Shown here piece after piece: positions 1-64,000 of a DNA stretch of 64,000 bases. How positions within the stretch are numbered: position 1 is the stretch's first letter; each line of letters starts with the position of its first letter. The notes under the pieces were generated by a model. It ran no database searches. It was not told where the DNA came from and worked only from the letters and a program-made list of their open reading frames with translations. The stretch lies in contig CAKUFD010000003.1 of assembly GCA_934647195.1 (NCBI GenBank), positions 124,001 to 188,000 of the forward strand, given 5' to 3'. This stretch comes from an uncultured Collinsella sp. GTDB lineage: Bacteria > Actinomycetota > Coriobacteriia > Coriobacteriales > Coriobacteriaceae. Made by a program: the position numbers and the translations under genes.

Positions 1-2
1 GC

Positions 3-479
3 CAAGCTTGCACCACGTTTGTGGGTCAAAACAACGGCGCTCGTCGTCACGACCGCTGTATGCGAACCCTCAAGATATGCTTCATCGAGGGCTATACGGC
101 ATACGCGATCCTCACGACGATCCTGTTGCTCTTTAACAGACAGCTGCTCTCTATCTTTAGCTCCGACCCCGCAGTGATTGATGCCGGGTCGCTGCGCGTC
201 AAGTTCATTTTGGCTACGCACCTGTTTACGATGGTGGTCGAGATCATGTCCGGCTACCTGCGCGGATATGGTTGCTCGCTGCCGCCGACAATCATCGCCC
301 TCATTTCCATCTGCGTCTTGCGCGTGCTGTGGGTGGCGTTTGTCTTCTCTGCCGACCATACCCTGTTTACGCTGCTGATGGTCTATCCCGTAAGCGTTGC
401 CGTCAACGCGCTGCTCACCATGGTGTTCACGTTCTTTATGCGCAATCACCTGGCGCGACCGGCGATTGCGGCCGCCTAG
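3..479 (+). CDS. MATE family multidrug/sodium efflux transporter, C-terminal part
   Basis: Open from the left edge of the window; about 158 residues remain. The first residues (ACTTFVGQNNGAR) match the conserved FVGQNxGA segment of MATE exporters, which extrude cationic drugs or metabolites using a Na+ or H+ gradient. At least three hydrophobic membrane segments follow (around GYTAYAILTTILLLF, LFTMVVEIMSGYLRGYG and TLLMVYPVSVAVNALLTMVFTFF). The N-terminal half lies outside the window, so substrate and start cannot be judged. The gene ends with TAG at 477-479 and no clear terminator follows. Confidence 0.85.
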   Translation, partial: QACTTFVGQNNGARRHDRCMRTLKICFIEGYTAYAILTTILLLFNRQLLSIFSSDPAVIDAGSLRVKFILATHLFTMVVEIMSGYLRGYGCSLPPTIIALISICVLRVLWVAFVFSADHTLFTLLMVYPVSVAVNALLTMVFTFFMRNHLARPAIAAA

Positions 480-577
480 CGCGAACACCGTCTCGTTTCC
501 TTTGCTCGGTTTCAAAGGTGATTGTTGATGCATGCGTAATGTAGCGTGAAGAATCTGGTAGGGGAAATATGGGGCTG

Positions 578-606
578 TTGTTCCGCAACGCCAAGCGCGG
601 TATACT
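578..606 (+). promoter_or_regulatory. Predicted sigma-A-type promoter of tatA
   Basis: TTGTTC (578-583), a 17-bp spacer and TATACT (601-606), ending 38 bp before the tatA start codon. Placement and spacing are textbook; no experimental support. Confidence 0.55.
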
Positions 607-644
607 TCCATCTGCTTGTTTGCAAAACACTGGGAGGAAACCAT

Positions 645-905
645 ATGTTCCCTAAGGGTATGGAATGGATCGTCATTCTCATCGTTGCACTGCTGATCTT
701 TGGGCCTAAGAACCTCCCGAAGCTCGGCAAGTCCCTCGGCTCCACGGTCAAGAACATCCGTGAGGGTATGGAGAGCGACGAGGCCTCCAAGGACGACGAG
801 CCTGTTGTCGCCGAGGAAGACGCGGATGACGACGCCGAGATTCGCGAGCTCGAGGCCAAGCTCGCTGCCGCCAAGAAGAAGAAGGAAGACGGCGACGCTG
901 AGTAA
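645..905 (+). CDS. tatA: Twin-arginine translocase subunit TatA/TatE family
   Basis: An 86-residue protein with the TatA architecture: a short N-terminus, one transmembrane helix (WIVILIVALLIFG, residues ~6-18), the FGPKxLPKLGKSLG hinge/amphipathic helix, then a long acidic and Lys-rich cytoplasmic tail. TatA forms the pore-like part of the Tat system that exports folded proteins across the membrane. The ATG at 645 follows GGGAGG at suitable spacing; the same frame is open from 546 but that extension is not TatA-like. No tatC lies next to it in this window. Ends in a hairpin terminator. Confidence 0.9.
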   Translation: MFPKGMEWIVILIVALLIFGPKNLPKLGKSLGSTVKNIREGMESDEASKDDEPVVAEEDADDDAEIRELEAKLAAAKKKKEDGDAE

Positions 906-935
906 TTTCCGCCCTGTTGTTGCGGGGTGATCTTC

Positions 936-968
936 GACCGGCTTACCCCTAGGGCCAGCCGGTCTTTT
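936..968 (+). terminator. Rho-independent terminator after tatA
   Basis: GACCGGCT and AGCCGGTC form an 8-bp stem followed by a short T-rich tail. Confidence 0.75.
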
Positions 969-1020
969 CTGTGTATAGGTGGCGGATTCGCCACACGTGA
1001 GATGCAAGGAGTTTGTGCGC

Positions 1021-1494
1021 ATGGATGCAAGCGAGATCGTACTGACAGCCGAAGGCCGCCAGAAGCTCATGGAGGAGCTCGCCTGGCGCGAGGGCGATAA
1101 GAGCAAGGAGATCATCGAGCACATCAAGGAAGCGCGCGCCTTTGGCGACCTTTCCGAGAACTCCGAGTACGATGCCGCTAAGGAAGAGCAGGCCAAGAAC
1201 GCCGCCCGTATCGCCGAGATTCAAGCCATTCTTGCCAACGCTCAGGACGCCGGCACCTCCCTGCACGGTCTGACCGTTTCCATTGGCTGCACCGTCGCCC
1301 TGGTTGATGCCGATGGCGTTGCCACCGATGTCACCCTCGTGGGTACCACCGAGACCAACGTGCTGGAGCACAAGATTTCCAACGAGTCTCCCGTGGGCCG
1401 TGCGATCATCGGTCATGCCGAGGGCGAGACCGTCGAGGTCGTGACCCCGTCCGGCAAGACCCGCACCTACACCATCACCAAGATTTCCCGCTAA
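1021..1494 (+). CDS. greA: Transcription elongation factor GreA
   Basis: A 157-residue protein of normal GreA length. The N-terminal coiled coil (about residues 1-75) carries the acidic tip and the typical ARAFGDLSENSEYDAAKEEQ stretch; the C-terminal FKBP-like domain (IGCTVALVD to TYTITKISR) follows. GreA enters the RNA polymerase secondary channel and stimulates transcript cleavage in stalled complexes. The start at 1021 is chosen because AAGGAG (1006-1011) lies 9 bp upstream; a GTG at 979 would only add residues unlike the family. Separated from lysS by a terminator. Confidence 0.95.
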   Translation: MDASEIVLTAEGRQKLMEELAWREGDKSKEIIEHIKEARAFGDLSENSEYDAAKEEQAKNAARIAEIQAILANAQDAGTSLHGLTVSIGCTVALVDADGVATDVTLVGTTETNVLEHKISNESPVGRAIIGHAEGETVEVVTPSGKTRTYTITKISR

Positions 1495-1517
1495 ACCGCG
1501 GGCATCAGTATGTAATG

Positions 1518-1552
1518 GCTCCCGGGGGATACCGATCCTACGGGAGCTTTTT
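1518..1552 (+). terminator. Rho-independent terminator after greA
   Basis: GCTCCCG/CGGGAGC stem followed by five T residues, ending 23 bp before the lysS start. Confidence 0.85.
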
Positions 1553-1575
1553 CGCGTTATATAGGAGTGCAGCCG

Positions 1576-3528
1576 ATGTCAGAGAATCAGACCGAAACCC
1601 CCGTTGCCGACACGCTCAACGACGAGCGTGCCCGCCGCCTTGCCGACCGTGAGGCCCTGTATGCCGCCGGTCAGAACCCGTATCCTGAGCATTCCGATGT
1701 CGAGGATTACGTTGCCGATATCGAGGCCAAGTATGCTGACCTTGCCGACGGCGAGGACACGACCGACGTCGTGAAGATCGGTGGCCGCGTGGTTGCCAAG
1801 CGTGGCCAGGGCAAGATCATGTTCATCGTGCTGCGCGACCCGACGGGCGATATCCAGCTCTTCTGCCGTATCAACGACATGAACGAGGACGACTGGAAGC
1901 TCCTGCGCAAGCTCGACCTGGGCGACATCGTGGGCGTTGAGGGCGTTGTGGTGCGCACCCAGCGTGGCCAGCTTTCCGTGGCCCCTCGCTCCCTTACACT
2001 TCTTGCCAAGGCCGTTCGCCCGCTGCCCGAGAAGTTCCACGGTCTTTCCGACAAGGAGACCCGTTATCGCCAGCGCTATGTCGACCTGATTGTCAACGAG
2101 GACGTGCGCGAGACCTTCCGCAAGCGCTCCGCCATCGTCTCCGCCTTCCGTCGCTACATGGAGGCCGATGGCTTCATGGAGGTCGAGACCCCGATCCTGC
2201 AGACCATCCAGGGCGGCGCTACGGCCAAGCCGTTCATTACGCACTTTAATGCGCTGAACCAGGAGAATTACTTGCGCATCGCTACCGAGCTGCACCTCAA
2301 GCGCCTGCTTGTGGGCGGTTTTGAGCGCGTGTTCGAGATCGGTCGCATCTTCCGTAACGAGGGCATGGACCTCACGCACAACCCCGAGTTCACCACCATG
2401 GAGGCATACCGCGCCTTCTCCGATCTTGAGGGCATGAAAGAGCTGTGCGAGGGCGTCATCAAGGCTGCAAACGCTGCGGTGAACGATTCCGAGCAAATCG
2501 AGTACCAGGGCCAGATCATCGACCTTTCCGGCACCTGGCCGAGCCGTCCCATGTCCGACATCGTCTCCGACGTGCTGGGCTACAAGGTGACAATCGACAC
2601 TCCTGCCGAGGAGCTCGCCGCTGCTGCCCGCGAGCGCGGCATTGAGGTCAAGCCCGAGTGGACGAGCGGCAAGCTCATCGCCGAGATCTACGACGAGCTG
2701 GGCGAGGAGACCATCGTCAACCCCACCTTCGTGTGCGATTACCCCATCGAGGTCAGCCCGCTTGCCAAGCGCTTTGAGGATGATCCGCGCCTGACGCATC
2801 GCTTTGAGCTGGTCATTGCCGGCCATGAGTATGCCAACGCCTTCTCCGAGCTCAACGACCCGGTCGATCAGGCCGAGCGTTTCCGCAAGCAGGTGGAGGA
2901 GAAGTTCGCCGGCGACGACGAGGCAATGGAGTACGACGAGGACTACGTGCGCGCCCTCGAGTACGGCATGCCTCCCGCAGGTGGCATCGGCATTGGCATG
3001 GACCGCGTGATCATGCTGCTCACCAACTCCGCGAGCATCCGCGACGTCCTGCTGTTCCCGCACATGAAGCCCGAGGGCGGCTCCAAGGGTCCCAAGCCCG
3101 CTGTCGCTTCTGCCGAGGGCTCGTTCGTCGAGGCTCCGAAGGTCTCCACTATCGACTACTCCAAGGTCGTTGTAGAGCCGCTTTACGAGGACATGGTCGA
3201 CTTCGATACCTTTATCAAGTCCGATTTCCGCGTGGTGAAAGTTAAGGCCTGCGAGGCGGTCAAGAAGAGCAAGAAGCTGCTGAGCTTCGTGCTTGACGAC
3301 GGCTCCGGCACCGACCGCGTCATCCTTTCTGGCATCCACGGCTACTATGAGCCCGAGGACCTGGTAGGTAAGACGCTCGTTGCCATCACCAACCTCCCGC
3401 CGCGTAAGATGATGGGCATCGATTCGTGCGGCATGCTCATCAGTGCCGTGCACGCCGAGGGCGACGAGCAGCGTCTGAACCTCCTGCAGCTCGACCCGAG
3501 CATCCCCGCAGGCGCCAAGCTCTGCTAA
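1576..3528 (+). CDS. lysS: Lysine--tRNA ligase (class II) with C-terminal tRNA-binding OB domain
   Basis: A 650-residue lysyl-tRNA synthetase, about 150 residues longer than usual. Order: N-terminal OB-fold anticodon domain (~60-165), class II catalytic core (FRNEGMDLTHNPEFT motif 2; GIGIGMDRV motif 3, near residue 470), then a linker rich in Gly/Lys/Pro and an extra domain from about residue 535 (DFRVVKVKACEAVKKSKKLL to the end). The extra domain resembles the EMAPII/Trbp111-type tRNA-binding domain normally found at the C-terminus of MetRS. It charges tRNA-Lys for translation. ATG 1576 has AGGAG at 1563-1567; the upstream GTG overlaps this site and is rejected. Confidence 0.95.
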   Translation: MSENQTETPVADTLNDERARRLADREALYAAGQNPYPEHSDVEDYVADIEAKYADLADGEDTTDVVKIGGRVVAKRGQGKIMFIVLRDPTGDIQLFCRINDMNEDDWKLLRKLDLGDIVGVEGVVVRTQRGQLSVAPRSLTLLAKAVRPLPEKFHGLSDKETRYRQRYVDLIVNEDVRETFRKRSAIVSAFRRYMEADGFMEVETPILQTIQGGATAKPFITHFNALNQENYLRIATELHLKRLLVGGFERVFEIGRIFRNEGMDLTHNPEFTTMEAYRAFSDLEGMKELCEGVIKAANAAVNDSEQIEYQGQIIDLSGTWPSRPMSDIVSDVLGYKVTIDTPAEELAAAARERGIEVKPEWTSGKLIAEIYDELGEETIVNPTFVCDYPIEVSPLAKRFEDDPRLTHRFELVIAGHEYANAFSELNDPVDQAERFRKQVEEKFAGDDEAMEYDEDYVRALEYGMPPAGGIGIGMDRVIMLLTNSASIRDVLLFPHMKPEGGSKGPKPAVASAEGSFVEAPKVSTIDYSKVVVEPLYEDMVDFDTFIKSDFRVVKVKACEAVKKSKKLLSFVLDDGSGTDRVILSGIHGYYEPEDLVGKTLVAITNLPPRKMMGIDSCGMLISAVHAEGDEQRLNLLQLDPSIPAGAKLC

Positions 3529-3551
3529 ACGAGCAACAACATGATGTGAAC

Positions 3552-3585
3552 GAGGCATCGGCTTTTGCGGCCGGTGCCTCTTTTT
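3552..3585 (+). terminator. Rho-independent terminator after lysS
   Basis: GAGGCATCGGC / GCCGGTGCCTC stem with G-U pairing, loop TTTTGCG, then five T residues. Confidence 0.85.
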
Positions 3586-3732
3586 ACAATAAAGATGCAG
3601 GTAGAGTTGGTGTTTCTACACAAAGGAAGGATTGGCTCAGCAGGCTCCATAAACTCTACGCTTACGAAGCGGTTCCTTTTCGTGCTAGGCTGATTCCACC
3701 ACATAAGTAGTCGCAGACGCATGCACGTGCAG

Positions 3733-3777
3733 GCGGGCGAGATGAAGTTTTACAAGCTCCATCTCGCCCGCTTTTTT
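3733..3777 (+). terminator. Second hairpin terminator upstream of the DUF2798 gene
   Basis: A perfect 12-bp stem (GCGGGCGAGATG / CATCTCGCCCGC) followed by six T residues, 148 bp beyond the lysS terminator and 36 bp before the next start codon. It implies a short transcript between the two terminators, or an attenuator in the leader of the next gene. I see no tRNA-like fold or ORF in 3586-3732. Confidence 0.75.
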
Positions 3778-3812
3778 GTTGCGACAAGAAAAGAGAAAGG
3801 AACTCCCTCTTT

Positions 3813-4406
3813 ATGCCTATCAACAAACGAGAAAGCTTGCTGTTCACCTTCATCATGTGCTTTTGCATGGTTTTATGGATGAGTGTCTATAACGTCGCTT
3901 TGCAGCACGGAGTCATTAACGGCGAGGTTATTGCCGACGCATGGCTCGGTTTCCCCGTTGCCTACATCTTTGCCATGTGCTGTGACTGGTTCGTGGCGAG
4001 CCCACTTGCCAAAGGTTTCGCCTTTACGCATCTGGTGACGCCGGGCAAGAGCTCGCCGCGCGCCATGACGCTCGCCGTGAGCTCTTGCATGGTTGTGCCC
4101 ATGGTGATCATCATGTCGCTCTATGGTGCCTGCGAGGGGCTGTTCCATATGCCCGGCGGCCCGCTTGCCAACATGGCAATGCTGCCGATGATGTGGCTCG
4201 TCAACATTCCCCGCAACTTCATCATGGCCTTGCCCTGGAACCTGCTTGTCGCCGGTCCGTTCGCGCGCTTTGTTTTCCGTCGTGCGTTCCCGATGGGCAC
4301 GATCTTTGCCGAGCCCCATATGGAGCTTGTCTCTTTCCCAGGTGCGGCCGTCGATGGCGAGGAGCGCGATGAGACTGCAACGCCGGATGCTGTGCTTGAG
4401 GCATAA
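3813..4406 (+). CDS. DUF2798-domain membrane protein
   Basis: A 197-residue integral membrane protein with four predicted hydrophobic helices in two repeats. Each repeat carries a similar F..V....W and N..R/P pattern (FTFIMCFCMVLWMSVYN near the start; PMMWLVNIPRNFIMALPWN in the second half). This matches DUF2798, a small family of duplicated two-helix membrane proteins of unknown function. The C-terminal ~35 residues are polar and probably cytoplasmic. The gene stands alone between two terminators. No biochemical role can be assigned. Confidence 0.75.
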   Translation: MPINKRESLLFTFIMCFCMVLWMSVYNVALQHGVINGEVIADAWLGFPVAYIFAMCCDWFVASPLAKGFAFTHLVTPGKSSPRAMTLAVSSCMVVPMVIIMSLYGACEGLFHMPGGPLANMAMLPMMWLVNIPRNFIMALPWNLLVAGPFARFVFRRAFPMGTIFAEPHMELVSFPGAAVDGEERDETATPDAVLEA

Positions 4407-4438
4407 AGCAAGCGCTAGAACAGAGCAATTTGCCCAGT

Positions 4439-4465
4439 AAGCCACCTGCAAGGGTGGCTTTTTTA
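4439..4465 (+). terminator. Rho-independent terminator after DUF2798 gene
   Basis: AAGCCACC / GGTGGCTT stem followed by a run of T. Confidence 0.8.
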
Positions 4466-4587
4466 GCACTGTGAAAGATGAACTATCGGATTCCGTTATC
4501 ATTAACCATGGTATGGGTAAAGAAGACTGAGCGCCGGCAACGGTGCCTGAGTTTGTTTACAACTTCTAGCATGTTAGAGGTTTGCAT

Positions 4588-7224
<2,637 letters not shown>

Positions 7225-7253
7225 TGTGCATGAAACATACGGGCTTATGAAGG

Positions 7254-7291
7254 CGGGCCCCGAGGAGATAGATCCTCGGGGCCCGTTTTTT
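7254..7291 (+). terminator. Rho-independent terminator after clpC
   Basis: A 13-bp GC-rich stem (CGGGCCCCGAGGA / TCCTCGGGGCCCG) followed by TTTTTT. Confidence 0.9.
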
Positions 7292-7478
7292 GCCCGGGTC
7301 TCGGGCACATGATTTCCCTGCTCTCGTTGCCATGTCGTAGGCGTTTTAAAAGAAAAGCATGGTATTTGTAGGCGTTGATAGGGGAGCGGGAGCATTCGTG
7401 TAACAATAGATTGGTATGCCGGAATCGATGTTCGGCACAAGCTCTCTAGCACTTCTGCCGGGACATGGAGGCGGACTA

Positions 7479-8540
7479 TTGGAAAACGAGACGTTTAAGC
7501 CAACGCTGAAGGATGCAATTCGTCTGACAGCGCCGGGACAACCGCTGCGCACGGCACTCGACATGATTATCGCAGGTCATCTGGGCGCTCTCATTTGCGT
7601 GGGCGACTCCGAAAACGTGCTCAACGCGGGCAACGACGGCTTTCCGCTCAACATCTCGTTTACCTCAAACCGTCTGTTCGAGCTTTCCAAGATGGATGGT
7701 GCCATCGTTATCGACGGCGACCTTACGCAGATCCTGCGCGCGAACTTCCACCTCAATCCCGATCCTTCGCTATCCACGAGTGAAACGGGCATGCGCCACC
7801 GTACTGCGGCGCGCATGTCGATTCTCACCGACGCAATCGTTATCTCCGTGTCCGAGCGTCGCGCTGTGGTGAATGTTTACGTGCACGGCAAGTCGTATCA
7901 GATCCAGCCCATCGCCGACCTCATGGGTTCGGTGAGCCAGCTGGTGGGCACGCTGCAGACCACGCGCAGCTCGCTCGATCGCTCGCTGCTGCGCTTGACG
8001 GCGCTCGAGCTGGACGACTACGTTACGCTCGCAGACATCACCGGCATCTTCTCGAGCTTTGAGATTTTGCAGCAAGCAAAGCAGGAACTGGAGATTTGCA
8101 TCGAGAAGCTGGGTACGCGCGGCAAGCTCGTGCGCATGCAGCTCGAGCAGCTTGCGGGCGATACCATCGATACCGAATACGACCTGATGATTCGTGACTA
8201 CGCGTCCGAGTCTTCCGAGGACAACGCGCGTGCTATCCGCCAGCGTTTTGCCGAAATGTCCGCATCCGACCTCTCTAATCCCAAGCGCGTGGCCGAGGTC
8301 TTGGGCTTCGACGATCTGGACGAGGACTCGGTCATGACTCCGCTGGGTCTGCGTACGCTCTCGCGCGTCTCGGTGGTGCGCGACGGCGTGGCCGAGAAGA
8401 TCGTGGACGAGTACGGCTCGCTGCAGGAGCTGATGGGCGACATCAAGAAGGACCCGGAGCGCTTGGGCGACTTTGGCGTCAACAACCCGGCGATTCTCGC
8501 CGATTCGCTCGCGCGTATGCATGGCAAGCGGGAGGGCTAG
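7479..8540 (+). CDS. disA: DNA integrity scanning diadenylate cyclase DisA
   Basis: A 353-residue protein from a TTG start with GGAGG at 7467-7471. The start matches the usual DisA N-terminus (a charged stretch, then LRLTAPGQPLR-type sequence); the ATG at 7416 would add 21 unrelated residues and has no good SD. The DAC domain shows the catalytic DGA (MDGAIVIDG) and RHR (GMRHRTAARMS) motifs that condense two ATP into c-di-AMP. A linker helical region and a C-terminal helix-hairpin-helix DNA-binding domain follow (TPLGLRTLSRVS to ELMGDIKKDPERL). DisA scans DNA for branched damage and links it to c-di-AMP levels. ispD starts 3 bp after its stop. Confidence 0.93.
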   Translation: MENETFKPTLKDAIRLTAPGQPLRTALDMIIAGHLGALICVGDSENVLNAGNDGFPLNISFTSNRLFELSKMDGAIVIDGDLTQILRANFHLNPDPSLSTSETGMRHRTAARMSILTDAIVISVSERRAVVNVYVHGKSYQIQPIADLMGSVSQLVGTLQTTRSSLDRSLLRLTALELDDYVTLADITGIFSSFEILQQAKQELEICIEKLGTRGKLVRMQLEQLAGDTIDTEYDLMIRDYASESSEDNARAIRQRFAEMSASDLSNPKRVAEVLGFDDLDEDSVMTPLGLRTLSRVSVVRDGVAEKIVDEYGSLQELMGDIKKDPERLGDFGVNNPAILADSLARMHGKREG

Positions 8541-8543
8541 AAA

Positions 8544-9290
8544 ATGAGTTCGGTATGCGCGGTGGTCGTGGCCGGTGGTTGCGGCGCTCGCTTTGGGAAC
8601 CCTGGCGGCAAGCAGCTGGTAAACGTTGCTGGAAAGCCGCTGATGACCTGGTCTATCAGGGCTTTTGATCGCTCTGCGTTTGTGAGCCACATCGTGGTGG
8701 TGTGTCCGGCCGAGAAGATGGACGAGATGCGTCGCCAGGCGATCGACCCCTACAACTTTGTCACGCCCATCACGTTTGCAGAGGCCGGAAAGACGCGTCA
8801 GGATTCCACGCGTTCCGGTGTCGAGGCTGTTCCTGCAGGCTACGAGTACGTGGCGATTCACGACGCGGCGCGCCCGCTTATCACAGCAGAGGTTATCGAC
8901 CGCGCTATCTGCTCGCTGCGCTGCGAGTCGGGCATCGACGGTGTGGTGTGCGGCCAGGCGGCTATCGACACGCTCAAGGTCGTTGATGGCAATCGCATTG
9001 TGGAGACGCCGTCGCGCAGCCGCTATTGGGCCGCGCAGACGCCGCAGATCTTTGCGCTCGAGACCATGCGACGTGCCCATGCTGCAGCTCTGGCCGATGG
9101 CTTTGTGGGTACCGACGACTCCTCGCTTGTGGAGCGCATGGGTGGCCGTGTGCTGTGCGTCGATAGCCCACGCGACAACCTCAAGGTAACGGTGCCCGAG
9201 GACCTGCGCCCGGTGACGGCGATCCTCCTCGGTCGCATGAGCGACGCCGATGCCATGCAAAACACCGGCATCCTTACCCCGCTCCCCTAA
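8544..9290 (+). CDS. ispD: 2-C-methyl-D-erythritol 4-phosphate cytidylyltransferase IspD
   Basis: A 248-residue nucleotidyltransferase starting with the CTP-binding loop VVVAGGCGARFG...GKQLVNVAGKPLM. The conserved IHDAARPLI and GQAAIDTLKVV/ETPSR...AAQTPQIF segments of IspD are present. It makes CDP-ME in the non-mevalonate isoprenoid pathway. Co-transcribed with disA (3-bp gap), a common actinobacterial neighbour. The C-terminal ~15 residues (DADAMQNTGILTPLP) extend beyond the family core. No ispF is fused or adjacent. Confidence 0.92.
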   Translation: MSSVCAVVVAGGCGARFGNPGGKQLVNVAGKPLMTWSIRAFDRSAFVSHIVVVCPAEKMDEMRRQAIDPYNFVTPITFAEAGKTRQDSTRSGVEAVPAGYEYVAIHDAARPLITAEVIDRAICSLRCESGIDGVVCGQAAIDTLKVVDGNRIVETPSRSRYWAAQTPQIFALETMRRAHAAALADGFVGTDDSSLVERMGGRVLCVDSPRDNLKVTVPEDLRPVTAILLGRMSDADAMQNTGILTPLP

Positions 9291-9295
9291 AAAAC

Positions 9296-9327
9296 GTGAC
9301 AAAAAGTCGTCAGGTTTATTTCGTCAC
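9296..9327 (+). repeat. 32-bp dispersed palindromic repeat, copy A
   Basis: Arms GTGACAAAAA...TTTCGTCAC around the conserved core CAGGTTTATT, 5 bp after the ispD stop and in the same orientation. Followed by the extension ATCTTCAC. One of five copies in the window. Confidence 0.85.
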
Positions 9328-9397
9328 ATCTTCACAACTCCTCCATATTCATAGGCCTTGGCGTGGCTGCGAGATGATCCGTGCCACTTGATGGGGC

Positions 9398-9425
9398 TTG
9401 ACAGCAACGGGTACATCGCTATAAG
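9398..9425 (+). promoter_or_regulatory. Predicted promoter of the Nramp gene
   Basis: TTGACA (9398-9403), 16-bp spacer, TATAAG (9420-9425), ending 31 bp before the ATG. Strong match to the housekeeping consensus. Confidence 0.65.
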
Positions 9426-9440
9426 TTAACCAGAGCTAAC
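9425..9440. promoter_or_regulatory. Candidate metalloregulator (DtxR/MntR-type) operator
   Basis: GTTAACCAGAGCTAAC is an imperfect palindrome (GTTA-C-N4-G-TAAC). It begins at the last base of the -10 box and covers the expected transcription start. Its half-sites resemble the GTTAG/CTAAC halves of DtxR-family operators. Repression by Mn2+/Fe2+ is inferred from position and from the metal-transporter gene behind it. Confidence 0.4.
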
Positions 9441-9456
9441 AACAAAGCGAGGACCT

Positions 9457-10746
9457 ATGAATCAGCCGCCTTCATCAACCTCAAACGCACGCTGCCAATT
9501 ACATCGACGCCTGTTTGGGTCGCACCACACCGGGCATACCGGAGGGCTTGACATATTGCGGGCAATCGGCCCCGGCCTGCTTGTAACGGTGGGTTTTATT
9601 GATCCCGGGAACTGGGCGTCAAACATGGCAGCTGGCTCTCAATTTGGCTATAGCCTTCTATGGGTTGTAACCCTCTCGACTGTCATGCTCATCGTTCTGC
9701 AGCACAATGCCGCGCATTTGGGAATCGTGACAGGCGAGTGCCTGGCAGAATCGGCAACACGCCATATGCCGCGCTTCCTTTCAAGATTCGTGCTGCTCTC
9801 AGCCCTTGCAGCATCGGTTGCAACAGCTATGGCCGAGATACTTGGCGGAGCCATTGCCTTGCAGATGCTCTTCGGTCTGCCGCTGCGAGCAGGTGCGATC
9901 ATTGTAGCTGTCGTGTCGCTCGTCATGCTTCTTACCAATTCGTACATGCGCGTCGAGCGCTGGATCATCGGCTTTGTATCGTTGATTGGGCTGTCCTTTT
10001 TATTCGAGATTGCTCTCGTGCACGTGGACTGGGCGAGCGCCGCCGTGGGCTGGGTCGCACCTGCGATGCCGGCGGGTTCTCCCTCCATCATCGTTTCGGT
10101 TTTGGGTGCCGTTGTGATGCCACATAACCTCTTTCTCCATTCCGAGATTATCCAAAGCCAGCGCATTAATGAGCGCGGGGACGATGCGATTGCCGAACGC
10201 CTGAGAAGCGAGTTCGTCGATACGCTCTTTTCCATGGTGGTGGGCTGGGCGATCAACAGCGCAATGGTGCTGCTGGCGGCTTCGGTCTTTTGGAAGGCCG
10301 GCACACCGGTGACCGATCTTGACCAGGCGGCATGCACGCTCGAGCCCATGCTGGGCACTGCTTCTTCAACGGTGTTTGCGTTTGCGTTACTCTTTGCGGG
10401 CGTGTCCTCGTCTATCACCGCCGGCATGGCGGCAGGAACCATCTCTGCGGGGCTAGCAGGGGAGCCGTACGATGTGCGTGACCGACACAGTTCGATTGGC
10501 GTTGTGTGCGCGTTTTTGCTGGCGCTTGCGTCGATCTTTTTCGTGCAAGACGCTTTTCAAGGTCTTGTGTGGAGCCAGGTGCTCCTTTCCTTACAGCTGC
10601 CCATCACGGTTTTTGCCCAGATAGGGCTCACGAGTTCCCCGCGTGTTATGGGGAAGTACGCAAACGGCGCAGTGTTAAAGGTCACGCTTGTGGTCATCGC
10701 GCTTATCGTCACGGTGCTCAACGCCGTGCTCCTGTTGGGGTTGTGA
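9457..10746 (+). CDS. Nramp family divalent metal (Mn2+/Fe2+) transporter
   Basis: A 429-residue protein with about 11 membrane helices. TM1 has the metal-binding DPGN motif (GFIDPGNWASN) and TM6 the MPH motif (VVMPHNLFLHSEI); together these residues form the Mn2+/Fe2+ site of proton-coupled Nramp importers. The N-terminal ~35 residues are polar and cytoplasmic. It stands as a single-gene unit behind its own promoter and candidate operator, between ispD and a convergent regulator gene. MntH is the likely functional name, but specificity cannot be told from sequence alone. Confidence 0.9.
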   Translation: MNQPPSSTSNARCQLHRRLFGSHHTGHTGGLDILRAIGPGLLVTVGFIDPGNWASNMAAGSQFGYSLLWVVTLSTVMLIVLQHNAAHLGIVTGECLAESATRHMPRFLSRFVLLSALAASVATAMAEILGGAIALQMLFGLPLRAGAIIVAVVSLVMLLTNSYMRVERWIIGFVSLIGLSFLFEIALVHVDWASAAVGWVAPAMPAGSPSIIVSVLGAVVMPHNLFLHSEIIQSQRINERGDDAIAERLRSEFVDTLFSMVVGWAINSAMVLLAASVFWKAGTPVTDLDQAACTLEPMLGTASSTVFAFALLFAGVSSSITAGMAAGTISAGLAGEPYDVRDRHSSIGVVCAFLLALASIFFVQDAFQGLVWSQVLLSLQLPITVFAQIGLTSSPRVMGKYANGAVLKVTLVVIALIVTVLNAVLLLGL

Positions 10747-10920
10747 GGGCTTTGGCGAAAGATTCTGCTGAGGGCGTGTGGATGTCCGGCGCTAGATGAC
10801 GAGCGCGCCGCCCGGCATGGCGGAATCGGGCAGGACGGCACCTGCCATTCGTCCGGGGCCGCCGGGTGCCGACAGGTGCCGTCAGGCGAACGGTAGGAAA
10901 AGGCCGGTGAAATGCAAAAT

Positions 10921-10952
10921 GTGACAAAATAAACCTGTCGACTTTTTGTCAC
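10921..10952 (-). repeat. 32-bp dispersed palindromic repeat, copy B
   Basis: Read on the minus strand it has the arms GTGACAAAAA and TTTTGTCAC around GTCGACAGGTTTATT. It lies 2 bp beyond the stop of the minus-strand IclR gene and in the same orientation. Confidence 0.85.
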
Positions 10953-10954
10953 GT

Positions 10955-11716
10955 TTAGGAGAGGACGGCCTCCAGGTATGAGGCGGCGTCTTTGAGCAGC
11001 TGGGTGAACTCGGCGGTTTTCTCGATAGTCAAACGGTATGAAGGCACGGAGATGCCGATGCCATATTGGATTTGGCCGTCAACATGAATGGGGGCGGCGA
11101 TGCACTCGATGGAATCGGTCATCTCGCCGCGATCGTGTGCGATGCCTTCTTCGCGGACAATCTGCAGCTCCGCCCACAGGCTCTCGAACGTGCGATGCGT
11201 ACGGGACGTGAAGGATTGATACTCGTCGCCCAAAAGTGTGTGCAGCTCGTCGCGCTCACGTTCGCACACGAGTGCCTTTCCAATGGCTGTGCAGTGGATG
11301 GGCAGGGCGCGGCCGATATCGGAGAAGAGGCGTACGGGCTGCGGCGAGTCGACCTTTGCGATATAGAGTACCTTGTCGCTTGAGAGGATACCCGCCTGGC
11401 ACGTTTCGCCGCTGGCGTAGACGAGGCGTTGCAGCTGCGCCGCAAGAACGCTCACGGCATCCTGCCCGCGTACATAAGCCTTGCCGGCGAGATACGTTTT
11501 AAACCCAATGCGATAGCGGCTTGTGGTCTCGTCGTAGGAGATATAGCCCTCCTCGGCCATGGTATGAATGATGGGGAAGAGGCTGCTTTTGGGCGCCTGC
11601 AGCGTGCGACAGATTTCGGCCATGGTGAGGCCGTCATCGGTGTGCGAGAGGACTTCGAGGATACGAAGGACGCGTTGAGTGGAGCGGTGCGGGGCATCGG
11701 CGGTATTTGTAGGCAT
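10955..11716 (-). CDS. IclR family transcriptional regulator
   Basis: A 253-residue IclR regulator: N-terminal winged helix-turn-helix (STQRVLRILEVLSHTDDGLTMAEICR...PKSSLFPIIHTM, residues ~12-65) and a C-terminal GAF-like effector domain (GETCQAGILSSDKVLYIAKVDSPQPVRLFSDIGR to the end). The ATG at 11714-11716 is preferred over an upstream one at 11761. It is divergent from the sugar-acid operon starting at 12140. C. jejuni places an IclR-type regulator (Cj0480c) at the matching position of its fucose locus, so it probably controls the operon in response to a pathway sugar or acid. Confidence 0.88.
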   Translation of the reverse strand: MPTNTADAPHRSTQRVLRILEVLSHTDDGLTMAEICRTLQAPKSSLFPIIHTMAEEGYISYDETTSRYRIGFKTYLAGKAYVRGQDAVSVLAAQLQRLVYASGETCQAGILSSDKVLYIAKVDSPQPVRLFSDIGRALPIHCTAIGKALVCERERDELHTLLGDEYQSFTSRTHRTFESLWAELQIVREEGIAHDRGEMTDSIECIAAPIHVDGQIQYGIGISVPSYRLTIEKTAEFTQLLKDAASYLEAVLS

Positions 11717-11774
11717 GGAGCTACTCTTTCGTGGTCGCGGTGCGTGGTGGTGTGCAGGCAAAAACAGTTTAGTT

Positions 11775-12044
11775 GTTCGTATTCACGAATCAATCTCGAA
11801 ATGCAGGATACATGGACAAACGGTGAAGCAGCGAGGGGTTTAACACGCAGCAATCTGCAACGAAACCAGGGTAAAAATAAGGCATCTAGCTGGGTTGATT
11901 CAATAGCATACACAGTGCGTTCGTATATGGGACTACCGTTCGCAGAGGATTTTCAACCGTTCATGCAAGGACGCAAAAGGAAAGATACAGTGTTCCTAAA
12001 ATAAATGCAGTTCGAGATTAGAACTATCGTTCCGATATACGAAC
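11775..12044. promoter_or_regulatory. Candidate IclR operator set in the divergent control region
   Basis: The ~420-bp gap between the IclR gene and the dehydratase contains three related sites: GTTCGTATTCACGAAT (11775-11790), GTTCGTATAT (11919-11928) and GTTCCGATATACGAAC (12029-12044). The first and third are palindromes built from GTTCGTAT half-sites. IclR proteins bind palindromes of this size. The rest of the gap is A+T-richer and shows no ORF. Confidence 0.45.
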
Positions 12045-12139
12045 GCGCATAACAACGTAAACATGCCGTTGTACGTGGAGCGTCAAAGGGATGCACTACG
12101 ATGTTGGACGACTCTGATCTGACGAGAGAAAGGCAGCCA

Positions 12140-13651
12140 ATGAGGAATGGCGTAATCATCGACGATCGCGATAACGTGGTTGTTGCCATCTATCCGCTGC
12201 ATGCCGGCGATGAGGTGACGTACGCTCTGCCGGGAGGAGAGAGCGGACGCCTGGTGGCAAACCAGGACATCCCCTTGTTCCATAAGTTGGCTCGCAAAGA
12301 CATCAAGGCGGGTGAAGCGGTAGTCAAATACGGCGAGTTCATTGGCCAGGCTACGTGCGACATCAAAGCAGGCGACCACGTGCACACGCATAACTGCGTG
12401 AGCACCGATGCGATGAAAGACGCGCTCGATGTGGATGCCAATGCAACAACTGAGGCGGCGAAGCCCGCGGCTGCCACCAAGTGCACCCGCACCTTCATGG
12501 GTTACCGTCGCGGCGACGGTCGCGTGGGCATCCGTAACCACGTGCTGATTCTCCCCACGAGCATCTGCGCTTCCGATACGACCGAGCGCATTGCCCGCGC
12601 CGTTGAGGGATGCGTTACCTTCCACAATCAAAACGGTTGCTCCCAGGTCGATGCCGACCAGCAGCTGACCGTGGACACCCTGGCCGGTCTTGCATCCAAC
12701 CCCAATATCCACTCCGTCTTGGCCGTGTCGCTTGGCTGCGAGGGTTGTCAAAACGACCTCGTTGTCGATGCTATCCGCAAGCGCACAAACAAGCGCATCG
12801 AGACGCTCATCATTCAGCAGGTGGGCGGCTCCATCAAGGCTGTTGAAGAGGGCACGCGCCTCGCTCGCGACCTCGTGCGCGAGGCTTCGCTGGAGACCCG
12901 CACCGAGTGCGGTATCGACGAGCTCATCTTTGGCACCAACTGCGGCGGCTCCGACACCTCGAGTGGCCTTGGCTCCAATCCTTTGATCGGCGAGGTTTCC
13001 GACTGGATGGTCTCCCAGGGCGCCACTACCGTTTTGTGCGAGACTCCCGAGCTGTTTGGCGGCGAGCACATCTTGGCGCGCCGCGCGGCCACCAAGGAGA
13101 TCGGCGACCAGCTGCTCAAGATGGTCTACGACTACGAGGCGTACGTGCAGAAGTTCGGTGCCGAGATGCGCCAGGGCAATCCGAGCCCGGGCAACATGGC
13201 GGGCGGCCTCACTACGCTCGAAGAGAAGTCCCTCGGCTGCATTCACAAGGCGGGCCACAGCACGATTAACGCGGTGTATCCGTATGCTGCGCAGCTCGAT
13301 GCGCACAAGGGCCTCGTCGTTATGGACACGCCGGGTAACGACCCCTCTTCGGTGGGCGGCATTATCGCGGGCGGCTGCCAGCTCGTGGTCTTCTCAACCG
13401 GCCTGGGCACGCCCACGGGCAATGCCATCGCCCCCGTGCTGCGTCTGACCGCAAACGGCCGCACGGCGAAGACCATGGCCGATAACATCGACTTCGATGC
13501 GCAGGCTACGATTTACGGCCCCGAGACCATGGAAGAGCTGCGCGACCAGCTGATCGACCAGATCATCCGCGTCTGCAACGGAGAGCCGACGTGTGCCGAG
13601 GCCCTTGGCTACACCGAGACGGCGCTTCCGCATCTCTGCAATTACATGTAG
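12140..13651 (+). CDS. UxaA/altronate-family sugar-acid dehydratase, probable L-fuconate dehydratase
   Basis: A 503-residue enzyme of the altronate/galactarate dehydratase family. An N-terminal SAF domain (residues ~1-95, ending ATCDIKAGDHVHTHN) is joined to the large catalytic domain starting GYRRGDGRVGIRNH. Conserved Cys/His segments typical of the family are present (NQNGCSQ, LGCEGCQND, GTNCGGSD, CIHKAGHS). These enzymes remove water from aldonates or aldarates to give 2-keto-3-deoxy acids. First gene of the operon; with SDR, lactonase, FucP, FucU and aldolase it parallels Cj0482/Cj0483 of the C. jejuni fucose pathway. The substrate L-fuconate is inferred from context; altronate or galactonate are alternatives. 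ATG 12140 follows AAAGG. Confidence 0.85.
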   Translation: MRNGVIIDDRDNVVVAIYPLHAGDEVTYALPGGESGRLVANQDIPLFHKLARKDIKAGEAVVKYGEFIGQATCDIKAGDHVHTHNCVSTDAMKDALDVDANATTEAAKPAAATKCTRTFMGYRRGDGRVGIRNHVLILPTSICASDTTERIARAVEGCVTFHNQNGCSQVDADQQLTVDTLAGLASNPNIHSVLAVSLGCEGCQNDLVVDAIRKRTNKRIETLIIQQVGGSIKAVEEGTRLARDLVREASLETRTECGIDELIFGTNCGGSDTSSGLGSNPLIGEVSDWMVSQGATTVLCETPELFGGEHILARRAATKEIGDQLLKMVYDYEAYVQKFGAEMRQGNPSPGNMAGGLTTLEEKSLGCIHKAGHSTINAVYPYAAQLDAHKGLVVMDTPGNDPSSVGGIIAGGCQLVVFSTGLGTPTGNAIAPVLRLTANGRTAKTMADNIDFDAQATIYGPETMEELRDQLIDQIIRVCNGEPTCAEALGYTETALPHLCNYM

Positions 13652-13767
13652 GACATATCGCAGGTTACCTGCGTGGTCACATATTCAAGGTTGGTTTCAA
13701 TGCATCGGCGTCAGCCGATGCGCGACGGGAGTGCTGCAAAGGGCGGCACGACAAGGAGGTTTTTGAA

Positions 13768-14559
13768 ATGGATTTGCATCTCGAGGGCAAGGTAGTTTTT
13801 GTCACTGGTGGTTTTAAGGGCATCGGCAAGGGCATCGCGCTGCAGCTCGCCCGCGAGGGCGCCGTGCCTGTGGTCCTGAACCGCAAGGACGGCGTCGAGG
13901 ACGAGTTCCGCGCCGAGATCTCCGAGATCACCAAGACGTTTGAGATGTACTACATCGACCTTAACGACACCGACGCCATCGCCCCGATCGTCGAGGAGGT
14001 CTACAAGAAGTACGGTCACATCGACGGCGTGGTGAACAACGCTGGTCGCAACGACAACCTCGAGCTCGAGACCCTTGAGTGGCGCGACTTCGAGAAATCC
14101 CTCCACGGCAACCTTACCCACTACTTCGAGCTCGTTCACTGCTGCTGCCCCTATCTCAAGGAGAGCAAGGGCTCGATCGTGAACATCGCCTCCAAGGTCG
14201 CCCTCACCGGCCAGGGCAAGACGACCGCCTACGCTGCCGCCAAGGGTGCCATCCTCGGCCTTACTCGCGAGTGGGCTGCCGCCCTCGTGCACGATTCCGT
14301 ACGCGTCAACGCTATCGTCGTTGCCGAGGCTTGGACCCCGCTGTACGCCAACTGGATCAAGACCTTTGGTGACGAGGAAGCTCAGCAGAAGCGTCTGTCC
14401 CTCATCACCGACCGCATCCCCCTGGAGCATCGCATGACCTCCGTCGAGGAGATCGCCGACACTACGTGCTTCCTGCTTTCCGACCGTGCAAGCCACACCA
14501 CCGGCCAGTGGTGCAACGTTGACGGCGGTTACGTCAACCTCGACCGCGCTTTGGACTAA
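13768..14559 (+). CDS. SDR dehydrogenase, probable L-fucose dehydrogenase
   Basis: A 263-residue short-chain dehydrogenase/reductase. Nucleotide-binding motif VTGGFKGIGKG near the N-terminus, NNAG (VNNAGRND), and the catalytic Ser-Tyr-x3-Lys set (IASKVALTGQ...TAYAAAKGAI). In this setting it would oxidise L-fucose to L-fucono-lactone with NAD(P)+, as FucX (Cj0485) does in C. jejuni. ATG 13768 has a strong AAGGAGG; an in-frame extension to 13591 overlaps the dehydratase gene and is rejected. Two small hairpins (13659-13673 and 13701-13720) lie in the gap after the dehydratase. Confidence 0.87.
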   Translation: MDLHLEGKVVFVTGGFKGIGKGIALQLAREGAVPVVLNRKDGVEDEFRAEISEITKTFEMYYIDLNDTDAIAPIVEEVYKKYGHIDGVVNNAGRNDNLELETLEWRDFEKSLHGNLTHYFELVHCCCPYLKESKGSIVNIASKVALTGQGKTTAYAAAKGAILGLTREWAAALVHDSVRVNAIVVAEAWTPLYANWIKTFGDEEAQQKRLSLITDRIPLEHRMTSVEEIADTTCFLLSDRASHTTGQWCNVDGGYVNLDRALD

Positions 14560-14589
14560 CGCGAAGCTTCTATAAAAGAAGGCTGGTTT

Positions 14590-15855
14590 ATGACTGCTTC
14601 TAACAAAAAGAATTCGCCCAAGGGCTCGGCCGCAACCGTTGCAATTGTCCTCGTGACCTCGCTCTTCTTCGTCTGGGGCCTGACCATGAATCTGGTCAAC
14701 GCCCTTAACAGCCCGATGGCCAACTACCTCGAGCTTTCTGGCACCGAGGCGAGCCTGCTGCAGGTCGCCTACTACGGTGCGTACTTTGTGATGGCCATCC
14801 CTGCTTCCATCGTGGCAAAGAGGTTTGGCTACAAGGGCGGCGTCATCATGGGCCTTGCCCTGTTCGTCCTGGGTTCGCTCGTCACGGTGCCTGCCACCAA
14901 CGTCGCCTCGTACGGCATGTTCCTTCTCGCCATGTTCGTGATTGCCGCCGGTGCCTCTACTCTTGAGACCAACTGCAATCCCTACATCACCAAGCTGGGT
15001 GACGAGAAGCACGAGTCCATGCGCCTGAACCTTGCCCAGTCCTTTAATGGCGTAGGCAACATCGTGGGCCCGCTCATTCTCTCTCAGTTCCTGGGCTCCA
15101 CGGTGGCTGCCGGCGACCCTGGCTTTGTCGAGGCCAAACTCGCTTTTCTCTCGAGCATGCGCGGCATGTACATCGTCATCGCCGTTGTGCTTGCGATCGT
15201 GCTTGCCGTGTTTGTCTTCGTCAAGCTCCCCACGCCTCCGGGCGACGAGGAGGAGGCAGGGGGCAACGCCGTGAAGGTCTCCATCGGAACTATGCTCAAG
15301 CGTCCCTACTTTGCCTTGGGCGTTCTTGCCGAGTTCATCTTCATCGGCCTGCAGGTTGCCGGTATGTCGCTGTTCTCCAGCTTTGCCATGCAGCAGTGGC
15401 CGGGCATGACGGCCGGCACCGCCGCGGCGTACCTCTCGATTCTTTCGCTGCTCTTCACCGTGGGCCGTTTTGTGTCCACCCCGATCATGGCAAAGGTCGA
15501 GCCCGGTAAGCTCCTGGGCGTCTACATGATCGCCTCTGCCGTGTTGTTCTTCGTGGCGTTTTTGGGCCTGGGTCCGGTGTCGGTTGTCGCGATGATCGTC
15601 TCGTACCTCTTTGTCTCCATCGGCTACCCCATGGTCTTCTCGCTCACGCTTACCGGCTTTAAGGGTTCCGCCGTCAAGACCGGTTCTTCTGCGCTTGTCA
15701 TGTCCATCGTGGGCGCGGCTTTGATCCCGCTGCTCATGAGTGCCATCGCCGATGCCGCCGGCATCAACATCGCTCTGCTCGTGGCTGTCCCGGGCTTCCT
15801 GTATGTTGCTTGGTACGGTTTGTTTGGCTGCGAGATCGGTTTGGAAAGGAAGTAG
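14590..15855 (+). CDS. fucP: FucP-type L-fucose:H+ symporter (MFS)
   Basis: A 421-residue major facilitator protein with 12 predicted helices. The FucP signature is clear: FFVWGLTMNLVNALNSPM in TM1, YGAYFVMAIPAS in TM2, and LETNCNPYITKLG in TM4, where the Glu and Asn correspond to residues needed for fucose binding in E. coli FucP. Located 30 bp after the SDR gene and 5 bp before the lactonase gene. It imports L-fucose, or a closely related 6-deoxy sugar, with protons, supplying unphosphorylated sugar to the dehydrogenase. Confidence 0.88.
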   Translation: MTASNKKNSPKGSAATVAIVLVTSLFFVWGLTMNLVNALNSPMANYLELSGTEASLLQVAYYGAYFVMAIPASIVAKRFGYKGGVIMGLALFVLGSLVTVPATNVASYGMFLLAMFVIAAGASTLETNCNPYITKLGDEKHESMRLNLAQSFNGVGNIVGPLILSQFLGSTVAAGDPGFVEAKLAFLSSMRGMYIVIAVVLAIVLAVFVFVKLPTPPGDEEEAGGNAVKVSIGTMLKRPYFALGVLAEFIFIGLQVAGMSLFSSFAMQQWPGMTAGTAAAYLSILSLLFTVGRFVSTPIMAKVEPGKLLGVYMIASAVLFFVAFLGLGPVSVVAMIVSYLFVSIGYPMVFSLTLTGFKGSAVKTGSSALVMSIVGAALIPLLMSAIADAAGINIALLVAVPGFLYVAWYGLFGCEIGLERK

Positions 15856-15860
15856 CCGCC

Positions 15861-16655
15861 ATGGCTCTTAAGGTAATCGATTCCCACTTCCACGTGTGGA
15901 ACCTGGATACGCAAGATCTCCCTTGGCTTGAGGGCACCGACGGTACCATCACCCATACCTACAAGGTCGAAGATCTTGAGGCGGAGTATGCGCGCCAAGC
16001 TGGTGTCGAGTTTGTGGGCGGCGTGTACGTCGAGGTCGACTGCGCCGATCATGAGGCCGAAGACAAGATCGCCTATGACCTCAAGGCCGCTCATCCCAAG
16101 ATGCTCGCTTGCATGCTTCGCAGCGACGTCTCTCCGTGGATGCGCGTGCCCGCATTTGCCGCCGGCATTCGTGAGCCGCTGCACATCGACTCCGAGCCAA
16201 AGGGCCGCTGCCTCGAGTCCACGTTCATCGAGGGCCTGCACACGCTGGCTGCCAAGGGTCTGCCCTTCGAGTCCTGCAACCGCGTGAGTGAGCTTGAGGA
16301 CGCTTACGAGGCCTTTGCCCAGGCACCCGAGGAGACGGTCATCCTCAACCATCTTGGCAATGTCGAGGAACTTTCGGACGAGTACGAGGCCGTGATGAAG
16401 AAGATGGCGAGCCTGCCCAACCTGTACGTCAAGGTCTCCGGCTTCCCCACGCAGGACAAGAAGTTTGTCTCTGAGCTTCTTAAGTTCACGCGCGACACCT
16501 TTGCGCCTGATAAGCTGCTCTACGCATCTAATTGGCCGGTTGTGAAGCTGTATTCGACCTTTGACGAACACTTCGGCATCCTGCGCGACGAGTTTGGCGA
16601 TGATGAAGACTTCTTCATGAACAACGCCGTTCGTGCGTATGGTCTTAAGCTGTAG
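15861..16655 (+). CDS. Amidohydrolase-family lactonase, probable L-fuconolactonase
   Basis: A 264-residue amidohydrolase-2/COG3618 protein. It opens with the metal-site motif DSHFHVW and has the TIM-barrel landmarks ILNHLGNVEEL and LLYASNWPVVKLYSTFDEH near the end, where an Asn-Trp-Pro replaces the usual SDWP; such changes are common in lactonases of this family. It would hydrolyse fucono-lactone to L-fuconate, as proposed for Cj0487. The start at 15861 follows GGAAG within the end of fucP. Substrate assignment rests on the operon. Confidence 0.82.
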   Translation: MALKVIDSHFHVWNLDTQDLPWLEGTDGTITHTYKVEDLEAEYARQAGVEFVGGVYVEVDCADHEAEDKIAYDLKAAHPKMLACMLRSDVSPWMRVPAFAAGIREPLHIDSEPKGRCLESTFIEGLHTLAAKGLPFESCNRVSELEDAYEAFAQAPEETVILNHLGNVEELSDEYEAVMKKMASLPNLYVKVSGFPTQDKKFVSELLKFTRDTFAPDKLLYASNWPVVKLYSTFDEHFGILRDEFGDDEDFFMNNAVRAYGLKL

Positions 16656-16720
16656 GTAATTACCCTGCGCGTCGGCAGCGGCGCACAGGTTCTTTTGGTT
16701 TTCGAGAAAAGGAGCGTGCC

Positions 16721-17176
16721 ATGCTTAAGGGTATCCCGCCGATTCTTTCGCCCGAGCTTCTTGCGCTTATGTGCGAGATGGGCCACGGCGACACGCTTGT
16801 TATCGCCGATGGCAATTTCCCTGCCGCATCGATTGCCAAGGGTGGTCACCTTGTGCGTTGCGATGGCCATGGCGTGCCCGAGATTCTCGAGGCCATTTTG
16901 AAGCTCTATCCGCTCGATCAATACGTCGAGAAGCCCGTCACGCTCATGGACGTTGTGCCGGGCGACGACTGCGAGACCCCCATTTGGGATACGTACGCCG
17001 AGCTTGTTTCGAAGATCGACGAGCGCGGTCGCGATGCCATTGGCACCATCGACCGCTTCCCGTTCTACGATGAGGCGAGCAAGGCCTATGTCGTAATCGC
17101 CACGAGCGAGCGTGCCCAGTACGCGAACGTCATCTTGCAAAAGGGCGTCGTGTACGAGAACGAGCAGATCGATTAG
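16721..17176 (+). CDS. fucU: L-fucose mutarotase, RbsD/FucU family
   Basis: A 151-residue RbsD/FucU protein. The N-terminus MLKGIPPILSPELLALM and the EMGHGDTLVIADGNFPA segment containing the conserved catalytic His align with E. coli FucU. It interconverts alpha and beta anomers of L-fucose so that the pathway enzymes receive the right form. AAGGAG precedes ATG 16721. Its presence is one of the stronger clues that the operon substrate is fucose rather than a hexuronate. Confidence 0.9.
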   Translation: MLKGIPPILSPELLALMCEMGHGDTLVIADGNFPAASIAKGGHLVRCDGHGVPEILEAILKLYPLDQYVEKPVTLMDVVPGDDCETPIWDTYAELVSKIDERGRDAIGTIDRFPFYDEASKAYVVIATSERAQYANVILQKGVVYENEQID

Positions 17177-17300
17177 GTTGTTATAGTTGTTGAATCGCAC
17201 GGGGCACGGTGCCTGCGATAAGGCTCAAGCTTCGCGTTTATCTGTTGGAATATATTTGGATTTGTACGAGAGTGCCTATCCCGGAAAGTGAGTTACTACC

Positions 17301-18179
17301 ATGTTTGAAGGCGTTTTCTGCCCTTCTATCACCATCGCGGACGACGAGGGGAACATCGATTTCGACCTGTGGGGTAAGCATCTTGATCACCTGGCCGAGG
17401 CCGGCATCGACGGCGTTTTGCTGTTCGGCAGCATTGGTGAGTTTTACAGCGTGAGCCTGGCCCAGAAGAAGGAGGCCCTGAAGTTCGCGGTCGACCGTGT
17501 TGCCGGTCGCATGAAGGTCTTTGCCGGCGTGGGCGATACGACCTATGCCAACGTTCTGGAGTTCACGCGCTATGCAGAAGAAGTGGGCGCCGACGCCGTG
17601 CTGGCGGTCTCCCCGTATTACTTTGGGCCGAGCGACCTTACCGCCGAGGTTTACTTTGGCGGTATTGCCGAGGTAACGAAGCTGCCCGTGATCCTCTACA
17701 ACTTCCCGGCGCGCACGGGCACCGATCTTACCCCCGAGCTGGTGGCACGTTTGGCGTCGCAGCATTCCAACATCTGCGGCATCAAGGACACGGTGGATAC
17801 CATCAGCCATACGCGCAAGGTGATTCGCGCCGCGCGTGCCGTCAATCCCGATTTCTGCGTGCTCTCTGGTTTCGATGAGTACTACCTGGTCAATCGCGTG
17901 TCTGGCGGCAATGGTGTGCTGAGTGGCCTTACCAACGTGGAGCCCGAGACCTTTGTGCGCATGCATCGCGCCTACCAGGAGGGCGACTACGCCACGGCTG
18001 TCGAGGCTGCCGAGCGCATCTCGCATCTCATGGCCGTTTACGACGCGTGCGACCTGTTTATCTCTTCCATCAAGGTGGCGGTGAACATCAAGGGCCTGCC
18101 CGTCTCGACCAAGATCTTCGAGCCCGCTATGCAGGCGACACCGGAGCAGGTGGAGCACGTTCGCGAGCTGCTGGCGTAA
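17301..18179 (+). CDS. DapA-family aldolase, probable 2-keto-3-deoxy-L-fuconate aldolase
   Basis: A 292-residue class I aldolase of the dihydrodipicolinate synthase/N-acetylneuraminate lyase superfamily. The Schiff-base Lys lies in ICGIKDTVDT and the catalytic Tyr in VILYNFPART. The pyruvate-binding loop reads GSIGE rather than the GTTGE of true DapA, which fits keto-deoxy-sugar-acid aldolases. Last gene of the operon, comparable with Cj0481. Expected products are pyruvate and L-lactaldehyde. A 124-bp gap before it contains GGAATATATTTGG, possibly an extra promoter. A terminator follows. Confidence 0.83.
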   Translation: MFEGVFCPSITIADDEGNIDFDLWGKHLDHLAEAGIDGVLLFGSIGEFYSVSLAQKKEALKFAVDRVAGRMKVFAGVGDTTYANVLEFTRYAEEVGADAVLAVSPYYFGPSDLTAEVYFGGIAEVTKLPVILYNFPARTGTDLTPELVARLASQHSNICGIKDTVDTISHTRKVIRAARAVNPDFCVLSGFDEYYLVNRVSGGNGVLSGLTNVEPETFVRMHRAYQEGDYATAVEAAERISHLMAVYDACDLFISSIKVAVNIKGLPVSTKIFEPAMQATPEQVEHVRELLA

Positions 18180-18307
18180 GGCGGCCTGAGGCGGCACCGG
18201 CCTTTGGTTGGCTGCGGCCGTTTCGCTGAGGCTGCGGGCGCGGGGCATTTCTCCTTTCGGCGTTTTGCGCGGTGCCTTGTGCCGCACTCCATCATCCTCT
18301 CTCTTAA

Positions 18308-18341
18308 GGGGCGCGTGCCTGTGCGGTGCGCGCCCCTTTTT
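18308..18341 (+). terminator. Rho-independent terminator of the fucose operon
   Basis: GGGGCGCG / CGCGCCCC stem followed by TTTTT. The 18180-18538 gap otherwise shows only G+C-rich sequence and the SD of the next gene. Confidence 0.85.
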
Positions 18342-18538
18342 ACGTTTTCACGTGCGTAACCTGTGGAGACGCAACTTTGCCCGCGGGTTTTGGCGTCAAC
18401 ATGCGTAAACTTGCACAGGCTGCCGGGAACGGCAAAGGCAGCGTGGCAAATAAGGGCCGGAAGGCCGCCACGCCGCAGGTAAGCGACCAAGTATGGTCGC
18501 ATGATTGAAAAGCGCATCTAGAGCGCGGGAGGAGACAC

Positions 18539-19516
18539 ATGTCCGAGAACGAGAACATGGAACTGGACGAGACGATGGATATGGTCGAGCAGGCTGAGGT
18601 TGAGGCCGAGGTCGCTACGACTGAGGATGCAGATGTTGAGGCCGTAGAGGCCGACGCTGAGGTTGTCGAGGACGCTGAGGACGACGAGGTCGTCGAGGCT
18701 GCCGAGGCCCAGACTGCTCCCGAGGATCTGGATGACAAGCTGTTTGATAAGGTGAATCGTGCTGCTCGCCTGCTGCGTAACCGTCGCGGTGCTCTTGCTC
18801 AGGAGGCCGAGGCCGAGGCCGATCGTCGTCGCGATCTGCAGCGCGCCCTCAAGCTTCTGGAGCTCAAGCCCAAGATGGAGCAGAAGGAGATGGCTGAGCT
18901 CATGGGCATGGGTCTTCGCGACCTCAACGCCATTCTTGCCGAGGCCGAGAAGCACGACATCGTTGCTCGCATCGAGCCCGAAGAGCCCGATATGCGCAAG
19001 GTTATCGTTATGGCCAGCGAGGATGCCGAGGAGCTGATTGCTGCCCAGGCCAAGAAGCGCAAGAAGCTCGTTCCGCAGATTTCCGCCGATAGCGTTGAGC
19101 AGCTGCTCGCTCTGCTCGATCAGGTTATCGATCCGCTGGTCGAGATGGGCCTGGACGACGACCGTGGCCCGCGTGGCGGCCGTGACGACCGTCGTGGCGG
19201 CGACCGCAGCCACGGTAGCCATGGCGCTCCCCGCATGGGCTTCAGTGGTGGCCGTGGCGGCGACCGTGGTGGCCGCGGCGGTTTTGGTGACCGCGATCGC
19301 GGTGGCCGCGGTGGCTTTGGTGACCGTGACCGCGGCGGCGACCGTGGTGGCCGTGGCGGCTTCGGCGGCCGTGACGATCGCCGTGGCGGCGACCGTGGTG
19401 GCCGTGGCGGCTTCGGCGGCGACCGTGGCGGTCGTGGCAACTTCGGCGGCCGTGACGACCGTCGTGGCGGCAACGGCGGCTTCCGCGGCAATCGCGGCGG
19501 TCGTTTCGATCGCTAA
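18539..19516 (+). CDS. MarR-like winged-helix protein with acidic N-terminus and RGG-rich C-terminal tail
   Basis: A 325-residue protein in three parts. Residues 1-60 are very acidic (Glu/Asp/Val/Ala). Residues ~60-200 form a helical core resembling a MarR-type winged helix (DDKLFDKVNRAARLLRNRRG...QKEMAELMGMGLRDLNAILAEAEKHDIVARI). From about residue 203 to the end is low-complexity RGG/RDDRRGG/GGFGDRD repeats finishing GNRGGRFDR. RGG boxes bind RNA or G-rich nucleic acids and can drive condensation. Strong SD GGGAGGAG before ATG 18539. Single-gene unit with its own terminator. No exact function known to me; RNA binding coupled to the winged helix is inference. Confidence 0.75.
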   Translation: MSENENMELDETMDMVEQAEVEAEVATTEDADVEAVEADAEVVEDAEDDEVVEAAEAQTAPEDLDDKLFDKVNRAARLLRNRRGALAQEAEAEADRRRDLQRALKLLELKPKMEQKEMAELMGMGLRDLNAILAEAEKHDIVARIEPEEPDMRKVIVMASEDAEELIAAQAKKRKKLVPQISADSVEQLLALLDQVIDPLVEMGLDDDRGPRGGRDDRRGGDRSHGSHGAPRMGFSGGRGGDRGGRGGFGDRDRGGRGGFGDRDRGGDRGGRGGFGGRDDRRGGDRGGRGGFGGDRGGRGNFGGRDDRRGGNGGFRGNRGGRFDR

Positions 19517-19553
19517 TTCGCCTCGAAACATACGCGCTCTGGCGTAAATGAAT

Positions 19554-19590
19554 GGTGCTCTCGGCTCTTGACAACCGGGGGCACCTTTTT
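19554..19590 (+). terminator. Rho-independent terminator after the RGG-tail gene
   Basis: GGTGCTCTCGG / CCGGGGGCACC stem (two G-U pairs) followed by TTTTT. Confidence 0.75.
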
Positions 19591-19629
19591 CGTGAGTATG
19601 CGTGCGGGTGAGGCCTTTCGCTCAGGTCC

Positions 19630-20196
19630 TTACATCTGCAGGAAGAGCTGGTGTATGCGCAGGTCGTCGTCGAGCTCGGGGTGGAACGCGACGACAAGTT
19701 GCGAGCCTTCATGTGCGGCGACGATGCGCTCGTCCACGCGGGCAAGAACCTCAACGCCGGGTCCCGCCTGGGTGATATAGGGGGCACGAATAAACGTCAT
19801 GGGGACGTCTGGCATGCCCGCGCAGTCGGCCTGGGCGTGGAAGCTTCCCAGCTGGCGGCCGTAGGCGTTGCGCTCGGCGGTGATGTTCATCGTGGCCAGG
19901 CGCGGCGTGCCGCGGTCGTCATGTGCGGCAAGATTGCGCGCGAGCAGGATGAGCCCGGCGCAGGTGGCAAACGTGGGCATGCCATCCTCGATGCGAGCAC
20001 GCAGGCCTTCGAGCATGCCCAGCTCTTCCAAAAGCTTGCCCTGCACCGTGGATTCGCCTCCGGGCAGTACCAGGCGATCGAAGGGCCGGGCGAGGTCTGC
20101 TGCCTGACGCAGCTCGATGCAGTCTTCACCCAGTTCGCGCAAGCGCTGCTCATGCTCGATAAAGGCGCCTTGAACGGCAAGAACGGCACATGCCAT
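19630..20196 (-). CDS. pdxT: Pyridoxal 5'-phosphate synthase glutaminase subunit PdxT
   Basis: A 188-residue class I glutaminase. N-terminal VLAVQGAFIEHEQRL, the LPGGESTVQGKLL motif, the nucleophile Cys in FATCAGLILLA, and the catalytic His-x-Glu in VAFHPEL are all present. It hydrolyses glutamine and passes ammonia to PdxS in the 12+12 PLP synthase complex. Starts 3 bp after the pdxS stop, so the two are co-translated. Confidence 0.95.
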   Translation of the reverse strand: MACAVLAVQGAFIEHEQRLRELGEDCIELRQAADLARPFDRLVLPGGESTVQGKLLEELGMLEGLRARIEDGMPTFATCAGLILLARNLAAHDDRGTPRLATMNITAERNAYGRQLGSFHAQADCAGMPDVPMTFIRAPYITQAGPGVEVLARVDERIVAAHEGSQLVVAFHPELDDDLRIHQLFLQM

Positions 20197-20199
20197 GGT

Positions 20200-21090
20200 T
20201 TACTTGCCCCTCTCTTCCATGATGAGCTCGATTTCATCGGCGTTAATGCCTACCATGGCCTCGCCCAAGTTTTCGGAGAGCTCGGCGATTATCTTGGCAT
20301 CGGTGAAGTTGGCCACGGCCTTAACGATTGCGGCGGCACGCTTGGCGGGGTCGCCGCTCTTAAAGATGCCCGATCCCACAAAGACGCCCTCGGCGCCTAG
20401 CTGCATCATGAGCGCGGCGTCTGCCGGGGTGGCCACGCCGCCCGCAGCGAAGTTCACAACGGGGAGCTTGCCCGTGGCATGAACCTCGCGCAGCAACTCG
20501 ACGGGAACGGCGAGCTGCTTTGCTGCCTCGAACAGCTCGTCCTCGCGCAGGGCCACAACGTCGCGGATCTGCTTTTGGATCTTGCGCATGTGGCGCACGG
20601 CCTGCACCACGTCGCCGGTGCCCGGCTCGCCCTTGGTGCGGATCATCGTGGCGCCCTCGGCCACACGGCGCAGCGCCTCGCCCAAATCGCGGGCGCCGCA
20701 CACAAAGGGCACGTCGAACTGGGTTTTATCGATGTGATACACGTCGTCGGCAGGGGAGAGGACCTCGGACTCATCGATGTAATCGATGTCGATGGCCTGC
20801 AGTACCTGGGCCTCGACGATATGACCGATGCGGCACTTTGCCATCACGGGGATGGACACGGCCTCCTGGATGCCGCGGATCATGGCGGGGTCGCTCATGC
20901 GGCTCACGCCGCCGGCGGCACGGATGTCGGCCGGGATGCGCTCGAGGGCCATGACGGCGCAGGCGCCCGCCTCCTCGGCGATGTGCGCTTGCTCGGGGGT
21001 GGTGACGTCCATGATGACACCGCCCTTGAGCATCTGGGCGAGCTGGCGGTTGAGCTTGACGCGTTCGGCGGCGGTTTGAGTTTGAGGCAT
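20200..21090 (-). CDS. pdxS: Pyridoxal 5'-phosphate synthase subunit PdxS
   Basis: A 296-residue TIM-barrel enzyme with the highly conserved PdxS sequences [41 protein letters not shown] and [32 protein letters not shown]. It joins ribose 5-phosphate, glyceraldehyde 3-phosphate and ammonia to make PLP. The ATG at 21090 follows AAAGGA; five residues upstream in frame are rejected. Divergent from the PdxR-type regulator. Confidence 0.96.
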
Positions 21091-21206
21091 AGCGGTTCCT
21101 TTCATTGTGCCCGCGCGGGGTGCTACGGGCGTATGAGTGCTTGCTTGGGCGATTATCCTATAGGGTTTCTAGGGAAATAAACATGGTCAGGTGCGTAATT
21201 GATTTC

Positions 21207-21251
21207 TAAGGCCAGAATAAGGTCAGTCTGTAAAAGTTGATAAGGCCAGAA
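21207..21251. promoter_or_regulatory. Candidate PdxR operator: three direct repeats
   Basis: TAAGGCCAGAA at 21207 and 21241, with TAAGGTCAGTC at 21218, lie in the pdxS-pdxR intergenic gap (21091-21260). The first two are 11 bp apart and the third is 23 bp further. MocR/PdxR regulators typically bind such direct repeats. The third repeat ends at the pdxR SD. Confidence 0.55.
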
Positions 21252-21260
21252 GGAGGATGC

Positions 21261-22670
21261 ATGCTCGATTACGACTTGAACGAACGAGGCTCCGTTAGTC
21301 TGTATGAGTATCTGTACCAGCGGATTCGAGACGATATTCTTTCGGGCTCGATTGCCGCCGGCGAGCATCTGCCCTCCAAGCGCGGCCTTGCTCAGCACTT
21401 GGGCATAAGCGTTATCACGGTCGAGGGCGCATATGACCAGCTTGTGGCTGAAGGGTTCGTGCGCTCGGCGCCACGCCGTGGGTATTTTGCCAATGAGTTG
21501 CCGCAGGTCACGGGCGCGTCTCGCCTCAAGGACGTGGGAGATCGCGACACGCCGGTTGAGCTTGGGGTACGGTTGTCGGCGGAAGCTTCGCCCCGGCTGT
21601 CGGATACGTCGCTCGAAGGCGCTCGCCTGTGGCAGCGCGCACTCAAGGCGGTGCTTGCCACGGAGGACGAGCGCGAGTTGTTTGCTCCGGCGCCCGCTCA
21701 GGGCACGGCTCGTCTGCGCTGTGCGATTGCGGCGCATCTGCGCGGTTCGCGCGGGATGGACGTCGATCCCGGCGCCATTGTGATCGGCGCCGGTGCGCAG
21801 TTGCTCGATACCATGCTGGTACAGCTTTTGGGTTGCGATAAGGTCTATGCCGTCGAGGATCCGGGATATCTTCGTCTCACACGTATCTACCAGGCGTGCG
21901 GCTGCGATGTACGCCATATTCCGCTCGATGCGGAAGGGCCGGACCTGCATGCGCTCGAGAATAGTGGTGCCAACGTCTTGCATCTTATGCCCTCGCATCA
22001 GTTTCCCACGGGTCGCGTGACCTCCATCGCGCGGCGTTACGCTCTGCTTGGATGGGCCTCGCAGCGCTCGGGCCGCTACCTTATCGAGGACGATTTTGAC
22101 TGCGAGTTTCGCCTGGCTGGCAAGCCGATCCCGCCGCTTGCGGCCATCGATGCGCCTGGCTGCGTGATTTACACCAACACGTTTTCCAAGAGCCTTTCCT
22201 CGGCGTTGCGCTTGGCCTATATGGTGTTGCCGGATCAATTGATGGAGCGATACCGGCAAGAACTGGGTTTCTATGCCTCGACGGTGAGTTCCATCGAGCA
22301 GATTGTGCTGGCGCATCTCTTGGAGACGGGGGAGTACGAGCGTCATGTACGGCGTGTGCGCAAACGCGCGCGGGATGCCCGTGATGCGCTCGTGACGGCG
22401 ATTGCCGAGACTGGTTTGGAGGACCGAGTGCGCCTTGAGGGGACGGATGCCGGTCTCCATGCAGTCCTGGCAATTCGAACGGGGCACGACGAACACGAGT
22501 TGCTGCAGTTGCTTGGGATGCCTGCGGGCTGCGTCTCTGCGCTTGGCGATTATCTGTGGTGTGCAGAGCATGGGGCGGATGACGACGTACGGCGCCTTGT
22601 GGTCCAGTATCTGGCGCTCGAGAAAGAATCGGGGGGAGAACTCGCGGAAAAATTGAGGACAATTCTGTAA
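21261..22670 (+). CDS. pdxR: MocR/PdxR-type transcriptional regulator (GntR HTH plus aminotransferase fold)
   Basis: A 469-residue MocR protein. The N-terminal GntR winged helix (SLYEYLYQRIRDDILSGSIAAGEHLPSKRGLAQHLG, residues ~8-75) is joined to a fold-type I aminotransferase domain; the PLP-binding Lys is in VIYTNTFSKSLSSALRLAYMV. Such fusions sense PLP. Divergence from pdxST argues for control of vitamin B6 synthesis. ATG 21261 is preceded by AGGAGG. Other MocR roles (GABA or taurine use) are less likely given the neighbours. Confidence 0.9.
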   Translation: MLDYDLNERGSVSLYEYLYQRIRDDILSGSIAAGEHLPSKRGLAQHLGISVITVEGAYDQLVAEGFVRSAPRRGYFANELPQVTGASRLKDVGDRDTPVELGVRLSAEASPRLSDTSLEGARLWQRALKAVLATEDERELFAPAPAQGTARLRCAIAAHLRGSRGMDVDPGAIVIGAGAQLLDTMLVQLLGCDKVYAVEDPGYLRLTRIYQACGCDVRHIPLDAEGPDLHALENSGANVLHLMPSHQFPTGRVTSIARRYALLGWASQRSGRYLIEDDFDCEFRLAGKPIPPLAAIDAPGCVIYTNTFSKSLSSALRLAYMVLPDQLMERYRQELGFYASTVSSIEQIVLAHLLETGEYERHVRRVRKRARDARDALVTAIAETGLEDRVRLEGTDAGLHAVLAIRTGHDEHELLQLLGMPAGCVSALGDYLWCAEHGADDDVRRLVVQYLALEKESGGELAEKLRTIL

Positions 22671-22717
22671 GGTTTTCGCCGCTCAGAGGCTATATTCTAC
22701 CGTTGCTCGAATCGCTG

Positions 22718-22747
22718 TTGAAAACCAAAATATGTCAAAAATATTGT
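22718..22747 (+). promoter_or_regulatory. Predicted promoter of the nuclease-like gene
   Basis: TTGAAA (22718-22723), 18-bp spacer, TATTGT (22742-22747). Its position excludes ATG 22703 as the start and supports ATG 22772. Confidence 0.4.
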
Positions 22748-22771
22748 GGGCCTGGCAGGTATCTTGATGCC

Positions 22772-23836
22772 ATGTCCTACATTCTTTCCAACATATCCGC
22801 ATTTCGCTTTCACCGGATTCCGCCGCAGGTCCTTGCGCTGTGTCCGCCCGTTCCCGATGAGGATTGCGACCGTCAACGTTTGCTGTTGCGGCAGGACCTG
22901 CTTGTTAATCATGCGTTGGGCTTTCCGCTGCACGCGTTGGTATCCAATCGAAAAGAGCGAACAAATCCTGCCCTTATCGAGCACCATCTTTGGTCCTCCT
23001 CGCTTCCTCCCAAGGCAATATGGGAGACGGATTATGGGGTCCAGCTCGCATCGCCGCTGTTTACCCTGCTTACGGTTGCCCCGTATGTAAGCGAGACACA
23101 GCTTCTCATGATGTCATATGAGATGTGCGGTACCTTTGCAGTCTTTAAGCCTTCCGACCTGATAGAAAAAGCGCTGAAAGACGCCTATGGGTCACATCAA
23201 ATGCCAACGGATTACGGCTGGAAACGCTCGAGTAACCAGAAGGGCGAAGCGACCAATTTATGGCAAAGGTCGCCCTTAATTCAGCTAAATGAGCTGCTGG
23301 ATTTTGCCGAAAGCAACCGTGGCCTGCGCGGAGGGAAGAAGCTGCTCAATGCAGCAAAGCGGGTGAGTGGCGTTACGGCTTCGCCGTTCGAGGCACAGGC
23401 TTCTATCCTGCTTGGTCTTTCGCGGCGCCTGGGCGGCGAGGGCCTTTCGTGCTTTGAGAATAACTATGAGGTTGTCCTTGATCAGAAGGCAAAAAAGATT
23501 GTGGACAAAGAGAAAGTGTATGCTGACCTGCATTTTGTGTCGGCAGATGGTAATCGCTCGGTAATAGTTGAATGTCAGGGTGCCACCGAGCATGGAAAAG
23601 TTGATGCGGGCATTCGAGATGCAGACAGGGCCACGGCGCTGCAAAGCATGGGGTACGACGTAATTATGCTTACGTTCAAGAAGATATCCGATAAAGAAAG
23701 CTTCCATACCGTGGCAGAGATGCTTTCGAACAAGCTTGGCTACCCGTATAGGGCTAAAACAGAGGCGATGAAGGCACGTGAAAGCGACCTGAGACGTGAA
23801 TTGCTCATTGATTGGGCGACGTTGGGGGAGTTTTAG
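22772..23836 (+). CDS. Hypothetical protein with PD-(D/E)XK-like C-terminal domain
   Basis: A 354-residue protein I do not recognise by name. The N-terminal two thirds is mixed alpha/beta without obvious motifs. Residues ~210-330 resemble DUF559/Vsr-like endonuclease folds: SPFEAQASILLG helix, then YADLHFVSADGNRSVIVECQG, an Asp followed by Glu-x-Gln in place of the usual Glu-x-Lys. Base composition is lower in GC than the neighbours, suggesting horizontal acquisition. The start at 22772 fits a predicted promoter but the SD is weak. A large inverted repeat follows the gene. A nuclease or regulator role is a guess. Confidence 0.55.
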   Translation: MSYILSNISAFRFHRIPPQVLALCPPVPDEDCDRQRLLLRQDLLVNHALGFPLHALVSNRKERTNPALIEHHLWSSSLPPKAIWETDYGVQLASPLFTLLTVAPYVSETQLLMMSYEMCGTFAVFKPSDLIEKALKDAYGSHQMPTDYGWKRSSNQKGEATNLWQRSPLIQLNELLDFAESNRGLRGGKKLLNAAKRVSGVTASPFEAQASILLGLSRRLGGEGLSCFENNYEVVLDQKAKKIVDKEKVYADLHFVSADGNRSVIVECQGATEHGKVDAGIRDADRATALQSMGYDVIMLTFKKISDKESFHTVAEMLSNKLGYPYRAKTEAMKARESDLRRELLIDWATLGEF

Positions 23837-23870
23837 ACCCTGAAGGATAGAAAATAAATGCTACTACAAT

Positions 23871-24011
23871 AAAACAATTCGAAGTGCGTACCCTAATTTG
23901 AATTTGCAAAGTAGACCGTGGTTTTTGATGACAAAACCCCAGGAAATGAGGGGGTTTAATAATTGGTCTACTTTGACTTTTTAATTCAGGGTACGCACTT
24001 CGAAGAGTTTT
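23871..24011. repeat. Large imperfect inverted repeat, MITE-like
   Basis: Two 40-nt arms, 23878-23917 and 23965-24004, pair almost end to end: TTCGAAGTGCGTACCCT at the outside and CAAAGTAGACC at the inside are identical in both arms, with about six mismatches between. A 47-nt centre contains ACAAAACCCC and GGGGGTTT. The flanks AAAAC/GTTTT extend the pairing. It lies between the nuclease-like gene and the rubrerythrin terminator. It could be a non-autonomous mobile element or a strong bidirectional hairpin. Confidence 0.75.
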
Positions 24012-24012
24012 G

Positions 24013-24050
24013 AAAAATGGGGTGGGTTTCGAGTATCGAAACCCACCCCA
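24013..24050 (-). terminator. Rho-independent terminator of the rubrerythrin gene
   Basis: On the minus strand, a GGGGTGGGTTTCGA/TCGAAACCCACCCC stem is followed by ATTTTT, 32 bp after the stop codon. Confidence 0.85.
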
Positions 24051-24081
24051 TCAACGCTCTCAGCGTTGTTTTTTGCTTGGC

Positions 24082-24639
24082 TTAGGCGAAGTAGCGCTTC
24101 AGCAGGCCCTCGAAAGCCTTGCCGTGACGAGCCTCGTCGCGAGCCATCTCGTGAACGGTGTCGTGGATGGCATCGAGGTTGGCAGCCTTGGCGCGCTTGG
24201 CAAGATCGGTCTTGCCAGCGGTGGCGCCGTTCTCGGCCTCAACGCGCATCTCGAGGTTCTTCTTGGTGGAGTCGGTCACAACCTCACCCAGAAGCTCGGC
24301 GAACTTGGCGGCATGCTCTGCCTCCTCGTAGGCGGCCTTCTCGTAGTAGAGGCCAACCTCGGGATAGCCCTCGCGATGGGCAACACGTGCCATGGCAAGG
24401 TACATACCAACCTCGGAGCACTCGCCCTCGAAGTTTGCGCGCAGGTCGGCGACGATGTCCTCGGGCACGCCCTCCTTGGCAACGCCCACAACGTGCTCGG
24501 CAGCCCAGGTGAAGCCGCCCTCATCCTGCTTCAGGAAACGAGAACCGGGAACGCCGCACTGAGGGCACTTAAAATCCTCGGGCAGCTGATCGCCATCGAA
24601 CTCTTCAACATAACCGCATACGGGGCATACGAATTTCAT
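24082..24639 (-). CDS. Reverse-type rubrerythrin (N-terminal rubredoxin, C-terminal diiron domain)
   Basis: A 185-residue protein. The rubredoxin-like Fe(Cys)4 site comes first (CPVCGY...CPQCGVPG, residues 5-32), then a ferritin-like four-helix domain with diiron ligands ([51 protein letters not shown]). The order is reversed relative to classic rubrerythrin and matches the revRbr peroxidases of anaerobic clostridia, which reduce H2O2 with electrons from NADH via rubredoxin reductase. ATG follows AAGGAG. CATAAT about 70 bp upstream may be the -10 box. Supports an oxygen-sensitive lifestyle, as needed for glycyl radical enzymes. Confidence 0.9.
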
Positions 24640-24789
24640 AATAATCTCCTTTGGTCACAGAGTGCGTTTGCCGGCCCTGTTAGGTTCCTCTCCGGCTCCC
24701 GCTTGACGATTCCATTATGCACAAAGTTGGGGACTTTTAAACAGTAATAGGAATAATTCTCAAAAAGATTTTTAAGTATGTCATGAATT

Positions 24790-24861
24790 GTTGATGAGTT
24801 AACAATATCGACGCAGCTATAGAACTACAATCGGCTGGTTTGAATGTTGATTCGTTAACGA
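24790..24861. promoter_or_regulatory. Two copies of a GTTGAT-NN-GTTAAC element
   Basis: GTTGATGAGTTAACAA (24790-24805) and GTTGATTCGTTAACGA (24846-24861), 56 bp apart, in the 328-bp gap between the divergent rubrerythrin and alcohol dehydrogenase genes. Each contains the palindrome GTTAAC. Spacing of about five helical turns suits cooperative regulator binding. The regulator is unknown. Confidence 0.4.
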
Positions 24862-24967
24862 AAGTCCGAGGAGCGGAGCGAGACTGCGTGTGCGTGGGGT
24901 GTAGCCGGCTTCTCCCTGCGCGTTAGATTTCGCCAGCCTAATCCAAGGAATAACCAAGGAGAAGACC

Positions 24968-26287
24968 GTGAACAAAGCCTATAAAGCATGGTGTCGTATC
25001 TATCAGACCGTGTTTCGTCTTGCCATGCCGATCCTGCCGTACTATGAGCCCAAGATCATGCGCTCGACCGGAGAAGTTCCGCAGGTACTGGCTGGCAAGC
25101 ACATCGACTCGGTCCTGCTGGTAACCGACCCCGGCATAGCCAAGCTCGGCTTGACCCGCGGGCTCGAGGATGCACTTGCGCGGGCAGGCATCGCCTGCGT
25201 CGTCTACGCGCAAACGCAGACGAACCCCACGGTCTCCAACGTGGAGGAGGCTGCTGCGCTCTACCGTGCGAACGGTTGCCGCGCCATCATCGGTTTTGGT
25301 GGCGGCTCGGCCATGGACTGCGCCAAGGGCGTGGGTGCCCGCATCGCGCAGCCGCGCAAGCCCATCAACAAGATGCGCGGCCTGCTGCGCGTGCATCGTC
25401 CGTTGCCCCTGCTCATCGCCGTCCCCACAACGGCAGGAACGGGAAGCGAAGTGACGCTCGCCGCCGTGATCACCGACGACAAGACGCATTACAAATACCC
25501 CGTTAACGACTTCGTGCTCATCCCGCGCTACGCTGTGCACGACCCGCGTCTTACCTGCGGCTTGCCGGCGTCCATCACGGGTCAGACGGGAATGGATGCT
25601 CTCACCCATGCCGTAGAGGCCTACATCGGCCGCAGCACTAACGCCTACACGCGCGCGGCAGCAAAGCGCGCCGTGCGTTTGATCCATGACAACCTGCTCG
25701 AGGCATACGAAAACGGTCAGAACATCGAGGCTCGCGCCAACATGCTCGAAGCCGCTTACCAGGCTGGAATCGCCTTTACCCGCAGCTACGTGGGCTACGT
25801 GCACGGAATCGCCCACAGCTTGGGCGGCCGTTACGGCATACCGCACGGCCTTGCCAACGCCGTGATCTTGCCGCACATGCTGCGCGCTTACGGTACTGCT
25901 GCCGAGCACAAACTCGCCGAGCTCGCCCGCGACGCCGGCATCGCACCTGCCACCTCAAATGACCAGACGGGAGCGCATGCCTTTATCGAATGGGTGGACA
26001 ATATGAACGCTCGCCTGGGAATTCCGCGTTATCTGGATGGAATCAACGCCGCCGACGTGCCGGCGATGGCGGCCCATGCTGCGGCGGAATCGAATCCGCT
26101 GTATCCTGTGCCTAGGCTGATGGATGCCGAGGAACTCGCGCGCATGTATCGTGTGGTCGCGGGTGGCCATTTTGCCGATGAGCCCGCAGTGCGTGCGGGA
26201 GAGGGCCAGCGCCGGAGCACGGAGCATCCCTCGCGCGTTGCCCGCACCGCCGAAAGAAAGGTTGCCGCATGGTCGAGCAAGAAATAG
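24968..26287 (+). CDS. Iron-containing alcohol dehydrogenase
   Basis: A 439-residue group III alcohol dehydrogenase. NAD-binding FGGGSAMDCAKGVGAR and PTTAGTGSEVTLAAV, and metal-site segments TGMDALTHAVEAYIG and HGIAHSLGGRYGIPHGLANAVILPH. GTG start at 24968 with AAGGAG directly upstream. The C-terminal ~50 residues (DEPAVRAGEGQRR onward) go beyond the family core. Overlaps the following aldehyde dehydrogenase by 19 bp, so the two enzymes are translationally coupled and probably interconvert an alcohol, its aldehyde and the acid. Substrate unknown; lactaldehyde from the fucose pathway is possible but untested. Confidence 0.88.
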   Translation: MNKAYKAWCRIYQTVFRLAMPILPYYEPKIMRSTGEVPQVLAGKHIDSVLLVTDPGIAKLGLTRGLEDALARAGIACVVYAQTQTNPTVSNVEEAAALYRANGCRAIIGFGGGSAMDCAKGVGARIAQPRKPINKMRGLLRVHRPLPLLIAVPTTAGTGSEVTLAAVITDDKTHYKYPVNDFVLIPRYAVHDPRLTCGLPASITGQTGMDALTHAVEAYIGRSTNAYTRAAAKRAVRLIHDNLLEAYENGQNIEARANMLEAAYQAGIAFTRSYVGYVHGIAHSLGGRYGIPHGLANAVILPHMLRAYGTAAEHKLAELARDAGIAPATSNDQTGAHAFIEWVDNMNARLGIPRYLDGINAADVPAMAAHAAAESNPLYPVPRLMDAEELARMYRVVAGGHFADEPAVRAGEGQRRSTEHPSRVARTAERKVAAWSSKK

Positions 26288-27651
26288 CCGCAATCGTCGA
26301 AGAACAGCGACGTTACTTCAACACGCATGTCACCTTTGACGTCACTGCACGAAAGGCTGCCTTGCGCGCGTTGCTGGCAAGCGTGCAGGCCCATGAAGGC
26401 GATATCGCTGCAGCTCTGCATGCCGATTTGGGCAAGAGCCACAGCGAGGCGTATATGTGCGAGATTGGTACCTCGCTTGCGGAGATTCGCCATCAGATTG
26501 CCCACGTTGCGTCGTGGAGCCGCGCGCGTCTGCGTCCGTGCGATCTGGCGAACGCCATCAGCGTGTGCAGGGTTCAGCCCGTACCCTATGGTGTGACCCT
26601 CGTTATGGCACCGTGGAACTACCCGTTCTTGCTTACGCTTGAGCCCCTGGCGGGTGCCCTTGCCGCGGGCAACACTGTGGTCCTCAAGCCGAGCGCCTAC
26701 GCGCCCGCCTCAAGTGCCGTGCTGCGTCGGATTTGCGAGGAAGCGTTCGATCCGCGCCTGGTGCGTGTGGTCGAGGGAGGTCGTGCCGAGAATACGGCTT
26801 TGCTACAGCAGCGCTGGGACAAGATTTTCTTCACCGGCAGCGTGAACGTGGGCAAACTCGTGATGGAGCAGGCGAGCCGCAATCTTACGCCGGTGACGCT
26901 GGAGTTGGGCGGCAAGAGCCCCTGCATTGTGGATGCCTCGGCAAATATCAAGGTGGCGGCACGCCGCATCGCCTTTGGCAAGTGGCTCAACGTGGGCCAG
27001 ACCTGCGTGGCGCCCGATTATCTGATGGTGGACGAGCGTGTGCACGACGAGCTGCTCGAGGCCCTCAAGGGTTGCGTTCGCTCCATGTATGGCGAGGATG
27101 CGCCGAGCAACCCCGCGTACGGCAAGATGGTGAATGCTAAGCACTTCGACCGCGTGCGCGGGCTTATCGACCCCGCCAAGGTCGTGCTGGGCGGCCGTGC
27201 GGACGAAGCATCGCTCAAGATCGAGCCCACGATCCTCGACGGCGTTGATCCGAGCACAGACGCCGTGATGCAAGAGGAGATCTTTGGTCCCGTGTTGCCG
27301 GTCATCACCTATAAGAGTCTGGACGAGGTGGAGCGTTTTATTGTGGACCGCCCCACGCCGCTTGCGCTCTACATCTTTAGCGAGGATCGCGCGGTGCAGC
27401 AGCGCTTCACGCGCTACGTGCCCTTTGGCGGAGGCTGCGTGAACGACTGCATTATGCACCTGGCCACGAGCCACATGGGCTTTGGCGGCATGGGGGAGAG
27501 CGGCATGGGCCAGTACCATGGCCGCGAGAGCTTTGACACCTTTAGCCACAAGAAGAGCATCGTGTCCAAAGCGACATTTTTTGATGCCCCCTTCCGCTAT
27601 GCGCCCTATGCGGGATGGAAGGACAAGTTCGTCCGTTTCTTCGTGCATTAG
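26269..27651 (+). CDS. NAD(P)+-dependent aldehyde dehydrogenase
   Basis: A 460-residue ALDH of the class 3/YwdH type: APWNYPFLLTLEPLAGALAAGN, FTGSVNVGK, the general base Glu in LELGGKSPCIVD and nucleophile Cys in VGQTCVAPDY. The hydrophobic C-terminus (WKDKFVRFFVH) suggests membrane association as in class 3 fatty-aldehyde dehydrogenases. Oxidises an aldehyde to the free acid. Its start lies inside the alcohol dehydrogenase gene, and a terminator follows. Confidence 0.88.
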   Translation: MVEQEIAAIVEEQRRYFNTHVTFDVTARKAALRALLASVQAHEGDIAAALHADLGKSHSEAYMCEIGTSLAEIRHQIAHVASWSRARLRPCDLANAISVCRVQPVPYGVTLVMAPWNYPFLLTLEPLAGALAAGNTVVLKPSAYAPASSAVLRRICEEAFDPRLVRVVEGGRAENTALLQQRWDKIFFTGSVNVGKLVMEQASRNLTPVTLELGGKSPCIVDASANIKVAARRIAFGKWLNVGQTCVAPDYLMVDERVHDELLEALKGCVRSMYGEDAPSNPAYGKMVNAKHFDRVRGLIDPAKVVLGGRADEASLKIEPTILDGVDPSTDAVMQEEIFGPVLPVITYKSLDEVERFIVDRPTPLALYIFSEDRAVQQRFTRYVPFGGGCVNDCIMHLATSHMGFGGMGESGMGQYHGRESFDTFSHKKSIVSKATFFDAPFRYAPYAGWKDKFVRFFVH

Positions 27652-27671
27652 ATCAAACACTGTAAAACACA

Positions 27672-27715
27672 TAAGCCGATGTGCCGCGTTAAGCAGCGGC
27701 GCATCGGCTTTTTTA
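27672..27715 (+). terminator. Rho-independent terminator after the ADH/ALDH pair
   Basis: Long stem AGCCGATGTGCCGC / GCGGCGCATCGGCT with loop GTTAAGCA, followed by TTTTTT. Confidence 0.9.
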
Positions 27716-27753
27716 ATGGCGGGTTGCCTGACGATTGAGCAACTGCGGCAGGC

Positions 27754-28164
27754 CTAGATGACAATTCCTGCGCAGTGGTCGCACTCGTGCTGGATGATCT
27801 GCGCCACAAATCCAGAGAAGCTGCGGGTATGCTCGTGCCAGGAATCGTCCAGGTAGGTCACGCGGATGCTGCGGTAGCGCGTGCACGGGCGCGTGCCCTC
27901 GAGCGAGAGGCAAGCCTCCTCGGTTTGATACTCGTCGTGGCGCTCGATAATGCGGGGGTTGAACATTACGAGCGTGCGCGAGCCCTCGGCTACGGCGATG
28001 ACGCATTTGCGCTTACCGATCATGTTCGCGGCGAGCCCCACGCACTCATGGGAATGGGCTGCGAGCGTGTCGGCAAGGTCGCGCCCGATGCCGATGTCTT
28101 CCGGCGTGGCCGGCGCGCTGGGCATGCGCAGCATGATGGGCGAGTGGACGATATTGCAAACCAT
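27754..28164 (-). CDS. def: Peptide deformylase-like metalloenzyme
   Basis: A 136-residue protein with the three deformylase motifs: GLAANMIG (motif 1), EEACLSLEG (motif 2, with the metal-binding Cys) and QHECDH (motif 3, HExxDH). In motif 1 the usual Gln that stabilises the oxyanion is Met, a variant seen in short anaerobe deformylases, so activity may be changed. It would remove formyl groups from new proteins. Shorter than typical Def (~165). ATG 28164 follows AAGGGG; a 17-residue upstream extension is rejected. Divergent from the restriction-modification gene. Confidence 0.78.
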   Translation of the reverse strand: MVCNIVHSPIMLRMPSAPATPEDIGIGRDLADTLAAHSHECVGLAANMIGKRKCVIAVAEGSRTLVMFNPRIIERHDEYQTEEACLSLEGTRPCTRYRSIRVTYLDDSWHEHTRSFSGFVAQIIQHECDHCAGIVI

Positions 28165-28284
28165 GGTTTCCCCTTGTGGATCGATCGAGAGCCGCTGCGT
28201 GTGAGTGTAGCCCATTGCATCGCCGCGCGGGAGGCTGGCGTATGGACGGGTGGATGCGGCGATACCGAAAGAGCTCAGATTATG

Positions 28285-28345
28285 CCCTATTAGAACATCC
28301 GTTCGATCGGTACAATGATGCGATCGAACGGATGTTCTAATAGGG
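28285..28345. promoter_or_regulatory. Perfect 25-bp inverted repeat with LexA-type boxes and GATC sites
   Basis: Arms 28285-28309 and 28321-28345 are perfect complements around an 11-nt spacer. Each arm contains GAACATCCGTTC (or its complement), which fits the Gram-positive LexA/DinR pattern GAAC-N4-GTTC, and an overlapping CGATCG. The right arm runs into the SD (AGGGG) 6 bp before ATG 28352, so in mRNA it would be hidden in a hairpin. It is read here as an operator or translational control site for the restriction-modification gene. Confidence 0.8.
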
Positions 28346-28351
28346 GCTGAG

Positions 28352-31030
28352 ATGCACGAAGAGAACGGTGTCGGATACGATAGCTCATCGCTTGACTCGA
28401 TTTGTAGATACGCTAAGCGTCTTGAAGGCCATACCTTGCGTGAAGAATGCCCTGAGCTTACTACGCTAGAGGATTCTCATCGCCGCAAGGGTTCTTTTGG
28501 TAACGCTGTCGAGCAGTACTATTTTCACTATGCGATTAATAGCGATCCGAATCCTGATTTTGAAGAGGTGGGCACGGAGCTCAAAACAACACCTCTCAAA
28601 CTAAAGCGTGACGGTAGCTTCTCTGCAAAAGAACGTCTCGTTATAAGCATGATTAACTATATGAGCGTAGTTGATGAGACATGGGAAACGAGCAGCCTGC
28701 AAAAGAAACTGCAAAAGATATTGTTGGTCGCCTATCAGTACGAGAAGGATATCAACCCCGTAGATTTTCTAGTCAAGGTTGTTGAACTTTGGGGCGTTCC
28801 TCAAGAAGACATTCCGACGTTTAAGAGCGATTGGGATACGGTTGTCGCAAAGATACGTGCGGGTAAGGCGCACGAGCTTTCTGGATCAGATACGCTTTAT
28901 CTTGAAGCCGCGACAAAGGCTTCAAGCAGCAAAGATCGGCGCCAGCAGCCCTTTTCTGATATCCCTGCCAAGCCCAGGGCATGGGCTATTAAAAACTCCT
29001 ATATGACCGTAGCCCTTAATGGGCTACTTGAAGTACAGAAAATAAAACGAGAAAGGGATGAGGAGCGGCTCGATTTATACGAACTCATCCATAGAAGATT
29101 TGAGTCTTATTTCGGTTTGACAGAGGTGGAACTTGCCGAAGTCTGTGGCTATGTTGGAAAGGGGCCTGGTAAACCAAAGAATCTATGTGCTCTCATCACG
29201 CGCCATATTCTTGGTGTCGAGGAAGACGCCAGAATTGCGGAATTCGAGAAGGCCGGAATCAAGCCAAAGACGATGCGTGTCAAGGCAAACGGAGTGCCGA
29301 AGGAGTCAATATCCTTTCCCGTTTTTGACTATCTCGACCTCGTTCAACAATCCTTTGAGGAAAGCGAGTTTTGGGACTATCTGCATCAGAAATACCTGTT
29401 TGTTATCTATCGGGAAGATGCGGATGAAAAGGGTGTCTACCGTTTGTCCGAGGTTCTGTTCTGGCAGATGCCTGATGCCGATTTGATTGAAGCCCGGCGC
29501 TGCTATGACGAGATGCGGCGACGTGTGAAGAATGGCCATGCTGAGCAATCGGTTCGCTCGACAGAAAACCGTTGTTGCCACGTTAGGCCTCACGGACGCA
29601 ATAAATTGGATACGCTGCCGACACCGTATGGAACGCAGGAAACAAAAAAGTGTTTTTGGATCAATGCTCGCTATATTGGCGAAGAGATCGATAGAGTAGA
29701 GCGAGAAAACAGTCGATGGCGTCGCGACGCCGATGTGCAGAATAACGGAGACGGTGTGTCTGATCAGGTAATTCGAGTTGCAGAACTTTTTGCTGGCGTT
29801 GGTGGTTTCCGTTTAGGTCTTGAAGGCTATGTGGATAAAACAGAGGCAGAATTGAATATGCCGGCTGCAGGCCCCTTCCAAACGGTTTGGGCGAATCAGT
29901 GGGAGCCGCCAGGAACTCCGGTGAGGCAATTTGCAGCCGATTGTTATCGTAAGCGATTTGATGACGGGACTTTGCTCAACGAAGACATCCATGCTGCCCT
30001 GGATGAATATGAACGCGGAACGATTGATATCCCCGATGTCGATATGGTGGTCGGCGGTTTCCCGTGTCAGGATTATTCGGTTGCAAAGCCGCTTTCAAAG
30101 GCAAGCGGAATCGAGGGCAAAAAAGGTGTTCTTTGGTGGGACATCTACCGTTTCTTAAAGTTGAAGAATTGTCCGCGCTACGTGCTGTTGGAGAATGTCG
30201 ATCGCTTGCTTAAGAGCCCGGCGTCTCAACGAGGGCGCGACTTCGCCATCATTTTGTCATGCCTTGCTTCGCTTGGCTATGCGGCGGAATGGCGAGTGAT
30301 TAACGGAGCCGATTACGGCTTTCCTCAGAAGCGTCGTCGTACGTACATTTATGCAGAGAAGACGGACGTGGCTTGGGATTTGAAGAAGCGTCTTGAAGAC
30401 GGTGTGATGGCTGAGGCCTTCCCTGCTGAGGCGCTCAGAGACATAACAGAATCAGCTGTTTTTAATGACCCCTATGACAATACTCAGAAATTCGGTATTG
30501 GGCTCAAGGCTTCACCCTTCCAAAACTCAGGTGTGATGCAAGGTTGCACTTTTGTGACCGCCAAAGTCCAGGCAAAATATGCAGGTGCTTGCAAGACCCT
30601 TGGTGACGTCCTCGTCAACGATGAGGACGTGCCGGAGGAGTTTTTTGTCGAGAATGAAAAGCTTGATAAATGGCGTTATCTCAAGGGCGGTAAAAGTGAG
30701 CCTCGTGTGGATAAACGCACGGGATTTACCTATAACTACTCCGAGGGCTCGATGGCATTTCCGGATTCGGCGGCATCTCCTGCACGAACCATCCTGACAA
30801 GTGAGGGGGGGGGTGGCGCCTCCCGGACAAAGCATATCGTTCAGGCTGCAGACGGGCGTTTTCGACGCCTGCTGCCCGACGAGCTCGATCAGTTGCAGGG
30901 CTTTCCGAAGGGTTGGACGGATACTGGCATGACGGACATCCAGCGCGCATTTTGCGCCGGAAATGCGTTGATTGTCGGCATCCCACATCGAATCGGCCAG
31001 GTTATTGCGGGTAGGTCGTTCAAGGTTTAG
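28352..31030 (+). CDS. Fused Sau3AI-like restriction endonuclease and DNA (cytosine-5) methyltransferase
   Basis: An 892-residue single-chain type II restriction-modification enzyme. Residues ~40-110 hold the MutH/Sau3AI catalytic set: Asp69, Glu76 and Lys78 (DFEEVGTELKTTP), with the same D-x6-E-x-K spacing as E. coli MutH. Residues ~230-400 match the second, regulatory Sau3AI domain (MRVKANGVPKESISFP; YLFVIYRED). From ~470 a C5 methyltransferase follows: AELFAGVGGFRLGLEG (SAM site), GGFPCQDYSVAK with catalytic Cys572, LLENVDRLLKS, and a C-terminal FPDSAASPARTILTS/ELDQLQGFP. Sau3AI recognises GATC, so that is the predicted site. Lower GC than neighbours suggests acquisition. Its stop overlaps the convergent DUF262 gene by 4 bp. 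Confidence 0.88.
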   Translation: MHEENGVGYDSSSLDSICRYAKRLEGHTLREECPELTTLEDSHRRKGSFGNAVEQYYFHYAINSDPNPDFEEVGTELKTTPLKLKRDGSFSAKERLVISMINYMSVVDETWETSSLQKKLQKILLVAYQYEKDINPVDFLVKVVELWGVPQEDIPTFKSDWDTVVAKIRAGKAHELSGSDTLYLEAATKASSSKDRRQQPFSDIPAKPRAWAIKNSYMTVALNGLLEVQKIKRERDEERLDLYELIHRRFESYFGLTEVELAEVCGYVGKGPGKPKNLCALITRHILGVEEDARIAEFEKAGIKPKTMRVKANGVPKESISFPVFDYLDLVQQSFEESEFWDYLHQKYLFVIYREDADEKGVYRLSEVLFWQMPDADLIEARRCYDEMRRRVKNGHAEQSVRSTENRCCHVRPHGRNKLDTLPTPYGTQETKKCFWINARYIGEEIDRVERENSRWRRDADVQNNGDGVSDQVIRVAELFAGVGGFRLGLEGYVDKTEAELNMPAAGPFQTVWANQWEPPGTPVRQFAADCYRKRFDDGTLLNEDIHAALDEYERGTIDIPDVDMVVGGFPCQDYSVAKPLSKASGIEGKKGVLWWDIYRFLKLKNCPRYVLLENVDRLLKSPASQRGRDFAIILSCLASLGYAAEWRVINGADYGFPQKRRRTYIYAEKTDVAWDLKKRLEDGVMAEAFPAEALRDITESAVFNDPYDNTQKFGIGLKASPFQNSGVMQGCTFVTAKVQAKYAGACKTLGDVLVNDEDVPEEFFVENEKLDKWRYLKGGKSEPRVDKRTGFTYNYSEGSMAFPDSAASPARTILTSEGGGGASRTKHIVQAADGRFRRLLPDELDQLQGFPKGWTDTGMTDIQRAFCAGNALIVGIPHRIGQVIAGRSFKV

Positions 31031-32751
31031 CTGAGAATGCCGTCTGCTATTGCTATGGCGATTTGGCATGAGCGAGTTTTAACTACCCGGTTTGCCGTTT
31101 CGAAGTCCTTGTGGCTGAGGGCATCGACTGCTTCTTGCAAATCGCTTTCCGAGGGATAGAGGGAATCTTTAATCAATTGCTCGTAATTCGATGCGCCCGC
31201 ATCGTAAAGCGTCTTCTCTTTCTTTTTATTGTTGTCAAGACGGGGAAGATACATGCAGTTGCCAATTACGCCGCCAAAAAAGGACCGGCTGGCAGGATTG
31301 TCATATTTATTGATAATCTTTTTAGGAATAATATGCTCAAGCTCATATCCGTCTCCATAGGGAACGCTTGTCGAAAGATAAGTTAAGTTCGCATGGATGG
31401 TAGTGATTGCTTTAGTTTCCTTGTTGAACTGGATGCCAGGGGTTGCGTCTGCCAGCCAGTGATCGAATGCCTCTATGAGCCTGTTTCGATCCACGGGATC
31501 AAGGTAGCTCCTCTTTTTGTATTCGGGGTAATAGTCCAACAATCGCTGGTCACCATGGGAGGACCAAGATTTATTTAATGCATCGAGGAGATAATAGGCT
31601 TTGATGTTTTTAAGGGAGTTGCAGTAGTCTTCTGACCCGGGAGCAAGTTCCCAAAGAGCGGCGAAATACGAAAGAGTTTTGAATGTAGTGGAAAGCCCCA
31701 ACATGTACTCATCGTTTTTATTGCCCTTGATGCGTTTGAGTAATTTGCCAAATATGTCTTGCAGATTGACGCAGATGCGTTCCACTTTTTCAAGAATAAT
31801 CTGAAGCTTGTTATCAATAGCCTCGGTATGCCTGTTTAATTTCGAAAGGGATCTGTTATCGACGTTCATTGCGATTCCGAGCAGGCCAAAGCCGATTTCA
31901 GCGACTGCGTTCTCTCCTTGGGGGATAAGCGCTTTCAAGCTGTTCTGAACAAACATACCAAGGGCAATCCCGAGTTCAGAGAGCGTGATGATGCGATTTT
32001 GCGTCAGCTCGTCTTCGGAAAATCCCTCCAACTCAAATTCGGCGTTTTTAATCATGTCGTTGTAATGGCGTTTGACATTATCAAGAATCTTGTCTTGGAG
32101 GGGTGATTCTCCCGCTGGGAGTAGATTAATTGTCGTATTTACCCACGCTGCATTGAAGATTTCGTACTTTGAAAGCGGCGTTCCGCCTTGATTGAGATTC
32201 GAGAAGACGGTGGCGATGAGTTCCCTGTTGCCAGTGAATTTAATTGCCGGTATTTTGAGGTTTTCAAGATCAACGAAATTGTCGATAGCGTTCCTTAAGG
32301 TCTTGACTTCTTGCCTTACTTCTTTTCGCGTTTGTTTTTGATCGATGTCGTCAACCCAATCGTCGTAGTCATCTGAATCGACCCAGGGATACAGCTCATC
32401 AAATTTTTTCTCGCTTAATTTCAAGTCATCGGGGAGCATATCGTTGATTCGGTCGAGAGAGCTTTGATACTCCTCTCGATTTAGCGGTTTCCAGAAACGG
32501 AGCGGGCATTTTTTGTATTCAAGGATGGTAGATAAACGCTGTTGACCATCGAGAATTTGAAGCATCGATTCGTTCGTTTGGTCTTCGGGATATATGAGCA
32601 CTGCACCGAAGGGAAGGCCTTGGCGCAGTGTGTCAATAAAGTCCTCTTTCTTCTTTTGAGTCCAGACGAGCTTTCTCTGGAAAAGCGGAAGCTTAATGCG
32701 TTCGAGGTCGCCGATTGTCAGGTCGAGAGAAGAATAAAGGGCTGCGCTCAT
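31027..32751 (-). CDS. DUF262/DUF1524 (GmrSD-like) defence nuclease
   Basis: A 574-residue protein of the GmrSD/DUF262 class. The N-terminal DUF262 (ParB/Srx-like) domain has LPLFQRKLVW and the nucleotide-site motif DGQQR (68-72). The C-terminal DUF1524 HNH-type nuclease shows ELEHIIPKKI followed by FGGVIGNCMYLPRLDNNKKKEK. Relatives restrict modified phage DNA (GmrSD, glucosylated hmC) or act with phosphorothioation (SspE). It faces the restriction-modification gene, so the pair forms a defence island. GGAGG precedes the ATG, and a GATC-containing palindrome lies upstream. Low GC. Target modification unknown. Confidence 0.83.
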   Translation of the reverse strand: MSAALYSSLDLTIGDLERIKLPLFQRKLVWTQKKKEDFIDTLRQGLPFGAVLIYPEDQTNESMLQILDGQQRLSTILEYKKCPLRFWKPLNREEYQSSLDRINDMLPDDLKLSEKKFDELYPWVDSDDYDDWVDDIDQKQTRKEVRQEVKTLRNAIDNFVDLENLKIPAIKFTGNRELIATVFSNLNQGGTPLSKYEIFNAAWVNTTINLLPAGESPLQDKILDNVKRHYNDMIKNAEFELEGFSEDELTQNRIITLSELGIALGMFVQNSLKALIPQGENAVAEIGFGLLGIAMNVDNRSLSKLNRHTEAIDNKLQIILEKVERICVNLQDIFGKLLKRIKGNKNDEYMLGLSTTFKTLSYFAALWELAPGSEDYCNSLKNIKAYYLLDALNKSWSSHGDQRLLDYYPEYKKRSYLDPVDRNRLIEAFDHWLADATPGIQFNKETKAITTIHANLTYLSTSVPYGDGYELEHIIPKKIINKYDNPASRSFFGGVIGNCMYLPRLDNNKKKEKTLYDAGASNYEQLIKDSLYPSESDLQEAVDALSHKDFETANRVVKTRSCQIAIAIADGILS

Positions 32752-32765
32752 GTTACCTCCAAAGA

Positions 32766-32787
32766 TAGTGAGATCATGATCTCACTA
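32766..32787. promoter_or_regulatory. Perfect 22-bp palindrome with two GATC sites
   Basis: Centred on GAGATCATGATCTC, fully self-complementary without spacer, 15 bp upstream of the DUF262 start codon. It contains two GATC sequences 2 bp apart. Likely operator for the DUF262 gene. Confidence 0.75.
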
Positions 32788-32909
32788 CGCCGAGGCATGT
32801 CAATCCATGTCCGCACGGGGAGGTACCTTCTAATCAACAAAAAGCCCGGGGACGCGCGGGCGGGCGAGAGGCCCGCATGTGGCGCCGCGGGAGGTTGGAA
32901 GGGGTAACC

Positions 32910-33236
32910 ATGTACGAGCCGTCACGTCAAATTTCTTCGTTCTACATCGCCGGATTCCAGTACTGGGACGGAGCTTTGGTGCTCTCCGAGCTCAAGGTGG
33001 GCGAGCGCCTGCGCCTAGTGCCGGAGTTCGACAATCCGCACGATCCGTCCGCCATGGCCATCTATCGCGGCGAGACCAAGATGGGCTTTGTGCCTGGATC
33101 GGAAAACGAGCTGCTGGCCCTCATGTTCTTCTATGGTCACTCCGACGGCTTTGAACTGCGCGTCTTGCAGGTCTCTCCCGATAAAAATCCGTGGGAACAG
33201 GTGCGCGTTGGCCTGTATGTAACCGATGCTCGCTAG
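32910..33236 (+). CDS. HIRAN-domain protein
   Basis: A 108-residue protein consisting essentially of one HIRAN domain: SFYIAGFQYWDG, LRLVPEFDNPHDPSAMAIYRGETKMGFVP and LRVLQVSPDKNPWEQVRVGLYV. HIRAN domains bind 3' ends of single-stranded DNA in repair helicases such as HLTF; stand-alone bacterial versions have no settled role. ATG 32910 follows GGAAGGGG. It lies just outside the defence island and has the GC content of the core genome, so may be unrelated to it. Confidence 0.8.
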   Translation: MYEPSRQISSFYIAGFQYWDGALVLSELKVGERLRLVPEFDNPHDPSAMAIYRGETKMGFVPGSENELLALMFFYGHSDGFELRVLQVSPDKNPWEQVRVGLYVTDAR

Positions 33237-33369
33237 GTAAACGCTGCGGACAAGCCTTCGTTTGCCGTATCATGCATAGATAAGGGATTCGCCGGGTCCC
33301 GATTCTGCCCATGGGGCGGGGTCGGGACTGCGGCTTTTGTTCGCGACGGCGGAGCGGGGGAGACACGTC

Positions 33370-33936
33370 ATGATGTGGTTCACGGCAGATACGCATTTTG
33401 GACACTCGAATATTATCGAGCTCACGCATCGTCCGTTCGCATCGGTCCAAGAGATGGATCGGCGCCTTATTGCGAATATCAACGACCGCGTGAGTGCGCG
33501 CGATTCCCTCTACATCCTGGGGGACTTTTCGTTTCGCACGACGGTTGAAGAGGCATATGCCATTCGCAAAAAGATCGTTTGCCAGCACGTGCACCTCATC
33601 CGTGGAAACCACGACAAGCATTGGATTGATAGCCCCTTCCCAGATGCATTCGAATCCGAGCAGGACTATCTGGAAATCAAGCCGGGGTTTGCCAAGGGCG
33701 TCCGTCTGGACCTGTTCCATTACCCCATGCTGAGCTGGAACGGCAAGTGGCGCGGGGCCATTCATCTTCATGGGCACATCCATACCGAAGGGCCCGACTA
33801 CAACGAGCGCAATCGCGAGCGCGGCATTTTGCGTTACGACGTTGGCGTCGATGCCAATGGCTATTGTCCCGTGAGTCGCGATGCCATTCTGGCCTTCTTT
33901 GATGGCGTGGAGCCACAGCCCGCGCAGCTGGCGTGA
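33370..33936 (+). CDS. Calcineurin-like metallophosphoesterase
   Basis: A 188-residue phosphoesterase with the family motifs in order: FTADTHFGHSNII (D-x-H), LYILGDFSF (GDxx), LIRGNHDKHW (GNHD) and HLHGHIHTEG (GHxH). The metal ligands are all present. Similar short proteins act as phosphodiesterases or nucleotidases; the substrate cannot be told. ATG 33370 (or 33373) is preferred, after GGGGGAG. Solitary gene. A 440-bp gap without ORF but with a long inverted repeat follows. Confidence 0.82.
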   Translation: MMWFTADTHFGHSNIIELTHRPFASVQEMDRRLIANINDRVSARDSLYILGDFSFRTTVEEAYAIRKKIVCQHVHLIRGNHDKHWIDSPFPDAFESEQDYLEIKPGFAKGVRLDLFHYPMLSWNGKWRGAIHLHGHIHTEGPDYNERNRERGILRYDVGVDANGYCPVSRDAILAFFDGVEPQPAQLA

Positions 33937-34122
33937 TGTGGCGGCGACGGTTACGCGGCGGTTGGCGTGACATGACGTTGACGGCGACACGGCATGTCCC
34001 GAGGGGCGAGCGGTCCGAGGGCCGCCGCGCGTCGTGACGTTGGCGTTTTGAGGTGCTGACGTGATTGCTGCTGTTTGTTGCGTTCCGGGAGGGTCGCTGG
34101 CGGTTCTTTCGGCAGCGTTATC

Positions 34123-34257
34123 CTGTGGCGGTAAATCGAACATTTTGAAATGAGTGGCGGTTGTTGAAACGTTTTTGAGGGCGTTTCCGGTTGGAAACGT
34201 GCGATTATCCGCCACTCGTTGAATTAGGCGTCGCAGATGTACGATTTACCGCCACAG
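34123..34257. repeat. 135-bp structured inverted-repeat element
   Basis: Outer arms CTGTGGCGGTAAATCG (34123-34138) and CGATTTACCGCCACAG (34242-34257) are perfect complements. Inside lie a second pair, AGTGGCGG/CCGCCACT, and a central hairpin CGTTTCC-GGTT-GGAAACG. The nested symmetry suggests a MITE or a structured RNA. Remaining parts of the 33937-34380 gap are G+C-rich without recognisable features. Confidence 0.7.
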
Positions 34258-34380
34258 ATCGCGGCAGATCGCAGTGGTGGGCCGCAGCAACGTCACTGCT
34301 TTCTTTCGCGTCATCACGCACGGCTGTGTCCGTCCGGGGCGGTATGCTGTCTTTCAAAGCAAACCAGCGAGGGGAGCCCC

Positions 34381-35997
34381 ATGAACGAGATCAAGTGCCC
34401 GCATTGCGGTCAGATGTTTAAGATCGACGAGTCGAGCTACGCCGATATCGTCAGCCAGGTGCGTACGGCGGAGTTCGCACGCGATGTTGCCGAGCGCGAG
34501 GCTGCAGCTAAGCGCGAGGGCGAAAGCGCCGTGGCGCTCGCGCGCGTCGAGGCGGATAAACGGCTGCAGGAAGCCCTGGCCTCTCACAATACCGAGATGG
34601 CCGACCTGCGCGTTAAAGCAAACACCCTCGTACAAAAAGCTCAAAGCGAGTCCGAGGCGCGCATTGCCGAGCTTGAGGCCAAGCTTGCCGCTGCGGCAGA
34701 ATCGCAGAAAGCTGCTCGCAACGAAGCTGCCGCCGAGGCTCGCGCGGATGCGCAGAAGACGGCCTCCGAGCTGCAGCGTGAGGTAGATCGTTTGCGCGCC
34801 GAGGCCGCGCGCCAGGCGGACGCGGTCAAGCTGGCGCAGGCCAGCGCTACTGCTGCTGCCAAAGACGAGCTCGCCGCGCGCGACGCTCAAATCGCTCAGC
34901 TCCAGGCTCGTCTCGATGCGGCTGATTCTACGCGCGAGATGGCCGTTCAAAAGGCTCAATCCGATGCCCAGCGCGAGGCCGATGCGCTGCGTTCGCAGAT
35001 TCGCGAGCAGAAGAGCGAGGCTGCCGCCGAGCTTACGCGGGCCGTTTCCCAGGCGGAGCGCGAGCGCGATGAGGCGCGTGCCAAGCTCGCAAGCGAGCTT
35101 GCGTTGCGCGATTCACGTGAGCAGCAGGCCGCCGCGGCGCATAAGCTTGAGCTTGCTCAGGCCAAGAAAACGACTGAGGAGCTCATTCGTTACAAGGATG
35201 AAGAGATCGAGCGCCTGCGCGACATGAAGGCGCGTCTTTCCACCAAGATGGTGGGCGAGAGCCTGGAGCAGCATTGTGAGACTGAGTTCAACCGCCTGCG
35301 CATGACGGCGTTTCCCAATGCATACTTTGAGAAGGACAACGACGCCTCTGAGGGCACCAAGGGCGACTTCATCTTCCGCGAGTGCGATGAGATGGGCAAC
35401 GAAATCATCTCCATCATGTTTGAGATGAAAAACGAGAACGACACTACGGCGACCAAACATAAGAACGAGGACTTCTTTAAGAAGCTTGATCATGATCGCA
35501 GGCAGAAAAACTGCGAGTATGCCGTGCTCTGCACGTTGCTCGAGCCGGATAGCGATCTGTACAACACAGGCATCGTGGACGTGAGCTATCGCTACGAGAA
35601 GATGTACGTTATTCGTCCGCAGTTCTTCATCCCGCTCATCACACTGCTGCGCAATGCGGCTATGAACTCGCTTTCCTATAAGCAGGAACTCGCCGTGGTG
35701 CGCCAGCAGAATATCGACGTCACCAACTTCGAGGCCAAGATGGAGGAGTTCAAGACTGGTTTTGCGCGCAACTATGACTTGGCGAGCCGCAAGTTCCAGA
35801 CGGCGATCGAAGAGATCGACAAGACCATCACGCATCTGCAAAAGACCAAGGATGCGCTGCTTTCGTCCGAGAATAACCTGCGCCTGGCGAACAACAAGGC
35901 AGAGGGCCTGACCATCAAGCGTCTGACGCGCGGTAACCCCACGATGAAGGCTGCCTTTGAGGAAGCCGCTGCTAAGCGCGAAGCCGCCGAGGGGTAG
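34381..35997 (+). CDS. DUF2130 coiled-coil protein
   Basis: A 538-residue DUF2130 protein. An N-terminal zinc-finger-like CPHCG (residues 5-9), a long Ala/Glu/Arg-rich coiled coil (~25-290), then the conserved DUF2130 domain with [33 protein letters not shown] and [15 protein letters not shown]. That domain carries nuclease-like E...D...E-x-K residues (PD-(D/E)XK type is possible). Function is unknown in the family. ATG 34381 follows GAGGGGAG. A terminator and repeat copy C come after it. Confidence 0.85.
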
Positions 35998-36030
35998 GCT
36001 CGTTATCCAAAACCGCTACAACCATTAGGG

Positions 36031-36059
36031 AAAACGCCGGCAAAGTACCGGCGTTTTTT
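36031..36059 (+). terminator. Rho-independent terminator after the DUF2130 gene
   Basis: AACGCCGG / CCGGCGTT stem with loop CAAAGTA, followed by TTTT. Confidence 0.88.
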
Positions 36060-36076
36060 CTTGACGCGCACGCAAG

Positions 36077-36108
36077 GTGACAAAATAAACCTGTCGACTT
36101 TTTGTCAC
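36077..36108 (-). repeat. 32-bp dispersed palindromic repeat, copy C
   Basis: Identical to copy B over the 32 bp. It lies past the DUF2130 terminator and is inverted relative to that gene, the only copy not co-oriented with the gene before it. Confidence 0.85.
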
Positions 36109-36326
36109 ATTGACGTTAGGTAATTGTTTCCAAATTGTTTCGTGCTGCGGGCGGAAAAAGCTTCCAAAACACCTATTAAAAACCCCTTTGAGCTGGGAAG
36201 AGTTTGCAAAAACGCTCATGGTCGCCACATGCGACGGCGGGGGATTAAATAAATGAGTAATGTGCTGCTACGCCAACCATTTATTCCTACAAATGTTATG
36301 TGAAAAGTACCAGTAAATACCGTCTG

Positions 36327-36374
36327 CGGACGCTTTTCGACCATTCGCACGTGTCGGGTGGTCCAAAAGTGCCG
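36327..36374. promoter_or_regulatory. Imperfect inverted repeat upstream of the cut operon
   Basis: CGGACGCTTTTCGACCA (36327-36343) pairs imperfectly with TGGTCCAAAAGTGCCG (36359-36374), 140 bp before the transporter start. It is the only clear symmetry in the 405-bp leader (36109-36513), which otherwise is A+T-richer and without ORF. Candidate binding site for the MerR regulator or a leader hairpin. Confidence 0.35.
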
Positions 36375-36513
36375 ACGAACGCCGTTCACGGAATGCAAAC
36401 GGTCGATTTCTTTCTTTCACGCCCGCGTCAATTCATAGCATTTCAGTCATTGAATGCCATGGGAGTCGACACCTGTGTCCAACAAACGATCAATGATGGA
36501 AAGGACTGCTTGC

Positions 36514-37605
36514 ATGGAAACAACGGCAACAGCTCCAAGCGATCGCGCTCTTGCGATCAAAAAGAAGAAGGCGCTTGACGCGAGCTTCTTCAAGAAGGGC
36601 ATCGCTATCGCGGCGCTCTCCAGCATCATGTACGCGCTGTACACTGCTTTCGTTACCGGTGGTCAGCTCTTTGGCGTCTGGGGCAATTGGTTTGGTGCGC
36701 TTGCATCTACCAGCCTGGTCGTCGTCTTTATCCTGCCTACGATCGCCTCGGGCATCAACGATACCCTGAGCGCCATCTGGGCCACGCTCGTTACCCTCAA
36801 GCAGGGCAAGATTGCCGACCTGGGTCGCTGCATCGCCTCCAAGCCCGGCCGCATCGTGATTCTCGCCGCATTCATCGGCGGCCCCATCGCCTCTGCTGCC
36901 TACGTTATCGCGCTTTCCCAGGCCGGCACCCTTGCCGTGCCCATCGCGGCCCTGAACCCCGCAATCGGCGCGATCCTCTCCCGTATCCTCTACAAGCAGC
37001 CGCTTGGCCCCCGTGTTATCGCCGGTATCGTGATATGCGTCATCGCAGGCGTCATGATCGGCAGCACCGGCCTCACCGGCGAGGCCGCACCGGGTATGGC
37101 ACTCGGCCTGGGCCTGGCCCTTCTCGCTGCCCTGTGCTGGGGCATCGAGGGCTGCGTGGGCGGTTACGCCACCTGCATGATCGACTCTCAGATCGCCATC
37201 AACATCCGTCAGCTCGTCTCCGGCATCGGCAACCTGGTCATCGTCCTGCCGATCCTCACCCTCGTGTGCGGTGGCACCTTGGCCCAGAGCTACACCTACG
37301 TTGCCCAGGCTCTTACCGACGGTTCCTCCGTCATCTTCTTTGCCGTCTCCGGCGCCGCCGCCTACCTCTCCTTCATGAGCTGGTACCGCGCCAACGCTAT
37401 GTGCGGCACGGCCCTGGGTATGGCCATCAACGGCACCTACACCTTCACCGCTCCGCTGGCCACCTGGATCATCCTCGGCCTGATCATGGGCTTTGACGGT
37501 TACGCGCTGGCCCCCATCGCCTGGGTCGCCGCCATCGTCAACCTCATCGGCATCTTCTTGATCGCCGTGAACCCGATGGACCTCTTGAAGAAGGACGGTG
37601 AGTAA
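36514..37605 (+). CDS. EamA/DMT-superfamily transporter of the choline microcompartment operon
   Basis: A 363-residue protein with ten predicted helices in two EamA-like halves (ALSSIMYALYTAFVTGG..., ALNPAIGAILSRILYKQPLGPRVIAGI; second half GLALLAALCWGIEGC..., GTALGMAINGTYTFTAPLATWI). First gene of the cut locus, where other bacteria often place a small multidrug/DMT transporter. It may import choline or export trimethylamine. ATG 36514 follows GGAAAGG; upstream in-frame ATGs at 36454 and 36496 have weaker signals. The next gene starts 2 bp after its stop. Confidence 0.78.
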   Translation: METTATAPSDRALAIKKKKALDASFFKKGIAIAALSSIMYALYTAFVTGGQLFGVWGNWFGALASTSLVVVFILPTIASGINDTLSAIWATLVTLKQGKIADLGRCIASKPGRIVILAAFIGGPIASAAYVIALSQAGTLAVPIAALNPAIGAILSRILYKQPLGPRVIAGIVICVIAGVMIGSTGLTGEAAPGMALGLGLALLAALCWGIEGCVGGYATCMIDSQIAINIRQLVSGIGNLVIVLPILTLVCGGTLAQSYTYVAQALTDGSSVIFFAVSGAAAYLSFMSWYRANAMCGTALGMAINGTYTFTAPLATWIILGLIMGFDGYALAPIAWVAAIVNLIGIFLIAVNPMDLLKKDGE

Positions 37606-37606
37606 C

Positions 37607-37870
37607 GTGCTGCCTTTGAACTACGCCATGCTCAAGTACTTTACCTGCCATGACGAGGCTTGCGCCGACGACGTCATGGAGGCCCTCAAGGGCGAGTACT
37701 CCTCGTTCACCGCTTTCACCAAGCCCAAGATGCAGGAGGCTCTGATGACCGCCGAGAAGAACGGTCTGATCAGCGAGTCCCGCTTTGACTTGGACGCCGC
37801 GGGCGAGGTCCGCGTCTACTACAGCGCTGACCAAGAGCAGCGCGACACCATCAATTCCTACATCAAATAG
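37607..37870 (+). CDS. Small winged-helix-like protein in the cut operon
   Basis: An 87-residue protein from GTG 37607 (alternatives: GTG 37598, ATG 37628). Sequence such as MLKYFTCHDEACADDVMEALKGEYSSF...FTKPKMQEALMTAEKNGLISESRFDLD...VRVYYSA looks like a three-helix winged-helix unit with a beta hairpin. No known family name comes to mind. Tight placement between transporter and shell genes implies a role in regulation or assembly of the compartment, but this is inference. Confidence 0.55.
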   Translation: MLPLNYAMLKYFTCHDEACADDVMEALKGEYSSFTAFTKPKMQEALMTAEKNGLISESRFDLDAAGEVRVYYSADQEQRDTINSYIK

Positions 37871-37885
37871 GAAAGGAGCTACCCC

Positions 37886-38182
37886 ATGCGCTATACCGGC
37901 GAAGAGGCCATCGGCCTCATTGAGACCCTCGGCATGGTTCCGGCTCTGGAAGCTGCCGACAAGATGCTCAAGGCGGGCGACTGCGAGCTCGTGAGCTACG
38001 AGAACGTTGGTTCCACGCTCGTCACCGTCATCGTCAAGGGCGACGTCGCCGCATGCGAGGCCGCCGTCAAGGCGGGCGTCGAGGCGGCAGCTGCCATTGG
38101 CAAGGTCACGGCGCAAAACGTCATGAAGCGCCCCGTTCCGCCCATCGGCGATGTCGTTTCCGTCCACGACGTGGATTTTTAG
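37886..38182 (+). CDS. BMC-H shell protein
   Basis: A 98-residue single BMC domain: AIGLIETLGMVPALEAADKMLKAGDCELV and VTVIVKGDVAACEAAVKAGVEAA, the standard hexamer-forming fold (PduA/CcmK type). Hexamers tile the facets of the microcompartment and their pores pass substrates. C-terminal extension PVPPIGDVVSVHDVDF is unusual for the minimal form. SD AAAGGAG. Confidence 0.92.
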   Translation: MRYTGEEAIGLIETLGMVPALEAADKMLKAGDCELVSYENVGSTLVTVIVKGDVAACEAAVKAGVEAAAAIGKVTAQNVMKRPVPPIGDVVSVHDVDF

Positions 38183-38191
38183 GAGGTCCTG

Positions 38192-38503
38192 ATGTCTGAA
38201 AGCAAAGGCAACGCATTCGGTGCCATCGAGACCTTCGGCCTCGTGTGGGTACTTGAGGCCGGCGACGCCATGTGCAAGGCCGGCGACGTGAACCTGGTCG
38301 GTTACGAGAACACCGCATCCGGTTACATCTCCATCCTCGTCGAGGGTGACGTCTCGGCGGTCGAGGCTGCCGTCCATGCAGGCGTCGAGGCCGTTGAGGC
38401 CCTGGGCGCCGAGGTCTACAGCTCGGTTGTCATCCCGCGTCCGCACCCCGACCTGAAGAAGATCACCGGCCGCTATCGTCTCGAGAACCTGCTTCCCTAC
38501 TAA
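38192..38503 (+). CDS. BMC-H shell protein, second type
   Basis: A 103-residue BMC domain (AFGAIETFGLVWVLEAGDAMCKAGDVNLVGYEN; ISILVEGDVSAVEAAVHAGVEAVEALG) with a C-terminal tail DLKKITGRYRLENLLPY. Clearly diverged from the 37886 gene and from the three later copies, so the shell mixes several hexamer types. SD AGGAGG; 9 bp after the previous gene. Confidence 0.92.
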   Translation: MSESKGNAFGAIETFGLVWVLEAGDAMCKAGDVNLVGYENTASGYISILVEGDVSAVEAAVHAGVEAVEALGAEVYSSVVIPRPHPDLKKITGRYRLENLLPY

Positions 38504-38514
38504 GGAGGTGTGCC

Positions 38515-40014
38515 ATGTCCCTTGTTGACACCGATCTTCGCTCCGTTCAGGAGGCGCGCATCCTTTTGGAGCACGCCGAGGAGTCGAGGGAAGTCCTCGA
38601 GGGCCTGCCCGGCACGCTTGTCGACGGTTTTTTGGGGGCTCTGCGCGAGCGCTTGCTGCCCAGCGCCGCTTCCTATGCCCAGCTTGCGGTAGCCGAAAGC
38701 GACTACGGCAACGCCGAGGACGAGCAGGCGCTCATCGAGTGGGTGCTCACCGAGCTTCTGGACGACGTGTACGCCCAGACGCCCACGCAAGAGCTCTACT
38801 CGCGCAGCACCACGCATTCCGTGGAGGTGGGCATCTCCAAGGGCACGGTCGTCTCGCTTCTGCCCGACTGGCTGTGCATCCCCACGATGCTCTCGCAGCT
38901 TGTGTGCGCCGTTGCGTCCAAGAGCCCGATCATCTTCTCGGCTCGTCAGCGTACGCATACGACCTGCGAGGCTGTGATCGAGGATGTGCGCAAGGTTGCC
39001 GCCGAGTGCCACTATCCGCTCGACGCCCTCACGTTTTTGGAGCTCTATGCGCCTGAGGGCGAGGAGTGGCTGGCGGCGCAGCCCGCCGTCCGCGTGCTCA
39101 TCGATTCCCGCGAGTGCGAGCACATTCACGTGGCCGATACCACGGGCAAGGATGTGTACTGCGCCTCTATTGGCAACAACCCGGTCTTTGTGGAGCAAAC
39201 CGCAGACCTGGGCCTGTGTGCCGAGGAGGTTGTGTACGGCAAGTCGTTTTGCTACGGCATGCTGCCCGGCGCCGAGCAGTCGGTTGTGGTGGAGCAAGCG
39301 GTGGACGAGGCCTTTAAGGCCGAGCTCAAGCACCGCGGCTGCTACTTCCTTTCCGACGAGGAGTGCGAGCGCCTGTATCACGTGTGCTTTCGCGAGGACG
39401 GCCGTACCTACCGCGAGCTCATCGGCAAATCGGCGTGCGACTTGGCTCGCCGCGCCGATATCTCGGTACCTGCCTCCACACGCGTGCTCGTGGTCGAGAA
39501 GCCCTATGTCTCTGAGCGTAGCTACTTCTCGCGTACCAAGTACGGCCCCGTGCTGTCCTACTACGTGGAGGAGAACTGGCGCGACGCCTGCGAGAAGTGC
39601 ATCGAGCTGATCTTGAACAGCGGTTCGGGAAACGCGCTCTCGATCTTCTCGCGCGATGGCGAAGTCGTTCGCCAGTTTGTGCTCAAGAAGCCCGTGGGAC
39701 GCATCCTCGTGAACGTGGGCACCGGCATGGGGGCCACCGGCTGTCATTCCACGCTGCCCAAGACCCTCACCGTTACCGGATGGGAAAGCGCGACCACCTC
39801 GAATCTGGGCGTGACCTATCGCGACTTTATCCGCCGGCGCCAGGTTGGCTGCAGCCTCGAGTCTTCTGACCTCTCTCTTCTCGAGGAAGCAGGTCTCAAC
39901 CGGGTGCCGGATCGGAAGATCGCCGCACATATGACCGAACAGCAGCCCGCGACCGACGTTGCCCCGCAGGACAACGAATGGTTCGCCAGCCTGCTTAAAA
40001 ACATGACCGATTAG
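38515..40014 (+). CDS. Aldehyde dehydrogenase-like protein lacking the catalytic Cys
   Basis: A 499-residue homologue of the acylating aldehyde dehydrogenases of microcompartments. Compared with the 48929 paralogue, the active-site stretch DYGTICASEQS reads [11 protein letters not shown], so the nucleophilic Cys is Pro. The Rossmann region is also reduced (no clear GGxG). The back half ([17 protein letters not shown]) is well kept. The C-terminus [14 protein letters not shown] looks like an amphipathic encapsulation helix. Located directly before cutC. A structural, scaffold or regulatory role is more likely than catalysis, unless another Cys serves. Confidence 0.75.
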
Positions 40015-40030
40015 AAGAAAAGGAGTACCG

Positions 40031-42565
40031 ATGGATATTCAAGAGTTTGCCAAGCAACTGTCCGATGCCACCAAGGACATGAGCGAAGAGCAGCGCGCAA
40101 ACGTCCGCGCGATGTTCAGCAAGGTCGCCGACCAGCTCGATCGTCCGCTTGACAGCACCGTTGCCCACACCGAGTGCACCGAGGTGCCCAACGGCCCCAC
40201 CGATCGCCACGTTCGCCTGAAGCAGAACTTCCTCAAGCAGGTTCCCTCCATCACCACCTATCGCGCTCGCGCCGTCACCGAGTTCACCCGTAAGAACCCG
40301 GGTATGCCCAAGATCGAGCTGCGCGCCAAGTGCTTCCGCTATTGCTGCGAGACCGCCCCGCTGGTCATCCAGGATGACGAGCTTATCGTCGGCAACCCCA
40401 CGGGTGCTCCGCGCGCCGGTGCCTTCTCGCCCGATATCGCCTGGCGTTGGCTGCGCGACGAGCTCGATACCATCGGCACGCGCGCTCAGGACCCCTTCTA
40501 CATTTCCGAAGAGGACAAGAAGTACATGCGCGAGGAGCTTTTCCCGTTCTGGGAGGGCAAGTCGCTCGATGAGGTCTGCGAGGACCAGTACCGCGAGTGC
40601 GGCGGCTGGGAGCTTTCCGGTGAGTCCTTTGTCTCTGACTGCTCCTATCACCAGGTGAACGGCGGCGGCGACTCCAACCCCGGCTATGACGTCATCCTGA
40701 TGAAGAAGGGTATGCAGGACATTCAGGACGAGGCCCGCGAGCATCTCAAGCACCTCGACTACGCAAACCCCGAGGACCTGGACAAGATCTATTTCTACAA
40801 GTCTGTCATCGACACCACCGAGGGCGTTATGATCTACGCCCGTCGTCTCTCCGACTTCGCCTGCCAGAAGGCCCAGGAGTGCGGCGATCCCAAGCGCCGC
40901 GCCGAGCTTCTGCAGATCTGCGAGAACCTCAAGAACGTGCCCGCTCACAAGCCGCGCACCTTCTGGGAGGCCGTGCAGTCCGTATGGGTTGTCGAGAGCC
41001 TGCTGCCGGTCGAGGAGAACCAGACCGGTATGTCCATCGGCCGTGTAGACCAGTACATGTACCCCTTCTACAAGGCCGACAAAGAGGCTGGCCGCCTGAC
41101 CGACTACCAGGCCTTTGATATCGCCGGCTGCATGCTCATCAAGATGAGCGAGATGATGTGGGCTACCTCCGAGGACGCTTCCAAGTTCTTCGCCGGCTAC
41201 CAGCCGTTCGTCAACATGACGCTCGGCGGCGTGACCCGTTCCGGCGCCGACGCCACCAACGACCTCACCTACCTGCTGATGGACGCCGTGCGCCACGTCA
41301 AGATCTACCAGCCTTCCCTGGCCTGCCGTATTCACACCAAGAGCCCCGAGAAGTACCTGCGCAAGATCGTGGACGTCGTTCGCTCCGGCATGGGCTTCCC
41401 CGCCTGTCACTTTGACGACACGCACATCAAGATGATGCTCGCCAAGGGCGTCTCCGTCGAGGACGCACGCGACTACTGCATGATGGGCTGCGTCGAGCCG
41501 CAGAAGTCCGGCCGCCTGTATCAGTGGACCTCCACCTCCTACACCCAGTGGCCCATCGCCATCGAGCTCACGCTCAACCATGGCGTGCCCCTGTGGTACG
41601 GCAAGCAGGTTACCCCCGACCTGGGCGACCTCGACCAGTACCACACCTTTGAGGAGTTCGAGGCTGCGGTCAAGAGCACTATCTACTACATCACCAAGTG
41701 GACGAGCGTCATGACGGTGATCTCGCAGCGCGTGCACCGCGACATGGCTCCTAAGCCCTTGATGTCCATCATGTTCGAGGGCTGCATGGAGTCCGGCAAG
41801 GACGTCTCTGCCGGCGGCGCCATGTACAACTTCGGGCCGGGCGTCGTGTGGAGCGGCCTTGCCACCTATGCCGACTCCATGGCCGCCATCAAGAAGCTCG
41901 TCTTCGACGACCACAAGTACACGCTGTGCGAGCTCAACGAGGGCCTCAAGGCCGACTTCGTGGGCTACGAGAGGATGCGTCAGGACTGCCTGGACGCTCC
42001 CAAGTACGGCAATGACGACGACTACGCCGATCAGTTCGTGGCCGACATCGTCTACTTCACCGAGCACATCCACAGCCAGTTCAAGACCCTGTACTCGCGC
42101 CTGTCCCACGGTACGCTGTCCATCTCCAACAACACCCCGTTTGGCCAGATGACCGGCGCTTCCGCCAACGGCCGCAAGGCTTGGACACCGCTGTCCGACG
42201 GCATCAGCCCCACCCAGGGCGCCGACCACAACGGCCCCACCGCCATCATCAAGTCGGTCTCCAAGATGAGCAACGACAGCATGAACATCGGCATGGTGCA
42301 CAACTTCAAGCTCATGGCCGGCCTGCTGGATACCCCCGAGGGCGAAAACGGCCTGGTCACGCTCCTGCGTACGGCCTGCATGTACGGCAATGGCGAGATG
42401 CAGTTCAACTATCTGGACAACCAGACGCTGCTCGACGCCCAGGCTCACCCCGAGGAGCATCGCGACCTCGTGGTCCGCGTCGCCGGCTACAGCGCGTTCT
42501 TCGTCGAGCTGTGCAAGGACGTTCAGGACGAGATCATCAGCCGCACGATGTTGACCAAGCTCTAA
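40031..42565 (+). CDS. cutC: Choline trimethylamine-lyase, glycyl radical enzyme CutC
   Basis: An 844-residue glycyl radical enzyme. The choline-lyase residues known from Klebsiella CutC are all present with a constant shift of two: Tyr206 and Asp214 ([11 protein letters not shown]), Cys487 and Glu489 ([12 protein letters not shown]), Thr500 (YQWTST), and the radical Gly819 in RVAGYSAFF near the C-terminus. The [12 protein letters not shown] stretch separates it from isethionate, propanediol and hydroxyproline enzymes. It cleaves choline to trimethylamine and acetaldehyde inside the compartment. The N-terminal ~20 residues ([18 protein letters not shown]) may be the encapsulation helix. SD AAGGAG. 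cutD follows. Confidence 0.95.
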
Positions 42566-42620
42566 TCACGTAACCACTCAAGCCCAAATGGGCGCAACCC
42601 GTACAGAAAGGAGGACGCAC

Positions 42621-43568
42621 ATGAGCGAGCAGCTGGAAGAGAGTCTCGAGCGCCGCGCGCGCATCTTCAATACGCAGAAGTACAACATGTACGACGGCCC
42701 GGGCATTCGCTCCATCGCGTTCTTCAAGGGATGCCCTCTGCGCTGCAAGTGGTGCTCCAATCCCGAGAGCCAGCGTCGTGGTTTTGAGGTCATGTTCAAG
42801 CAGACCGCTTGTGTGAACTGCGGGGCGTGCGTCGAGGCGTGCCCCGCAGGGGTTCACCAGTTCGCGGGTGGCGAGCATGTGGTGGACCGCACCAAGCAGT
42901 GCTTGGGCTGCGGAGCCTGTGAGAAGGCCTGCCTGCAAAAGGCGCTCTCCATCATGGGCGAGGACTGCAAGATCTGCGACCTGGTCTCCTTTATGGACCA
43001 GGATGCGGACTTCTACCGCATGTCCGGTGGCGGCGTGACCCTGGGCGGCGGCGAGGTTTTGGCGCAGCCCGAGGCCGCCCGCGCCCTGCTCGCGGCCTGC
43101 AAGGACCGCGGCTACCACACGGCCATCGAGACGTGCGGCTACACCAAGACCGAGACGATCCTCGACATCGCGCGCTACGTGGACCTGTTCCTGTTCGACA
43201 TCAAACAGATGGACCCGGTCAAGCACAAGCACTGGACCGGCGTGAACAACGAGCAGATCCTTGCCAACATCCGCGCTCTGCTGGAAAACGGCTTTAACGT
43301 GCGCGTACGTATGCCGCTGCTCCACGGGGTGAACGACGACAAGGCCGAGATCGACGCCATGATCGAGTTCTTCACGCCGTATCGCTATCAGAAGAACTTC
43401 GACGGCGTTGACTTGCTGCCCTACCACAAGCTGGGTGTGGGCAAGTACGCGCAACTCGGCCGTGACTACGAGATCGAAGGCGACCCGTCGCTTTCGGAGG
43501 ACGACCTGAATCGCATCGAGGGATGGATCTCCGAGGCCGATTTCAAGGTCAACCTCGTTCGGCACTAG
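42621..43568 (+). CDS. cutD: CutC activating enzyme, radical SAM CutD
   Basis: A 315-residue glycyl radical activase. Radical-SAM cluster motif CPLRCKWC, then an inserted ferredoxin-like domain with two 4Fe-4S sites (CVNCGACVEACP; CLGCGACEKAC), GGVTLGGGEVLAQPE, and the TIM-barrel remainder ending with LPYHKLGVGKY. It uses S-adenosylmethionine to install the radical on Gly819 of CutC. ATG 42621 with AAGGAGG; an upstream ATG at 42588 is rejected. Confidence 0.95.
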   Translation: MSEQLEESLERRARIFNTQKYNMYDGPGIRSIAFFKGCPLRCKWCSNPESQRRGFEVMFKQTACVNCGACVEACPAGVHQFAGGEHVVDRTKQCLGCGACEKACLQKALSIMGEDCKICDLVSFMDQDADFYRMSGGGVTLGGGEVLAQPEAARALLAACKDRGYHTAIETCGYTKTETILDIARYVDLFLFDIKQMDPVKHKHWTGVNNEQILANIRALLENGFNVRVRMPLLHGVNDDKAEIDAMIEFFTPYRYQKNFDGVDLLPYHKLGVGKYAQLGRDYEIEGDPSLSEDDLNRIEGWISEADFKVNLVRH

Positions 43569-43577
43569 GGGTGGGGC

Positions 43578-43916
43578 ATGGAGCATCTTCAACGCATCAT
43601 CCAAGAGTCGGTCGATGGTAAGGAAGTCGTGTTGGCGCATGTCATCGCGTCTCCCGCGCCGGACATCTACGACCGCATCGGCGTGCCGCACGGCCAGTCG
43701 ATCGGCATCCTCACGCTGTCGCCGGAGGAGACCTCTATTATCGCGGCCGATATCGCCGCGAAGGCGGCCCCGGTGAGCATCGGGTTTCTCGATCGCTTTA
43801 CCGGCGCCGTGGTGATCTTGGGCGACGTGCAAAGCGTCGAGACGTCGATGCAGGAGGTCGTCCGCGTTCTTCATGACGGCCTGGGATTTCGTGCCCACGA
43901 GGTCACGAGGTCGTGA
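43578..43916 (+). CDS. Circularly permuted BMC shell protein (EutS/PduU type)
   Basis: A 112-residue protein with the permuted BMC signature: RIIQESVDGKEVVLAHVIASP at the N-terminus, GQSIGILTLSPEETSIIAADIAAKAAPVSIGFLDRFTGAVVILGDVQSVETSMQEV in the core. These hexamers carry a small beta-barrel cap that may close the pore. Its TGA overlaps the start of the next gene (TGATG). Confidence 0.9.
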   Translation: MEHLQRIIQESVDGKEVVLAHVIASPAPDIYDRIGVPHGQSIGILTLSPEETSIIAADIAAKAAPVSIGFLDRFTGAVVILGDVQSVETSMQEVVRVLHDGLGFRAHEVTRS

Positions 43917-44365
43917 TGGGGGAGCGCCTGATGATCATCGGCCTGCCCGGCTCGGGCAAGTCGACGGTTTCCGATCTGGTGGAAGGGGAGGTCTCCGACC
44001 ACCGGCATCGGGAGGATTGCTTCTATCGCACGCGCAGCTTCGAGGTTCCGGGGAGCTATATCGAGAACCACTGGATGCACAGCATCGTGATCATGTTGTC
44101 GCAAAACCAGGCTTCCGGGGTGCTCCTTTTGATCGACGGAGCGAGCGGCGAGACGCTCTATTCGAGCGGTTTTGCCCGTGCGTTCAACGAGCCCTGCCTG
44201 GGCGTGCTTAGCAAGTGCGACCAACTGGACGAAGGCGAACGCGAGCGAGGGCTGGCCAAGCTCGCGGATGCCGGTGTCGATGCGGCCCTGTGCCTTTCGG
44301 CAACAACCGGCGAGGGCGTGAACGAATTGTTGGACTGGGTGCGAAACGTTGCACCCAATGAGTGA
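43916..44365 (+). CDS. EutP/PduV-like small GTPase-fold protein
   Basis: A 149-residue P-loop protein: GLPGSGKST at the N-terminus, LLLIDGAS as switch-like region and LSKCDQLD in place of the NKxD base-recognition motif. It belongs with EutP/PduV, small Ras-like proteins linked to microcompartment positioning or, for EutP, acetate-kinase activity. The ATG shares one base with the TGA of the preceding shell gene, implying translational coupling. Confidence 0.83.
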   Translation: MGERLMIIGLPGSGKSTVSDLVEGEVSDHRHREDCFYRTRSFEVPGSYIENHWMHSIVIMLSQNQASGVLLLIDGASGETLYSSGFARAFNEPCLGVLSKCDQLDEGERERGLAKLADAGVDAALCLSATTGEGVNELLDWVRNVAPNE

Positions 44366-44392
44366 CCGATAACTAGAAAGGAGGAGACACCT

Positions 44393-45019
44393 ATGTTCTA
44401 CGTAACCGAAAACGAGCTGCGCAGCGCGTACAACCGAGAGCATTTTTCGAGCTATACGCTGCCCGAGGACGCCAAGCTCACCCCGAGTGCGCGTCAGTTC
44501 CTCATCGATTTCCACATCGATTTTAACGAGGGCTACGGAGCTGCTTCCGGCACTGCGGGTGCCGCTACGGCCGACCCGGCTCTTGCGGCGGCGCGTGCCG
44601 AGGACGCCCTGGCTTCGTTTTACGACGACATCGCCGTCCTGGGCGCTCGTCTGCGCATGCTCGGGCGCAACGCTCTGGGGATCGAGAACGATATCGCCCA
44701 CGTGTGCGACACGCTGGGAACCCTGTGGCAAAACCATACCGACCTGGGCGGTCTCCTTTCCGAATGCGAGGCCGCAGGTGAGGTGCCGGCGGCGCCCGTG
44801 CTCCCGCCGCTCTCCGCGGCGGTGCACCCGCTCTACTACGAGATGGCGCTGCTCGATGCCGAACTCGCACGCACGCAGCGCTTTTGGGCACAGGCTGCAA
44901 GCGAGATGACGGCCGAGGGCCACGCCAGCGTGGACGCGTGGGCGCAAAGCGTCGTTCGCTGCCGCGCGTGCCTGGCTACGTGTTTGGAAAAGGTTGCAGG
45001 GGAGGTGCGCCATGGTTGA
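44393..45019 (+). CDS. Microcompartment protein with EutT-like N-terminus
   Basis: A 208-residue protein. The first ~45 residues (FYVTENELRSAYNRE...YTLPEDAKLTPSARQFLIDFHIDF) resemble the N-terminus of EutT-type cobalamin adenosyltransferases. The rest is helical with two Cys-containing segments (VVRCRACLATCLEKV) and no clear ATP or B12 motif. No B12-dependent enzyme is encoded in the locus, so an accessory role is more plausible. SD AAAGGAGG. Its end overlaps the eutJ-like start by 8 bp. Family assignment is tentative. Confidence 0.55.
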   Translation: MFYVTENELRSAYNREHFSSYTLPEDAKLTPSARQFLIDFHIDFNEGYGAASGTAGAATADPALAAARAEDALASFYDDIAVLGARLRMLGRNALGIENDIAHVCDTLGTLWQNHTDLGGLLSECEAAGEVPAAPVLPPLSAAVHPLYYEMALLDAELARTQRFWAQAASEMTAEGHASVDAWAQSVVRCRACLATCLEKVAGEVRHG

Positions 45020-45860
45020 TTTCGAGGCCGCCAACGCTCGTCTCCAAGATCTGCTCGACCACGTGGACAATCCCCGCCCGGTGAGCGCCGACGAGCCCCT
45101 GTACTGCGGACTCGACGTGGGCACCGCCTTCATCGTGCTCGCGGTGGTTGACGCCGCGGGCGAAGCCGTGGCCTGCGCGTATCGTTTTGCCAGTGTGGTC
45201 AAGGACGGCATGGTCGTCGACTACATGGGTGCGGTCGATATCGCACGCGAGCTCAAAGAGGAGCTTGAGCAGCAGCTTGGGCGCGAGCTCGAGCCCTGCG
45301 CCGTGGCCCTTCCCCCGGGAACCGAGGGCCTCGACGGAGGCGTGGTCAAAAACGTCGCCGAGGGAGCGGGCCTCGACGTGGTCGCCGTCTTTGACGAGCC
45401 CACGGCCGCGAACCTGCTCATCGGCGCGCGTGACGGCGCCGTGGTGGACATCGGCGGCGGCACCACCGGCATCTCCGTTATCCAGGACGGCCGCGTGGTG
45501 GAGTGCATCGACGAGTCTACGGGCGGTACGCACTTCTCGCTCGTGCTGGCCGGCGCTCGCGGCATGAGCTTTGACGAGGCCGAGCTCTACAAGCGCGACC
45601 CCGCCCATCACCGCGAGATCTTCCCTGTCGTCAAGCCCACGATCGACAAGGTAGCAAGCATCATCGCGCGCGCCATCGACGGCTACGACGTGCCCGAGAT
45701 CGTTTTGGTGGGCGGCACGGCCGAGCTTACGGGCATCGAGGCTCCGGTTGAGAAGGCGCTGGGCATCCCGGTGCACAAGCCCAACCATCCCATGTTCGTA
45801 ACGCCCCTGGGCATCGCCTTGGGCTGCCAGGCCGCTGTCGAGGGTGACCTCGATGCTTGA
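45012..45860 (+). CDS. eutJ: EutJ-like Hsp70/actin-fold chaperone
   Basis: A 282-residue ASKHA ATPase with phosphate-1 loop YCGLDVGTAFIVLAVVD, phosphate-2 VVDIGGGTTGISVIQDG and adenosine motif IVLVGGTAELTGIE. Short like EutJ, without the substrate-binding domain of DnaK. Thought to assist folding or reactivation of microcompartment enzymes. Start at 45012 after GGGGAGG, overlapping the previous gene; the following gene overlaps its end. Confidence 0.88.
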   Translation: MVDFEAANARLQDLLDHVDNPRPVSADEPLYCGLDVGTAFIVLAVVDAAGEAVACAYRFASVVKDGMVVDYMGAVDIARELKEELEQQLGRELEPCAVALPPGTEGLDGGVVKNVAEGAGLDVVAVFDEPTAANLLIGARDGAVVDIGGGTTGISVIQDGRVVECIDESTGGTHFSLVLAGARGMSFDEAELYKRDPAHHREIFPVVKPTIDKVASIIARAIDGYDVPEIVLVGGTAELTGIEAPVEKALGIPVHKPNHPMFVTPLGIALGCQAAVEGDLDA

Positions 45861-46158
45861 TATCAAGGTCATCAAGGCGCCGGCGCCCGGCACGATGGCG
45901 ATCTTGCGCCAGCGCTCGGGCCGTCGTTGGAGCGAGGAGTACCTGCCCGCGGCTGTGGGCCTTGTGCAGGGAAAGCTCATCGACATGGTGGTTGCGAGCG
46001 ACATCGCCGAGAAGACGGCGGGCGTCGAGGTCACGGATATTCGCGGGAGCTGCCCGCAAAACATGATTCTTCTGGCCATCGCCGGAGACACGGCGGAGGT
46101 CATGGAGTGTTTGGAACGCATCAAGGAAGGAGGGGACGGCGCCAATGCTTATCTGTAA
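45853..46158 (+). CDS. Divergent BMC-domain protein
   Basis: A 101-residue protein with a BMC-like pattern (KVIKAPAPGTMAILRQRSG..., AAVGLVQGKLIDMVVASDIAEKTAGVEVTDIRGSCPQNMILLAIAGDTAEVMECLERI). It aligns poorly with the standard BMC-H copies and may be a permuted or non-shell member. Overlaps eutJ at its start and the pentamer gene at its end, so it is part of the same translational unit. Confidence 0.6.
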   Translation: MLDIKVIKAPAPGTMAILRQRSGRRWSEEYLPAAVGLVQGKLIDMVVASDIAEKTAGVEVTDIRGSCPQNMILLAIAGDTAEVMECLERIKEGGDGANAYL

Positions 46159-46414
46159 GCTCATCGATTCCATCTGGGCGACCCGTAAGTACGAGGAGCT
46201 CGACGGCATGAAGTTGATGCGCGTCGAGGTCATCGACGGTCCGGAATCCGGACGTCGCCTGGTGTGCGTCGACACCATCAGCGCAGGCACCGGCGACCGT
46301 GTGCTTGTTGCCACGGGCTCGGCCGCCTACCGCTTCATGCGCGAGACCTTTGGTAAGAATGCGCCCGTAGATGCGGCCATCGTAGGAATTATCGACGAAG
46401 ACGTGAATCTGTAG
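46145..46414 (+). CDS. eutN: BMC-P vertex pentamer protein (EutN/CcmL)
   Basis: An 89-residue EutN/CcmL protein: MLICKLIDSIWATRKYEELDGMKLMRVEVIDG, VCVDTISAGTGDRVLVATGSAAY, and VDAAIVGIIDEDVNL. Five copies close each vertex of the icosahedral shell. It is the only pentamer gene in the window. SD AAGGAGGGG within the end of the preceding gene. Confidence 0.95.
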   Translation: MLICKLIDSIWATRKYEELDGMKLMRVEVIDGPESGRRLVCVDTISAGTGDRVLVATGSAAYRFMRETFGKNAPVDAAIVGIIDEDVNL

Positions 46415-46428
46415 GAAAGGAGGAAGAG

Positions 46429-47337
46429 ATGAAGCGACTGATCAGTGCGGCAGACGTGAAGGCAGCGGCCAAGAACGGCGGCGTGCTTGCGGTCGATGAC
46501 AACACCATCGTGACCCCGCAGGCCAAAGACGAGGCTGCCGAGCTGGGCGTCGAGCTGGTCTTTGGCGCCGCGCCCGCAGCGACGCAGCACAAGCCGGCAG
46601 CGCCTGTTCCCGAGCAGCACGAGGCTCCCGCAGTGCATGAGCCCGAGCATCATGAGGAGCACGAGGCGGCTATGAGCGCCGAGGAGATCGAGCGCCTTAT
46701 TCGCGGTGCCCTTGACTCCGGCATTTGGAGCGAGCAGCAGATCGAGGACCTTCTTGGACATACGGCCCCGTTGACGGTGAGCGTCGGCGTGTCCGGTCGT
46801 CATGTCCATCTGTCCCAGGAGGACCTGGAGGCTCTGTTTGGAGCCGGCTACGAGCTCACTCCCATCAAGGAACTCTCCCAGCCCGGGCAGTTTGCCGCCA
46901 AGGAGACGGTGATGCTCGTGGGCCCCAAGGGCGTTATCGAGCGCGTGCGCGTGCTTGGTCCCGTGCGCCCGTCCACTCAGGTTGAGGTGCTGCGCGGCGA
47001 TACGTTCAAGCTAGGCGTTCCCGCTTGTGTGCGCATGAGCGGCAAGCTCGAGGGCACGCCGGGCGTAACACTCGCCGGCCCCCATGGCACCGTTGCCCTG
47101 TCCCAGGGCGTCATCGTTGCTGCGCGTCACATCCATATGACGCGTGATGAGGCGGCCCAGCGCGGGCTTCATGACGGCCAGGTCGTGTCGATCGCCTTTG
47201 GCGGCGAGCGCGGCGGACGTCTTGACAACGTGGTCGTGCGCGCCAACAACACGAGCGCCCTCGATTGTCATATCGACACCGAAGAGGCAAATGCCTTCGG
47301 TATTAAAAACGGTTCTGTTGTAGAGATCATCAAGTAG
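46429..47337 (+). CDS. pduL: PduL-type phosphotransacylase
   Basis: A 302-residue protein. The C-terminal ~200 residues are PduL: SVGVSGRHVHLSQEDLEALFG, GQFAAKETVMLVGPKGVIERVRVLGP, and ARHIHMTRDEA; the His residues are Zn ligands. The N-terminal ~45 residues (KRLISAADVKAAAKNGG...DEAAELGVELVFG) resemble the EutQ/PduL targeting region and are joined by a His/Glu/Pro-rich linker. It turns acetyl-CoA into acetyl-phosphate and recycles CoA inside the compartment. No acetate kinase is present nearby. SD AAAGGAGG. Confidence 0.93.
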   Translation: MKRLISAADVKAAAKNGGVLAVDDNTIVTPQAKDEAAELGVELVFGAAPAATQHKPAAPVPEQHEAPAVHEPEHHEEHEAAMSAEEIERLIRGALDSGIWSEQQIEDLLGHTAPLTVSVGVSGRHVHLSQEDLEALFGAGYELTPIKELSQPGQFAAKETVMLVGPKGVIERVRVLGPVRPSTQVEVLRGDTFKLGVPACVRMSGKLEGTPGVTLAGPHGTVALSQGVIVAARHIHMTRDEAAQRGLHDGQVVSIAFGGERGGRLDNVVVRANNTSALDCHIDTEEANAFGIKNGSVVEIIK

Positions 47338-47364
47338 ATCCCTACGAAATAGGAGGTAACAAAA

Positions 47365-47652
<288 letters not shown>

Positions 47653-47659
47653 GTAAGCC

Positions 47660-48373
47660 ATGGCAACGCGTGGATCCGGCACCGGTGGGAGCAAGAAGCT
47701 CCAGGAGAACGTCAAGAAGGCAGCTCCTGAGGTGACTGAAGCTCCCGCAAAGGCTCCCGCCGCAAAGAAGGAGCCCGCATCTGCGCCGGCAGCCGCTCCG
47801 AAGGAGGCGTCCGCAAAGACCGCGGCGGCCCCCAAGAAGGAGACCGCGGCCAAGCCTGCGGCGGCAAAGACAACCGCTGCGAAGAAGGCGTCCGCAAAGA
47901 CGGTGTCCGCAAAGTCCAAATCGGAAGCTGCGGCACCTGCACTCAACGAGAACGAGACCAAGGCGCAGCGCGAGGTCGAAGAGCATCCCGCGCCCGTCAA
48001 GGTCGAGGCTTCTGCAAAGGAAGCTCCCGCTACCAAATCCGCAAGCGCGCCCGCGCCCAAGGAGACCACTCAGGAGGTAACAAGAATGGCTAACATCACC
48101 CAGGCCCTCGGCATGATCGAGACCCGTGGACTGATCGGCTCCGTCGAGGCTGCCGACGCCATGGTCAAGGCCGCAAACGTCACCCTCGTGGGTAAAGAGG
48201 AGATCGGCGGCGGCCTCGTGACCGTCTTCGTCCGCGGCGACGTGGGCGCCGTGAAGGCCGCCACCGACGCCGGCGCGGCTGCCGCCCAGCGCGTGGGCGA
48301 GCTCATCTCCGTGCACGTCATCCCGCGCCCCGACGGCTCCGTCGAGTCCATCCTGCCCGGCGGCGCCGCGTAA
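47660..48373 (+). CDS. BMC-H shell protein with Ala/Lys-rich N-terminal extension, copy 2 of 3
   Basis: A 237-residue protein. Residues ~1-142 are low-complexity Ala/Lys/Pro/Ser, histone-H1-like ([19 protein letters not shown]...), very basic and probably disordered. Residues 143-237 are a complete BMC-H domain, 91 or so residues identical to the flanking copies. The junction contains AGGAGGTAACAAGAATG, the same SD and spacing as copy 1, so translation can also begin at ATG 48086 to give a plain 95-residue BMC-H. The long form could tether cargo, nucleic acid or other shells. Confidence 0.85.
48086..48088 (+). promoter_or_regulatory. Internal start codon with strong Shine-Dalgarno in the extended BMC gene
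   Basis: AGGAGG at 48072-48077 lies 8 bp before an in-frame ATG that begins [12 protein letters not shown]. Predicted to yield a second, short product from the same gene. Confidence 0.65.
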
Positions 48374-48402
48374 TCGCGCCCGCAAAAGGCTAACCACCTG
48401 AT

Positions 48403-48432
48403 CGGGGCCGTCCTCGCGTGTCGGCGGCCCCG
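48403..48432 (+). other. GC-rich hairpin between BMC copies 2 and 3
   Basis: CGGGGCCG / CGGCCCCG stem without a T run, in the 218-bp gap 48374-48591. More likely an mRNA-processing or attenuating hairpin than a full terminator. The rest of the gap shows no ORF and ends in the SD AAGGAGG. Confidence 0.5.
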
Positions 48433-48591
48433 ACCGGGACACTCGGCATACATCGTGCCACTTGTTGTCACTTCCCCTCGCCGCGAATGCCTGCGCGCCT
48501 GCCGCCATAAGCGTCTGGGCGGGCACGCCGGCTATTCACGGCTTCCCAACATCACCTGCAGGTACAGCGCCTGCACCTTTAAGGAGGAACC

Positions 48592-48879
<288 letters not shown>

Positions 48880-48928
48880 TCGCGCGCTCGCACGAGCCGT
48901 TCTATCCGATTGATTCGAAAGGAGTCTC

Positions 48929-50563
48929 ATGCAGGACTACGATTTCGATCTTCAGAGCATCCAGGCGGTCCGCGACCTCGCCCGCAAGGGTAAGATCGCC
49001 GCGAACCAGCTTGCTCATTACGACGAGGAGCAGATCGATCGCATCCTTCGCAACATGGTGAAGGTCGCTGAGGAAAACGCTCAGGTGCTCGCCAGCATGG
49101 CCGTCGAGGAGACGGGCTTTGGCAAGGTTTGCGACAAGGTGTACAAGAACCATATCGCCAGCGCCCTGCTCTACGAGGAGATCCGCGATAAGAAGACCAT
49201 CGGTGTTATTGATGCCGACGAGAAGAATCAGGTCATCTCCATCGCCGAGCCGGTTGGCTTGCTGATGGGCATCGTCCCCTCCACCAACCCCACCTCCACG
49301 GTCATCTACAAGGCGATGATCGCCCTCAAGGCGCGCAATGCCATCGTCTTCTCGCCGCACCCCGCTGCCGCCAAGTGCACGGGCATGGCCATCCAGCTCA
49401 TGAACCAGGCCGCCGTCGAGGCCGGTGCCCCCGAGAACGTTATCCAGGGCATCACGCTTTCCTCCATGGCTGCCACCAACGAGCTCATGCACGCTCCCGA
49501 GGTTGCCATGATCATCGCTACCGGCGGTCCCGGCATGGTCAAGGCCGCCTATAGCTCCGGTAAGCCCGCGCTGGGCGTGGGCGCCGGCAACTCGCCTGCC
49601 TACATCGAGCGCAGCGCCAACGTGCACGATGCCGTGCGTCGCATCCTTGCCTCCAAGACGTTTGACTACGGCACCATCTGCGCTTCCGAGCAGAGCATCA
49701 TCTGCGAGACCTGCAATCGCGATGCTGTGATCGCTGAGTTCCGCGCTCAGGGTGGCTATTTCATGACCGAGGAGGAGTGCAAGAAGGTTTGCGCCCTGCT
49801 CTTCCGCAACGGTCATTCCATGAGCCCCAAGTTCGTGGGCCACAGCCCGCAGTCGATTGCGCAGGCAGCCGGCATCACGATTCCCGAGGGTACTCGCGTG
49901 CTTATCGGCGAGCAGCACGGCGTGGGCGATGCCTGGCCGCTGTCCTACGAGAAGCTCACCACCGTTCTTGGTTTCTATACCGTCTCCAACTGGGAAGAGG
50001 CCTGCGAGCTCTCCATCGAGCTGCTGCAAAACGGCATCGGCCATACCATGAGCCTCCACACCACCGATAAGGACATGGTGCGCAAGTTCTCCGTCAAGCC
50101 GGCTTCCCGCATCCTGGTGAACACCGGCGGATCCCAGGGCGGCACGGGCGTTATCACCGGTCTCGATGTTGCGCTCACGCTGGGCTGCGGCACCTGGGGC
50201 GGCAGTTCCGTTTCCGAAAACGTGGGCCCGCAGCATCTCATCAACGTGAAGCGCGTGGTCAACGGCCTGATCGAGCCCGACGAGGTCGTGGCTCACGACG
50301 AGCTGTTCGCCAAGTGGCATCCTGACCTTGCCGCGCATCACACCGAGGCCGCGCCGGTTGCCGGTTGCTGCGATGCCGTGTCCGCTACGGGCTGCTGCGA
50401 CTCGAAGCCCAATCCGGTTTCCGGCATCAGCTATTCGGTGGGCTGCAACTGCACCGACGTGTCTCCCGACGCGCTTGCTGGCGCCAAGCCCAACGACGTC
50501 ATCGACGCCGACGAGCTCCAGAAGATGATTCACGAGCTCACGAATGCCTTCAAGGGCATCTAG
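48929..50563 (+). CDS. CoA-acylating acetaldehyde dehydrogenase of the microcompartment
   Basis: A 544-residue ALDH. It has the PSTNPTSTVIYKAMIALKARNA cofactor region, ATGGPGMVKAAY, GVGAGNSPAYI and nucleophile Cys in DYGTICASEQS. It turns acetaldehyde from CutC plus CoA and NAD+ into acetyl-CoA. After the catalytic domain (~460) comes an unusual Cys-rich stretch with GCCDAVSATGCCDSK and VGCNC, then an amphipathic helix ADELQKMIHELTNAFKGI that fits a C-terminal encapsulation peptide. SD AAAGGAG. Confidence 0.92.
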   Translation: MQDYDFDLQSIQAVRDLARKGKIAANQLAHYDEEQIDRILRNMVKVAEENAQVLASMAVEETGFGKVCDKVYKNHIASALLYEEIRDKKTIGVIDADEKNQVISIAEPVGLLMGIVPSTNPTSTVIYKAMIALKARNAIVFSPHPAAAKCTGMAIQLMNQAAVEAGAPENVIQGITLSSMAATNELMHAPEVAMIIATGGPGMVKAAYSSGKPALGVGAGNSPAYIERSANVHDAVRRILASKTFDYGTICASEQSIICETCNRDAVIAEFRAQGGYFMTEEECKKVCALLFRNGHSMSPKFVGHSPQSIAQAAGITIPEGTRVLIGEQHGVGDAWPLSYEKLTTVLGFYTVSNWEEACELSIELLQNGIGHTMSLHTTDKDMVRKFSVKPASRILVNTGGSQGGTGVITGLDVALTLGCGTWGGSSVSENVGPQHLINVKRVVNGLIEPDEVVAHDELFAKWHPDLAAHHTEAAPVAGCCDAVSATGCCDSKPNPVSGISYSVGCNCTDVSPDALAGAKPNDVIDADELQKMIHELTNAFKGI

Positions 50564-50602
50564 TTTCTCTTGTAGCCAAACACGCGGAAGCGAGGTGAAG
50601 TT

Positions 50603-51535
50603 GTGACAGGTCTCGAGTTATCTCGTTCGTATTGCGAGCTCTATGCTCCCTCCCTGTTCGAAGGGTTGCCGAGCGACGTCCGTTACCGCGCCGCGCTGGG
50701 TCTCGTTGGAGAGGGGTCGGAATGCCTAGGATTCGACGACGAGATTTCGCGCGATCACGACTTTGGTCCCGGCTTCTGCGTGTGGCTTCCTACCGATGTA
50801 TACGAGGAGTGGGGGTCGGAGCTTCAGCGCCGCTACGACCTTTTGCCTGCGAGTTTTAAGGGTTTCACGCGCCAGCAGACGCAGATGGCGGGCAAGCGCG
50901 TGGGCGTCTTTGAGACGCAGGCGTTCTATCTTCGTAACACCGGTCTTTCCCGTGCGCCGCAGTGCGCAAAGGAGTGGCTCGCCATTCCCGAGCAGCTTCT
51001 CGCTCAGGTTACCTCCGGCGAGGTTTTTGCTGATCCGAGTGGCGAGTTCTCCGTTATGCGCGCGGTGTACCAGGGATTTTATCCAGACGAGGTCATGCGC
51101 AAAAAGTTCGCAGCGCACTGCGCCTCTATGGCGCAGGCAGGTCAGTACAACCTGCCGCGCTGTCTTATGCGCAACGATGCCGTTGCCGCGAGCGCGGCAC
51201 GCTGTGAGTTTTTAACGAGCACCATGGCGGCGTTTCACCTGCTTGCGCATACGTACATGCCGTACTACAAGTGGGCGTACCGCTCGCTTGCCGAGCGTGC
51301 ATGCGCGCCTGCGCCGGTGGTCGAGGCAGTGGGCTCTATCGCCGCGGCGCCGGTTGAGCGGGTGGATCAAGACGATCTCGAGGCGCTTTGCCAGGCAGTC
51401 GGCGCGGCGGGCCGCTTGACCGGTTGGACGTCGTGCGGCAGCGATTTTTTGCTCGATGTGGCCTTGGACATCCAAGGTTCGTTGAGAGATCCGTATCTTG
51501 CCGCCTGCCCGCTTGCGGCTGGCGGATACCGATAG
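50603..51535 (+). CDS. DUF4037 nucleotidyltransferase-like protein
   Basis: A 310-residue DUF4037 protein. The start GLVGEGSECLGFDDEISRDHDFGPGFCVWLP has the G-S-x-x-x-G-x-D-D...D-D pattern of a nucleotidyltransferase fold, followed by a helical domain. Function unknown in the family. GTG start with GAGGTG upstream. It precedes a DUF4125 gene; the two families are frequent partners. Located between the aldehyde and alcohol dehydrogenases of the cut locus, so probably in the same operon. Confidence 0.78.
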   Translation: MTGLELSRSYCELYAPSLFEGLPSDVRYRAALGLVGEGSECLGFDDEISRDHDFGPGFCVWLPTDVYEEWGSELQRRYDLLPASFKGFTRQQTQMAGKRVGVFETQAFYLRNTGLSRAPQCAKEWLAIPEQLLAQVTSGEVFADPSGEFSVMRAVYQGFYPDEVMRKKFAAHCASMAQAGQYNLPRCLMRNDAVAASAARCEFLTSTMAAFHLLAHTYMPYYKWAYRSLAERACAPAPVVEAVGSIAAAPVERVDQDDLEALCQAVGAAGRLTGWTSCGSDFLLDVALDIQGSLRDPYLAACPLAAGGYR

Positions 51536-51545
51536 GGGGTTGGCA

Positions 51546-52229
51546 TTGGGGGACTGCAGGACAACGTGCTCCGCACTTCGACAGGGCATGTCGGCGTTTT
51601 TCAACATGCCGGCGGTCGAGGAGCTGCTTGAGAACAAGGGCCTTGCTCGGGCGGAAATCTCCGCATTGCGCGAGCTCGTACAGCTTGAATGGGTGCACTT
51701 CGATGCCGTTCAGGGCATGAGCGGGCGCGCTGCCTGCCAAGATGATGCAGTGGGGTTCTTTGTCCATCGCGTTGCCCAGTACCTGAGTTTTCCTCGCGAG
51801 TCCATTATGGCCGTGCGTGATGACGTGGTGGCTGCCGACGCAGCTGGCCGCAACGTGATTCGCGAGAAGTACGCGCGCATGATGGAGGCGACCGATCCCG
51901 TGGCTTTTGCGCGCGATTGGTCGGGGCGCCTGGAGGCTCCTTCGCCGGTCAAGCGCTGCGTGCTCGACGAGATTGAGGACACATTGCGCCGCATGCTCGA
52001 CATCGCCGAGAGCGAACTTCCCGCGACGGCGCAGCATGTGAGGGGATCGATAACGCGGCCAAAACTCATCTCTTCGATTGGTTATTATGTCTGTGAGATC
52101 CAGAGCTATTCGCTGTCTACGCTCAGGTGCCTGCGCGACGGGCTGCTGCGCCAGTTGGGCGATCATGTGAATCCTGTTTTGGATACCTATGTGAATGCCG
52201 TACTCATTCAACGTGTTCTGGAGGCGTAA
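51546..52229 (+). CDS. DUF4125 protein
   Basis: A 227-residue protein if started at TTG 51546, which has AGGGGG 7 bp upstream inside the end of the previous gene; ATG 51588 is the alternative. Core motif LVQLEWVHFDAVQGMSGRAACQDDAVGFFVHR matches DUF4125. All-helical, no known activity. Coupled to the DUF4037 gene. Confidence 0.7.
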   Translation: MGDCRTTCSALRQGMSAFFNMPAVEELLENKGLARAEISALRELVQLEWVHFDAVQGMSGRAACQDDAVGFFVHRVAQYLSFPRESIMAVRDDVVAADAAGRNVIREKYARMMEATDPVAFARDWSGRLEAPSPVKRCVLDEIEDTLRRMLDIAESELPATAQHVRGSITRPKLISSIGYYVCEIQSYSLSTLRCLRDGLLRQLGDHVNPVLDTYVNAVLIQRVLEA

Positions 52230-52231
52230 CG

Positions 52232-53092
52232 ATGGCTCATGTGAACGACGACGAGCTGCACAACGGTCAGCTTTTGGGTATCGGCGAGGCAAGCCAGCTG
52301 TGCGGCATCACGTCTCGCACGCTGCGCCATTACGACAAGCTCAATCTGCTCCAGCCCGATCGCATAGGGGATAATAAATATCGTTATTATTCGCTCGAGA
52401 CGATTCTGCGCATCCCCATCATCAACTATCTCAAGATGATGGGCTTTTCGCTCGACGAGGTTTCCGAGCTGTTCGAGACCAAGAGTTTCGACAAGATCAA
52501 GGAGATGTTCGGCGCCCATGCCGATGCGTGTACGCGCGAGATGACGCGCCTCGAGGAGTGCCGCCATACCATTCAGGATTGGATGGGGCTTATCGACGAG
52601 GCCAATTTCGTTCTTTCGGTCAAGCCCAAGGACGTGAGCCTTAAGTACTTCTCTGCCCAGGAGTTCTTGGCCATGCCCTATCACTTCTGGGGCAACTATG
52701 CCGATGCGATTATCAACCTCGATTTCACCTCTTTTGTCGAGGAACATGACAACGTGATCACCGGTCCCGTGATCTTGCACCACAGCAATTTCGATGCGTG
52801 CTGCGAGCCCGAGCATGCTCAAGAGCAGTCCGAGGTCACGGTCGTGCAGCATGCGTTGCGTCCCATCACCGAGGAGAATCGCATGACGGTGGAGAGCGGC
52901 ATGTATCTTTCCACGTACCATACGGGTCCGTTCGAGAATATCGGCGAGGCCCATCGTCGCGTGCGCGATTATGCGCGCGCAAACGGTTTTAAGCCGGCCG
53001 ACGGCGTGTTCGAGCGCTTCGTGACCGACTACTGGACTACCTATAACCAAGATCTTTTTGTCGCCGAGGTGCTCTTGCCCGTTAAGCGCTAA
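52232..53092 (+). CDS. MerR family transcriptional regulator, probable cut locus regulator
   Basis: A 286-residue regulator. MerR winged helix at the N-terminus (GIGEASQLCGITSRTLRHYDKLNLLQPDRIGDNKYRYYS), a dimerisation coiled coil (~90-125), then a GyrI/AraC-like effector domain (MTVESGMYLSTYHTGPFENIGEAHRRVRDYA). It would bend the promoter DNA to activate transcription when a small molecule binds. Choline or an aldehyde is a candidate effector by position only. SD GGAGG, ATG 52232, 2 bp after the DUF4125 gene. Confidence 0.87.
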   Translation: MAHVNDDELHNGQLLGIGEASQLCGITSRTLRHYDKLNLLQPDRIGDNKYRYYSLETILRIPIINYLKMMGFSLDEVSELFETKSFDKIKEMFGAHADACTREMTRLEECRHTIQDWMGLIDEANFVLSVKPKDVSLKYFSAQEFLAMPYHFWGNYADAIINLDFTSFVEEHDNVITGPVILHHSNFDACCEPEHAQEQSEVTVVQHALRPITEENRMTVESGMYLSTYHTGPFENIGEAHRRVRDYARANGFKPADGVFERFVTDYWTTYNQDLFVAEVLLPVKR

Positions 53093-53132
53093 CGCCGCGA
53101 CGACTTTCTCGTAACAATCGAAAGGGGCTCTC

Positions 53133-54230
53133 ATGCAGGGCTTTAAGCTCACGACCGAATTGTTTTTCGGGTCGCAGGCCATCAATCATCTTGAGGGCCT
53201 AACCTATCGCAACGTGCTGATCATCACCGACGGCTTTTTGGAGTCCTCGGGCATGGTCGCTAAGATGGCTCAGCACCTGCCTGCGGGTGCACGCTATCAG
53301 ACCTATTCCGACGTCAAGCCCGATCCGAGCCAGGAGCTCGTCGACGCGGGCGTCGCTGTGGTCGAGCGCGTCAAGCCGGATATGGTCATCGCCTTTGGCG
53401 GCGGCTCGTGCATCGATGCTACCAAGGCTATTTTGTACTTCGCCCACGAGCATGGAATGGACAAGCCGTATTTCACTGCCATTCCCACCACGGCGGGCAC
53501 GGGCTCGGAGGTTACCAACTTTGCCGTCATCACGCGTGGTGAGAACAAGGTTGTGCTGATCGACGACTTCCTGGCCCCCGACGGCGCCCTGCTCGAGGCC
53601 GACTTCACCAAGACCGTGCCGGCAAAGATCACGGCCGATACTGGTCTTGACGTGTTGACGCACGCCATCGAGGCCTATGTTTCCAACGCTGCCACGCCGT
53701 TTACCGACGCGCTTGCCGTGAAGGCCGCTTCCATCGTCTTCGAGGACTTGCCGGTGGTTTATCGCGACGGTCTGGCCATGCGCAGCCGTACGCGCATGAT
53801 CGAGGCATCCTGCTCTGCGGGTATCGCATTCACCAACGCCGGTCTGGGCATCAATCACTCGCTGGCGCATGCCCTGGGCGGACGCTTCCACGTGGCCCAT
53901 GGCCGCCTGAATGCCATCTTGCTGCCCTATGTGATGCGCTTCCATATGAGCGAGTCCAAGTATCGCGAGCCGTATGATCGACTGGCTCACGATTTGGGAT
54001 TGGCAGACGCCGACGAGCTGCTGGCCCGCGTGATTGAGCTGCGCGAGTGCCTGGGCGTCGAGAGCGCCCTATCCGACCTGCCGCAGTTTGAGCCCGCGGC
54101 ATTCGAGGCCGAGCTTTCCGGCATCGCCGAGGCGGCTCAGCACGACCGCTGCACACCGTCCAACCCGCGCGCCGTGTCCAAGCAGGACTTGGTCAACATC
54201 GCCCGCGACGCCTACTGCGGCCACCGCTAA
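53133..54230 (+). CDS. Iron-containing alcohol dehydrogenase of the choline microcompartment
   Basis: A 365-residue group III alcohol dehydrogenase, related to CutO/PduQ. FGGGSCIDATKAI and PTTAGTGSEVTNFAVI bind NAD; TADTGLDVLTHAIEAYVS, NHSLAHALGGRFHVAHGRLNAILLPYV hold the metal His residues. It reduces acetaldehyde to ethanol and regenerates NAD+ for the acylating aldehyde dehydrogenase. Last gene of the locus, with two repeat elements after it. SD AAAGGGG. Confidence 0.9.
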   Translation: MQGFKLTTELFFGSQAINHLEGLTYRNVLIITDGFLESSGMVAKMAQHLPAGARYQTYSDVKPDPSQELVDAGVAVVERVKPDMVIAFGGGSCIDATKAILYFAHEHGMDKPYFTAIPTTAGTGSEVTNFAVITRGENKVVLIDDFLAPDGALLEADFTKTVPAKITADTGLDVLTHAIEAYVSNAATPFTDALAVKAASIVFEDLPVVYRDGLAMRSRTRMIEASCSAGIAFTNAGLGINHSLAHALGGRFHVAHGRLNAILLPYVMRFHMSESKYREPYDRLAHDLGLADADELLARVIELRECLGVESALSDLPQFEPAAFEAELSGIAEAAQHDRCTPSNPRAVSKQDLVNIARDAYCGHR

Positions 54231-54254
54231 ACAAGAGGGGTGCCATCCAGTCCT

Positions 54255-54286
54255 GTGACAAAGTGTCGACAGGTTTATTCTGTCAC
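54255..54286 (+). repeat. 32-bp dispersed palindromic repeat, copy D
   Basis: GTGACAAAGTGTCGACAGGTT...TGTCAC, 24 bp after the alcohol dehydrogenase stop and co-oriented with it; followed by ATATTCAC. Confidence 0.85.
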
Positions 54287-54328
54287 ATATTCACCCTTCC
54301 TACACATGTATGGATGCCATGTGAAAAT

Positions 54329-54360
54329 GTGACAGAATAAACCTGTCGTTTTGCTGTCAC
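54329..54360 (-). repeat. 32-bp dispersed palindromic repeat, copy E
   Basis: On the minus strand GTGACAGCAAAACGACAGG...TGTCAC followed by ATTTTCAC, 19 bp after the helicase stop and co-oriented with it. Copies D and E face each other in this convergent gap. Confidence 0.85.
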
Positions 54361-54379
54361 ATCGGGGAGGGTGAAGGGG

Positions 54380-57064
54380 TTACTCCAGCAGGTCCTCGAT
54401 AAAGCCCACGCGGTAGTTTTTGAAGACGGCTTCGCCTTCCTCTTGCGTGGCGTCGAGGTCGAGGTCGGCCATGATGCCAAAGTCATGGTCGCCATCTTCG
54501 TCGGCAAAGATCTGGTGGACATGCCATGCGTGCGCGGTTTGCTCGTCGGTCTCGTCGATGGATAACATCGCGGAGGAGCGGGCGTCGGCATCGGTGAGGA
54601 TCTCTTCGTGCTGCTCGTGGTAGGCGTCGAGCGCGCGCTCCCAGCGTGTTGCCGTCATGCCAAAGTCGGCATCGAGTTCACCCAGTTGGTCATAGCGGTC
54701 GCGAGCGGCGAGCGTCACGCGGCGGATCAAGGCGTTGCGCACCAGCAGGGTGACGCCGCGGCGGTCGGCAACCACCTGGCCCGCCGCCGAGGGCGGTGCC
54801 ACGTCGAGCGCCGCAGGATCGCCTGCCGCCTCCCACTCGTCCACCAGGCTGGAGTCGACGGAACGCACCATAAAGCCCAGCCAGGAGATGATATCTTCCA
54901 GCTGCTCGTTGCGCTTTGCCACGGGCACCGTGCGGTCGAGCGAGCGGAATGCCTCGGCCAGATAGCGCAGCAAGATGCCTTCCGAGCGCGCGATGTTGAG
55001 CTTTTGGATATAGCCCTTAAAGTCGTTGGCGCCCTCCAGCATGTCGCGCAAGACGCTTTTGGGGCTGAGCTCGTAGTCGTTTGCCCAGGGTACCTCGGCG
55101 CAATAGGTGGCAAAGGCGGTGTCGAGCAGGTCCTCGAGCGGTTTGGGGTAGGTGACGTCTTGCAGGCGCTCCTTGCGCTCTTCAAAATCGATGCCGTCTG
55201 CCTTCATCTCGGCCATGGCGCGCGAGCGTGCAGCGCGTTCCTGGGCGCGCAGCACCTGCTTGGGATCTTCGAGCGTGGCCTCGACCATCGAGATAAGGTC
55301 GAAGGTGTAGGTATCGCTTTCCGGGTCGAGCAGTTCGAGCGCGGCGAGCAGGAACGGCGAGAGCGGTTGGTCGAGGGCGAAGTCCTCGGGAAGGTCGACC
55401 GTGAGGGCGTAATCCACTTCGGGCTCGGCGTCTGCGGGGGCGTCCGGCGCGGGCGGCACCTCGGTGCGCACGACGACGCCGGAGTCGATCAGCGTGGCGA
55501 AGATCTCGTCGGCACGGACGTTGAGCTTGAGTTTTTCCTCGTCGGTTTGCAGGCTTTTGGCGATGAGCTCGCTTACGCGGGCGCGTGCGTCGCCGCCCTG
55601 CTCGACCATGGAGAGCACCATGGAGTGCGTGATGCGCAGGCGTGGCTTGAGCGTTTCGGGCTGCGTTTCGATGAGGCGTTGGAAGGTCTGCTCATTCCAG
55701 GTCACAAAGCCCTCGGGTGGCTTCTTCTTTTTGATTTTGCGCAGTTTCTTAGGGTCGTCACCGGCCTTGAGGAGAAGCTTGGCATTCTCGATCTCGTGCT
55801 CGGGGGCCTCGGCGATGACCATACCCTCGGTATCGAAGCCCGAGCGTCCGGCGCGGCCGGCGATCTGATGGAACTCGCGTGCGCGCAGGCGGCGCATCTT
55901 GTAGCCGTCGAACTTGGTGAGTGCGGTGAGCACTACGGTGTGGATGGGCACGTTGATGCCCACGCCCAGCGTGTCGGTGCCGCAGATGACGGGCAGCAAA
56001 CCCTGCTGCGCGAGCTTCTCGACAAGTAGGCGATAGCGCGGCAGCATGCCGGCGTGGTGCACGCCCACGCCGCAGCTCAACAGACGCTTGAGGATTTTGC
56101 CAAAGGCGGTGGTGAAGCGCGTGCCGCGTGCCATCTCTTTAATTTGATCGCGCTGTTCTTTGGTGGCAATGCCAAAGTTTGCGAGCGACTGTGCGGTGGA
56201 AAGCGCCGCGTCTTGGCTAAAGTGCACGATGTAGAGCGGCGCCTCGTTGTTGCGCATGGCGAGCTCGACGGTTCCCTCGAGCGGCGTTTTCACGTACTCG
56301 TAGGACAGCGGCACGGGGCGCGGAGCGTCGACCACCAGGTCGACGTCGCTATCGGTGTGCTCGCGCAGGGAGGCCGCGATGGCCGAGACGTCGCCGAGCG
56401 TGGCGCTCATCAGCATGAACTGGGCATGGGGGAGCGTGAGCAGTGGCACCTGCCAGGCCCATCCGCGATCGGGGTCGGCAAAGAAGTGGAACTCGTCCAT
56501 GGCCACGCAGCCAACATCAGCGTCCTCGCCTTCGCGCAGAGCGTCGTTGGCGAGGATCTCGGCTGTGCAGCAAATGACGGGCGCCGAGGTGTTGATGTGC
56601 GTGTCGCCGGTGATTATGCCCACGTTTTCGCGGCCGAGCACCTGCACGAGGTCAAAGAACTTCTCGGATACGAGCGCCTTGATGGGCGCGGTGTAATACG
56701 AACGTTTGCCCTGGGCCATGCCCATGAAGAGCATGCCGAGCGCGACGAGCGATTTGCCCGAGCCCGTGGGCGTGCCCAGGATGACATGGTTGCCTGCGGC
56801 GAGGTCCATAAGGGCCTCTTCCTGATGTTCCCACAGCTCGATTCCGCGGTCGCCCGTCCATTCCAAGAAACGCTCGAAGGCTTGGTCTGCTTTGAGCCAG
56901 GGTTCGGGTTCGGAGCCGTCTTCCGGTTCCCACCAGCAAGGAGAAAGGGCGCCGAGCGAGCCAAAGGCGGCTTCGGTGCCTGTGCCGCCCGAGAACGAGC
57001 TGGCTGCGCCCGCGCCTGTGACGGTCACGGCGTCCTGGTTGTTGTTTGCTGCATTTTGAGCCAT
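54380..57064 (-). CDS. DEAD/DEAH-box RNA helicase with DUF3516 C-terminus
   Basis: An 894-residue superfamily 2 helicase. Q-like region and Walker A GTPTGSGKS near residue 100, Walker B DEFH, MSATLGD (motif III), GVGINVPIHTVVLTALTKFDG and HQIAGRAGRSGFD (motifs V and VI), then a ~400-residue C-terminal DUF3516 domain. Related to Ski2/Mtr4-like and actinobacterial HelY-type RNA helicases, so RNA processing or decay is likely. N-terminal 40 residues are Gly/Ala-rich. Convergent with the cut locus. Confidence 0.87.
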   Translation of the reverse strand: MAQNAANNNQDAVTVTGAGAASSFSGGTGTEAAFGSLGALSPCWWEPEDGSEPEPWLKADQAFERFLEWTGDRGIELWEHQEEALMDLAAGNHVILGTPTGSGKSLVALGMLFMGMAQGKRSYYTAPIKALVSEKFFDLVQVLGRENVGIITGDTHINTSAPVICCTAEILANDALREGEDADVGCVAMDEFHFFADPDRGWAWQVPLLTLPHAQFMLMSATLGDVSAIAASLREHTDSDVDLVVDAPRPVPLSYEYVKTPLEGTVELAMRNNEAPLYIVHFSQDAALSTAQSLANFGIATKEQRDQIKEMARGTRFTTAFGKILKRLLSCGVGVHHAGMLPRYRLLVEKLAQQGLLPVICGTDTLGVGINVPIHTVVLTALTKFDGYKMRRLRAREFHQIAGRAGRSGFDTEGMVIAEAPEHEIENAKLLLKAGDDPKKLRKIKKKKPPEGFVTWNEQTFQRLIETQPETLKPRLRITHSMVLSMVEQGGDARARVSELIAKSLQTDEEKLKLNVRADEIFATLIDSGVVVRTEVPPAPDAPADAEPEVDYALTVDLPEDFALDQPLSPFLLAALELLDPESDTYTFDLISMVEATLEDPKQVLRAQERAARSRAMAEMKADGIDFEERKERLQDVTYPKPLEDLLDTAFATYCAEVPWANDYELSPKSVLRDMLEGANDFKGYIQKLNIARSEGILLRYLAEAFRSLDRTVPVAKRNEQLEDIISWLGFMVRSVDSSLVDEWEAAGDPAALDVAPPSAAGQVVADRRGVTLLVRNALIRRVTLAARDRYDQLGELDADFGMTATRWERALDAYHEQHEEILTDADARSSAMLSIDETDEQTAHAWHVHQIFADEDGDHDFGIMADLDLDATQEEGEAVFKNYRVGFIEDLLE

Positions 57065-57203
57065 GCGCGCTGCTTTCTCTCGAATTTGTCCGCCAACTAT
57101 TATGGCCGAGACATGCGACGCTAGGCCCCAACATGGAAAAAGTCCTTATCGGCTGGCGTGGGGGCGACGGAAACGCGGATTATTTGATGCGGGCTAAGAT
57201 CCG

Positions 57204-58040
57204 TTAGCCCTGCGGGAGGCGGTCTTTGCCTTTGCGCATGCGGTTTTTGAAGTTCTCAACGGCCTCTTCCATGCCGAGGGGCACGTAATTGAGGCTTTCG
57301 AGGTCTTGCGGCAGATAGCAGGCGAGGCTTTGCTCTTGTGCGCGGCCCGCTTCGAGTTGGGTTTCGCTCGGGAGCGCGTCGGGGGTGGCGCAGATGCCAT
57401 AAACGTATGCGCCCATATCGCGCGTGCGCTGCTCATATTCGGTCATGGGGTGTTCGGGGTGCTCGGTGCGCACGTCGTCGCTGATCCAAAGTGCCTGGTA
57501 GCCCGCGGCTTCGAATTGACCTAGGGCATAGTCGCGCAGCGGCTTGCTGTCGGTGCGCAGCGTGACGGTTCCGCCTGCGGCGAGGAGTGAACGAAAACTC
57601 GCGAGTGTATCGACGTAGACGAGCCGCTGCCTGGCATGGCGCGCTTTAGGGCACGGAGTGGGGAAGTTGAGCGTGATGGCATCGAGCTCGCCGGTGGCAA
57701 AAATGCGCGCGAGCGAGCCCGCTTTGCGCGGGGTCAGGACTGCGTTCGCGATGCCTGCTTCAACAACACGTTGTGCGGCATAGGCGATGCAGATGGGTTC
57801 TTGATCGGCGCCGATAAAGAGGGTGTCGGGTTCAACTTTGGCGCGCTCTACCAGGTATGTTCCTTTGCCGCAGCCAAGGTCGAGGTGAAGACGGGCAAAG
57901 GGCTTGTGGCCGACGGCGGTGCACGCCTCGCGCCAATGGCCGGCATAGCCTTCGGGGCTCGTCTCGATTGCGTCGGCATAGCGCTCCAGACGCTCCTCTA
58001 GCACAAAGTTCTTGGGGGTTCTGACGTGCAAGCTTCCCAT
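57204..58040 (-). CDS. trmB: tRNA (guanine-N7-)-methyltransferase TrmB-like
   Basis: A 278-residue class I methyltransferase: SAM motif LDLGCGKGTYLVERA and the substrate region TLNFPTPCPKARHARQRLVY. In typical TrmB this region reads F-x-D-P-W-P-K-x-R-H; here Asp and Trp are replaced by Thr and Cys while Pro, Lys and Arg-His stay. The C-terminal ~60 residues go beyond normal TrmB (~215-240). It would make m7G46 in tRNA. ATG 58040 follows GGAG. Divergent from the NERD gene. Confidence 0.78.
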   Translation of the reverse strand: MGSLHVRTPKNFVLEERLERYADAIETSPEGYAGHWREACTAVGHKPFARLHLDLGCGKGTYLVERAKVEPDTLFIGADQEPICIAYAAQRVVEAGIANAVLTPRKAGSLARIFATGELDAITLNFPTPCPKARHARQRLVYVDTLASFRSLLAAGGTVTLRTDSKPLRDYALGQFEAAGYQALWISDDVRTEHPEHPMTEYEQRTRDMGAYVYGICATPDALPSETQLEAGRAQEQSLACYLPQDLESLNYVPLGMEEAVENFKNRMRKGKDRLPQG

Positions 58041-58135
58041 GGGTCTCCAATAGATGCGTCCAAATCGTGTCCGCACGAGGGGATATCGTTTTTACCAGAT
58101 TAGAGTACCGTCACGTTCCAGCGTTTGGTGGGGCT

Positions 58136-59449
58136 ATGGGAAAGAAAACGAAGAAACAGAATCACCGCGCGCGGCCTTTGCCGCAAAATGTCGCCGCTAT
58201 CGGTCCGCAGTCTCTCAATCGACCGGACCCGTCTGTGGTTTGCCCGCATTGTCTGGGAGCCTTCGTGCTCTCGACGGCGATGCTTTCCGGCTGGCGTACG
58301 GTTTGCCCGCATTGCGGGATGGTTATTGCTCCCGGTGATTATGATGAGCGTCGGGCGGAGATCTCAAAGAACGCATCTGCGGCAAGTGGGGCGGCAAGCC
58401 CTATCCTCTCTCGCCGTAATCGGATCGCAGCGAAGCATTTCAAAACGCGTTTTTCTCTCTTGAAGCATTGGTATGCGTGGAGAATCAGGCGTATCAACGA
58501 GGACAATCAGGAAGTTTTGGTCGCTTGGGATAAGGCGAAGCGTCAATTGAGTGCGGCGGAGCAGTTTGCGTTCTCACGCTACTACACGAGCTCTTGGTTC
58601 CAGCTGACGGGCAAGCCGCTTGAGCGCGGGGAGATCGACCCGCTTGAACCCTATCGCCTGATGTCGCGGTATGGTGAGGAGGGTCAATATCGGCTCAAGG
58701 CTGCAAAGGGAAAGAACAGGGTGGGCCGCGGCCTGCAGGCCGAGTGGTTCGTGTACAGCACCTTGGATGAGCGGGTGCATGCCGAGGGGGCGCTGCGAGG
58801 GGCTCGCGTGTGTCCGAATCTGTATATTGGAAACGGCAGTGCCGATGAGCTGCAGCAAGGGTCGTCGGGGAGTTGGTCTGGATCGCGCTTTGGCTATCTG
58901 CGAACGCGAGGGACGTTAAGACCGCTTTTCAGCCAGATTGATTGCGCGGTGCTAACCGAGCATGCGGTCTACATCCTTGAGGTCAAGTCTTGCTACGCCC
59001 ATGTTGCGGTCGATGCGAACGGAAACGTGCTCTCCTATGCGGGGACAAAAGATCTTGTTGATAGAAATAAGAGCTCGCGGAATCGCAACGGGGACGTTCG
59101 GCAGTGCGCGCGCCACGCCTCTGCGTTCGCAACGCGTTATCCGCAGATTCCCTTCGAGCGCATCTTTGAGATAGTCGTCTACGTTGATCCATTCTCGATG
59201 GCGAATGAACGCCCGTGGATGATCGATAATGCCTGTGTGGCTACCCTTGGCTGCGAGGGAGAGTCTTTTATCGATGTGATTGAGGGCACGGAGCGGAGCC
59301 TACAGGGGCTTTCGCCTCTCTTCTCAAAAGACGAGCTCGACCGTTTTTCGGACTGTCTTGTTGGGGAATCCGGAGACCCCAACGGGCGAAAGGAGTTTCT
59401 CCACCTCGAGCGCCTGCGTAAACTGACGCCCATGCGCGAATGCTGTTAG
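58136..59449 (+). CDS. NERD-domain (nuclease-related) protein with zinc ribbon
   Basis: A 437-residue protein. Basic N-terminus, zinc-ribbon CPHC...CPHC (residues ~37-65), a helical stretch, then a NERD domain (~200-330): VGRGLQAEWFVYSTLDE, ...LRPLFSQIDCAVLTEHAVYILEVKSCYA with the D...E-x-K nuclease-like residues. A C-terminal domain of unknown type follows. NERD proteins are thought to be DNA-processing nucleases but few are characterised. ATG 58136 follows GGTGGGG. Confidence 0.8.
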   Translation: MGKKTKKQNHRARPLPQNVAAIGPQSLNRPDPSVVCPHCLGAFVLSTAMLSGWRTVCPHCGMVIAPGDYDERRAEISKNASAASGAASPILSRRNRIAAKHFKTRFSLLKHWYAWRIRRINEDNQEVLVAWDKAKRQLSAAEQFAFSRYYTSSWFQLTGKPLERGEIDPLEPYRLMSRYGEEGQYRLKAAKGKNRVGRGLQAEWFVYSTLDERVHAEGALRGARVCPNLYIGNGSADELQQGSSGSWSGSRFGYLRTRGTLRPLFSQIDCAVLTEHAVYILEVKSCYAHVAVDANGNVLSYAGTKDLVDRNKSSRNRNGDVRQCARHASAFATRYPQIPFERIFEIVVYVDPFSMANERPWMIDNACVATLGCEGESFIDVIEGTERSLQGLSPLFSKDELDRFSDCLVGESGDPNGRKEFLHLERLRKLTPMRECC

Positions 59450-59467
59450 GTGAATGCTGCCAGGCCA

Positions 59468-60313
59468 TCAGGCTCTTTGCAAGATGACATAACGATTGAG
59501 CTCGCCGCTGTGTCCGTCGGCGTGGAAGCGCGTCAGCTCGCGCACGGGGACGCTTCCACCTCCGCTCAAGGCGTTCACTCCCGTTACCAGGTCGGTAATT
59601 TGCTGGTCGTCAAAGTGGTGGCAGTACCGATAGGCGCGATGGTCGTTTTGCCAGCCGATGAGGTGGTCGCCCGGTTCGAACTGCGAAGGATTATACCCTT
59701 CGAATGGCGGCGTGAGCTCGGCGCGGGCTTCGGCTCGAACAGCCTTGCGCGCCATGCGCTCATCGTTCATGAATTCCCAGAAGCTGATGGCGATGATGCC
59801 GCCCGGGCGCGTTTGGCGCACCAAGGCATCGAGCACGCGCACGCGGTATTCGCACGACGGCACGTGATGCATAAAGCCAAAGCAGACCGAAATGTCGGCA
59901 AGCGGGGCATCGAAGACCACATCGGGCATATCGGCGGGGTTGAGCTTCATCGGCGTGCCAAGCACGTCGAGTTCTTGAAAATGCAGATTGGGGATGCGTC
60001 GAGCGTATCCGCCCTCATCGATGGCTAAGTCTTGGCATGAGTCGATGCCGTAGAACTCGAGAGAGCAGTCGGCGTGGGCAGAAGAACTCAGGCGGCCGAG
60101 GGCGAAGTTTTCGAATCGCATATTGCCACAGGCGAGGTCGAAGACGCGGATGGGTTGCTCGCTGTTGGTCGTGCCGATCTTCTCAAGTGCGATGTCCATG
60201 GTGCGCACCCAGCCGGGCCACGGGGCTCGGCGCGTGTCGGAAAAGGAAGCGGCGTGCTCGCGATAGAACGTGTTGTTGAGCTGGATGAGCGACGAGGCGA
60301 AATCGCGGTTCAC
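59468..60313 (-). CDS. Class I SAM-dependent methyltransferase
   Basis: A 281-residue protein from a GTG start at 60313, chosen because GGGAGGAG lies 9 bp upstream; the frame is open to 60448 but the extra part is not family-like. SAM motif IRVFDLACGNMRFENFA, then DVVFDAPLADISVCFGFMHHVPSCEYRVRVLDALV and PGGIIAISFWEFMND. Resembles Trm9/COG2226-type methyltransferases, some of which act on wobble uridines; the Elp3 gene 2 kb away makes a tRNA role worth testing. Substrate unknown. Confidence 0.72.
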   Translation of the reverse strand: MNRDFASSLIQLNNTFYREHAASFSDTRRAPWPGWVRTMDIALEKIGTTNSEQPIRVFDLACGNMRFENFALGRLSSSAHADCSLEFYGIDSCQDLAIDEGGYARRIPNLHFQELDVLGTPMKLNPADMPDVVFDAPLADISVCFGFMHHVPSCEYRVRVLDALVRQTRPGGIIAISFWEFMNDERMARKAVRAEARAELTPPFEGYNPSQFEPGDHLIGWQNDHRAYRYCHHFDDQQITDLVTGVNALSGGGSVPVRELTRFHADGHSGELNRYVILQRA

Positions 60314-60581
60314 GGCGTGGAGCTCCTCCCGTTGACAGGCGCGGAATAAACTGCATGACCATACTACCGTTTGCGTTGCAACAGGGACAACCAGGTGGGC
60401 GTCATTGCTTTGTTTGGACACATTTTCGCAGCTCATATGCCCCCGCAACCGCCGGTTGTCAAAAATCTCACTAGAATAGGTGGCGTGCTTTTGGCGGTGG
60501 CGGATAGATTTTTAACTGTGCAAGGCGCCTCAAAAACAAAAATGGTCCGGCGGCACGGCTGGCAAAAGCATAGGAGGAACT

Positions 60582-61364
60582 ATGAACGTTGAAACTGCGC
60601 AGCGGCTCGCCGATCTTCGCCGCAGCAAAGGCTTTAGCCAAGAAGGGCTGGCGCGAAAGCTGGGTCTTTCGCGTCAAGCGGTCAGCAAATGGGAGCGCGC
60701 GGAGAGTTCTCCCGATACCGAGAATCTCATCTCGCTCGCCAAGCTCTATGGCGTGAGCCTGGACGAGCTACTCAATCCGAGCGACGAGATCGAGGACGAT
60801 ATCGAGTTTGAGAACGAGGACCGCGCCCGTCAGCGCGAGGCGGAGGCGGCGGAGCGCGCGCGTACCCATGAGGCGGCCGCACGCGCTACCGAGGCGGCAA
60901 CACAGGCGAGTGATGCTGCGGCCAAGGCGGCGCAGGCGGCAAGCTGGAGTGCGCAAGCCGCCAATGCGGCGACGGCGCAAGTGACGAGCGTCGGTGCGGC
61001 CAGCCCGACTCCGGTAAAGGGTCCGTTCCAGTCGTTCCCGTATTGGGCCGTGTGCTGGCTGCTGTTCTTTTTGCTGATGTTTCCGTTTGGGACCGGACCC
61101 TTTGCCGCACTGATCTTCTTTACGATTCCCATTTACCACTGGGTGGCACGTGCTCTTGATGGCGATTGGGCGCGCGGGGATATCCAGGTTGGTCCAGCAC
61201 CGATGGCGGCTGGCGTGCCTGCGGCGACCGATACCCAAGTGCTCACTTCCGCTGTGCTGGACGAAGCGACAGGGGCGAACAATGGCGCTCCGATAATGGA
61301 TCATGACGCGGCAGACGTCTCAACCAGCGCTGAGTCGAGCGCCAAAGAAGGTGATGAACGATGA
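60582..61364 (+). CDS. XRE-family HTH protein with membrane segments
   Basis: A 260-residue protein. N-terminal Cro/C1 HTH (AQRLADLRRSKGFSQEGLARKLGLSRQAVSKWERAESSP, residues ~5-60), an Ala/Glu/Arg-rich helix (~70-130), two hydrophobic segments (YWAVCWLLFFLLMFPFG and FAALIFFTIPIYHWV) and a low-complexity tail. Membrane-anchored regulators of this type commonly sit beside DUF4097 genes, as here, and may respond to envelope conditions. SD AGGAGG. ATGA overlap with the next gene. Confidence 0.83.
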   Translation: MNVETAQRLADLRRSKGFSQEGLARKLGLSRQAVSKWERAESSPDTENLISLAKLYGVSLDELLNPSDEIEDDIEFENEDRARQREAEAAERARTHEAAARATEAATQASDAAAKAAQAASWSAQAANAATAQVTSVGAASPTPVKGPFQSFPYWAVCWLLFFLLMFPFGTGPFAALIFFTIPIYHWVARALDGDWARGDIQVGPAPMAAGVPAATDTQVLTSAVLDEATGANNGAPIMDHDAADVSTSAESSAKEGDER

Positions 61365-62257
61365 AGCTTTCGCATGAATCCAGGGTGCGCCTGGGTGTCG
61401 GTATCGGAGCGTTTGTGCTTATCATCGGGCTTGTCTTTGGCATTTCACGGACTTTGATTCATTTTGATGGACCGTTGGGCCTTAGCGATCTTACATCCGT
61501 CTTGTCTGGTCTGGGCGATGAGGTTGACGAGGTTGATCTCTCGGATGACGGTAACTACTCCGTCCGGCCTCAACAGCTTTCGAGTGAGACCTTTGATGCT
61601 GACTCATTCCAGTCGCTTGACTTGGACATGACGTCAGGCACGGTCGAGGTCAAGCACGTCTCCGGCGGGCAGGTACGCGTCATCGAAAACGGTCGTGTGG
61701 CAAAGGGAACAGTTGCCTTCGATGCGGCAACCCAGAATCTGGCCGAGGTCAAGGGCTCTACGCTCAAGATCAGCCAGGTCGATTGCGATGACGAACGCGC
61801 AATCGACCGCACGGTCACCGTTGAGCTGCCGCGCGAGGTTGCCGATAACCTGGTGGGCATTACAGCGAACGTGGGGTCGGGAGACCTGACAGTCACGGGC
61901 ATTGCGTGCCACGATCTCGATTTGACGATGGATTCGGGAGACGTCGAGTTTAGAGGCACCGTAACCGACACCTTGAATGCCGAGGTCGGTTCGGGCGATG
62001 CGACGTTTGAATTGTATCAGGCCCCTGCGAATTCGATGGATGTTACCGTGGACTCGGGCGATGTGGAGATAAAGGTCCCGAATTCTACGGGCTTCAAGGC
62101 GAGCCTCACCGTGGGCAGCGGCGATTTTGAGAGCGATTTCCTTCCGCTTGGCTACGATGGTGAGACCATCTTGAACCATGAGTTCGACAACGGTGATAAG
62201 TCTGCCACGTATCGTTTTGAGGTCGGTTCGGGTGATATGTCGTTCGATCCGGAATGA
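61361..62257 (+). CDS. DUF4097 (LiaG-like) envelope beta-repeat protein
   Basis: A 298-residue protein with one N-terminal membrane anchor (GVGIGAFVLIIGLVFGIS) and an extracytoplasmic beta-repeat region with the recurring D-x-G-SGD motif (NVGSGDLTV, MDSGDVEF, EVGSGDATF, VDSGDVEI, TVGSGDFES, EVGSGDMSF). This matches DUF4097/DUF4098, found in LiaG-type cell-envelope proteins. ATG overlaps the TGA of the XRE gene, so they are co-expressed. Terminator-like hairpin follows. Confidence 0.85.
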   Translation: MKLSHESRVRLGVGIGAFVLIIGLVFGISRTLIHFDGPLGLSDLTSVLSGLGDEVDEVDLSDDGNYSVRPQQLSSETFDADSFQSLDLDMTSGTVEVKHVSGGQVRVIENGRVAKGTVAFDAATQNLAEVKGSTLKISQVDCDDERAIDRTVTVELPREVADNLVGITANVGSGDLTVTGIACHDLDLTMDSGDVEFRGTVTDTLNAEVGSGDATFELYQAPANSMDVTVDSGDVEIKVPNSTGFKASLTVGSGDFESDFLPLGYDGETILNHEFDNGDKSATYRFEVGSGDMSFDPE

Positions 62258-62310
62258 CGACGGTGGGCTGAGTCCGCAAACATAGATGCATAGGCATGCT
62301 CTTTGATGGA

Positions 62311-62343
62311 GGCGCCGGGGCCGTGGTCGGCTTCGGCGCCTTT
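62311..62343 (+). terminator. Probable terminator after the DUF4097 gene
   Basis: GGCGCCG / CGGCGCC stem with a T-rich tail (TTTGCCTTT), 18 bp before the next start codon. Confidence 0.55.
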
Positions 62344-62360
62344 GCCTTTACAATGGGGGC

Positions 62361-64000
62361 ATGGAACAGATTATCTTGAACATACTCGAGGCCCTGCGTC
62401 GCGGTGAGACCGTGGACGACAAGGCGCTCGTCAAACTGATACACGCCGAGGCGCGCCGTGAGAGCGCGGACAAGCGCATGCTCGCGAAACGCCGTCTGTT
62501 GCCGTTTTACCAGCGGGTTAAACGTGAGGACAACGAGCGATGGTCCGCGTGGAATGTTACGCCCGAGCTCGAGCAGCGCCTGCTGCAGGTGCTGCGCATG
62601 AAGCCGCGCCGCACGGCTTCGGGCGTGGCGACCATCACTGTCATTACTAAGCCGTGGCCGTGCTCGGGCGATTGCCTGTTTTGCCCTAACGACTTGCGCA
62701 TGCCCAAGAGTTATCTGCATGCCGAGCCCGCGTGCGCTCGTGCGGAGCAAAACTGCTTTGACCCGTACCTGCAGGTGAGTGCCCGTTTGACGGCGCTCAC
62801 GCAGATGGGGCACGCGACCGATAAGATCGAGCTCATCGTGCTCGGCGGCACCTGGAGCGACTATCCGCGTGAGTACCAAATCTGGTTTGTGACCGAACTC
62901 TTCCGTGCCCTCAACGACAACGCCGTGGCGGGCGTGGCGGCAAACCCCATGCTTGCAGACCCGGGTGTGTCCACGCGCGAGCGCGCGGCAAAGCTGTTGG
63001 AACAAACCGATCCGCACGAGGTCCCGCAGGCGGTTCTCAATCGACGCGCACGCTATCGCGACTTGGGCATCTTGACGGATGCGGAGGCGATTGCGTACGA
63101 GGTCGCGCCGTTCCAGCAGCGCATTGACGATATGGCCGATGCGGACGCTACATACAATCGCTGCGTGGCGAAGCTCTACAGTAAAAACTCTCCGCAGGCG
63201 AAGGCTGCAGAGTTTCAGGTGGGCACGCTCGAGGAGCTCGAGCGCCAGCAGCATATCAACGAGACCGCCGCGCATCGCGTGGTGGGCCTTGTGATCGAGA
63301 CGCGCCCCGATGCCGTGACGCCGCAGGCCCTTACACTCATTCGACGCCTGGGCGCCACGAAGATACAGATGGGCGTGCAGAGTCTGAATCAGCACATTCT
63401 CGACCTTAACGAGCGCGGCATCCAAATTGAGCGCATCGCTCAGGCGTTCGACCTGCTGCGCATCTTTGGTTTTAAGATTCATGCCCACGCAATGGCCAAC
63501 CTCTTGGGCGCCACGCCCGAGCAGGACAAGCTCGATTACAAGCGCCTGGTGAGCGAGGCCGCATTCCAACCCGACGAGATCAAGCTCTATCCTTGCGCGC
63601 TCATCGAGGGCGCGCGCCTGTGCGCAAACTACGAGAACGGCTCGTGGCGCCCCTACACTGAAGACGAGCTGCTCGATGTCCTTGCCGACGACGTCTTGGC
63701 AACACCGGCGTTCACGCGTATTTCCCGCATGATCAGGGACTTTTCCTCGGGGGATATCAAAGTGGGCAACAAGAAGCCCAACCTCCGCCAGCTGGTTGAG
63801 TTGCGCCTGAGACAAGACCAGGGAGCGACCCGCCGCGTCGAGGAGATTCGCTACCGAGAGATTGCCGGGCGCGAGGTGACCCTCGACGAGCTTCGTCTTG
63901 ACGTTGTGCCCTACGAGACCACCAATACAAGCGAGCGCTTCTTGCAATGGATCGATGATGAAAACCGCATTGCCGGATTCCTGCGACTCTCTTTGCCAAG
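62361..64000 (+). CDS. elp3: Elp3-family radical SAM/acetyltransferase (tRNA U34 modification), 5' part
   Basis: Open from ATG 62361 to the right edge, about 546 codons visible. N-terminal helical region, then radical-SAM cysteines in KPWPCSGDCLFCPND, and Elp3-type segments LGGTWSDYPREYQIWFV, VGLVIETRPDAVTPQALTLIRRLGATKIQMGVQS and DEIKLYPCALIEGARLC. The later SSGDIKVGNKKPNLRQLVE and EEIRYREIAG fit the link to the acetyltransferase domain, which continues outside the window. Elp3 makes cm5U-type modifications on wobble uridine from acetyl-CoA; a few anaerobic bacteria carry a stand-alone form. No eukaryote-type Elongator partners are expected. Confidence 0.85.
   Translation, partial: MEQIILNILEALRRGETVDDKALVKLIHAEARRESADKRMLAKRRLLPFYQRVKREDNERWSAWNVTPELEQRLLQVLRMKPRRTASGVATITVITKPWPCSGDCLFCPNDLRMPKSYLHAEPACARAEQNCFDPYLQVSARLTALTQMGHATDKIELIVLGGTWSDYPREYQIWFVTELFRALNDNAVAGVAANPMLADPGVSTRERAAKLLEQTDPHEVPQAVLNRRARYRDLGILTDAEAIAYEVAPFQQRIDDMADADATYNRCVAKLYSKNSPQAKAAEFQVGTLEELERQQHINETAAHRVVGLVIETRPDAVTPQALTLIRRLGATKIQMGVQSLNQHILDLNERGIQIERIAQAFDLLRIFGFKIHAHAMANLLGATPEQDKLDYKRLVSEAAFQPDEIKLYPCALIEGARLCANYENGSWRPYTEDELLDVLADDVLATPAFTRISRMIRDFSSGDIKVGNKKPNLRQLVELRLRQDQGATRRVEEIRYREIAGREVTLDELRLDVVPYETTNTSERFLQWIDDENRIAGFLRLSLP

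What the first reader, a model, noticed from the sequence alone, without database searches (positions are those of the whole stretch)
28352..31030. Single-chain Sau3AI-like endonuclease and C5-methyltransferase
The gene joins a complete two-domain Sau3AI-type endonuclease (Asp69/Glu76/Lys78) to an M.Sau3AI-like C5-methyltransferase (Cys572) in one 892-residue chain. In Staphylococcus these activities are separate genes. A fused enzyme must cut and protect the same site from one polypeptide, which raises questions of how self-cutting is avoided.
Basis: partly seen in the sequence, partly recalled or inferred. Interest (0 to 1): 0.75.

Follow-up and report, generated by a model that had tools for sequence, protein, structure and literature searches.

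The report
Switchable one-piece DNA cutter and protector
A gut bacterium related to Collinsella carries one protein that looks able both to cut and to chemically protect the DNA sequence GATC; a slippery run of G's in its gene appears to switch the protecting half on and off, which makes it testable how cells in the off state avoid cutting their own DNA.

Summary
Window 28352-31030 is one uninterrupted 892-codon gene joining a Sau3AI-family endonuclease (NF040973, 400.3 bits, cut-off 300) to a complete C5-cytosine methyltransferase. It is no assembly error: 14 of 65 genomes of the relatives' family carry the fusion. (1) The methyltransferase half holds a poly-G tract (G9, 30805-30813), the only G/C run of 7 or more in the window. 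All 15 fused genes read as DNA have it (G7-G13); none of 32 unfused relatives does. In 10 of 15 it puts methyltransferase motifs IX-X out of frame, yet that frame stays open and conserved, and near-identical alleles occur in both states: the signature of phase variation. (2) A perfect 25-bp inverted repeat just upstream (28285-28345) brackets TACAAT with GATC sites; its core occurs once in each of 14 fused genomes and in 2 of 51 others, at another spacing. Best reading: a natural, phase-variable Type IIC enzyme with a self-regulated promoter, whose cutting half must be silent when the protecting half is off. Activity, specificity, silencing and regulation are inferred.

The parts
28285..28345 (.). 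Perfect 25-bp inverted repeat (28285-28309 / 28321-28345), 11-nt loop, ending 6 nt before the start codon; GATC at 28305-28308 and 28322-28325
   Evidence: the repeat finder I3, 100% complementary; fold z -9.5; core conserved in 15 of 15 fused loci; arms perfect over 19-25 bp in 9 of the 14 loci, 11 bp in L012, no perfect arm of 9 or more in L002, L008, L010, L011
28311..28316 (+). TACAAT, -10-like hexamer in the loop of the repeat (inferred promoter element)
   Evidence: TAYRAT in 15 of 15 fused loci; against: the consensus scan called no promoter in 28000-31300
28352..31030 (+). Fused restriction-modification gene, 892 aa
28352..29719 (+). Sau3AI-type endonuclease half, residues 1-456; D69, E76, K78
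   Evidence: NF040973 15-446, 4pxg 35-454, residues
29720..29770 (+). Linker, residues 457-473; 458-470 has pLDDT below 50
29771..31027 (+). C5-methyltransferase half, residues 474-892; Cys572 in PCQ
   Evidence: TIGR00675 476-883, PF00145 474-885
30805..30813 (+). Poly-G tract G9 (last base of codon 818 to second base of codon 821); in frame in the window
30814..31027 (+). Methyltransferase segment after the tract, holding motifs IX and X (motif names recalled), lost in OFF alleles
   Evidence: (M.HhaI second piece 815-882)

Best explanation
A natural single-chain (Type IIC) restriction-modification enzyme for GATC that arose by fusion of a tandem Sau3AI-type R-M gene pair in the Collinsella/Enorma lineage and is switched on and off by slipped-strand mispairing at a poly-G tract in its methyltransferase half. 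ON (the window): one protein methylates GATC at C5 and cuts unmethylated GATC. OFF: the frame is lost just before methyltransferase motifs IX and X, while the endonuclease half is still encoded. Because OFF alleles come from viable organisms, four of ten without any other C5-methyltransferase gene found, the endonuclease must be silent in the OFF protein, most simply because it needs the intact methyltransferase half for stability, assembly or target binding. The GATC-bearing palindrome over the presumed promoter probably lets the enzyme, or methylation by it, set its own expression. SHOWN: fusion, tract, frame states, conserved hidden frame, palindrome. INFERRED: both activities, GATC specificity, reversibility in a culture, dependence of cutting on the methyltransferase half, autoregulation.
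For: Fusion. Tract in 15 of 15 fused genes read as DNA, 0 of 32 unfused loci L014-L045. Lengths G7, G8, G9, G10, G13; 5 ON and 10 OFF, both wrong frames. Hidden frame open to its stop and 77-87% identical to the window in 9 of 9 OFF alleles examined; dN/dS about 0.08 for OFF-OFF pairs (30 of 36 usable). Near-identical ON/OFF pairs at 97.8-99.1%; L002 and L008 genes differ by 109 substitutions and one gap, the tract; one ~99% gene in three frames (P0013, P0037, L009). At least 17 ON/OFF changes on a tree of 57, no fewer than label shuffles (18.3, sd 1.7). Endonuclease D-E-K present in 14 of 14, 9 of them OFF. Four of 10 OFF genomes have no PF00145 gene but the broken one. Palindrome core once in each of 14 fused genomes, 2 of 51 others, none at unfused loci L014-L059; arms covary. 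A linked Sau3AI homologue plus C5-methyltransferase gives GATm5C in Metamycoplasma hominis (PMC10305163, passages).
Against: No activity, methylation or expression data. The model shows no confident contact between the halves (pTM 0.57, linker disordered), so dependence of cutting on the methyltransferase half has no structural support. Reads were not seen: some OFF calls could be homopolymer errors. Fusion and tract share one lineage, so their co-occurrence may be one event; in three ON database rows (P0003, P0023, P0046) the residues at the site need not imply a tract. GATC is not rarer near fused than near unfused loci. No consensus promoter was called, and two of five covariation measures did not exceed shuffles.
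Confidence: 0.68

Rival explanations
1. Ribosomal or transcriptional slippage at the tract makes a mixture of full-length and truncated protein from every allele; the tract sets the ratio of methyltransferase to endonuclease, and OFF alleles still make enough methyltransferase to protect the cell.
For: The hidden frame stays conserved in OFF alleles, and survival of OFF cells would need no silencing of the endonuclease.
Against: A programmed shift would keep one fixed relation of tract to frame; here in-frame, +1 and -1 alleles all occur, also among near-identical genes.
Confidence: 0.14
2. The OFF endonuclease is active (or simply not expressed), and OFF cells survive because GATC is protected by another enzyme or the gene is repressed through the palindrome.
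For: Catalytic residues intact in OFF alleles; 6 of 10 OFF genomes carry another C5-methyltransferase of unknown specificity; a palindrome over the presumed promoter could repress.
Against: 4 of 10 OFF genomes show no other PF00145 gene (drafts may be incomplete and other methyltransferase classes were not searched). Sau3AI is described as cutting GATC irrespective of 6mA (PMC10305163, passages), so a Dam-type enzyme would not be expected to protect.
Confidence: 0.1
3. OFF alleles are sequencing or assembly errors in a homopolymer, or decaying pseudogenes; the enzyme is constitutive.
For: Homopolymers are error-prone and no reads were seen. P0045 and P0047 are broken elsewhere.
Against: 10 of 15 genes read as DNA and 14 of 47 database rows are OFF, from many assemblies, with lengths G7-G13 and both wrong frames. 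Decay is contradicted by the conserved hidden frame.
Confidence: 0.06
4. An ordinary single-chain R-M enzyme; the G run is codon bias kept by descent and has no role.
For: All tract-bearing genes share one lineage; the tract encodes glycines that unfused enzymes partly share.
Against: GGG is 16% of glycine codons in these genes outside the tract; synonymous sites next to it are near saturation (mean dS 1.5-2.0) while the run is kept in 15 of 15 and varies in length.
Confidence: 0.02

Closest known systems
Sau3AI restriction-modification system (Staphylococcus aureus; separate R and M genes)
   Same: Both endonuclease domains (4pxg over 35-454; NF040973 above cut-off) and a C5-methyltransferase half.
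   Different: One chain instead of two, poly-G tract in the methyltransferase half, GATC palindrome upstream.
RM.Eco29kI, an engineered Type IIC fusion (PMC3039593; abstract and passages)
   Same: REase before an m5C methyltransferase, palindromic target, made from a head-to-tail pair; the paper names Sau3A among pairs that could give natural Type IIC enzymes.
   Different: Laboratory-made, GIY-YIG nuclease; here natural, MutH/Sau3AI-type nuclease, with a slippage tract.
Cj0031, phase-variable Type IIG enzyme of Campylobacter jejuni (PMC4889913; passages)
   Same: One gene for both activities, poly-G tract inside the gene that splits it in two when out of frame.
   Different: Cj0031 is Type IIG with an M.TaqI-like methyltransferase part; here a Sau3AI-type nuclease and a C5-methyltransferase, with the tract near the end of the gene, after the whole nuclease.
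CfrBI-type regulation by promoter methylation (PMC12707154, section 10)
   Same: The system's own target site within inverted repeats at the promoter.
   Different: CfrBI has divergent R and M genes; here one gene. No regulation has been shown.
Methyltransferase-first Sau3AI fusions (P0048, P0054, P0056 and others)
   Same: The same two kinds of domain in one chain.
   Different: Opposite order, so an independent fusion; 43-48% identity to the window protein over about half its length.

Membership tests
Sau3AI-family Type II endonuclease (NF040973) | Profile score above the curated cut-off over nearly the full model | tested here: met
   400.3 bits, cut-off 300, model 4-474 of 475
Sau3AI-family Type II endonuclease (NF040973) | MutH-type catalytic D, E, K and a C-terminal effector domain | tested here: met
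   D69/E76/K78; C domain by 2reu and 7xm0
Sau3AI-family Type II endonuclease (NF040973) | Cuts before GATC | not testable with these tools
   Needs an assay; family match and GATC in the upstream palindrome are hints only
C5-cytosine methyltransferase | Catalytic PCQ, ENV and Q(K/R)RR motifs and motifs IX and X (motif names recalled) | tested here: met
   PCQ, ENV and Q(K/R)RR in 14 of 14 loci; the segment with IX and X in frame in the window
M.Sau3AI-like specificity | Methylates C of GATC | not testable with these tools
   A linked Sau3AI-homologue/C5-methyltransferase pair does so in M. hominis (PMC10305163, passages)
Type IIC restriction-modification enzyme | Both activities in one polypeptide | tested here: inconclusive
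   Both domains are in one ORF with catalytic residues; activities not tested. Definition from PMC12707154 section 14
Phase-variable gene by simple sequence repeat | In-frame homopolymer whose length differs among close relatives, giving ON and OFF frames | tested here: met
Phase-variable gene by simple sequence repeat | Reversible switching in one population | not testable with these tools
   No reads; conserved hidden frame and lack of phylogenetic signal are indirect
R-M gene regulated by methylation of its promoter (CfrBI-like) | Own target sites inside the promoter | tested here: inconclusive
   GATC on both sides of TAYRAT in 15 of 15 fused loci; no consensus promoter called
R-M gene regulated by methylation of its promoter (CfrBI-like) | Transcription changes with methylation | not testable with these tools
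   No expression data

The most novel reading that the evidence does not exclude
Fusion is what made phase variation of a Type II R-M system survivable: in this family cutting is licensed by the intact methyltransferase half, so one slippage event in the methyltransferase disarms both activities, and the GATC-loaded palindrome at the promoter lets the enzyme read its own methylation to re-arm safely. Protection would then be a built-in precondition for cutting, in a switchable GATC immunity enzyme of common gut bacteria.
Probability: 0.35. Interest if true: 0.78.

Novelty: new variant of a known kind. Interest (0 to 1): 0.64.

Why it matters
Most Type II endonucleases act independently of their methyltransferase (PMC12707154 section 14), so losing only the methyltransferase should be lethal. 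Here nature seems to toggle just that half in viable organisms whose nuclease residues are intact. That makes the old question of how a one-chain cutter and protector avoids suicide testable with natural ON and OFF alleles. It also meets a 2011 prediction that head-to-tail pairs such as Sau3A could give natural Type IIC enzymes (PMC3039593) and points to switchable GATC methylation in gut Coriobacteriia.

Tried and rejected
GATC avoidance as a sign of activity in vivo: O/E 0.79 near fused, 0.74 near tandem and 0.73 near other unfused loci, uninformative. Rescue by a separately made downstream fragment (split methyltransferases such as AquI, recalled) was only considered by eye, not tested. RNA hairpin as the role of the palindrome: if TACAAT is a -10 box the transcript would hold only the right arm, and double changes are mostly Watson-Crick; a DNA operator or cruciform is preferred, not proven. 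Rfam: one sub-threshold hit (mir-5592, 23.6 bits, gathering 82, E 0.66), taken as chance on a hairpin. Mobile-element origin: no DNA match of 27000-33500 in phages; protein matches covering 80% or more were 2 of 4313 matching plasmid records and 2 of 1088 matching phage records, all below 60% identity; two viral contigs gave methyltransferase matches only. The H1 and H2 records hold separate genes; in H41 and H42 the methyltransferase ORFs are 586 and 412 aa, not one 890-aa chain. Papers: the ten searches listed no title or abstract start on a natural Sau3AI-type fusion or its phase variation; they cover open-licence PMC papers only, and REBASE could not be searched. PMC6789123 was seen in passages and not used.

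Full report
1. The observation. Window 28352-31030 (+) is a single 892-codon ORF. The endonuclease half scores 400.3 bits to NF040973 (Sau3AI family, cut-off 300), the methyltransferase half 191.8 bits to TIGR00675; Pfam gives MutH and DNA_methylase. By sequence, Sau3AI 4pxg aligns over 35-454, the Sau3AI C-domain entries 2reu and 7xm0 over 293-456, and M.HhaI over about 474-673 with a weak second piece over 815-882. The AlphaFold2 model, from 55 aligned proteins that I chose, has mean pLDDT 85.8 and pTM 0.57: two confident halves and a stretch 458-470 below 50. Foldseek returns Sau3AI, M.HhaI and MutH.

2. A real gene family. The protein search listed its best 120 of 4578 hits; the top 46 (P0002-P0047) are relatives with both domain families, 44 of them over 70% or more of the query. 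In genome contigs 57 loci came back. In 13 (L001-L013: titles Collinsella, Enorma or Coriobacteriaceae) R and M are one ORF; in 15 others (L014-L016, L019, L022, L024, L026, L032, L034-L038, L044, L045) an R gene precedes an M gene on the same strand, overlapping or usually close. Of 65 genomes of the relatives' family, 26 match at E <= 1e-100 and 14 of these are fused: by position and identity the 13 above plus one new, G059 = L094. No genome is held for the window; it is collinear with L001 (Collinsella bouchesdurhonensis) at about 85-89% DNA identity. Fusions with the methyltransferase first (P0048, P0054, P0056 read; more by coverage) show that such genes have fused more than once. P0049 and P0055 have the window's order at 39% identity; their DNA was not seen.

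3. A poly-G tract in the methyltransferase half. The 15 fused genes read as DNA (window, L001-L013, L094) all carry an uninterrupted G run at the same codons, before motif IX: G7 (L006), G8 (L012), G9 (window, L001, L003-L005, L008, L010, L011, L013, L094), G10 (L002, L007), G13 (L009, with neighbouring substitutions). The 32 unfused loci L014-L045 (Coriobacteriia by title except L031, Alloscardovia, as far as titles tell) have no G run of 7 or more there; L042 has G6. It is the only G/C run of 7 or more in the window. GGG is 16% of glycine codons in these genes outside the tract.

4. Frame states. In 5 of 15 (window, L001-L004) the tract keeps the frame; in 10 of 15 (L005-L013, L094) it does not, and both wrong frames occur. 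Lost are the last 70-odd residues, with motifs IX and X (names recalled). In 9 of 9 OFF alleles examined (L094 not included) the lost frame is open to its own stop and 77-87% identical to the window. Over 62 codons dN/dS is 0.08 for OFF-OFF (30 of 36 pairs usable), 0.05 for ON-ON (9 of 10), 0.08 for ON-OFF (32 of 45); dS is near saturation and unusable pairs were dropped. Of 47 database rows (46 clusters and the query) 31 are ON, 14 OFF and 2 broken earlier; three ON rows (P0003, P0023, P0046) need not have a tract. Eight ON/OFF pairs are 97.8-99.1% identical upstream of the tract; P0013, P0037 and L009, 2 to 7 differences in 810, are in three frames; the L002 and L008 genes differ by 109 substitutions and one gap, the tract. 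On a quick tree of 57 fused proteins (23 OFF) the state changes at least 17 times, no fewer than with shuffled labels (mean 18.3, sd 1.7; 102 of 300 shuffles as low), and still 17 without three likely duplicates.

5. The paradox. The endonuclease half lies before the tract, and D-E-K is present in 14 of 14 loci checked, 9 of them OFF (L094 not checked). In 4 of 10 OFF genomes (G003 = L005, G004 = L011, G033 = L009, G059 = L094) the only PF00145 gene at E <= 1e-5 is the broken one; the other 6 have further C5-methyltransferases of unknown specificity. Assemblies may be incomplete, and other methyltransferase classes were not searched. So viable organisms seem to encode an intact GATC endonuclease with no C5-methyltransferase to protect GATC. 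The simplest way out is that cutting needs the intact methyltransferase half; the alternatives are slippage rescue or other protection. The model gives no confident contact between the halves: this step is inference.

6. The upstream element. A perfect 25-bp inverted repeat with an 11-nt loop (28285-28345) ends 6 nt before the start codon and folds with z -9.5. All 15 fused loci share the core CGATCG-RTAYRAT-N5-6-GATCG. The arms are perfect over 19-25 bp in 9 of 14 loci, 11 bp in L012, and imperfect in L002, L008, L010 and L011. Arms covary: 36 cells changed on both sides against 17.5 in shuffles (0 of 500), covariation score 0.252 against 0.138 (0 of 500), all slid registers lower; but the number of pairs with double changes (11 against 9.2, 63 of 500) and of pair types (21 against 21.8) does not stand out (13 distinct rows). 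The pattern occurs once in each of 14 fused genomes and in 2 of 51 other family genomes (G039, G043, other spacing), and once in the window (0 in 100 shuffles). It is absent from L014-L059; near 15 tandem R genes one unrelated perfect repeat (L034) was found. TAYRAT looks like a -10 box, but the scanner called no promoter. A target site inside inverted repeats at the promoter is how CfrBI is regulated (PMC12707154 section 10), so methylation-sensing self-regulation is the natural hypothesis, and GATC here hints that GATC is the target.

7. What is known. Single-chain enzymes are Type IIC; the review suggests they may be safe at low concentration because methyltransferases act as monomers and endonucleases as dimers (PMC12707154 section 14). 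PMC3039593 (abstract and passages) made RM.Eco29kI by fusing an R and an m5C M gene, says the other proven Type IIC enzymes have m6A methyltransferases, and lists Sau3A among pairs that could give natural ones. Cj0031 is a poly-G phase-variable single-chain Type IIG enzyme (PMC4889913, passages). A 2026 review speaks of limited representation of ON/OFF phase variation in Type II systems (PMC13076061, passages). Each ingredient is known; I found the combination in none of the ten paper searches, which cover open-licence PMC papers only.

8. Other poly-G runs. The L001 genome has 4 distinct G runs of 9 or more: this gene, one at the signal-peptide-like start of an ORF that reads like a surface protein, and two that look intergenic (by eye, no family search).

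9. Verdict. Observation confirmed; interpretation partly supported and extended. Shown: fusion, tract, frame states, conserved hidden frame, palindrome. Inferred: GATC specificity, both activities, reversible switching, silence of the nuclease in OFF cells, self-regulation. New variant of a known kind.

Noticed in passing
window 31027-32751 (-): A GmrSD_N (DUF262) gene, a possible Type IV-like defence gene, converges on the fused gene with a 4-base overlap of their ends; the same neighbour is in L001 (94%) and L005 (55%).
   Followed up: partly
window 34237-35997 (+): A DUF2130 gene lies downstream of the fused gene here and in L001, L002, L003, L006, L008, L009 and L010, suggesting a conserved chromosomal place.
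   Followed up: partly
P0048, P0054, P0056, P0058, P0071, P0122-P0126, P0130, P0133, P0138, P0139: Single-chain proteins with methyltransferase and Sau3AI/MutH domains in the opposite order by reading (P0048, P0054, P0056) or by coverage of P0056.
   Followed up: partly
P0092, P0095, P0098, P0108, P0113, P0114, P0116: Relatives of the methyltransferase half carrying PF00730 (HhH-GPD DNA glycosylase, name recalled), perhaps for repair of deaminated 5mC.
   Followed up: no
P0059, P0061, P0062, P0065, P0066, P0067: Methyltransferases matching the window over about 36% of its length carry intein-type domains PF13403 and/or PF14890 (names recalled).
   Followed up: no
P0107: A 679-aa Chloroflexota protein with PF00145, PF02976 and PF15515, named MvaI/BcnI family endonuclease: another possible endonuclease/C5-methyltransferase fusion.
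   Followed up: no
L103, 1216-1225: G10 run at the signal-peptide-like start of an ORF that reads like a surface protein in the L001 genome, possibly another phase-variable gene.
   Followed up: partly
L046 7932-10526: Two adjacent Sau3AI-type methyltransferase genes (44% and 43% to the window) divergent from one endonuclease gene in Bittarella.
   Followed up: no
window 23871-24011 and 54254-54361: Two long imperfect inverted repeats (47-nt arms 81%, 41-nt arms 83% complementary), unrelated to the fused gene.
   Followed up: no
L009 10449-10461: The longest tract, G13, comes with substitutions in the codons just before it, unlike the near-identical P0037.
   Followed up: partly
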